In this document: in pieces, positions 1 to 31,034 of the stretch | Layout of the letters: each line of letters starts with the position of its first letter | Numbering within the stretch: position 1 is the first letter of the stretch | IMG/VR virus record: IMGVR_UViG_3300010885_027722 | Location: 1 to 31,034 of that record | Strand: one strand, 5' to 3' | Length of the DNA stretch: 31,034 nt | DNA from: a virus | Made by a program: the position numbers and the translations under genes | The notes under the pieces: model-generated | Seen by the model: only the letters and a program-made list of their open reading frames with translations | Databases searched by the model: none | Told to the model about the DNA's origin: nothing

Positions 1-617
1 ATGCCCTGCAACATCTCAAAGTGTTCTTCAATCATGAATGGCTCGCCGCCAGTGAATTCAATATAGCGAATATCCTCTAGGCATTGATCAATTTGATTCC
101 AGAATTGTGTGTTCTCTCTAGGCCAACGCCCGGCCTTTAACATCTGATAAGGAAAACTAGTCTTACTATGCGCATCCACTGAGTTTGCAATTTCTTCCAC
201 AGCAAAACTACTGCTAGACCAAGATCCACATATACGACATTTCAAATTACATATATTACCTAGTTTGAGATCCAAGAACATGAGTGGTTTAGCATCTTGA
301 GTCCAAGTACTACTTATTCCCATGTGCTTGAGTCTATCCAACGTGTGCATACGTTTGCTAGTACGCCCGGCATCTTCCTCATTCCAACACTTACGGCAAG
401 TGGCAGGTCGATTGCCTGCTAAGAATGCTTGTCGCAATTGATACATGTATTCACTATTTTGAATATCTCGGAAATTAGCAGACTTCAAATTAAATTTAAC
501 ACTATTGCTGTCAACAATTTCATCATCGGCCAAACAGCAAGGACGTACAGTACCAATAGGACTGGCTTCCAGGCTGACCCAGGGCAACACACAGAATTTG
601 TCGTGTGGTAAATTCAT
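1..617 (-). CDS. Radical SAM protein with N-terminal twitch-like Cys region (partial, 3' end beyond window)
   Basis: This is the fourth radical SAM gene of the cassette and the last in the window; 205 codons are visible before the left edge. The radical SAM cluster motif CxxxCxxC is at C123, C127 and C130 (CNLKCRIC), and the SAM-contacting GGEP motif is at residues 190-193. Before the core lies a cysteine-rich region with C9 (FCVLPW), C27-C28 (PCC) and C74/C77 (CRKCW), which could bind an auxiliary Fe-S cluster. This fits the architecture of twitch-domain radical SAM proteins, with the twitch part placed N-terminally. Its ATG (615-617) overlaps the TGA of the preceding gene as ATGA, implying translational coupling. 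It is closest in layout to the neighbour at 614-1876 (FC..PW and PCC type). The substrate is unknown. The family call is firm; the role is not. Confidence 0.85.
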   Translation of the reverse strand, partial: MNLPHDKFCVLPWVSLEASPIGTVRPCCLADDEIVDSNSVKFNLKSANFRDIQNSEYMYQLRQAFLAGNRPATCRKCWNEEDAGRTSKRMHTLDRLKHMGISSTWTQDAKPLMFLDLKLGNICNLKCRICGSWSSSSFAVEEIANSVDAHSKTSFPYQMLKAGRWPRENTQFWNQIDQCLEDIRYIEFTGGEPFMIEEHFEMLQG

Positions 618-1876
618 TTCAACGCCCGTAATTCTGGCAACACATCTAGTATTTTTTCATTTCTTATTGAATCTAATTCATAAGTCTTGCGCCAAAACGT
701 ATCTATTAACTGTGTGTTATCTGTTGCATTCATAAAGGTAATGGCGCTTCGAAATCCTTGTGTGGCACGTTGTAAAGGATCACGGTCACTCATCCAATCT
801 AGATGTTTCAAGTACTTGGCTTCTAGGCGTTGTTTGTATTCAGCAGGTGCAATGTCTATTCTATAGTGTGCGGGATCTTGTAGTATATTCACATTCAAGT
901 CCTGTGCGCGAATAAGTCCGGCCGCAACCCATTCCTTGTGAAAGTCCGGCAAGTGCCAGGCATTCATTATGCTCAGTGTGGGACTTATGTAGAAATCTAC
1001 ATCAGGGCATGTTGCAATCATTCGATGACGGTTTTGCACAACATCGTACCATCGGGTGCCTTTACGTATGTATTCCCCAGCCGTACCCATACCATCTAAA
1101 CTGGCGCCTACTGCCACTGAGTCGAACTGTGACCAGTATTCAAATACTGAACGGCCTTTTAAGTCTGTGTGCGTGAAGTTGGTGTTGTATATTAGTCGTA
1201 CATCAAAGCGTTTTCTCTTTACTAGTTCTTCTAGGATATTATAGTGTTCTTCCATCAACAGCGGCTCACCGCCAGCAAAGTAGATTTGTTCTACATAGTC
1301 CAAATGGGGTTCTAGTTGTGACCACATGTCTGTTTCTGTGCGCCCAGCATAGTTAAGAACTGTGTTGCGATCTTTCCAGTCGCCGCCTGCTAGTTTTGCT
1401 TGGTCTTGATACCATTGGCTTGAAAAGATATGTCCGCAACTTCTGCATTTTAAGTTACACAGGTTTGAAAAACGAATATCCCAATAAGTCATTTCGAATG
1501 GATTGTCATCCAGTTTCTTTATGTGATGCCCGTGATGCTTGTTAGCACTCTTGCGTCCCGAAAAGAATCCAGATTGTTCCTGTTCGTAACAACGGCCGCA
1601 AGTAGGACTAGGCGTTTCGGTCAGCATGTCTGAACGTAGTTTTGTCATAGCATTGTTTTGCCATATTTCTTCAAGTGTGTTTGTACGACAATTGCCCACT
1701 TGCCCCACGCCCATTTCAGCATGACAGCAAGGATATGCTTCTCCAGTGGGATATGCGTGTAAATGTATCCAAGGATAGATACAAAACGTTTTTGAATCTG
1801 TTAACAAAAACTGTTCACGTTCTGTGAGTTCTGTGGCACGTACCAGGTCAGTGGAATTATACTTGTATTGCGTCAT
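614..1876 (-). CDS. Radical SAM protein with N-terminal twitch-like Cys region (FC..PW/PCC type)
   Basis: A 420-residue radical SAM enzyme. Visible motifs are C32 (FCIYPW), C50-C51 (PCC) and C93/C96 (CGRC) in the N-terminal region. The core CxxxCxxC is C140/C144/C147 (CNLKCRSC), and GGEP is at 202-205. The C-terminus (ILDVLPELR) resembles the ends of the two upstream radical SAM proteins (TFPEL, TFPEM). I chose the ATG at 1876, which overlaps the upstream gene by 20 bases. An in-frame ATG at 1960 would add 28 residues and a 104-base overlap, and the added residues look like out-of-frame translation of the upstream gene. Chemistry by family is reductive cleavage of SAM to a 5'-deoxyadenosyl radical. 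The substrate (peptide, sugar or other) cannot be told. Confidence 0.88.
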   Translation of the reverse strand: MTQYKYNSTDLVRATELTEREQFLLTDSKTFCIYPWIHLHAYPTGEAYPCCHAEMGVGQVGNCRTNTLEEIWQNNAMTKLRSDMLTETPSPTCGRCYEQEQSGFFSGRKSANKHHGHHIKKLDDNPFEMTYWDIRFSNLCNLKCRSCGHIFSSQWYQDQAKLAGGDWKDRNTVLNYAGRTETDMWSQLEPHLDYVEQIYFAGGEPLLMEEHYNILEELVKRKRFDVRLIYNTNFTHTDLKGRSVFEYWSQFDSVAVGASLDGMGTAGEYIRKGTRWYDVVQNRHRMIATCPDVDFYISPTLSIMNAWHLPDFHKEWVAAGLIRAQDLNVNILQDPAHYRIDIAPAEYKQRLEAKYLKHLDWMSDRDPLQRATQGFRSAITFMNATDNTQLIDTFWRKTYELDSIRNEKILDVLPELRALK

Positions 1877-3194
1877 ACCATTCTTGTAATTCAGGAAATG
1901 TGGCTCGAAAATCTTTGCCACGACGTTGATCATACTGCGTGTAGAACTGTCGGAAATCATTCAGCAACTTAGGCCGATCAAACGCTTCCGAGTGTGGAGT
2001 CTTTACTACATCCAAATAATCTATTAGACGCTGTGTGTGATTGACCTCGTGCTCGTGAATGAATTTGCTGTCGACCCAGTGTTCTAACCATGTGACTAGA
2101 CGTTGTCTATATACTATGCGCTGGGCTTCTGGTAGGACCAGAGGTGATTGGAAACTAGGAAAGCGTAAAATGTTTAGTGTAAACGAAATGGCTTCTTTTC
2201 CATATTCTAATTTCCAATTCATTATGCATTCCAGCAATTGATCTAGTGTACTTAGGCATAGCGCATTAATGGTACACATAACGTGTATGCCCCGGAACTG
2301 CCCTGAGTCTAATAGTCTTTCTACGTTGTTGGCCCAGTCGTCCCAGACAAGTCCATCACGAATATACTCTGCTTGAGTAGAGATTGCCTCATTGCTTGTG
2401 TATACATCGATTGCCATGTTGGCTGTACTGGCAAGGAATCGGTCAATATCAACGTCGGTGCCCAGGTTACTATTGATAGCCAAGCGTGTGCTACTCTTGC
2501 CCTTATTACTTTTAAACCAATCAATGAGACGCCAAGTGTGGGCGGACATGAGAGGCTCCCCGCCGGTGATTCTAAGTTCCTGAAGACTATGATGTAGATC
2601 TGTTTCCCACCATGCAAAGAATGCATCAATATAGGGATTAGATTCTGCGATCTTAAACAACTGAGAACCATCATGGGTGTGGGTAAAGTGATTGCGCCCG
2701 TCACTAACAAGACTGTGATAAGGTCCGTTATGTCGAATATCATTAACCCAAGTTGTGCTAAAAGCAGGGTTGCAGTAAGAGCAAGCAAATTGACAAGTAC
2801 GATCAAAAGCAATTTCAAGTGTACGGAGATTGACGTCACCGGTGGTTGGTGTATTACGAGCCTCATGCAATGCCTCTATAGGATATATCTTTGATTTGTA
2901 CACACGGTCGCTGACAGCATCTTTGCCCATATCTTCAATTTTCCAGCAGTATTCACAACCCGCAGGACGTTCACCTGCAATCATTTTTGCACGGTCTGCT
3001 TTCTTCTGATCAGTATTGTGCAACAGCCTAGGGTTGGCCTGGACTTTATCAATGTCCACCAAATGGGCTGGAGGGTGGTGACAACTTGTGGTCATACCAG
3101 AGCCTAACCAAATTGTAGCATTGTACCACTTGGCCGCACAAAAACTGTCTGAGAGTTTATCTAAAACTTGATGTTTAAATTCTAAATCGTTCAC
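1857..3194 (-). CDS. Radical SAM protein with N-terminal twitch-like Cys region (C..KW/SCxHPP type)
   Basis: A 445-residue radical SAM protein of a second subtype. The N-terminal region has C19 (CAAKW), C38 followed by HHPP, and C80/C83 (CEYCW). The core CxxxCxxC is C134/C138/C141 (CQFACSYC) and GGEP occupies 211-214. The C-terminus carries DQRRG, then F..TFPE, then W. It is collinear with the protein at 4290-5663 (GGEP at the same residue number, the same SCxHPP, LHNT, ERP..C.YCW and SDR signatures), so the two are paralogues. The start overlaps the upstream glycosyltransferase-like gene by ATGA. The N-terminal cysteines could ligate an auxiliary Fe-S cluster. Substrate unknown. Confidence 0.87.
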   Translation of the reverse strand: MNDLEFKHQVLDKLSDSFCAAKWYNATIWLGSGMTTSCHHPPAHLVDIDKVQANPRLLHNTDQKKADRAKMIAGERPAGCEYCWKIEDMGKDAVSDRVYKSKIYPIEALHEARNTPTTGDVNLRTLEIAFDRTCQFACSYCNPAFSTTWVNDIRHNGPYHSLVSDGRNHFTHTHDGSQLFKIAESNPYIDAFFAWWETDLHHSLQELRITGGEPLMSAHTWRLIDWFKSNKGKSSTRLAINSNLGTDVDIDRFLASTANMAIDVYTSNEAISTQAEYIRDGLVWDDWANNVERLLDSGQFRGIHVMCTINALCLSTLDQLLECIMNWKLEYGKEAISFTLNILRFPSFQSPLVLPEAQRIVYRQRLVTWLEHWVDSKFIHEHEVNHTQRLIDYLDVVKTPHSEAFDRPKLLNDFRQFYTQYDQRRGKDFRATFPELQEWYDAIQV

Positions 3195-4300
3195 AAATTG
3201 CTTTGGATAAAATTGATAAAACGGTCAGGAAATTCTCGAAATATTCGGATTCCTTCTGCCGCCAAGTGTTGTTGATTATACTTAGTTACAGCCCGACTTG
3301 CAACCAGAAATTCCTCCAGATCATGGGCGCACAAGTCTTGTACCACTTGTGCTATCCTGTCTAAACGGTCTTGATTGTTGTCTATCTGATCAAACGATTC
3401 ATCAATTAGATGGCCGAACGTTTGGAATCCTGCATTATGTAAGTCGCGATAAAAGCCGCAATTGGCCACAGCCACAAAAGGATGACCCATGGTAATGGGT
3501 TTGTAGATTTTTTCACTGCGTAGGCTGTAAGGATAGTCAAACACAGTTTCTGACACCAAACTAAAATAGGTATCTATGTAAGGCTCTGCTCGAATATATA
3601 TGTCACCCCATTGGTTACCAAACAATTCGTGCTTGATGAATGCATGTTGATATTGATCTTTTTGTCCTGATTGAAATTGTTCTACTTCGTATTCAGGAGG
3701 CAGTAGTTGTATCTTGCTGGGTCTCTCAAACAACTCAGTTGAATAGGTATGATTGTATACTGGGGTAGTGTCTAGATTGGTCCATAGTGCGTGAGCCAGT
3801 AATCCAGCGTCACGCATTTTTTCTATCATGTATTTCCTATGCGGTCTTGTGCGACCATTCAAAAATAGAAACTTGTAGGGCTTGTTTAATTTGTTGTAGA
3901 TTTCATCTGCTCTAGCGCCTTGTTCTGTATTGCTTTTGTAGCACGTTGCTCTGTAGGCATAGTGATCATAAACCATGCAGTTGAGTTCAGATTCCATATT
4001 GCCACAACCTACTAACAATAGTTTTTGATCTCGAATTAAATCTAATAATCCTAACCGCTGACATTGCAGTTTCAGAGTTTGTGATCCTTCAGAAGGATTT
4101 GCCAGGACAGGTAAACAGATCCCAGCAAGTTGTTTGACTCGATCTGCGTAGCGATTTATAGTTTGTCTAGCCAGTACAACAATGTCATTGGGGTTGGGTT
4201 CATACTGCTCAAAGTCCCAAAATGTGTCGTCCACTAGATGTTGTATTTCCGTATGTATCTCACATGATGTATCACATACAAGTCTGCGATTACCTAGCAT
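3191..4300 (-). CDS. Putative GT-B-like glycosyltransferase, lying between two radical SAM genes
   Basis: A 369-residue soluble protein with no signal peptide or membrane segment seen. The C-terminal half has SEKIYKP at 262-268, then GHPFVAVANCGFYRDL, then GF.TF. This pattern (Glu-Lys pair, then a turn to a 'preferred form' loop) is typical of the nucleotide-sugar half of exostosin/fucosyltransferase-like GT-B enzymes. The middle has LFLNGRTRPHR (146-155), as expected at a domain junction. A related protein is encoded at 6504-7472 (EKIWRP...TPFIVHG...GFKTF), so the operon holds two members. The start overlaps the upstream radical SAM gene by 11 bases. It probably transfers a sugar in the same pathway; donor and acceptor are unknown. 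The family is inferred from motifs only. Confidence 0.5.
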   Translation of the reverse strand: MLGNRRLVCDTSCEIHTEIQHLVDDTFWDFEQYEPNPNDIVVLARQTINRYADRVKQLAGICLPVLANPSEGSQTLKLQCQRLGLLDLIRDQKLLLVGCGNMESELNCMVYDHYAYRATCYKSNTEQGARADEIYNKLNKPYKFLFLNGRTRPHRKYMIEKMRDAGLLAHALWTNLDTTPVYNHTYSTELFERPSKIQLLPPEYEVEQFQSGQKDQYQHAFIKHELFGNQWGDIYIRAEPYIDTYFSLVSETVFDYPYSLRSEKIYKPITMGHPFVAVANCGFYRDLHNAGFQTFGHLIDESFDQIDNNQDRLDRIAQVVQDLCAHDLEEFLVASRAVTKYNQQHLAAEGIRIFREFPDRFINFIQSNL

Positions 4301-5663
4301 GATATTTGCACTCGTCCCACCAGGATCTCATTTCAGGAAATGTCTCTAAGAAGTTGGTGCCGCGACGTTGATCATGTTCGTTAAAGAACCTATAGAAATC
4401 TGCACGGTCTTGAGAATGATCTTGTGCCTGTGCTGATCGCATCCAAGCAATGTCTCTGTCCAGTCGCGCCACTTCGTAGTCTTTGAATCCTTGATGCGGG
4501 TAGCGCGGATCTTCCATGTGTTCTAACATAAACTGTTTGACTTCTTCGAGTTTGAGTGCATAACTCGCAGGTAGTATTTGCAAACTCTGCCAGGAAGGTG
4601 TGCGCAACACAGGAGTATCAAACCATATGCGTTGATAAGTGCGATTGTGTGTTCTTCTTAGAAACAGTATCCAACCCAGCAAGGATTTCAATCCTGTTAC
4701 TGAAAGATTATTCATGGTAATGATAAACGTAAGACTGTTATAGGAGGGCACTTCAGTCAGGTATCGATTCACATTTTCAAACATTCGCATATAATCAAGA
4801 CCGTGCCGTATGTATTCTGCCTGCGCAGGCATGCCCGAGTCTACGCTTACATACTGCATGAAGTGTTCAATGCGTCCGTCACAAATATTTTTTACATAGT
4901 CAAGATACCGTTTGAACAACTCAGGTTCTACTGAAAAGTTTGACGTAACGTTCAAATGCAGTTTCTTACTGGGATTGGCCAACACATAATCAAACACCCT
5001 GTATGTGTTCTTGTCCATCAGTGGTTCACCACCGGTCATACGAAAGTGTTCTAGTTCAGGATAAAGCGTTGGCCACCAACGCCAAAATGCTTCTACATAA
5101 GGGTTTGCATCCTTCACTGGAATAGGACGGTTACGTCCGATAAAATGACTGGGATCGTTATGAACACGACTAGTCGGGTAGCCGCCCCATCGATCAACTT
5201 CAGCCTGCCAGGTGCTAGAGAATTGAGGGCTACAATAACTACAACTGAGGTTACAAGCGTGATTAAAATTAACTTCAACATAACTAGGTACAACATCTTC
5301 TGTTCCTGTGGAATTCTTTATTGTTTCAAAGTCCACAGCGGCCCAGGGCTCGCCTGAACGATAGTGTCTGTCACTGAGTTTGCCCTGATCTTCCATGTTC
5401 CAGCAATAGGAACACTCTAAGGGACGCTCTTGACGTAACATGATCTTTCGTTGTTCTTTTTTGTGTGGTGTGTTGTGTAACGCACCCGGGTTATCTTTTA
5501 ACAGTGCAGAATCTATAGCATGCAGGGGAGGATGATAACAACTATTGTTGAGTCCTGTGGGCAGGTGCAAAGAGACCTGTTTCCATTTGGCCAAACAAAG
5601 TGCTGGGCCCAGTTTGTCCTGCATTTGTTCTGCATTATGCATGAAATTTGATTTGTTTGTCAT
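4290..5663 (-). CDS. Radical SAM protein with N-terminal twitch-like Cys region (C..KW/SCxHPP type)
   Basis: The first of the four radical SAM genes to be translated, 457 residues. The N-terminal region has C23 (CLAKW), C42 then YHPP, and C84/C87 (CSYCW). The core CxxxCxxC is C137/C141/C144 (CNLSCSYC), followed by SPQFSSTW, and GGEP is at 211-214. The C-terminal signature is HDQRRG, then F..TFPEM and WWDE. It is paralogous to 1857-3194 along its whole length. The ATG at 5663 overlaps the stop of the SGNH-like gene as ATGA. Nothing in it points to a particular substrate. It might act on the same substrate as its paralogue in sequential steps, or the two could form a heteromer; both are inference. 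Confidence 0.88.
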   Translation of the reverse strand: MTNKSNFMHNAEQMQDKLGPALCLAKWKQVSLHLPTGLNNSCYHPPLHAIDSALLKDNPGALHNTPHKKEQRKIMLRQERPLECSYCWNMEDQGKLSDRHYRSGEPWAAVDFETIKNSTGTEDVVPSYVEVNFNHACNLSCSYCSPQFSSTWQAEVDRWGGYPTSRVHNDPSHFIGRNRPIPVKDANPYVEAFWRWWPTLYPELEHFRMTGGEPLMDKNTYRVFDYVLANPSKKLHLNVTSNFSVEPELFKRYLDYVKNICDGRIEHFMQYVSVDSGMPAQAEYIRHGLDYMRMFENVNRYLTEVPSYNSLTFIITMNNLSVTGLKSLLGWILFLRRTHNRTYQRIWFDTPVLRTPSWQSLQILPASYALKLEEVKQFMLEHMEDPRYPHQGFKDYEVARLDRDIAWMRSAQAQDHSQDRADFYRFFNEHDQRRGTNFLETFPEMRSWWDECKYHAR

Positions 5664-6502
5664 ATTAATTCTGAGTAGATATATTCAGCCCACATATCAT
5701 GTAACTGTTTATTGGGGTGATACCTTGGCTGTATTAAATCACACGATTCTAAAACGTTAACTCTGCTATTGGCCAATACAGATTGTTCTGCGGCCCAGTC
5801 GAGAAACGGATTTTTTGACAGCGACCATTCAATATCAAATATTGATTCAAATTTATCAAAGATATAAGGACTTATAAAATAGCATTGTTGGTCTAGATTT
5901 GTAGCCTGACCTAGCCAAGACTGCGGTAATAGATAGTCATTGGCTCCTGCAATTCCAATGGGTTCAACAAAGTTAGTGGCTAGTTTAAGCCGAAGAGTTG
6001 GTATGCGTTTAGCGTCAGCAATGATTTGGTCAACTACCAATTGATTTTGATAGGCTAAAAATTTAGTGTAATCATCTGCCGATGCAATGTTGTTTCTCAA
6101 CCAACTTGCGTAGTCTACTGTTCTATCAAACCATCCATTAAATTCTCTACCTACTTCTGTTAGTGTTACAACGCAAATGATATTGTTGTATTTTGTGTTG
6201 TTAACAGCAAAGTCAACAAATTCTGAAAACAATACGCCAATGTATTGATTGCCAGCACCCGGTACAGAAAGGTTCAACCAGTCATGGTTTAGTTTTTTTG
6301 CCAGTGTATTGCCGTAAGCCAACTCTGTTCGAGTTCCCGGATCTAGTTCGTCTCCCCATGTCCAACTATCCCCAAACGTTACCAGCAGATCTTTCTGCCC
6401 ATAGTCTGTAAAATTAAAGGGAATAGAGTTTTCTTCAAGATGAACAATTATATTTTTATTGGGCAAGGTAAAATTGGCGCCTAATACTTCTGTGGTAAAC
6501 AT
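5660..6502 (-). CDS. SGNH/GDSL-hydrolase-like protein
   Basis: A 280-residue protein with the block I signature FGDSWTWG at 43-50 (nucleophile Ser46). SVPGAGNQY at 79-87 gives block II/III-like Gly and Asn, and a C-terminal HPNKQLHDMWA places His262 as the likely catalytic base. In the SGNH family the C-terminal motif is usually DxxH; here the position three before His262 is Pro259, so the canonical Asp is missing. Family members deacetylate or transfer acyl groups on sugars, lipids or peptides. Among glycosyltransferases, a carbohydrate esterase or acyltransferase role is the most natural inference. It has no signal peptide, suggesting cytoplasmic action. One base separates it from the upstream stop at 6504. 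Confidence 0.7.
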   Translation of the reverse strand: MFTTEVLGANFTLPNKNIIVHLEENSIPFNFTDYGQKDLLVTFGDSWTWGDELDPGTRTELAYGNTLAKKLNHDWLNLSVPGAGNQYIGVLFSEFVDFAVNNTKYNNIICVVTLTEVGREFNGWFDRTVDYASWLRNNIASADDYTKFLAYQNQLVVDQIIADAKRIPTLRLKLATNFVEPIGIAGANDYLLPQSWLGQATNLDQQCYFISPYIFDKFESIFDIEWSLSKNPFLDWAAEQSVLANSRVNVLESCDLIQPRYHPNKQLHDMWAEYIYSELI

Positions 6503-6503
6503 C

Positions 6504-7472
6504 TTATGTGTTGATATTTTGAAAATTAGATTCTGTTAAACTCATCAAAAGATTATAATTGTGCTCAATTGTTGGTTGCATATCTGCGTACATAGATTCA
6601 AGTTCGCCAATTGACAATTGACTTAGACAATCTAATATTTTAGGAATTTCTGTCAATTGCCACCCTTCGGGATCTTCGCTGTATCCTTCGTCCCACCATT
6701 GGTGAAAAGTTTTAAATCCCAACTTGCGCAGTCTTGGTAAAAAGTTTTGTGGACCATGCACAATAAAAGGTGTACGCATCAACATGGGACGCCAGATTTT
6801 TTCATCAATGTAAAATGTGCTACCAGACCAATAGGTTAAGTTAACAACCTCTACAAAAAAATCAGGGTATAGTTTGGTAATGTTTAATGTTGCAGGATTT
6901 AAAATAGGATATTGATCAATCTTGTCGGATTTGATAGGGGCAGCCTTGATCAATTCAATTGCACTATCAACACACTCCCAACCATGCTGAAGAAACATTA
7001 AATCTTCAACTCCAATAAAAGGCCGATGATATGCATCTGCTGTATCACAGTGGTACGTTTGCAAAGTTTTTTCACGGTGATTTTGATAAAGATAACTGCC
7101 TAGGTACAATCTGGGCAAGTTACCGTGTCCAACAAAATGTCCAAAATGTTTTTTGATCTGTTTGTTATCACCAGGCGGTGCGTATTTTTGTGCAGTATCT
7201 AAGTAGATTGTCTGAGGATTAATTACAACATTATAAACATGATGTTTTTCTATTAGATTACAAGTGTTTATATAAATTTGATTGCCAGGATACCCAAAAC
7301 GGTCACACATGTTGTCTAATAATTCGTATAGGCCAAGACTACTAGCACAAGGTCCTTCTCCGTTGGTACTGAGATCTATTCTGGGCAATCTTGTGCTCAT
7401 GGCATGTGCCAAGTCAATTATGAGTTGATCTCGGTTCCAGATAGTACTATCGCTGTTGGCAAATACAATCAT
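6504..7472 (-). CDS. Putative GT-B-like glycosyltransferase
   Basis: A 322-residue protein related to 3191-4300 in its C-terminal half: DEKIWRP at 223-229, RTPFIVHGPQNFLPRL, then GFKTFHQWWDEG. The Glu-Lys and following Pro-Phe loop resemble the donor-binding part of exostosin/fucosyltransferase-like enzymes. The N-terminal half holds a His-rich stretch (KKHFGHFVGHGNLPRL, 107-121), with no clear catalytic residue identified. There is no membrane segment. The start overlaps the SDR gene as ATGA. It is more AT-rich than the transferase genes further upstream in the operon, as are its two neighbours. A sugar-transfer role fits the setting, but the assignment rests on a short C-terminal motif. Confidence 0.45.
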   Translation of the reverse strand: MIVFANSDSTIWNRDQLIIDLAHAMSTRLPRIDLSTNGEGPCASSLGLYELLDNMCDRFGYPGNQIYINTCNLIEKHHVYNVVINPQTIYLDTAQKYAPPGDNKQIKKHFGHFVGHGNLPRLYLGSYLYQNHREKTLQTYHCDTADAYHRPFIGVEDLMFLQHGWECVDSAIELIKAAPIKSDKIDQYPILNPATLNITKLYPDFFVEVVNLTYWSGSTFYIDEKIWRPMLMRTPFIVHGPQNFLPRLRKLGFKTFHQWWDEGYSEDPEGWQLTEIPKILDCLSQLSIGELESMYADMQPTIEHNYNLLMSLTESNFQNINT

Positions 7473-8191
7473 TTTAGATACTGTTCAATATAATCAAACG
7501 TTTGACTTGTTGTAAAATTATAGCGACCAAATGGCAATTTCTCACATGATAAATTGTAAGGTACACAAGGTGTGCTATTGACTTGAACACCAGGAAAAAA
7601 ATGATCAATTATTGTTTGATTTTCAATGGGCTCACTCACAAGATTGATGTCTTGGATATTGTTGTCAATGACGGTGTTGATGTCGTCAATTAATTTATGC
7701 AGTGGGTAATATTGTCTGACTTCTTTACTGTTGATTTTATCTAGATATAAACTGTGTTTTAAATCATACAATATATTTTTTTTAATAGTAGGATGTATTA
7801 GTGTACATAATCTTACCACATGATGATTATCAAACTGAGTTTTGACAAATTTTTCAAGTTGTCCGCGATTGTGGCCGTAAACAGATTCTGGTGCGTGTAT
7901 AACATCACCAGAACTGATCAAGATAAATCTATCAGCAGTAATTGTTTTTAGATTTTCTATTAGAAAATATACACTAGATTGGTCTTGTTCTGGGTGTGTA
8001 TTTGCTAATAATCTGTTGCCCGAAGGTGCGGCACAATAAACAGTGTCAAAATGTCGGTCTTGTATGTCATTGATATTTGAAGAATTATATTCCAAATCAA
8101 ATGTGATACTTGATTTAAGTACTCCGCCAATGAGACCAGTTGAACCAATTAAAGCCAGCACATTACCAACCTTCTTGTGCTCTAATGACAT
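7469..8191 (-). CDS. SDR-family (Rossmann) NAD(P)-dependent sugar epimerase/dehydratase-like protein
   Basis: A 240-residue Rossmann protein. GSTGLIG at 16-22 is the dinucleotide-binding GxxGxxG loop. SSG at 93-95 and YGHNRGQLEKF at 105-115 are the SDR active-site Ser and Tyr regions, and YYPLHKLIDDI near 161 resembles the later conserved segment of extended SDRs. The Lys of YxxxK is Arg109 here. Extended SDRs of this kind epimerise, dehydrate or reduce nucleotide sugars, which suits a glycosyltransferase operon. At 240 residues it is shorter than typical extended SDRs (~300 and up). The open frame continues upstream, but those residues are overlap with the previous gene. I chose the ATG at 8191. 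A GTG at 8161, one base after the upstream stop and eight bases behind AGAAGG, is a serious alternative. Confidence 0.68.
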   Translation of the reverse strand: MSLEHKKVGNVLALIGSTGLIGGVLKSSITFDLEYNSSNINDIQDRHFDTVYCAAPSGNRLLANTHPEQDQSSVYFLIENLKTITADRFILISSGDVIHAPESVYGHNRGQLEKFVKTQFDNHHVVRLCTLIHPTIKKNILYDLKHSLYLDKINSKEVRQYYPLHKLIDDINTVIDNNIQDINLVSEPIENQTIIDHFFPGVQVNSTPCVPYNLSCEKLPFGRYNFTTSQTFDYIEQYLK

Positions 8192-9089
8192 CAATTTCTC
8201 GAACCATGATGCCTTGATTGTGCCAGTTTGATCTATAGTGATGCTTGAAAAAACGGCTGGCTTCTGCTGTGAGCATGTGCATGGGCAAGTCCAGTTGCGT
8301 GGCCAAATCATCTGCCAGTCGATTGGCAATGATTTCAGGCTGATCATTTTCCACAGTTTTGAAAAGTTCTGCCAAGGCCTCAAAGTTTTGTACCTGCAAG
8401 TAATCCCAATTGGTAAGCATGGTCATATAAGTGCCTTGCCTTGCACCTGCAATTGACCAGTAGCCATAATCCACATCGCCGCCCACATTGTGCCATATGG
8501 TCAAATGATCCAAGTTTCTTTTATGCACTTGGTCGCGGAACTCTGCCACACTAGGGCGAGCACCACGATTCAAACACATTTTGACACCTTCACGGAAGCC
8601 GGCACGCCAAGCGTGGAATGCCGAACCATTGGGATATGTCACACTGTAGCAATCATGCATGGCCCAGTATAAGGGGTCAAAGCAAAACTCTATCTGTGTT
8701 TCTGTTGCACCATCTGTGTTCTCATGTGTGCGCATGTTAATTACATGTGTGCGGGTCCAGGATGAAAGTCCACCGTTGCCATACATCAATCCATTGATAT
8801 GGTTACGTGCTCGCCATCTAAACACAGCCTGCTCATAATCACCAGTAGGAAAATCCAGTGTTTGATTAAAAAATGCCGGGTCAGGGAGGTTGTCCCCATC
8901 AATGAGAACAAATCTTTCTGTACCACTTGCATCAGCGGCTGCTTTGTGTGCCGCGTCAGAGCCGTGTATGCCATCAACTCTTTGGGCCCACGGAACCATA
9001 TTTTTGATCTTGACCCAGAATTCTTCTTTTTGTGGTTCATCATATGATAGGTAAATGCAATCTAAATCTGCTATGTCAATCTTGCTCAT
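8163..9089 (-). CDS. GT-A-like glycosyltransferase with DGD motif
   Basis: A 308-residue soluble protein. The segment FVLIDGDNLPDPAFF (60-74) places D64-G-D66 at the end of a hydrophobic strand, as expected for the metal- and nucleotide-sugar-binding DxD of GT-A enzymes. YGNGGLSSWTR (103-113) and ATETQIEFCFDP (128-139) follow, resembling the acceptor side of family-2-like transferases. The N-terminus is MSKIDIADLDCIYLSYDEP, and a first strand ending YLSYDEP is usual for such folds. It overlaps the upstream 113-residue gene by 14 bases. It differs in sequence from the two GT8-like proteins upstream. Donor and acceptor are unknown. Confidence 0.6.
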   Translation of the reverse strand: MSKIDIADLDCIYLSYDEPQKEEFWVKIKNMVPWAQRVDGIHGSDAAHKAAADASGTERFVLIDGDNLPDPAFFNQTLDFPTGDYEQAVFRWRARNHINGLMYGNGGLSSWTRTHVINMRTHENTDGATETQIEFCFDPLYWAMHDCYSVTYPNGSAFHAWRAGFREGVKMCLNRGARPSVAEFRDQVHKRNLDHLTIWHNVGGDVDYGYWSIAGARQGTYMTMLTNWDYLQVQNFEALAELFKTVENDQPEIIANRLADDLATQLDLPMHMLTAEASRFFKHHYRSNWHNQGIMVREIDVIRAQEGW

Positions 9090-9417
9090 ATTGTTTTAAC
9101 TTCCATCGTTGGTGTTCTTGCTGTGCGCTTACAACAACAGCAACATCGCCAAGATCACAAGGTGTTCCTTGATCACTGGGTACTAATTTTGGTGGCACTG
9201 GTCGCTTGCGAGGTGTTAGCACACCGTCGACCACACGTACCTGCAAGTCTCTTAATGCAAACTGTTCTGGAGTAACGTCAATGTACTTACCGGGCTGATC
9301 TTCATGGCTGTAAAACAATGGCATGCCCAAATCATCGTGATAGAGTCTGTAATAAACAGTCTTGATCTCAGGCCACTCAATGGCCTTCCAAAAGTCTAAA
9401 AACTCTTGTTCATTCAT
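9076..9417 (-). CDS. Hypothetical protein, 113 residues
   Basis: A small cytosolic protein I do not recognise. It begins MNEQEFLDFWKAIEWPEIK and carries tyrosine-rich YYRLYHDD near residue 22. The middle is basic and proline-rich (LTPRKRPVPPKLVPSD), followed by a C-terminal alpha-helical tail (SAQQEHQRWKLKQYEQD). No cysteine pairs, signal peptide or membrane segment are seen. It overlaps the preceding glycosyltransferase gene by 8 bases and the next by 14, so it is clearly part of the operon. A partner or adaptor for the transferases is possible but not shown. Confidence 0.75.
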   Translation of the reverse strand: MNEQEFLDFWKAIEWPEIKTVYYRLYHDDLGMPLFYSHEDQPGKYIDVTPEQFALRDLQVRVVDGVLTPRKRPVPPKLVPSDQGTPCDLGDVAVVVSAQQEHQRWKLKQYEQD

Positions 9418-10177
9418 GTCGCCAATCCTTCATATGATAGTGTACCGCGCCCCATTGAGCCACAGTATTAAATCTCAGCGGGTTTGATTCCCACACCAAT
9501 TCTTGTGTCCAGTTGGATGTATGAGTTGCGATCATGTGGCGTTTCATGTGTACAATTTGAGGATAACTCACAAACGGCAAGGTGACCAGTTCTGGTCCTG
9601 TAATCTGTGCGGCCATGGCATACACTAGATCGGTCGATGGCACATCATCTGGGAACTTTAACAAAGTTTTGTACTCAGCCCAGTTTTCAAATATGTTGCG
9701 CACCAGTTGAAAAAACTCTTTTGCTGTTTGACTCACCCGCCAGTATGTGATAGCATTATAAACATCAGGTAAGTAGTTGGCATCAAATACTTTTCTATAG
9801 AATCTACTCTCAGCAGGTTGATCATAAAAGTCTCTAGCACCTGTTGATATCACAAGATCTCTATGTTCAAACATAGTCCACCAGTGATCGATAGGGCTGG
9901 CAATGACCATGTCTGCTTCTAATTTGATAGTTTGTCTGTAAGGGCTGGCAGCAAAGCACTGCCAATCATTAGCAAATCCACCTTGATCGCCATAGGGCAA
10001 CTGGTCTTGAGTGAGTATGGTTATGTTGGCGTTAGGATGCCATTGGCGTATGCTGTTGGCCAACTGTTCAGCACAGGCTACATAGTCTACATCTTCTGTG
10101 TTGATGGCTGGTATGAGATAACCACGTTCAGCAAGAATTGGCAATGATATCTCCGAGGTGTTTCTTGCCCATGGCAT
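9410..10177 (-). CDS. GT-A glycosyltransferase, GT8-like (EAD variant)
   Basis: A 255-residue protein paralogous to the gene immediately upstream (10128-10934). The putative metal and nucleotide-sugar site is KLEADMVIAS, with E87-A-D89 in place of the usual DxD. Shared elements are DYV.CA...A..I (30-43), SPYRQT (78-83), AITYWR and a D.VYAMA helix. The family adds hexoses to proteins or glycans; the substrate here is unknown. The ATG at 10177 gives a 50-base overlap and no visible ribosome site. A TTG at 10144 lies six bases after GGAG and would shorten the protein by 11 residues, and it may be the true start. No membrane segments or signal peptide. Confidence 0.65.
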   Translation of the reverse strand: MPWARNTSEISLPILAERGYLIPAINTEDVDYVACAEQLANSIRQWHPNANITILTQDQLPYGDQGGFANDWQCFAASPYRQTIKLEADMVIASPIDHWWTMFEHRDLVISTGARDFYDQPAESRFYRKVFDANYLPDVYNAITYWRVSQTAKEFFQLVRNIFENWAEYKTLLKFPDDVPSTDLVYAMAAQITGPELVTLPFVSYPQIVHMKRHMIATHTSNWTQELVWESNPLRFNTVAQWGAVHYHMKDWRHE

Positions 10178-10934
10178 GAAAAGACGTGCCAGCCCAGGCT
10201 ATCTTTTTTGGACGTTTGTTGTCTAGATATTCAATTTGAAAGAAGTCTTCGTCCAGTTGTGTAAGTGTGTGCTCGGGCATGACGCTGGCCAAGCGAAACG
10301 GTATGTTGTCTACTCGTAAAGTATGGCCACTTACAATGCCCAAGGCGATACTGAGTGCGTAATCATTGCGGTAAGTGGGTCCTGGAATATGATACAGGTC
10401 TTTGTAGTGACGCCAGTTGGCACGTATCATATTCATTGAATCAAAAATGTATTGTGCCATGTTTGATTTGCGGAACATCATCACCGTGGCCCACCACATG
10501 GGCATGCGATTATGGCCAAAATAGTCAAGACCATCAAAGTTGTTCATGCTGGTCATGTCCCAAGCGTATCTATGACACATAAAGTCTTGTGGACTATTAA
10601 TTACGGTCTGTAATTCATTGCCGCACACCACATAGTCAGCATCTAGTACTAGGGTTTGATCCCACGGGGAAAGAGTATAGGCATCAGTTCTACCCGCGTT
10701 GTGCCAAGACACAGTTGCTTGATAATCCTCAAACCAACGTGTTCCTCCGGAAACTGGCGCCGCATTAATGACTTGATCTGCGGCTCTAAGTCTTGGATCT
10801 GTTGGATCTGCGTCCGTGACGATGGCCACTGGAATGTTGAGGTGCCTATGAATTCGTTTAGCACTCCACCCAGCCATAGTAACGTAATCGGTTTGTTCAT
10901 TGTCAAACGCAAATATCAATGCGCCTGTGGTCAT
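10128..10934 (-). CDS. GT-A glycosyltransferase, GT8-like (DAD motif)
   Basis: A 268-residue protein with the family pattern of GT8-like enzymes. An N-terminal strand with DYVTMAGWSAKRIHRHL is followed by IPVAIVTDAD. The catalytic-metal motif LVLDADYVV has D98-A-D100, then comes WWATVMMFRK, and a late RNDYALSIALGI helix. It is paralogous to the next gene, so the pair arose by duplication and then diverged (DAD against EAD). It is the first clear enzyme of the accessory operon, overlapping the 102-residue gene as ATGA. It likely transfers a sugar from a nucleotide donor in the cytoplasm. The acceptor could be a virion protein, a host glycan or the product of the downstream radical SAM enzymes; this is undetermined. 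Confidence 0.7.
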   Translation of the reverse strand: MTTGALIFAFDNEQTDYVTMAGWSAKRIHRHLNIPVAIVTDADPTDPRLRAADQVINAAPVSGGTRWFEDYQATVSWHNAGRTDAYTLSPWDQTLVLDADYVVCGNELQTVINSPQDFMCHRYAWDMTSMNNFDGLDYFGHNRMPMWWATVMMFRKSNMAQYIFDSMNMIRANWRHYKDLYHIPGPTYRNDYALSIALGIVSGHTLRVDNIPFRLASVMPEHTLTQLDEDFFQIEYLDNKRPKKIAWAGTSFHAMGKKHLGDIIANSC

Positions 10935-11239
10935 CGTTTTTGACTCTGCTGATCATATTCTACCAGCCAGGCATTCATTTGTTCTTGCCAGTGTGCGTGT
11001 GCCCGTGCAAACAATTCAGGAACATTCACACGCACAGGAGTTTCATACAAGTCTAGTAGCACAACATCTTTGTCTTGAGCGCAACTCAGCAAAGTGCATT
11101 GCAAGTCAGGCCCTGCTCGCCACATGCCACCGCCATGCGCAAACAACAGTTTGGCCTCGTACTTTTCTTTTAACACGCGGCGAGCGGCCACATGATCAAA
11201 ACGTGCTCGTGCATGAGCAATTAATGCGTCAGTATTCAT
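10931..11239 (-). CDS. Hypothetical protein, 102 residues, first gene of accessory operon
   Basis: A small protein I cannot assign. It starts MNTDALIAHARARFDHVAARR, predicted helical and rich in Ala, Arg and His. A central AKLLFAHGGGMWRAGPDLQ resembles a short beta hairpin, and VVLLDLYETPVRVNVPEL leads into a Trp-containing helix near the C-terminus. No catalytic motif was found. Six bases before its ATG is a TATAAT box and no Shine-Dalgarno is visible, suggesting a leaderless message. The long open frame in the same phase as a packed operon makes it a real gene. Confidence 0.75.
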   Translation of the reverse strand: MNTDALIAHARARFDHVAARRVLKEKYEAKLLFAHGGGMWRAGPDLQCTLLSCAQDKDVVLLDLYETPVRVNVPELFARAHAHWQEQMNAWLVEYDQQSQKR

Positions 11240-11245
11240 TGTACA

Positions 11246-11274
11246 ATTATAAAAGAAAAAAGGGCAAAAGTCTA
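11246..11274 (-). promoter_or_regulatory. Candidate sigma70-type promoter for the accessory operon
   Basis: On the minus strand TAGACT (11269-11274, four of six bases match TTGACA) is followed after 17 bases by a perfect TATAAT (11246-11251). The ATG of the 102-residue gene begins six bases downstream, where transcription would be expected to start, so the message may be leaderless. The -35 part lies within the terminator hairpin. This is a sequence match only. Confidence 0.45.
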
Positions 11275-11285
11275 CCTTTTGCCCT
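11251..11285 (-). terminator. Intrinsic terminator of the tail-gene operon
   Basis: On the minus strand a perfect 10-base stem (AGGGCAAAAG and CTTTTGCCCT, loop GTAGA) spans 11261-11285. It is followed by a T tract, TTTTT C TTTT, at 11251-11260. It lies 15 bases beyond the stop of the structural gene ending at 11301 and immediately before the accessory operon. Confidence 0.9.
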
Positions 11286-11300
11286 GATTGAGTTTGCCAA

Positions 11301-12296
11301 TTAGGCTACACTGGCAGCAATAGAGGGTGTTCCCCACGAATTAGACAATGTGGCTGAACTTGGTGGAAGATATGTGACCAAGGTGGTTGGTGCTGTGCCT
11401 GTGATTGTGGTCGAAGGACTTGTGGTTGCTGTACCACCTGAAATATTAGCACTAGTACCTGCGCCTGATGAACCATCGCTGACCCAGGTTGTGACCAGAG
11501 TCAACACAGTACTCGAAGTGGCTGTGGCTGTGGTACGAATATACTCACCAGAATATGGCGAAGTACTGTTGTTTAGTTGGAATATAGTAGCGGGTGTGCC
11601 TGTTAGGTTGTACCAACCTGTTGTGGTAGCAAGAGTGGTTTCTGTACCGCCTGACCCGCCAAGACGTGTGGTACCAGTATAGGCCTGTGCCGCAATGGTT
11701 TGTGAGGCACCGTTTACTCGACCAGTCAGATTGATTGAGCCGCACCAGCCAGCAAGTGTGTTCCAGTCTGGATCATTATCAGTACCGGTTGAACTCTTGC
11801 CGTATTTGAGACGCACGATTCCGCCTGCGTTCCAGAAGTAACGTGCTTGGTTGGCACTTGGAAACGTTACTGTATGTGTAAATGTAATAGTCCAAGCATC
11901 CTGACCTGAACCGGTGGCTGTGGTTTTGCTTGTGGTGCCTGAGAATACACCATATTCTGCGCCTGAGGCTATGGCATTGCCACGATTGGTTGTAACACTG
12001 GTAATATCAGTGCTTACGTTAGCAAAAATGCCAATTATGTTTCCTGTTACAGGTGCAGTTCTTGATGTAATAGTTGTGTTGGTTTGGGTTCCTGATGTGG
12101 CCAGGTTATTAACCAAGGTAGCCCATTGTGTGGCGGTTACTGTGTTGGCACCAGCACTCACCGTGGCTATGTCAGTTTGTCCCCATCCTGCATCACCTGA
12201 TCCGGTACTCCATACACGATTTAATCCTGCTGTGGTATTACCCGCAAAGGTGTTGTAATCTGACGCTTGTATTAGTGATCCTGATGAATAAGTCAT
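11301..12296 (-). CDS. Phage structural / tail-fibre-like protein
   Basis: A 331-residue protein with the composition of a phage tail appendage: rich in Thr, Ser and Gly, few charged residues, and many short beta-prone segments. The N-terminus (MTYSSGSLIQASDYNTF, then NRVWSTGSGDAGWGQT) matches my memory of structural proteins in T4-like environmental phages. The middle has WTITFTHTVTFPSANQARYFWNAGG, and the C-terminal third is a Thr-rich low-complexity beta region. It is the last gene before the terminator, 12 bases downstream of the tail-fibre gene. AGGA lies seven bases before the ATG, which supports the start. Its place at the end of the tail cluster suggests an appendage or host-contact protein. 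No enzymatic motif seen. Confidence 0.6.
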   Translation of the reverse strand: MTYSSGSLIQASDYNTFAGNTTAGLNRVWSTGSGDAGWGQTDIATVSAGANTVTATQWATLVNNLATSGTQTNTTITSRTAPVTGNIIGIFANVSTDITSVTTNRGNAIASGAEYGVFSGTTSKTTATGSGQDAWTITFTHTVTFPSANQARYFWNAGGIVRLKYGKSSTGTDNDPDWNTLAGWCGSINLTGRVNGASQTIAAQAYTGTTRLGGSGGTETTLATTTGWYNLTGTPATIFQLNNSTSPYSGEYIRTTATATSSTVLTLVTTWVSDGSSGAGTSANISGGTATTSPSTTITGTAPTTLVTYLPPSSATLSNSWGTPSIAASVA

Positions 12297-12308
12297 TGCT
12301 GTTTCCTG

Positions 12309-13532
12309 TTATTTAATTGTGACAATGGCTTCTACTGTGCCAAGTCCTGTGTCTAATTTATCTGCTAGTGCGCGACCAATCACATTAAACGCGGTGGCTT
12401 CTTCTGGTTGTGCCGATCTGGCAATACCGTCACCTGCTGAAATCAATCTGTCACCTTTGCGCACAGCACCTGTCACACGCACAGGCACACGACCTGTCAT
12501 GGCCACTGGAGGATGTGTATCGTTTTCGCCTGCACCACCATTCATGGTAAATGCAGGACGAGTAGAAATTACACCAAATACATTGTTGCTGGCATCTGTC
12601 TTGACCATGGTAATTTCGGCTGATCCACCTAGTTCAACCACTGTGCCTGGGGTATATATTTCGTCTGCGGCAAAACGTTCTGCAACGTCAGCATACAATG
12701 CTGTGGTTGCTGTGGCAAAAATTGTGTTGAAGTAACTGCCGGAACTACCAATATTACCAATAGCGTTACCTGCACCGTTGATAATAGAAGTGGCAGCACC
12801 ACCAGTGTTTATGGTTATAGCCCCATTGACATTTAATGTGCCGCCGGTTACGAGGTTACCACCAGTAACAGTACCAGTTGCTGACACAGTTCCTGAGGCT
12901 GCAAGATTTGTTCCTACAACATTACCCCAAACAGCATTGTTTGCAATACCTGTAGCAAGAGTGAAACCAGGTTTAACTTGTTGTACTCCCCAGCCGCCGG
13001 GCACTGCTGTGCCTGGAGTAAATGTTTGATCTTTGCTGATAATACCCACAATACTGTTGTTGGCATACAACTCAATTACAAAATGTGATGTTGCTGTGTT
13101 GTCAACAATGGTAGCAACAATAGCGCCTGTTGTGCCTGTTCCGGGAGTGTATGCTGGTCCCACCACAATCCAGGTAGAACCTGAGTAGACATTCAACTGT
13201 TGATTTACTGTGTCATACCACAAATCACCGGCCACATTTGAACTTGGAGCAGAGGATGCGGCAGCGGCTCCACCAATGGTCTTGAATGTCGTTCCGTTGT
13301 AGACCTGCATTGTACCTACTGTTTTGTTCCACCAAAGTTGTCCAGTTAGGGGTGCTCCGGGTGCTGTGGTGTTGGCTCCATTTTCCAGTAGACGAATAAA
13401 GTTATCGTCTAGGAATTGTCCGTAGCCGGCCCAGTTTTTGCCCACCAGGGTCATGCTGGAAGCGGTATTGATGGTACCATCTGCTATTGTAGCAAAAATT
13501 TGACCATCAGTTAATGTAATTGTATATGACAT
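12309..13532 (-). CDS. Tail fibre protein
   Basis: A 407-residue protein. Residues 64-88 and 101-125 are two copies of a tail-fibre repeat with the pattern GxLWW/Yxxxxxxx(Q/N)VYxGxTxxxxxG. A Gly/Thr/Asn-rich shaft (about 210-270) follows. The C-terminal domain from YADVAERF (280-287) continues with PGTVVELGGSAEIT, NVFGVISTRPA and RKGDRLISAGDG. The ADxAExF entry motif and this fold order resemble C-terminal domains of other phage fibres, some of which self-cleave, but I cannot confirm that here. The start has GGAG six bases upstream. The probable role is host recognition or fibre assembly. Confidence 0.75.
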   Translation of the reverse strand: MSYTITLTDGQIFATIADGTINTASSMTLVGKNWAGYGQFLDDNFIRLLENGANTTAPGAPLTGQLWWNKTVGTMQVYNGTTFKTIGGAAAASSAPSSNVAGDLWYDTVNQQLNVYSGSTWIVVGPAYTPGTGTTGAIVATIVDNTATSHFVIELYANNSIVGIISKDQTFTPGTAVPGGWGVQQVKPGFTLATGIANNAVWGNVVGTNLAASGTVSATGTVTGGNLVTGGTLNVNGAITINTGGAATSIINGAGNAIGNIGSSGSYFNTIFATATTALYADVAERFAADEIYTPGTVVELGGSAEITMVKTDASNNVFGVISTRPAFTMNGGAGENDTHPPVAMTGRVPVRVTGAVRKGDRLISAGDGIARSAQPEEATAFNVIGRALADKLDTGLGTVEAIVTIK

Positions 13533-13538
13533 GTGTTA

Positions 13539-13542
13539 CTCC
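13539..13542 (-). promoter_or_regulatory. Shine-Dalgarno fixing the tail-fibre start
   Basis: GGAG on the minus strand with a six-base spacer (TAACAC) before the ATG at 13532, an optimal arrangement that decides this start. Confidence 0.7.
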
Positions 13543-13558
13543 AAATGCTCTCTATTTG

Positions 13559-13566
13559 TATTTATG
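13559..13566 (-). promoter_or_regulatory. Late-promoter-like element before tail-fibre gene
   Basis: CATAAATA on the minus strand differs in one base from the T4 late consensus TATAAATA. It overlaps the stop of the upstream gene and sits 26 bases before the tail-fibre ATG, leaving room for a short leader with its GGAG. A chance match is possible. Confidence 0.35.
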
Positions 13567-14176
13567 CTGTGCTCAAGTTGATCAGGGTCTGTATGCGCAC
13601 AGTATAGTCAATTTGTATTTGACGATTTAAACTCTTTTGGACTGGGTGAAAAATCACGTGAGTTAACAGTCTATCTGCTGTGCTACCAGTCCAGGCTTTT
13701 AAACCCAGTTCATCAAATACATATTCACCGTTGAAATTGGTTGAATTATCAAAGGCTTGTTGCCCTGGTGGTTCGCCGTAGTCCAGCAAACAACTGACCA
13801 AAATATCAGTATAAACCTTGCCCGATGTGTGTAGCACAGTCATTTTGTTGTTGGCAGGATCTGTGTCAGCCACAGAGTTGTCATCAACTATTTTGACATA
13901 CGTTTCGTTGTAGAGATCAGCATTTATACCAGTGGTATTTGGGGGCAAGTATGTAATTATACCAGTAGGGTCCACACTTGAACCACCGTTGCCAAATGCC
14001 ATTGTATAAATCCAGCCGCCGCCTTGTGCGCTGGTGCGATTGCTTAGAGTTTCAGCAAGACTAATACTCATATTTTCATAATGAATAGCGTTCTTTTTGT
14101 CTACAAATACTTCTCCGTTGTTTGGATCAAATATCTTGACAAATCCTTCAATTTTTACCAGACCTGGAGAAATCAT
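13562..14176 (-). CDS. Phage structural protein with N-terminal GFVKIFDP motif
   Basis: A 204-residue protein, probably virion-associated. Its first 30 residues (VKIEGFVKIFDPNNGEVFVD) are repeated in the 48-residue gene just upstream. The body is rich in Asn, Thr and Gly with aromatic beta-strand segments (GGGWIYTMAFGNGG, YVFDELGLKAW) and ends IQIDYTVRIQTL. The clause AIHYENMSISLAETLSN follows the repeat and looks like a short helix. It lies between the giant structural protein and the tail fibre, so a collar or baseplate appendage role is likely by context. The start overlaps the small upstream gene as ATGA. No enzyme motif was seen, and I cannot name a T4 counterpart. Confidence 0.65.
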   Translation of the reverse strand: MISPGLVKIEGFVKIFDPNNGEVFVDKKNAIHYENMSISLAETLSNRTSAQGGGWIYTMAFGNGGSSVDPTGIITYLPPNTTGINADLYNETYVKIVDDNSVADTDPANNKMTVLHTSGKVYTDILVSCLLDYGEPPGQQAFDNSTNFNGEYVFDELGLKAWTGSTADRLLTHVIFHPVQKSLNRQIQIDYTVRIQTLINLSTA

Positions 14177-14319
14177 GCTCTAGTCTCCACAAAAGTTTCT
14201 TTGGTTTTTGGATCAAAAATCTTTACAAAACCTGTGACTGAAACTGAACCCGTTTCATTAGGGCGTTTTGGTTGTGTAGAATTTGTTTCTTGCTTGACAG
14301 GTTGATCTTTTTGCATCAT
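14173..14319 (-). CDS. Small 48-residue protein sharing the GFVKIFDP module
   Basis: A short gene starting MMQKDQPVKQ, with a hydrophilic Gln/Thr/Asn-rich N-terminus. Then comes VSVTGFVKIFDPKTKETF (26-43), ending VETRA. The GFVKIFDP segment matches the N-terminus of the next protein (GFVKIFDPNNGEVFVD), so the two genes share one module. Its TGA overlaps the next ATG as ATGA, and it follows the giant gene by 19 bases. AAGG lies ten bases before the first ATG. The coupling and homology argue that it is a real gene. It could be an assembly partner occupying the same binding site as the larger protein's N-terminus, or a degenerate duplicate. Confidence 0.7.
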   Translation of the reverse strand: MMQKDQPVKQETNSTQPKRPNETGSVSVTGFVKIFDPKTKETFVETRA

Positions 14320-14338
14320 GTTTTATTTACCTTGCGCT

Positions 14339-17300
14339 TTAGCCTCTAAAAAACTGTGCGGCCACAGTATCAGTATATTGCAGTCCCACGCCATCATATG
14401 TGGTAGTAGATCCTGTTCCGTACCAACTGAGTGCTTGTAATACCTGAATTGTCACTTGATAACCTGCTGTGGGTGCTGACGTAAACTGCACTTTCACAGG
14501 GCTATCTCCAATTACAGAATATCCACCAGTCTGTCTAATTCCGCCCACATAAACCAACACAGCCTCTACGTCAAAGGTTGAATCTTCTAAACTCAAATCA
14601 ATGTCTGCTGTAAAGATGGTAGTGGTTCCGTCTGCTACAGTGCTGGTTCCTACATAGTGATTTTGGTATGCAATGGGTGCCAAATTGTCACGATTTAGAT
14701 TGTAAACTATTGCGCCTACAGAATGCAAATCAACTGCAGTTCCTGCTGTTCCACGTAATAGACTGCTCACAGTATTTGCGCCAAGGTCAATATTGCGATA
14801 CATAATACGCTCACCATTCACTGTGATCACGCCCCAGACGTTGTTGGCCAAATCAGGAACAGCAAGGGCGCCTGCATTGGCCACATGCACAACATCATCA
14901 TTGGCATATAAAGTTTGAGTTAGTGCGGTAGTAGTAGTCGGTGTCATTCTATAAGTGGCTTGTACTCCGCGCATGTCTTGGAAGATACGCAATTCAATAC
15001 CAGGATTGGGTTCAGTTTCAAGAATCACAATCACAGCGCCATTGGCAGGAGCAGTATTAAATGAGACCGATGATCCAACAAAGGTATAAGTGCCTGGAGC
15101 AACCACAATGTTATTGACAGCAACTTCGACGCTGGTAGATCCAGATGGCACAGTATATGGTCCTGTGCTACTGCCATTGCCTGTATAGGTTGTGAACTGG
15201 CGTGTGTACACACGCAAGTCCATGGTATCAAATATGGAACAAGGTACCAGTTCTTCTGGAGCATGACTTTCGTAAGGCCCAACAAATTCGCCACCGTCAA
15301 CATTGATATCAGTTGCTCTTGTTCCTAAGTATGGATCAAGGAAACTACTTTCATAGATAGCGTCAAGTATAGCAGGGTCGTATGTGGGGCGACCCTCAGA
15401 ACCATATGATATATTATCAAAAGGGTTGATGTCAAAGTTGCCTACATCAAAACCTGTATTCTGTGAGAACGTGGGTGCAGAGACTTGTACGCCAGGATAA
15501 TCAACTCCATCAATCAACAATGGTAAATCTAATCCAGGTTCGTTTGGTCCTGGAACGTAAAAGCCCATGGTACGGTCAACACCGCTCAATGAACTGGCAG
15601 GAACTAAAGTCCAGTTGTCGGGATCAAATGTAGCACTAGACACAGTTGCGTTTGCTGACCACACACGGTCATCGTAACGAACCATTGCGCCACCGTAATA
15701 AGTGACATTAGGTTCCCAAGTTAAAATAGTGCTCACATACTGATAACGATCATACTTTATTGTGGTATTGATACTTCGAACCAAGTTGTTGCCCATAACA
15801 GCAACAATCTGACCGCCTGTTCCATTGCCGCCTGACAAAGTGATTATGGCTGTGCTAGTGTAACCTGAACCTGGATTTGTTATCACTACGGAGTTAATAT
15901 ATCCTGCGCCGTTGATGGTGGCTGTCATGGTTGCTGGAGTCACACAGTCACCGGTCACGGTCAGTTGAGGAGCAATTGTGTATCCACTGCCACCATCTGT
16001 AATAATCACATCTTGTATGCTTAATGTGTAGTTGTTGAACCAGAAACTGTATGGCTGTGTTTGCCATAATGTGCTGTCAGGAGCAACATCACTGTAGGTA
16101 CTAGGATGTCCAGTTCCTGTTGCTGTGCTCAATGTATAAGGAGTCAAGATTGGACTCATGTACTGATTAGGTACTTGTTGAGTATTATAAAATGCTGGTA
16201 AATCAAAGTCTGCCAGGCTGCCTTGGTACTCATCAAATCCGTTGTAGATCAGATTGAATTCGCGTATCTGCACATGATATGGTTTGACTTCTCGAATGTA
16301 GTTCAGTACAAAGTCTTGATTGTCCTGCTGATATGTTTGATAAGGAAGCAGTTGTCTAATCTTGTGATCAACGTCAATCAAACTGGTCTTGGTCAACCAT
16401 TCAGGTGCTTCAAATTCACTTAACACAAAGTTAAACATTAGAATCAATGCACGATTGCGTTCAATCAACAGATCTCCAATCAACAGTTCTTTGTTGATCG
16501 CTTGTATGATCTTGCGTGTTTCGACTACAGGTTCTTGATCAAAATGTTGTGCATCAAACACTTCTACATCAAAGCCAAATCGTCCCAGTGCATAGTCCCA
16601 CAGTTCGGCCAAGAACTGTATTGTGCCATCTTGTAGACCCACACGATCCCACCCAGTGTCAGTTCTGAGATAGATTTCAAACTTGCCCTGACTGTTGGCA
16701 GTGACTTTTACACTACTGCCTACTGGTGCCGCGGCCAAACTCAATGTGTCAAGTGCAGCCACATTGGCCACTTCAGCAATGATTTTGACGCTGGAATTGT
16801 ATCCTGGCAAGTACCAAGTTACATATTCCCAATAGTTTCTAGTGTCATAGTTTTGCACACGACTCAAAAACAATGTTTCAAAAGTCTTGGTTGCAGTCAC
16901 AGTGTAAATGGTCCACAAACCATTTTGAGTGCTGTTACTGACCACAAGATATTTGTAGCCTACCGGGACTTGTGCAAGATTTTGATAACTGAGTTCTTCA
17001 ATATTGGCCACACGTTTGTCCCAGGCACCGGTGCCTGCTTTGGGTTCTGCTTCACTGCTATTTAATAAATTGAAACTTCGAATTTCTGATATAGGAAACT
17101 GCAACAGAACAGCATTCACATATACCAAATAGTTTTGCAAGGCCAAGAATCTGTTGGCAAACATGCTTTGTCTTGGTCGGAATTGTACGCCATATTGCTG
17201 TGCAGGACTCAAGGTAGGATCGGGCACTAGGGCACCTTGTGCGTTTACTCCGCAGAAACTGTCTTGTAGTTTCTCATACAAGTTGGCTGGCAAGAAACCA

Positions 17301-20300
17301 TCAGCACGATCTTGTGGCAATAGATCATATTGCACGTGAACGTTGTCATCTGTATACTGTCTATCAAACTCAATGTTGATCACTGTGTCGTAGGCACTGA
17401 GTTGATCTAATCCATTGTAGATAGCAGTAGCACTAGGGCTGACAAATGCCACATAAGGAATACCACTGCTACGAGGTTCAGCAATATATCTTGCAATACC
17501 ACTAGGGCTAAGTGTTTTTCCTATTGTGGTATTGATTGTGGTAATATTCTTTACCCAGAAATAATAAGTTGTTCCAAACACTCCCGATGTGGTCAAGCCG
17601 GTAGTCACGCTATAGTTGACAGTGTTTCTAGGAGTACCAGGACCTGTATAATTAGCAGGTGGCACCGAACTCTCAACCCATTGATAAACATCAACTGTAC
17701 TACCTGGGAACAGTTGACTCCATCGTCTAGACGCATACACAATATCATCTTGATTGGGATCGATAAATCTCACTGAATTAGTGTCCCACCAAATTTGTCC
17801 TTCGTGAGTGGCTGCCCAGATTCGACCGTTGTTGTTTTTGGCACCTACATTGTAGGCTGCAGGATCAACCGCACCAATGAAGTCAATGTTTTGTCGTGCC
17901 GCTCCTAGTATCTTGCCTTGCAACGGGTCAATAAAGTCAAAGAATGCTGTTTTGGCGCTGGTGACTCGATCATATGTAAACACACTGTTGATCAAATCAA
18001 TGTCCACAACTGGCTGTTGTACATTGGTAACTTTCCACGATGGTGAAAGATCAGGATTATTGAAAATAGACACAGCACCATAGTTTTGTACGATCAGTGT
18101 GCTGTCTCCAAGATCATCACCTGGGCTACCTGCCAGCAATATACCATTGGTATAATCAACTGATGTGCCATATTGATCTAGTTCAGTCACTGTCTGATCA
18201 TAAACTTGTAGTCCAAATGCAAATTTACCAGGATCTGTAACTGAATTCTCTGAACTGGCAAAATAATCATATGTGTATACCGCACCACTTTGAATCAGTG
18301 GTCCACTGAATATTGTGGTCTTGCTGTCAAAATATGTGTTGCCGCCGTCAAATGTAGTTGGACGATATAAATTGCCACGTGGTGCACCCACAGTAAGCAC
18401 AAGAGAACTGTTGTCAATGTTGACGTCGCTGCCAAATCCTGCATAGGCCACTGGGTAAGGACTCACAATGGTTTGAGTGTAAACATAGGTTTCAAAACCC
18501 ATGCTGTCAAAAATGTTGCCAACAAGTCCAGGAAGCACAGTCAACTTGTTGCCTGCAACTGCGGCATCTGTATTCTTGACGCTGACTGTGAGTAGTCCAA
18601 AAGTTGATGTTCCAGGAACAGAGCCAGCACGGGCTATCACATTAGGAACTGTGCTGTTGTTGATGTCTTGGGCAAGTACTGCGGCCCAACTACTAGGTTG
18701 CCAGTAAGTGGTGTTGTTCAATGCTGTCCCTATTGGTACTGCCTTGACAGCAATCCAAAGACCCTGATTGTATTCAACTATGGTACCAATGGCGTAAGTT
18801 AAAGCACTGTTCCAGGCAGTTGGTGTGCTCAATGCCACTTCCATGTTGTTGATTCTGATAGTATTACCAGGATTTAATCTGGCATTCACAGTTGATGTTG
18901 TTACACCATACACACGACTTTGATTGACTTGGCGTTCTACTGACCCTGCCTCGGGCAGAACACTGCTGTTCTGCGGCGCACCTACGTACAGACTGCAATT
19001 GTAGTGACAAAGATCCACGGCTTGACCAAAATTTGCACTTTGGAATGGTGCATCTGATCCAATAGTTTGAATCAAACTAAATGTGTTGATACTGATCTCT
19101 AATATGTCTCCCACTGCGGCCGGAGTAGTTAATGTAATTTCATTGGCGCCAGTCACTGTGTATCCGCCAGATGTGTTACCAGCAGTGTTTGTCAAGAATT
19201 CATTGTTTAAAACAACCGATGTTGGTGATACAAATGTTGCGTCAACTTGGTATACAGTTTGTGTGTTATCTGTCACGATGAATCTTTGCACAGATCGATC
19301 ATATACATAAACTGATCCTGCGTCAGATACTCCGTTGTATGTGTTATTGGAACAACCAATTATGATTTGTCTGCCATCTGTAGAACTACTGATTGCCTGA
19401 CCAAATCTTGCGCCAGCGCCAAGACCTGCTGGAGCCAATGTGTCAACATAGGTGTAGTAACTTTGTGTGGACACAGTGATTGTGCCAGTCGGTATGTGTC
19501 CAGAATCAAATGTTATATTTCTAGTGCTGTTGTTGAATGTATAATCAATGTTGGGTCGTTGAATTATACCATTGACTTCTACTTTGAAACTATAGATGTT
19601 GATAGCACTATACAAATATTCATTTAATGAAAATGTTTGTGTAACTCCGTTACCTGTAAAGTCTTTGGACACTCGTCGGCCAATACGTAACACAAGATCT
19701 TTCACTGGAGTTGAGTTTAAAACCACACTGGTTGCAGTCACAGTATAATCAGTTGTGTAGGTCAACAGTTGATTGTTGAGTGTCACAAATAATTGTTGAT
19801 ATTCTCCTGAATTAATTATTACATTGTTGTTGTATTGGAAAGTGTTTTGATTTCCATCAGTGGCATATGTAACCAGTTGTGCTTCAATTTCTACCAGACC
19901 ATACGCAAACACTTGATTGATGCCCGGAGCACCGATGTACATCCATTGTTCGTCAGGACTCACAACAACGCTGGTACCAAATTCACTGCCCGAATCTATG
20001 TAACTGGGATTGGGCACAGTCAACAATGTTGACAACAAGAAACTAGGGCTGTTTGGAAATCTATAAATGGTGGCTGCATAACCTGAATTTGCGCTGGAAT
20101 CTGATCCAATACTTGTCGGAGCACCAACTGCTCCCCAAGTTTGATTGCCGATACTGACAACTGATCCAAATCCGTACGCACCAGGGTTGTTACATTGTAT
20201 TATACTGTTTTGAGCAAATGGATTTCCTGATGTTCTTACGTAAGTGTAAAGTGCACCTGATTCGGTATCACCGTAGCCGGGTGCACCTACAAATGCAAAT

Positions 20301-23300
20301 GCATTGTCTCGAGCCTGTGCAACACTTGTACCAAATTGACTGTTGGCCACAGGTGTCGTTACTTCAATTTGACCACTAGTATGGAACACATCTTGTTTTT
20401 GCACAACTTCCCACAAACCTTGTCCGTTGTCATCAATCCAGGCACGACTACCTGTTATTAAATTGTTAACGTATGGCAATGTTATAATGTCGCTGCCTTG
20501 TGCAATTCGTTGAGTTTGCAAAGTAAAAGGTGTTCCTGTTCCTGTTGCCACAATTTGATCTGTTTGCAAGAAAGAAAATGCAATGGTGACCTGGAAAATG
20601 TTTGGCACATTTAGTACTTTGTATACCCCATCTACACCAGAGCCAAAGTACTTGATCAGCAAGATATTATCTGCTACCAATCCATGGGCCTGATTGAAAG
20701 TGACCACGGCTGTACCATTTAGATTTGAATTAACCTGTATGATTTTGCCTGATACTTGTGCTGTTCTATAGATGCCCCAATCGTAGTTGTTGATCTTGGC
20801 TACCCATACTATAGATCCCACATTGACATTGTTCAAATCTGCTGCCAACGAAGCAGTGTTATTGATGTTAAACACTGTGATATCAACATCATCTATGTTG
20901 ACGTAGCCCGCTGACGGCAAAACTGTGTCAGTTTTTTTGACCAGTGTAGTAGTTAAAATATCTGGACTGGTTATCTTGTAACTTTGATTCCACAGATCAC
21001 TGAGTAACACAGTCTGCTCCGCCAGACTAGATTCTCCAGGAATAACCACCTGAATCAAACTTGGATTGGACGTCAACAATGCCTCGTTCAATCGCATTTC
21101 ATAAAAACTTCTGTTGGCATTGGCTCCGTACACCCCGCGTTGTACTGCCCAGTTTTCATAAATTTGGTATTCATTCACACCGCGGCCAAGGTCGGCAAAT
21201 GTAAAGATTTCTGCCGCACGTATTGTGCCTTTGTCGCCAAGGAATTGACGATACAGATTTACTTGGCTAGTGCTGTCTAGATTGAGAGCCACCATGTATT
21301 CTCTAGGTTTGAATCCAATTAAATTGTACGCAAACAAATCTTGGTTTACTTCAAGATTGGCTTGGTACACATTATAACTGTTGGCCAACTGATTGCTCTT
21401 GTTAGGAAGGTTTGGCAACAGACCTTGTTGAATCTTGGTGTAGTCGCTACGTGTCCACTCATTGAAATCAAACTTGGCTTTGGGTTGCACAATATCAACT
21501 GCACTGTAATAAAAGTTTTTGTACAATACAATTTCGCCGCGAGCATACTTACGCAAAGGTTGCCACTCTTTTATATTGTTTTGATTTAATATAAAGCCCG
21601 GAGCATTTAGTTGGCCGTTCCATTCCTGGGTAGTTGATCCTATTAGACGAATTCGATTTTGTCTGGCACCTGTTGCAGGATAATAGATTAGGTCAGCAAA
21701 AATACTCTCATTGTCTAACACTATCATATTTTCGTAAGATGTAAACTTGAGATGAAAATAGTTTATAGTATCAGCGTTAAGGCTTCTAAGAACAAATGTA
21801 TTGTCTAATCTTTCAACCACAAGATTTCTAGTGGCAAACGGAGTACGATCAGCATTCAACACCATGTTTTCTGTAGTTTGCAAAGCAATGCTGTCAACTA
21901 TGGCATTGGGTCTTTCTACAATCACTTGGGTGGCACCAGGATTCAGATTAATGATACTACCTTCGGCCCAACCTTGTCCGCTCCAGTACAGAAATTCACT
22001 AACCATTTGATTCCAATCAAGTACATAGCCATTTTCCATTTGACTGAATACCAGTCCTTGCTGTTGTAACAATGCACCATAACTCAATAAGAAATCTGCT
22101 ACAAGTGTTCTATTGGTGAACACATAACCATAAGGAACCTGCACAACTTCGTTACTATAGGTTACTGGCACTCGGACATCAAACCCGCCTGCACTAATTG
22201 TATTCAATACTCCATTAACTCGGCTGACCAGGATATCAAAATATGGTTGTGTGGTACTGTATCCGTATACTGCCCATCCACTGCCAGTTGACTGTACAAT
22301 TATGCTACTGTAGGTCAGTTGATCAAAAGGCACGTTCTTGTAGAACAACAAGTTGTAACTTTCGTCGGGCAATAACAAACTTGAATTAAGGCTGTTGGGG
22401 CTGGATTTCTCAGTGTAAATTTCCAAAAGATTCTTGCCTGTAAAGCCCGCCATTCTATAGCACAGTCTCACATCAAGATTTTTAAGATCTGCTGTGAGTG
22501 CATCAGTTGAATTAATTCCGCTTACTCGATTGTAGTCCACGATCCAGTCAATGTAACTGGCTTTGCTGACACCATTGCCGTATATTTCAATACCATTGGC
22601 ATCTAGTCTATAACGACCATTGTAGAGATACTGACCAAGTTCTGCATCATACCGGTACAAATCGCGATCAGCAAACAGACTGAAAAATTCTGCAGGCCGG
22701 GTAAGCGCCAACATTCGCATGATAGCAAATGGATAAGCACTGCTGGTTCTCCAGGCATTTTCTACAGGAGCATCATCGCCCACTGTCCAACTTTTCTTGA
22801 AGTTTGTGCTGTTGAAATTACCAACCACTGTCTCTATGGGAGGCAACAACGCACCCTCACTGCCAGAAGGAATTACTTGTGTAAGCCCAGGTCTTGCATA
22901 TTGAGGCAACACATAGGGCGCAACAGGATCACGTACCAAACCTGCTGCCAGGTCATCCCATAGCACCAAGTTACCTGAAGTGTAAGGTGCAGGACCATAT
23001 TCGGCTTCCCACCACACAGGCATCACAGTAAAGCCCAACATCTCCCAAGGTCTTGTGTTGGGACTCGTAGTATCATAGAAATAATTGTAGATACCGCGCC
23101 AGGCGCCAACCGCCAATGGCCGATTGTCTGTCAACTTGTTGCTGGCGGTACTGTAATTCCAAGTAAATCCGGCTTTTGGATTTGCACTAGTTGGAGGAAT
23201 ATAGTCTTGCGACTTATAATCCAGTTTGTTCCAGCCTACCCAGGTCAAGAAGTCTTGGCTTTCTATAGCAGTTATTTCTGACAGCGTATAATCTGTTGTA

Positions 23301-26300
23301 CGGAACTGTCCTGGTACAACTTCAGTAGCGACCAATGGCACAGGGTTGCCGTCTAATTTTAAATTGCTGTAAATTCTAGTTTCAAATTCCAATAACAATT
23401 GGTCTCTAAAGTCACCAAACGCCACAGTGATTGATCCGTCATGTCCACGTATGACTTGTCTGGGTTCAACATACGTTGTATCTAGGTATATTTCTGGAAT
23501 AAAGGCAGGGTATAGTCCCAGTTTGGTAGGGGTGTTAGGAACAAAAGTGCCATATGTTTCTGCGTATTCTTGTATGACCACAGTGTCACCCACTGCCAAT
23601 GGAATCGTAATAGTCAGCGTGGGTGCATCTGTAGAAACCACGTATTCAAGGCCTCTAGTGAGCAAACGATCATTCACATAAACCAACAATCCAAGATAGT
23701 TGGCTGAAGTGTAATTATACACTTGTGTGGTGTCAAATCTATTGGTGGTAATTGGCCCAATCACAGTGGTCGATTCGGTATACACATTACCGCCGGGCAA
23801 CATGTCGCTCCAGTAGAAAGGATTTGCACTTGTCCGTCCGGCAATGAGATCTGTTATGACTGCTGTTAGAATTTCGGGCACAGTCATGTTCACATAGTCA
23901 CCCGTGACAGCGGCATTTAATAATTGTGCTTTGTACTTTTCGTATTCTCTTGAGTTAAACTCAAGGCTGGCAAAGATATTGTAATCTGGGCTACGAAGGA
24001 AGTATCCAGCCAAGGTCATTGGAGAACTTTGTTGTAAAATACTTAGACCAAAAGGCACAATGTTACCAAGGTCACGTGTGTTGTTGGCTCCATTGATCTT
24101 GCCTGTGAGTCCCACAAGATTTTGTCCAATGGTATCGTAATGTGTTCTTATTGTACCTAGTGTGAGATCGTTGGCGTTCCCATTCAGCGGATTGTTTTCA
24201 AGGTTTATGGGCACTTGATAAAATGCCACTGCACTGACTTGATCACTCAAGACCAAGACTTCAATTATCTGTCCTGGCACAATCACTGTGGTGCTAGGAA
24301 AAGTTATGCTTGTGGTATTATCAGTTGTGACATAGGTGTATGTGCCCGGGTCCTGGAAGGTGCTGTCAATATAAATCTTGATAGATGGAATAGTATCTAC
24401 TGGTCTGGCGGCCACATCCAACAACAAAGGTGTGTTGGCTGCATATACAAAACTAAATTGTTGATAGATTTTGCTTTTGACTGCGGCTGTTTGCCAACCA
24501 ATTTCTCTTTTGAAAACTGTACGGTCAGCATATTGTCTTACAAATCCTATGCTGATATTTTTTGTATAACTCACATTGTCCTTGACATAGAGGAAAGTAT
24601 CTGAGTAAAGATTATTATCAAACACAATGTCGCCAATGTTGTTGATACTGAGATACTTTAAAGGAAAGCCCAGGATTGTATCATCGAGCCCCGGGCCAAG
24701 AGCATAACTGAATAGTTTTGATCCTGCAAATGTACTACTAGGATAAACCACTGGGTTGTCAAGACCGTATCCATCGCTGTCGTAAATGTCAAACAGAGGT
24801 GCTTGATTCACGCTGGTCTTTTGCTGTGATCGAATCCATTGTACACCATCATAGTAAAAACTTATGCCTTGTAGTGTATTGCCGCTAAGACAAACCACTG
24901 TTTGATCAACAAATACCTCAGTATCACTGGCTGGTACTAGATTAATCACTGGTTCTGAAAATGAACTTCCGTCGTCACTTAACGTAACAAATTCAACTGT
25001 ATAAATCTTGTCTCTAACATTAGGATCTGTATCCTGGGCAAAAATAACTCTGGTTCCAGCAATAAATGTATATCCGTCTGTGCCGTAACCCACTGTTCCA
25101 TTAATGGTACTAAGAGCATCTGTTGTATTAAAATCAATAATGTCCACTGGCTGTTTGCCTTGTGTGCCCATTTGATATAATCTGGTGCCACCGCGGAATT
25201 CCAAAATAGGGCGCTTGGCTCTAAATGCATTGTCTATCACAGGCACAGTGTTGTTGTACTCAGCAGATGCATTAATAACGTCAATATGGAACCATCGATT
25301 GCTACGACTCCAGGCATTGAGATCTGGTGAGTCCAATGATATGGTCAAATAATCTGGTACCAGAGGTTGATTTAGACTGGCATCAAAGTTGCCCACATCA
25401 TATGGTGTTGAATCAAAAGGAACAGTGGCACTTTTTGTATAGGTCTCTGGAGTGACATAATTGGTCACTGGCAGCAGTTGAATAGCAGTTCCTACTCCAG
25501 CCACGTAGTAGTTTTGGTTGGCATAACTAGTAGGCACCACAGGTGCAAGAAATTGTACTTTGAGGTTGTTGGTAAACAATACTCCATTAGGGCTGGTATA
25601 ATTCTGCTTGCCTAAAATATCAGTAACAACATTGATGGTAGAACTATCGGCTTGATCCACCAATCTAATTTGACCAAAAATATCTGGGTTGGTTCCGTCT
25701 TGATACCATAGCACATCCTTGACTGCTGTGAGCAGAGGAATTTCTTCAAAGTAACCTTCGGCATCGCGATACCACTGTGTGCTGGCCCATTGTGTTCCAA
25801 ATAATATAGTAAACTTGTTGAGTTTAGGGCACGATCTTTGCACTGTAAGGTTCAGTATTGGGTTGCCTGCGGTATCATATTGGTAAGTGATCAACCACAC
25901 ACTGTATCGTGTGTTAGGGTCCACAATTGGTATTGTATAATCATAAGGCAGACTATCAAAACTGCCTGGTCGACCATTGTTGCTGGCCACTGGATCCAAT
26001 GGATCAAATTGTGAAGTTATTAACCAACCGCCGTCTTCGGTATCAGTAATTCGATTTGTAAATACCACAGTGCGATTGTTGAGATCGGTGATGCCATCAA
26101 TGCCGCCGTATGTGTTTAAAAATTCTGAAAGATAAACATTGTTGATTTGATCAAACTGTAGATCAGTCAACAAGTCTACATCCCCGATACTGGTTAAATC
26201 ATAGTAAAACTGCTGTGCATTTTTAAATGGCACATAGAAAGAAACTGTTCCGAGATCTTCACCGTTGTTGGTTACTCCCAAGACGTTTCTACTGCTGATA

Positions 26301-26938
26301 TTAGGAGCATAAGGCAACCGACCATTCACACCCGGATCTGATTGTATCCAAAAGTTGTTGCCAGTTTGATTTACGTCAAATGTGTAATTTCCACCACGCA
26401 CCAAAGTAATCACAGGATTGTTGCCGGTCACACCACTGAATTCGTATGCATTGGTAGTTCGAGTAACTGTGAAATTGTCAGTCAATGGTATTGCTGTGGC
26501 ATAAACATCCACAGTGTCAGGACCAGCAGGCAACCAATAGTACTGACTGTAGTTTACAAATTTGTCAAAACTAACAAACGGATCCCAGGTGTAATATTCG
26601 CTAGTATAAAGCCTATCACTGTTGTTGGTGAGCGAACCTTGCACCGCCAGTGCATCAGTAATACCTGGATAGGTCACAGCATCTTTTATTTGATTGGTAT
26701 TATCTGGATTGAGACTGATGACACCTGGTTCCAATTGATAGTCGGCTCTAACAGCATCTGGTTCCAGCACATAATAGTCGTTGGGGTTGACTCCTGGGCC
26801 AACTCTACGGCCCACAAATCCTTGTGTTTTCTTAAATGCAGGTTCTTGAACCAGTTGGTCGAGAGTGGCATTTAAAAATTGTTTGTTAGGAACAGTCTGA
26901 AATATATCAGGTAAAAAATCAACAGTGCGTATGGCCAT
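14339..26938 (-). CDS. Giant virion structural protein with FG-GAP-like propeller and fibre-like modules
   Basis: A 4,199-residue protein directly after gp6, where T4 has gp7. I see no clear gp7 similarity beyond position. The N-terminus (MAIRTVDFLPDIFQTVPNKQ) and the stretch VIRGHDGSITVAFGDFRDQL near residue 1160 recall very large structural proteins of T4-like cyanophages. Seven (F/Y)G.(S/A)V...(V/I)GAP-type repeats occur, with their glycines at 2218, 2272, 2336, 2528, 2653, 2851 and 2937. They fit an integrin-like beta-propeller. Beta-rich fibre modules occur near 826-905, 1058-1130, 2360-2500, 2549-2620, 3916-3977 and 4099-4170, some of them between blades. Around 3640-3710 are GSGYT glycine repeats. 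No signal peptide. GGAG lies seven bases before the ATG. It is probably a baseplate or tail-fibre component. Confidence 0.8.
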   Translation of the reverse strand: MAIRTVDFLPDIFQTVPNKQFLNATLDQLVQEPAFKKTQGFVGRRVGPGVNPNDYYVLEPDAVRADYQLEPGVISLNPDNTNQIKDAVTYPGITDALAVQGSLTNNSDRLYTSEYYTWDPFVSFDKFVNYSQYYWLPAGPDTVDVYATAIPLTDNFTVTRTTNAYEFSGVTGNNPVITLVRGGNYTFDVNQTGNNFWIQSDPGVNGRLPYAPNISSRNVLGVTNNGEDLGTVSFYVPFKNAQQFYYDLTSIGDVDLLTDLQFDQINNVYLSEFLNTYGGIDGITDLNNRTVVFTNRITDTEDGGWLITSQFDPLDPVASNNGRPGSFDSLPYDYTIPIVDPNTRYSVWLITYQYDTAGNPILNLTVQRSCPKLNKFTILFGTQWASTQWYRDAEGYFEEIPLLTAVKDVLWYQDGTNPDIFGQIRLVDQADSSTINVVTDILGKQNYTSPNGVLFTNNLKVQFLAPVVPTSYANQNYYVAGVGTAIQLLPVTNYVTPETYTKSATVPFDSTPYDVGNFDASLNQPLVPDYLTISLDSPDLNAWSRSNRWFHIDVINASAEYNNTVPVIDNAFRAKRPILEFRGGTRLYQMGTQGKQPVDIIDFNTTDALSTINGTVGYGTDGYTFIAGTRVIFAQDTDPNVRDKIYTVEFVTLSDDGSSFSEPVINLVPASDTEVFVDQTVVCLSGNTLQGISFYYDGVQWIRSQQKTSVNQAPLFDIYDSDGYGLDNPVVYPSSTFAGSKLFSYALGPGLDDTILGFPLKYLSINNIGDIVFDNNLYSDTFLYVKDNVSYTKNISIGFVRQYADRTVFKREIGWQTAAVKSKIYQQFSFVYAANTPLLLDVAARPVDTIPSIKIYIDSTFQDPGTYTYVTTDNTTSITFPSTTVIVPGQIIEVLVLSDQVSAVAFYQVPINLENNPLNGNANDLTLGTIRTHYDTIGQNLVGLTGKINGANNTRDLGNIVPFGLSILQQSSPMTLAGYFLRSPDYNIFASLEFNSREYEKYKAQLLNAAVTGDYVNMTVPEILTAVITDLIAGRTSANPFYWSDMLPGGNVYTESTTVIGPITTNRFDTTQVYNYTSANYLGLLVYVNDRLLTRGLEYVVSTDAPTLTITIPLAVGDTVVIQEYAETYGTFVPNTPTKLGLYPAFIPEIYLDTTYVEPRQVIRGHDGSITVAFGDFRDQLLLEFETRIYSNLKLDGNPVPLVATEVVPGQFRTTDYTLSEITAIESQDFLTWVGWNKLDYKSQDYIPPTSANPKAGFTWNYSTASNKLTDNRPLAVGAWRGIYNYFYDTTSPNTRPWEMLGFTVMPVWWEAEYGPAPYTSGNLVLWDDLAAGLVRDPVAPYVLPQYARPGLTQVIPSGSEGALLPPIETVVGNFNSTNFKKSWTVGDDAPVENAWRTSSAYPFAIMRMLALTRPAEFFSLFADRDLYRYDAELGQYLYNGRYRLDANGIEIYGNGVSKASYIDWIVDYNRVSGINSTDALTADLKNLDVRLCYRMAGFTGKNLLEIYTEKSSPNSLNSSLLLPDESYNLLFYKNVPFDQLTYSSIIVQSTGSGWAVYGYSTTQPYFDILVSRVNGVLNTISAGGFDVRVPVTYSNEVVQVPYGYVFTNRTLVADFLLSYGALLQQQGLVFSQMENGYVLDWNQMVSEFLYWSGQGWAEGSIINLNPGATQVIVERPNAIVDSIALQTTENMVLNADRTPFATRNLVVERLDNTFVLRSLNADTINYFHLKFTSYENMIVLDNESIFADLIYYPATGARQNRIRLIGSTTQEWNGQLNAPGFILNQNNIKEWQPLRKYARGEIVLYKNFYYSAVDIVQPKAKFDFNEWTRSDYTKIQQGLLPNLPNKSNQLANSYNVYQANLEVNQDLFAYNLIGFKPREYMVALNLDSTSQVNLYRQFLGDKGTIRAAEIFTFADLGRGVNEYQIYENWAVQRGVYGANANRSFYEMRLNEALLTSNPSLIQVVIPGESSLAEQTVLLSDLWNQSYKITSPDILTTTLVKKTDTVLPSAGYVNIDDVDITVFNINNTASLAADLNNVNVGSIVWVAKINNYDWGIYRTAQVSGKIIQVNSNLNGTAVVTFNQAHGLVADNILLIKYFGSGVDGVYKVLNVPNIFQVTIAFSFLQTDQIVATGTGTPFTLQTQRIAQGSDIITLPYVNNLITGSRAWIDDNGQGLWEVVQKQDVFHTSGQIEVTTPVANSQFGTSVAQARDNAFAFVGAPGYGDTESGALYTYVRTSGNPFAQNSIIQCNNPGAYGFGSVVSIGNQTWGAVGAPTSIGSDSSANSGYAATIYRFPNSPSFLLSTLLTVPNPSYIDSGSEFGTSVVVSPDEQWMYIGAPGINQVFAYGLVEIEAQLVTYATDGNQNTFQYNNNVIINSGEYQQLFVTLNNQLLTYTTDYTVTATSVVLNSTPVKDLVLRIGRRVSKDFTGNGVTQTFSLNEYLYSAINIYSFKVEVNGIIQRPNIDYTFNNSTRNITFDSGHIPTGTITVSTQSYYTYVDTLAPAGLGAGARFGQAISSSTDGRQIIIGCSNNTYNGVSDAGSVYVYDRSVQRFIVTDNTQTVYQVDATFVSPTSVVLNNEFLTNTAGNTSGGYTVTGANEITLTTPAAVGDILEISINTFSLIQTIGSDAPFQSANFGQAVDLCHYNCSLYVGAPQNSSVLPEAGSVERQVNQSRVYGVTTSTVNARLNPGNTIRINNMEVALSTPTAWNSALTYAIGTIVEYNQGLWIAVKAVPIGTALNNTTYWQPSSWAAVLAQDINNSTVPNVIARAGSVPGTSTFGLLTVSVKNTDAAVAGNKLTVLPGLVGNIFDSMGFETYVYTQTIVSPYPVAYAGFGSDVNIDNSSLVLTVGAPRGNLYRPTTFDGGNTYFDSKTTIFSGPLIQSGAVYTYDYFASSENSVTDPGKFAFGLQVYDQTVTELDQYGTSVDYTNGILLAGSPGDDLGDSTLIVQNYGAVSIFNNPDLSPSWKVTNVQQPVVDIDLINSVFTYDRVTSAKTAFFDFIDPLQGKILGAARQNIDFIGAVDPAAYNVGAKNNNGRIWAATHEGQIWWDTNSVRFIDPNQDDIVYASRRWSQLFPGSTVDVYQWVESSVPPANYTGPGTPRNTVNYSVTTGLTTSGVFGTTYYFWVKNITTINTTIGKTLSPSGIARYIAEPRSSGIPYVAFVSPSATAIYNGLDQLSAYDTVINIEFDRQYTDDNVHVQYDLLPQDRADGFLPANLYEKLQDSFCGVNAQGALVPDPTLSPAQQYGVQFRPRQSMFANRFLALQNYLVYVNAVLLQFPISEIRSFNLLNSSEAEPKAGTGAWDKRVANIEELSYQNLAQVPVGYKYLVVSNSTQNGLWTIYTVTATKTFETLFLSRVQNYDTRNYWEYVTWYLPGYNSSVKIIAEVANVAALDTLSLAAAPVGSSVKVTANSQGKFEIYLRTDTGWDRVGLQDGTIQFLAELWDYALGRFGFDVEVFDAQHFDQEPVVETRKIIQAINKELLIGDLLIERNRALILMFNFVLSEFEAPEWLTKTSLIDVDHKIRQLLPYQTYQQDNQDFVLNYIREVKPYHVQIREFNLIYNGFDEYQGSLADFDLPAFYNTQQVPNQYMSPILTPYTLSTATGTGHPSTYSDVAPDSTLWQTQPYSFWFNNYTLSIQDVIITDGGSGYTIAPQLTVTGDCVTPATMTATINGAGYINSVVITNPGSGYTSTAIITLSGGNGTGGQIVAVMGNNLVRSINTTIKYDRYQYVSTILTWEPNVTYYGGAMVRYDDRVWSANATVSSATFDPDNWTLVPASSLSGVDRTMGFYVPGPNEPGLDLPLLIDGVDYPGVQVSAPTFSQNTGFDVGNFDINPFDNISYGSEGRPTYDPAILDAIYESSFLDPYLGTRATDINVDGGEFVGPYESHAPEELVPCSIFDTMDLRVYTRQFTTYTGNGSSTGPYTVPSGSTSVEVAVNNIVVAPGTYTFVGSSVSFNTAPANGAVIVILETEPNPGIELRIFQDMRGVQATYRMTPTTTTALTQTLYANDDVVHVANAGALAVPDLANNVWGVITVNGERIMYRNIDLGANTVSSLLRGTAGTAVDLHSVGAIVYNLNRDNLAPIAYQNHYVGTSTVADGTTTIFTADIDLSLEDSTFDVEAVLVYVGGIRQTGGYSVIGDSPVKVQFTSAPTAGYQVTIQVLQALSWYGTGSTTTYDGVGLQYTDTVAAQFFRG

Positions 26939-29900
26939 TAAATTACTCCACTGCCAGGTGCAGTTCTAATGTTGGTACTGGTCAATGCAGTAATCACTTC
27001 CACGCTACTGACCCCAGCGCCGTTGACAAATATTTCGCTAGGAGCACTGCGTATTTCATATAAATCACCAAAACTCTTTAATGGATCCAATGGTACCAAA
27101 ACCACTGAACTTACTACGCCCCCCATGTTAGAGTGAATGTAGGCTGCCAGTTCCGAGAAATAAAACGTTTGGCCAAAGTCCCATTTGTCAATGCTAAAAT
27201 ATGTGTTTAAGTTTGCTACCACTAGATTTTTTATTTCACTTTCACTGGCTGTGCTGTCAGCGGCACGAATAACTTTGATAGTGGCCTGCAACTCTTTGGC
27301 TGCCTTGAGGCCAAACAATGGTTTGAACGTTACACTGTTCACAATCACGTTGTCGCTGATCATTTTGTAGTCATTGAGTCCTTGATAGGCTGTGCTGAGT
27401 TCATCTATGGTAGGAACTGTAGGTTTGGCCACTGTGCCAGTTGTGTCTCTGATCCAATTTTGATAGGCAGTGTAGTAGGCCTGGCTGACCACATATAGAT
27501 CAATGATGTTGGTTGTACCTGGATCAATTCTACTGGTCAACGCGGCATTGTGTCTGTATTGATAGTACAAACTTTGGCGACCGACTCTGGCCAGCCATTG
27601 ATCTGAAACTTCCACTAGACTGCGCACACCTGTTCCGCTGATCACTAGCACATAAAATGCACCCAGTTGACCGGCCAAGGGCCCAATGGCAATAGTTTGA
27701 TTGTAGGCATAGAACACTTGTCCAGGAACAAACTGTGACAATACCACTTCAATTGCATCTTTGGTGGCATATTCAGCATCGACCCGACCTGGTTCCACTA
27801 ATAGATAGCGTTGTAGATTATCAAAGTCCACGGTCTTTTCAAAGAACACCAATTTGGTAGTAGGGTTTACAGCAGGCGCTACAATTTCATCAAAGAAGTC
27901 TGGATCATCGGGTACGCCATCTGAATCAGAGTCTTGATAACTCACAAACACTTGATAGTCATCAACGTAGCCATCACTCTCAACTGGTTGGCCAACAATG
28001 GCCAATTTGATGTCACCAGGTAAAGGAATATGCACATCGGGCCTCGAATTGGTTTTTAATACATTGACAAAATCAGCAATCACAGTGCCTGTTCGACTGT
28101 CATAGATGCGTTGATCAGTTTCAAAAAAGAATCTTGTTTGTAGCACTGAACCAAACAGATAAAATAACCCACGACTGGTCACTGTGTACTTGCTGCCGTC
28201 AGTTACAAACTGTATCAACCAAGAAGCATCTAGATTGGTGCCCGAGGTATTGCCGGCATACTGTTGGCTCCAGGTTGCATTCACTGCCAAGTTGGTGCTG
28301 GTAATTACATACCAAGTGTAAGGGGTGCCTGTGATTGTGCCTGTACTGTCATAACCCAGGCCAAAATTACGATATAACACAATCTGGTTGGTAATATCAG
28401 TGACTGTGGTATTGGGCAAGTCTGTTATCAACAAAGGAATAACTGCCACAGGAATGGCACCAGTGGGCACAAAATTGTTTAGTATCACAGGACCTGTGCC
28501 GTCATCAAAGTTGCCCTGACCTTGATTGGTACCATCTAGCACTATAGCATTGGGACTGGCCCAAATAACCAATTTGTCATTGTCTTGACTGGGAGTTCCT
28601 AGTTTGAGTCGATTGTTGCTGTCAAAATAGTAACCAGCAGGAGGAACAAACTGTACCAGTGACCCAATCTGTATGAATTTGCTGATGGTACTACTATAAG
28701 TTCCAATGGCGGCAGGAAATCCCAATGAGTTTACAAAATAACCAGTGGTCTCATTGGCCAGTGTGGTGCTTTGATTCCAGGTAAAATTTAATACTTCAAG
28801 ATTGGGTCTTGGAAAATTTGCATAATAGAATTGATCTAGTCCTGTAGAAACCAGCAGGGGTTGAATGTTGTTGGTAATCACTGTGGCTATGTCATTTCGA
28901 GTAAGCCAAGAAAAGTTAAATGTAGGCAGTTGATTTTCTTCCCACAAGGCTCCATCACTACCAAAGGTATTGGTTGAAGAATACTTGCCTGTGTTGTCCA
29001 CTAGGTCAAGATATCTTGATGTTCCAATTGACGCACGATTCAGTGCATTACTTTTGATAATTGAATTGTACAGAGTAAATGGAAAGTTAGTGTAATCTTC
29101 GCCATTGACCATGCGGTTCTGTGTGTAGTATCTAGCAGGCGCACGTTGTTTAATCTCATCAAGTGTTTCGCGAGGTTGTGCATTGCTTACAGGTTGTGTG
29201 ATACCGCAAGTGAATGTGATTGTTTCCAGTTGTCCAGTGCGGCTCACATAACTGATAGGTATGACCACGCTTTGCATTTCTTCTGGATTGATAATGTATG
29301 CTAACCCATTTGACGCACGAACATAAGCACGGAACAAGCCCACTGGAATAGTACTAAACACACCATCACCAAATGTAAGTGTGATTTGATCATTGGTTCT
29401 GCTGACTACTGAAAACAACTTTCTTTGGTCTGGGGCCAGTTGTTCTGTGGCTGCCGCATATACACTTTGCACATATTGCCATTCATACTGTACATTGCCC
29501 ACATTATCTAATTGGAACAACCAACGGTCTTCGTTGTTGACACCTTCAATGTTGATGTTTACTGTGCGATTGGCAATACGTTCGCCAAGATTGAAGTCTT
29601 GATTTTGTAGTACGCCTTGTTTGAAGTAAAAGAAGTAACCTGTGTTGGCACTAGCAAAGCCCAGTTGGTCATTACGGAACAACAGATTGAAAATACCATT
29701 GGGCAGTGGACTAGGTTCGTACACATAGTCTCGGCCCACAGAAGTTGAACTTACTGCTTCAAATGGCATGGCAATACCATTCACCGTGGCTGAATATGGA
29801 ACTATTGGCAAAAATCCTGGTACCAAATTGATACTATACTCCGATGTATCCACTCCCACAATAGTTTGTTTGTTGCCCGGCCTGCCAACTCGTTGTGTAT

Positions 29901-30396
29901 TGACCAAGGCAGCATTAAGGATGGCTGTAAACTGTTCTACCCAGTTGAAGTTGGTAGGATCATTCCAGTTTATAGTAACATTGGCAAGACTTACACCATT
30001 AAAATCTGTGACATTTTCTGTGGTCTGTATACTGAACACCTTGAGATAGCCTTGTGCGGCTGTGTTACGTTTGGGAGTATAACTGACCAATTCGGCCAGT
30101 TTGACCACACTGTCTCTGCGCTCGGCGGTGCCTAGATAGTTTTCTCTAGTGTTTAGATCATTGCGGAAACTCATGGCTTGACCCATGAATGCAATGACGT
30201 CTAGCATGGCAATGAATTCTGAACTTTCAATGTAGTCATTGAAACTTTCAGGGTAGTATTGACGTATGTAGTCTACAAAACTCTTGCGTAAGGTTTCAAA
30301 GTCATAACTTTGGAAGTCTGCTTCGCGATAGGTTTGGTAGATTCTTTTCCAATCCTCTACACCAAATACAACTGTTTGTCTAGTAGTTCGTGCCAT
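26938..30396 (-). CDS. Baseplate wedge protein, gp6-like
   Basis: A 1,152-residue baseplate wedge protein, nearly twice T4 gp6 (660 residues). The N-terminus has DFQSYDFETLRKSFVDYI (28-45), then SSEFIAMLDVIAFMGQAMSF and LNTRENYLGTAERRDSVVKL, the usual start of gp6-type proteins in T4-like phages. Mid-protein RYYTQNRMVNGEDY and the C-terminal FSIDKWDFGQTFYFSELAAY with GVVSSVVLVP resemble baseplate-J/gp6 folds. Residues 822-833 read DSDSDGVPDDPD, a perfect thrombospondin type-3-like calcium motif (DxDxDGxxDxxD). In the T4 baseplate, gp6 dimers connect the wedges. It lies just downstream of gp25 and shares a TAATG junction with the giant gene. Confidence 0.88.
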   Translation of the reverse strand: MARTTRQTVVFGVEDWKRIYQTYREADFQSYDFETLRKSFVDYIRQYYPESFNDYIESSEFIAMLDVIAFMGQAMSFRNDLNTRENYLGTAERRDSVVKLAELVSYTPKRNTAAQGYLKVFSIQTTENVTDFNGVSLANVTINWNDPTNFNWVEQFTAILNAALVNTQRVGRPGNKQTIVGVDTSEYSINLVPGFLPIVPYSATVNGIAMPFEAVSSTSVGRDYVYEPSPLPNGIFNLLFRNDQLGFASANTGYFFYFKQGVLQNQDFNLGERIANRTVNINIEGVNNEDRWLFQLDNVGNVQYEWQYVQSVYAAATEQLAPDQRKLFSVVSRTNDQITLTFGDGVFSTIPVGLFRAYVRASNGLAYIINPEEMQSVVIPISYVSRTGQLETITFTCGITQPVSNAQPRETLDEIKQRAPARYYTQNRMVNGEDYTNFPFTLYNSIIKSNALNRASIGTSRYLDLVDNTGKYSSTNTFGSDGALWEENQLPTFNFSWLTRNDIATVITNNIQPLLVSTGLDQFYYANFPRPNLEVLNFTWNQSTTLANETTGYFVNSLGFPAAIGTYSSTISKFIQIGSLVQFVPPAGYYFDSNNRLKLGTPSQDNDKLVIWASPNAIVLDGTNQGQGNFDDGTGPVILNNFVPTGAIPVAVIPLLITDLPNTTVTDITNQIVLYRNFGLGYDSTGTITGTPYTWYVITSTNLAVNATWSQQYAGNTSGTNLDASWLIQFVTDGSKYTVTSRGLFYLFGSVLQTRFFFETDQRIYDSRTGTVIADFVNVLKTNSRPDVHIPLPGDIKLAIVGQPVESDGYVDDYQVFVSYQDSDSDGVPDDPDFFDEIVAPAVNPTTKLVFFEKTVDFDNLQRYLLVEPGRVDAEYATKDAIEVVLSQFVPGQVFYAYNQTIAIGPLAGQLGAFYVLVISGTGVRSLVEVSDQWLARVGRQSLYYQYRHNAALTSRIDPGTTNIIDLYVVSQAYYTAYQNWIRDTTGTVAKPTVPTIDELSTAYQGLNDYKMISDNVIVNSVTFKPLFGLKAAKELQATIKVIRAADSTASESEIKNLVVANLNTYFSIDKWDFGQTFYFSELAAYIHSNMGGVVSSVVLVPLDPLKSFGDLYEIRSAPSEIFVNGAGVSSVEVITALTSTNIRTAPGSGVI
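26946..26949 (-). promoter_or_regulatory. Shine-Dalgarno of the giant structural gene
   Basis: GGAG on the minus strand, within the last codons of gp6 and seven bases before the ATG at 26938. Together with the TAATG stop/start it indicates coupled translation. Confidence 0.6.
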
Positions 30397-30412
30397 AATA
30401 GTCCGTTCCTTT

Positions 30413-30420
30413 TATTTATT
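30413..30420 (-). promoter_or_regulatory. Weak late-promoter-like element before gp6
   Basis: AATAAATA on the minus strand, one mismatch to the T4 late consensus, lies in the 43-base gap between gp25 and gp6. AAAGGA follows and is 11 bases from the ATG. AT-rich spacers match easily by chance, so this is a low-confidence candidate. Confidence 0.25.
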
Positions 30421-30439
30421 GCAAAAATAAACGGCGTAG

Positions 30440-30814
30440 TTATACGTAACTGGCACGTCTTGATTCTTGATTGAAAAATATATTGAGTCTCTCAACTGTG
30501 GTACTAGGAACTATTTGAACTTGTAATTCTATCAAGACCCCGTTCAGTTGAGGATAATAGTTTGCATCACTGATATAGATTCTTGGATCACCGCCGGCAA
30601 TTTTTTGTATTTCAGCCAGGATAGCACGTTCTGTGGTAGTGTCTTGGCTTTCAAAAATATAATCTAACAGGGTAGAACCATATCCTGGACGTCCGGGCAA
30701 AGTGCCTTGACGAATATTAAAAGCATTCAACAGGTCGCGTTTGACCAACTCACCATCTGTGAGTGTGAATTTTTTATATTGATTAATAGTGCTATACCCG
30801 ACGAATGTGGCCAT
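30440..30814 (-). CDS. 25: Baseplate wedge protein gp25 (GPW/gp25 family)
   Basis: A 124-residue protein close in length to T4 gp25 (132). It carries the family core RQGTLPGRPGYGSTLLDYIF at 35-54, with the conserved R.G..PG.P.YG pattern. A helix follows (TTTERAILAEIQKIAGG), then the strand pair IELQVQIVPSTTVERLNIFF. The family forms part of the wedge core together with gp6 and gp53 in T4. Immediately upstream lies TATAAATA, five bases before the ATG. The nearest AGGA is about 15 bases away, so no well-placed Shine-Dalgarno is seen. This is among the most secure functional calls in the window. Confidence 0.93.
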   Translation of the reverse strand: MATFVGYSTINQYKKFTLTDGELVKRDLLNAFNIRQGTLPGRPGYGSTLLDYIFESQDTTTERAILAEIQKIAGGDPRIYISDANYYPQLNGVLIELQVQIVPSTTVERLNIFFNQESRRASYV

Positions 30815-30819
30815 ACTAG

Positions 30820-30827
30820 TATTTATA
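30820..30827 (-). promoter_or_regulatory. T4-type late promoter (TATAAATA) upstream of gp25
   Basis: The minus strand reads an exact TATAAATA, the T4 late promoter octamer, in the 21-base gap before gp25. In T4 it acts as a -10 element with the phage sigma gp55 and clamp-linked coactivator gp33. Here the ATG begins five bases later, so a transcript made from it would have almost no leader. Confidence 0.65.
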
Positions 30828-30835
30828 TCCTAAAA

Positions 30836-31034
30836 TTACCAGAAACTAGCAACTAATTCAAAGGCCTCTTCGGCAAGTGGTGCGGCATCGGCTAGAACCG
30901 AGTCTGCTCCCCCCAGTAAATCTGCTGGCAGTTCAAATGCCGAAATATCCAGTTCGTTTAAATCAAGAGGGATATCTAGTGCAGCCGATGAGAATTCAAT
31001 ATTTGACAATATATCTGATGCTCCGGGTATGTTG
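30836..31034 (-). CDS. C-terminus of an unidentified acidic protein (partial, 5' end beyond window)
   Basis: The last 65 residues of a gene entering from the right edge, ending VASFW and a TAA 21 bases before gp25. The tail has 13 Asp/Glu and no Lys, Arg or His, with alternating hydrophobic and acidic residues (LDIPLDLNELDISAFELP), then an Ala-rich segment. I see no family motif in this fragment. Position next to gp25 suggests another baseplate or tail-assembly protein, for example a hub protein, but this is context only. Confidence 0.6.
   Translation of the reverse strand, partial: NIPGASDILSNIEFSSAALDIPLDLNELDISAFELPADLLGGADSVLADAAPLAEEAFELVASFW

Follow-up and report, generated by a model that had tools for sequence, protein, structure and literature searches.

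Organization of the operon

The stretch of viral DNA analyzed here (the window, 31,034 nucleotides) holds thirteen open reading frames on the minus strand within positions 1-11239, nearly all of them overlapping their neighbors, by 4-100 nt (Table 1). This agrees with the initial annotation, which had also placed tail genes and a terminator directly upstream of the block, and both were found. Since g1 reads off the contig end, the block is incomplete at that side; the block described initially is real, but it belongs to a longer operon, which the contig end truncates. Relatives show that it continues past the window with a fifth radical SAM protein (c4), a conserved protein (c7) that gave no firm match in Pfam, PHROGs, NCBIfam and PDB profile searches, and a TobZ/NodU-type O-carbamoyltransferase (c6) identified in profile searches (PF02543/PF16861, E=1e-39 and 2e-46). 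The window block is the initial two thirds of a single operon that runs from a promoter 5' of g13 to the carbamoyltransferase past the contig end. Comparison with relatives favors a start of g8 at about 8191 over 8383, and for g2 a start at 1876 is likelier than 1960, many relatives being alignable only from residue 29. The source phages are large freshwater phages, jumbo myoviruses that have Atu_ph07, Phosso and 121Q as distant relatives.

The promoter of g13 consists of a -35-like TAGACT, a 17 nt spacer and a TATAAT that ends 6 nt upstream of the ATG. Among 104 distinct upstream sequences, TATAAT was matched at 5-6 of 6 positions in 99 and lay 5-7 nt from the start codon in 96; a strong hairpin was present in 94 (vs 9% of shuffles) and an SD-like sequence in 2. 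The conserved position of the promoter before g13 implies an mRNA that is probably leaderless. With a sigma70-like promoter of its own, the operon need not be co-expressed with the tail genes. A T4-type late promoter (TATAAATA) at 30827, before g19, was considered as an argument about timing and rejected, the motif being barely above control in related genomes.

Table 1. Features of the operon and of the adjoining tail module.
Feature	Position	Strand	Remarks
Intergenic control region	11240..11300	-	intrinsic terminator stem 11261-11285 after g14, then promoter for g13
g13, 102 aa, conserved, operon's first gene	10931..11239	-	80/80 loci; dN/dS 0.03-0.06
g12, 268 aa, putative GT-A	10128..10934	-	GT8-like motif LVLDADYVV; homologous to g11; motif only
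g11, 255 aa, g12 paralogue, putative GT-A	9410..10177	-	KLEADM motif; phrog_1903 E=2e-5
g10, 113 aa, small conserved protein	9076..9417	-	present in 76/80 loci
g9, 308 aa, putative GT-A, strongly conserved	8163..9089	-	IDGDN motif; tentative fold
g8, about 240 aa, SDR-like Rossmann protein, variable cargo	7469..8191	-	weak RmlD E=0.23
g7, 322 aa, GT-B family, variable cargo	6504..7472	-	same family as g4
g6, 280 aa, SGNH/GDSL-like hydrolase, variable cargo	5660..6502	-	PF00657 E=0.0012, under cut-off
g5, 457 aa, twitch-domain radical SAM enzyme	4290..5663	-	NF033640 312 bits
g4, 369 aa, GT-B glycosyltransferase	3191..4300	-	predicted fold, pLDDT 95.6
g3, 445 aa, twitch-domain radical SAM enzyme	1857..3194	-	NF033640 289 bits
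g2, about 420 aa, twitch-domain radical SAM enzyme	614..1876 (ORF open from 1960)	-	NF033640 394 bits
g1, twitch-domain radical SAM enzyme, contig-end fragment	1..617	-	NF033640 184 bits; about 403 aa in relatives
g14, 331 aa, Ser/Thr-rich (34%), tail module	11301..12296	-	adjoins operon in 80/80 loci
g15, tail-fibre-like, Peptidase_G2-like C-terminus	12309..13532	-	homologue of Atu_ph07 gp176
g16, virion-module protein	13562..14176	-	phrog_11259; homologue of Atu_ph07 gp177

Radical SAM enzymes

All four radical SAM proteins of the window, the fragment g1 included, pass the 170-bit whole-protein cut-off of NF033640 (N_Twi_rSAM, the NCBIfam family of twitch domain-containing radical SAM proteins). 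In the paralogue alignment (g5 numbering), the CxxxCxxC cysteines C137, C141 and C144, the GGE motif and the N-terminal twitch cysteines C42, C84 and C87 are invariant, and C23 is nearly so; scores and residues together bear out the initial count of four radical SAM proteins. The family name itself carries no function, and we know of no substrate, product or acceptor for any of its twitch radical SAMs. Twelve large related phage contigs hold 7 to 19 matches to the family apiece. A contig search with g2 found a single distant bacterial relative, so the cellular context is uninformative. Matches to viperin in PADLOC were weak and derive from the common radical-SAM core; a known defence system is therefore not indicated.

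Peptide maturation is the role of many SPASM/twitch radical SAMs, and the enzymes encoded here might likewise act on polypeptides, either virion proteins or a peptide of RiPP type, with glycosyltransferases (GTs) then glycosylating the same protein. Atu_ph07 (gp165-gp172) and Phosso (282-291) lend this idea some weight, as they carry at the equivalent position, following homologues of gp6, the giant protein, g16 and g15, a radical-SAM/SPASM operon together with a conserved protein that ends in CHxSCHASCHxSRSRR and may be a target of maturation. However, their radical SAMs have a C-terminal SPASM domain and belong to other subfamilies, so that the common position is no evidence of homology, and no GTs were seen in their operons. 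A conserved Cys-rich or short precursor was not seen among the called ORFs (50 aa or longer) of the window operon, and enzymes acting on nucleotides or nucleosides (viperin, cytosylglucuronate decarboxylase) are among the weak PDB profile matches of its radical SAMs. Action on polypeptides is, in our judgment, unlikely.

Glycosyltransferases

The two GT-B-like proteins recognized initially hold up, g4 through its predicted fold and g7 through the shared family. The model of g4 matches GT-B enzymes with Z scores reaching 13.7 (271 residues, rmsd 4.0), and all 50 rows among the matches listed are GT-B-type enzymes (Z 13.7-10.9). On the strength of this model g4 is a GT-B glycosyltransferase, and g7 is a predicted member of the class through its homology with g4. 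T4 beta-glucosyltransferase and the GT of phage HY126 are among the best fold matches of g4, which would suit an operon that hypermodifies the bases of phage DNA by glycosylation and carbamoylation; complex glycans on phage DNA are indeed possible according to work cited within PMC12619734. Yet g4 matches the GT-B class broadly and not DNA GTs alone, the operon sits at the tail module, and a thymidylate-synthase-type pyrimidine hydroxymethylase was found in none of 12 large related genomes, records that may be incomplete but in which the control was detected. DNA hypermodification is thus very improbable.

The three GT-A-like proteins fared less evenly. Proteins g11 and g12 are mutually homologous (hhalign 98%) and carry LEAD/LDAD motifs, but no profile linked them to any GT family, and hhalign comparisons with the GT8 enzymes WaaJ/WaaO and with Vibrio phage GTs were not significant. 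Protein g9, which has at least 550 viral relatives, gave a moderate model (pLDDT 67); its top fold matches are GT-A enzymes or nucleotidyltransferases, with Z at most 7.6 and mostly over the N-terminal half. Pfam, PHROGs, NCBIfam and PDB profile searches with g9-g13 gave no firm match, and g13 had no PDB relative. Homology, motifs and model make g9 (GT-A-like) and the g11/g12 pair likely, if putative, glycosyltransferases.

Conservation across phages and the variable cargo slot

The order g9-[cargo]-g5-g4-g3-g2-g1-c4-c7-c6 was kept in each of the 62 viral loci that reach from g9 to the end of the operon, a count that permits extra copies and cargo and includes two loci from which the g4 family is absent. 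With g9 as a second anchor, twitch radical SAMs were found in 78 of 80 loci (76 co-directional), the remaining two being cut by contig ends. Gene order is repeated across about 160 loci, and tail genes g14-g17 precede the block at every locus whose contig extends there. The linkage noticed initially therefore recurs in related phage genomes, where radical SAM and GT genes were not seen scattered and unlinked. The genes tested, a set that leaves aside g6, g7 and g8, have dN/dS of about 0.03-0.15. These genes are under purifying selection and, given the low dN/dS and the recurring gene order, the cluster is not a product of chance.

Between g9 and g5 lies a slot in which extra tailoring genes (SDR, SGNH, sulfotransferase-like, GDP-sugar synthesis) are exchanged among phages; by sequence, the cargo of relatives includes GDP-mannose dehydratase-, fucose-synthase- and GHMP-kinase-like proteins and an FkbM methyltransferase. 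The SGNH and SDR calls of the initial annotation are weak, and both genes belong to this slot. Protein g6 has the GDS motif and scores 19.4 bits against PF00657 (23.6 needed); it occurs in 1/80 g2-anchored and 3/80 g9-anchored loci. Protein g8 has a glycine-rich motif and a weak RmlD profile match, and its counterparts in other loci, mostly partial, appear in 14/80 and 2/80 of these loci, respectively. The proposal of a single sugar pathway gains from the conserved core order, the O-carbamoyltransferase and the sugar cargo of relatives, and is narrowed by the position of g6 and g8 outside the core. One co-transcribed pathway building or decorating sugars is well supported.

A simple hydropathy scan of 1364 same-strand ORFs of at least 100 aa, from the operon regions of 80 loci, found a single ORF with at least two TM-like segments. 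This near absence fits soluble enzymes and a cytoplasmic acceptor, and does not fit a Gtr-type cassette with its membrane proteins GtrA/GtrB/GtrC. It also bears on the idea that the operon remodels the host O-antigen or another surface glycan and so blocks superinfection, a role proposed for pelagimyophage GTs encoded in the host recognition cluster beside the tail genes (PMC7029224). The GDP-sugar-like, SDR and FkbM cargo does resemble LPS genes, the sigma70-like promoter before g13 might be used ahead of the late phase, and membrane-bound glycans of the host can be substrates for soluble GTs as well. However, the operon regions of the 80 loci showed no multi-TM flippase, polymerase, Gtr-type protein or transporter, and the core is fixed for five radical SAMs, unlike fast-changing O-antigen islands. 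We regard host-glycan remodeling as rather unlikely, though it is the strongest of the alternatives.

Relation to described systems

The initial annotation knew of no described system with this combination of genes, which in outline is too strong a statement. Radical-SAM cassettes with glycosyltransferases beside tail fibres have already been reported in pelagimyophages (PMC7029224), where the host recognition cluster, shared with cyanomyophages, is a GT-rich block that lies by tail-fibre genes and follows a large baseplate protein. The present operon resembles such T4-like clusters as a tail-adjacent block with GTs and radical-SAM genes, but their content is hypervariable and non-syntenic, whereas here certain slots vary around a core (radical SAMs, GTs and carbamoyltransferase) whose order is fixed at many loci, in another group of jumbo phages. 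Radical-SAM genes are missing from the freshwater pelagimyophages in that study. Cassettes of this kind by tail genes were therefore known before, and the present operon is unusually fixed. The cultured Vibrio phages K566/K567 (L085 11980-19719) also carry four twitch-type radical SAMs, interleaved with GT8-like/GT4-like proteins near a structural-like protein. Their radical SAMs are about 21-28% identical to those described here, however, their GTs are of other families, and no carbamoyltransferase was identified in the block.

Soluble virus-encoded GTs that act on virion proteins are known from the capsid GTs of PBCV-1 and from the virion glycosylation of mycobacteriophages (Freeman 2023, as cited in PMC12619734); the latter paper, on moraphages, concerns a different lineage and leaves radical SAM unmentioned. 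Our literature search found no paper joining radical SAM, carbamoyltransferase and phage. To our knowledge, the PBCV-1 and mycobacteriophage glycosylation systems have no radical-SAM array or carbamoyltransferase.

A proposed pathway

From these patterns we infer the chemistry, the order of steps and the acceptor of the pathway. Soluble glycosyltransferases (g4/g7 of GT-B and probably g9, g11 and g12 of GT-A type) would assemble or transfer sugars, and five paralogous radical SAMs (four in the window) with an N-terminal auxiliary iron-sulfur domain would alter the sugars or the acceptor, with oxidation, epimerisation or deoxygenation as candidate radical chemistry. The TobZ/NodU-type enzyme would afterwards carbamoylate a hydroxyl, and the slot between g9 and g5 would supply each phage with differing tailoring enzymes. 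The likeliest acceptor would be the neighboring virion tail protein g14/g15, with g14 as a candidate, in which case the phage would modify its own adhesin surface; adjacency to the tail genes is nevertheless not proof of a virion acceptor. As a whole, we give an even chance to a cytoplasmic pathway that makes a radical-SAM-tailored, carbamoylated glycan, attached most likely to the adjoining virion tail protein. More tentative, and doubtful at present, is the proposal that the fixed five-enzyme array carries out successive radical modifications of a protein-bound or nucleotide-activated glycan, which is then carbamoylated and displayed on the tail, a system with no described counterpart.

Radical-SAM enzymes are costly, oxygen-sensitive catalysts, and yet at least five of the NF033640 type are fixed in one tail-linked operon. 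The similar, divergent cluster of the distant Vibrio phages K566/K567 offers an experimental entry point. If a virion glycan is indeed built, the operon would provide a function for a large radical-SAM family, a new viral surface chemistry and new sugar-tailoring enzymes.

Operon Architecture and Conservation

Read from right to left, this 31,034-base fragment of a viral contig passes from tail and virion genes into thirteen overlapping genes, g13 to g1, and stops within g1; the coordinates and gene count that the initial annotation had assigned to this block were correct. Among named phages, the g18 wedge protein is closest to those of the jumbo myoviruses Phosso and Atu_ph07 (33-35% identity), pEa_SNUABM_47, and the 121Q/PBECO4 group.

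Features of the window and of related loci
Feature	Location	Strand	Remarks
T4-type late promoter sequence	window:30815-30828		TATAAATAC; ~5 nt ahead of g19 ATG; leaderless layout too
g19		minus	Baseplate gp25-like protein; first in right-to-left reading
g18		minus	gp6-like wedge; after g19
g17		minus	4199-aa virion protein; after g18
g16, g15, g14		minus	After g17; g15 tail-fibre-like
Terminator, then TATAAT box	window:11240-11300		Between g14 and g13
g13 to g1	window:1-11239	minus	Downstream of g14
A+T-rich portion of variable slot	window:7001-8000		GC 0.35
c7	L061:13818-14858		346 aa
TctC-like, AMP-ligase, SGNH-like cargo	L048:2497-3417; L049:3414-4499		Inserted between g9 and g5; several phages
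Amidinotransferase relative	L067:19071-20111	opposite	Beyond operon end
Vibrio phage K566/K567 cluster	L085:11980-19719		
Atu_ph07 and Phosso operons	L088:36909-43647; L089:20866-29015		

With the radical-SAM gene g2 as anchor, 158 relatives were retrieved and 80 loci retained, and the order g9, variable cargo, g5, g4, g3, g2, g1, c4, c7, c6 was found in all 62 that span g9 to c6, the exceptions being occasional additional copies and the absence of the g4 family from two. Of the last three genes, c4 encodes a fifth radical SAM, c7 a conserved unknown protein, and c6 an O-carbamoyltransferase. Relatives of c7, which lies between the other two in 62/62 spanning loci, were sought in Pfam, the PDB, and cultured phages, and none was detectable. 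A second set, anchored on g9 to avoid selecting loci by their radical SAM, retained 80 loci from at least 550 relatives; the two sets have some contigs in common, and their loci are not all independent. Genes g14-g11 and g9 were present in 80/80 of the g9-anchored loci, g5 in 77, and a twitch radical SAM of some kind in 78, the remaining two being early-ending contigs. In L143 and L154, g9 has no co-directional radical SAM after it, and the nearest one found lies on the opposite strand; g13-g9 and the radical-SAM half are therefore separable modules.

The slot after g9 is variable. Its SGNH-like (g6) and SDR-like (g8) genes are seldom present in relatives, and the A+T richness of part of it fits acquired cargo. 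In other phages the slot is filled by an SGNH protein, by a sulfotransferase-like protein, or by TctC, AMP-ligase, and SGNH proteins together, and some have GDP-mannose dehydratase-, GHMP-kinase-, and fucose-synthase-like genes at other operon positions (names are sequence-based; Pfam backs TctC, AMP-binding, and FkbM). A relative of arginine:glycine amidinotransferase (phmmer E=2e-15), unusual for a phage, accompanies 44 of the 80 g2-anchored loci.

Radical-SAM and Glycosyltransferase Proteins

All of g1, g2, g3, and g5 passed the NF033640 cut-off for twitch domain-containing radical SAM proteins, and an alignment of 45 paralogues kept CxxxCxxC, GGE, and the N-terminal auxiliary-cluster cysteines. 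Twelve large relatives of 178-353 kb (L031, L037, L039, L043, L059, L082, L074, L046, L048, L071, L061, L017) hold 7 to 19 family matches per contig, a count that takes in weaker matches below that cut-off. Many of these matches sit far from the tail-linked operon.

The initial annotation had proposed five glycosyltransferase-like proteins, an assignment upheld for g4 by its predicted fold and for g7 by homology to g4, whereas g9, g11, and g12 are likely only. The g4 model (pLDDT 95.6), representing the single family of g4 and g7, matched GT-B enzymes in all solved structures listed (Z 13.7 to 10.9), among them a GT10 fucosyltransferase, T4 beta-glucosyltransferase, TarM, and Gtf3; a Foldseek search with it gave no match at E < 0.001. 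The highly conserved g9 (mean column identity 77%) has an N-terminal half that appears GT-A/nucleotidyltransferase-like in a moderate-quality model. Paralogues g11 and g12 carry LEAD/LDAD motifs, and no firm family match was found for either.

Control Region

A strong hairpin precedes g13 in 94 of 104 distinct upstream sequences (9% of shuffles), its stem retained in the alignment as the sequence varies. Downstream lies a TATAAT box (99/104; 5 or 6 of 6 matches), preceded by TTTACT or TAGACT with 17-nt spacing in printed examples, and 5-7 nt ahead of the start codon in 96/104; a Shine-Dalgarno-like sequence occurs in only 2/104. With a transcription start 6-7 nt past the box, the mRNA would begin at the g13 ATG. 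This layout of terminator and promoter indicates that the operon is probably transcribed apart from the tail genes, with g13 leaderless. Similar TATAAT boxes may be a general trait of these phages.

Comparison with Known Systems and Possible Function

Pelagimyophages have been reported to carry glycosyltransferases and radical-SAM cassettes within a hypervariable host recognition cluster adjoining tail fibres (PMC7029224), and the cultured Vibrio phages K566/K567 combine GT8-like and GT4-like proteins with four twitch-type radical SAMs; part of that cluster is annotated only as hypothetical proteins. At the same position after the tail genes, two cultured jumbo phages of rhizobia, Atu_ph07 and Phosso, contain a different radical-SAM/SPASM operon whose target may be peptide-like; it looks like a phage-encoded peptide-modification system. 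A conserved protein in that operon has a C-terminal CHxSCHASCHxSRSRR. Literature searches found no description of the g13-c6 operon. Radical-SAM/glycosyltransferase cassettes by tail genes are already known; what sets this operon apart is the fixed order of its array and the presence of a carbamoyltransferase.

The gene set fits a cytoplasmic glycan pathway, in which glycosyltransferases would transfer sugars, radical-SAM enzymes would tailor them by radical chemistry, the carbamoyltransferase would add carbamoylation, and exchangeable cargo would supplement the pathway. Gtr-type LPS conversion or exported metabolites could be envisaged instead, but only 1 of 1364 ORFs near the operon has at least two TM-like segments, and this near absence of membrane proteins argues against both. 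For the cytoplasmic pathway, both the operon's fixed position behind the tail genes and the high Ser/Thr content of g14 (34%) suggest that tail proteins may be the glycan acceptor.
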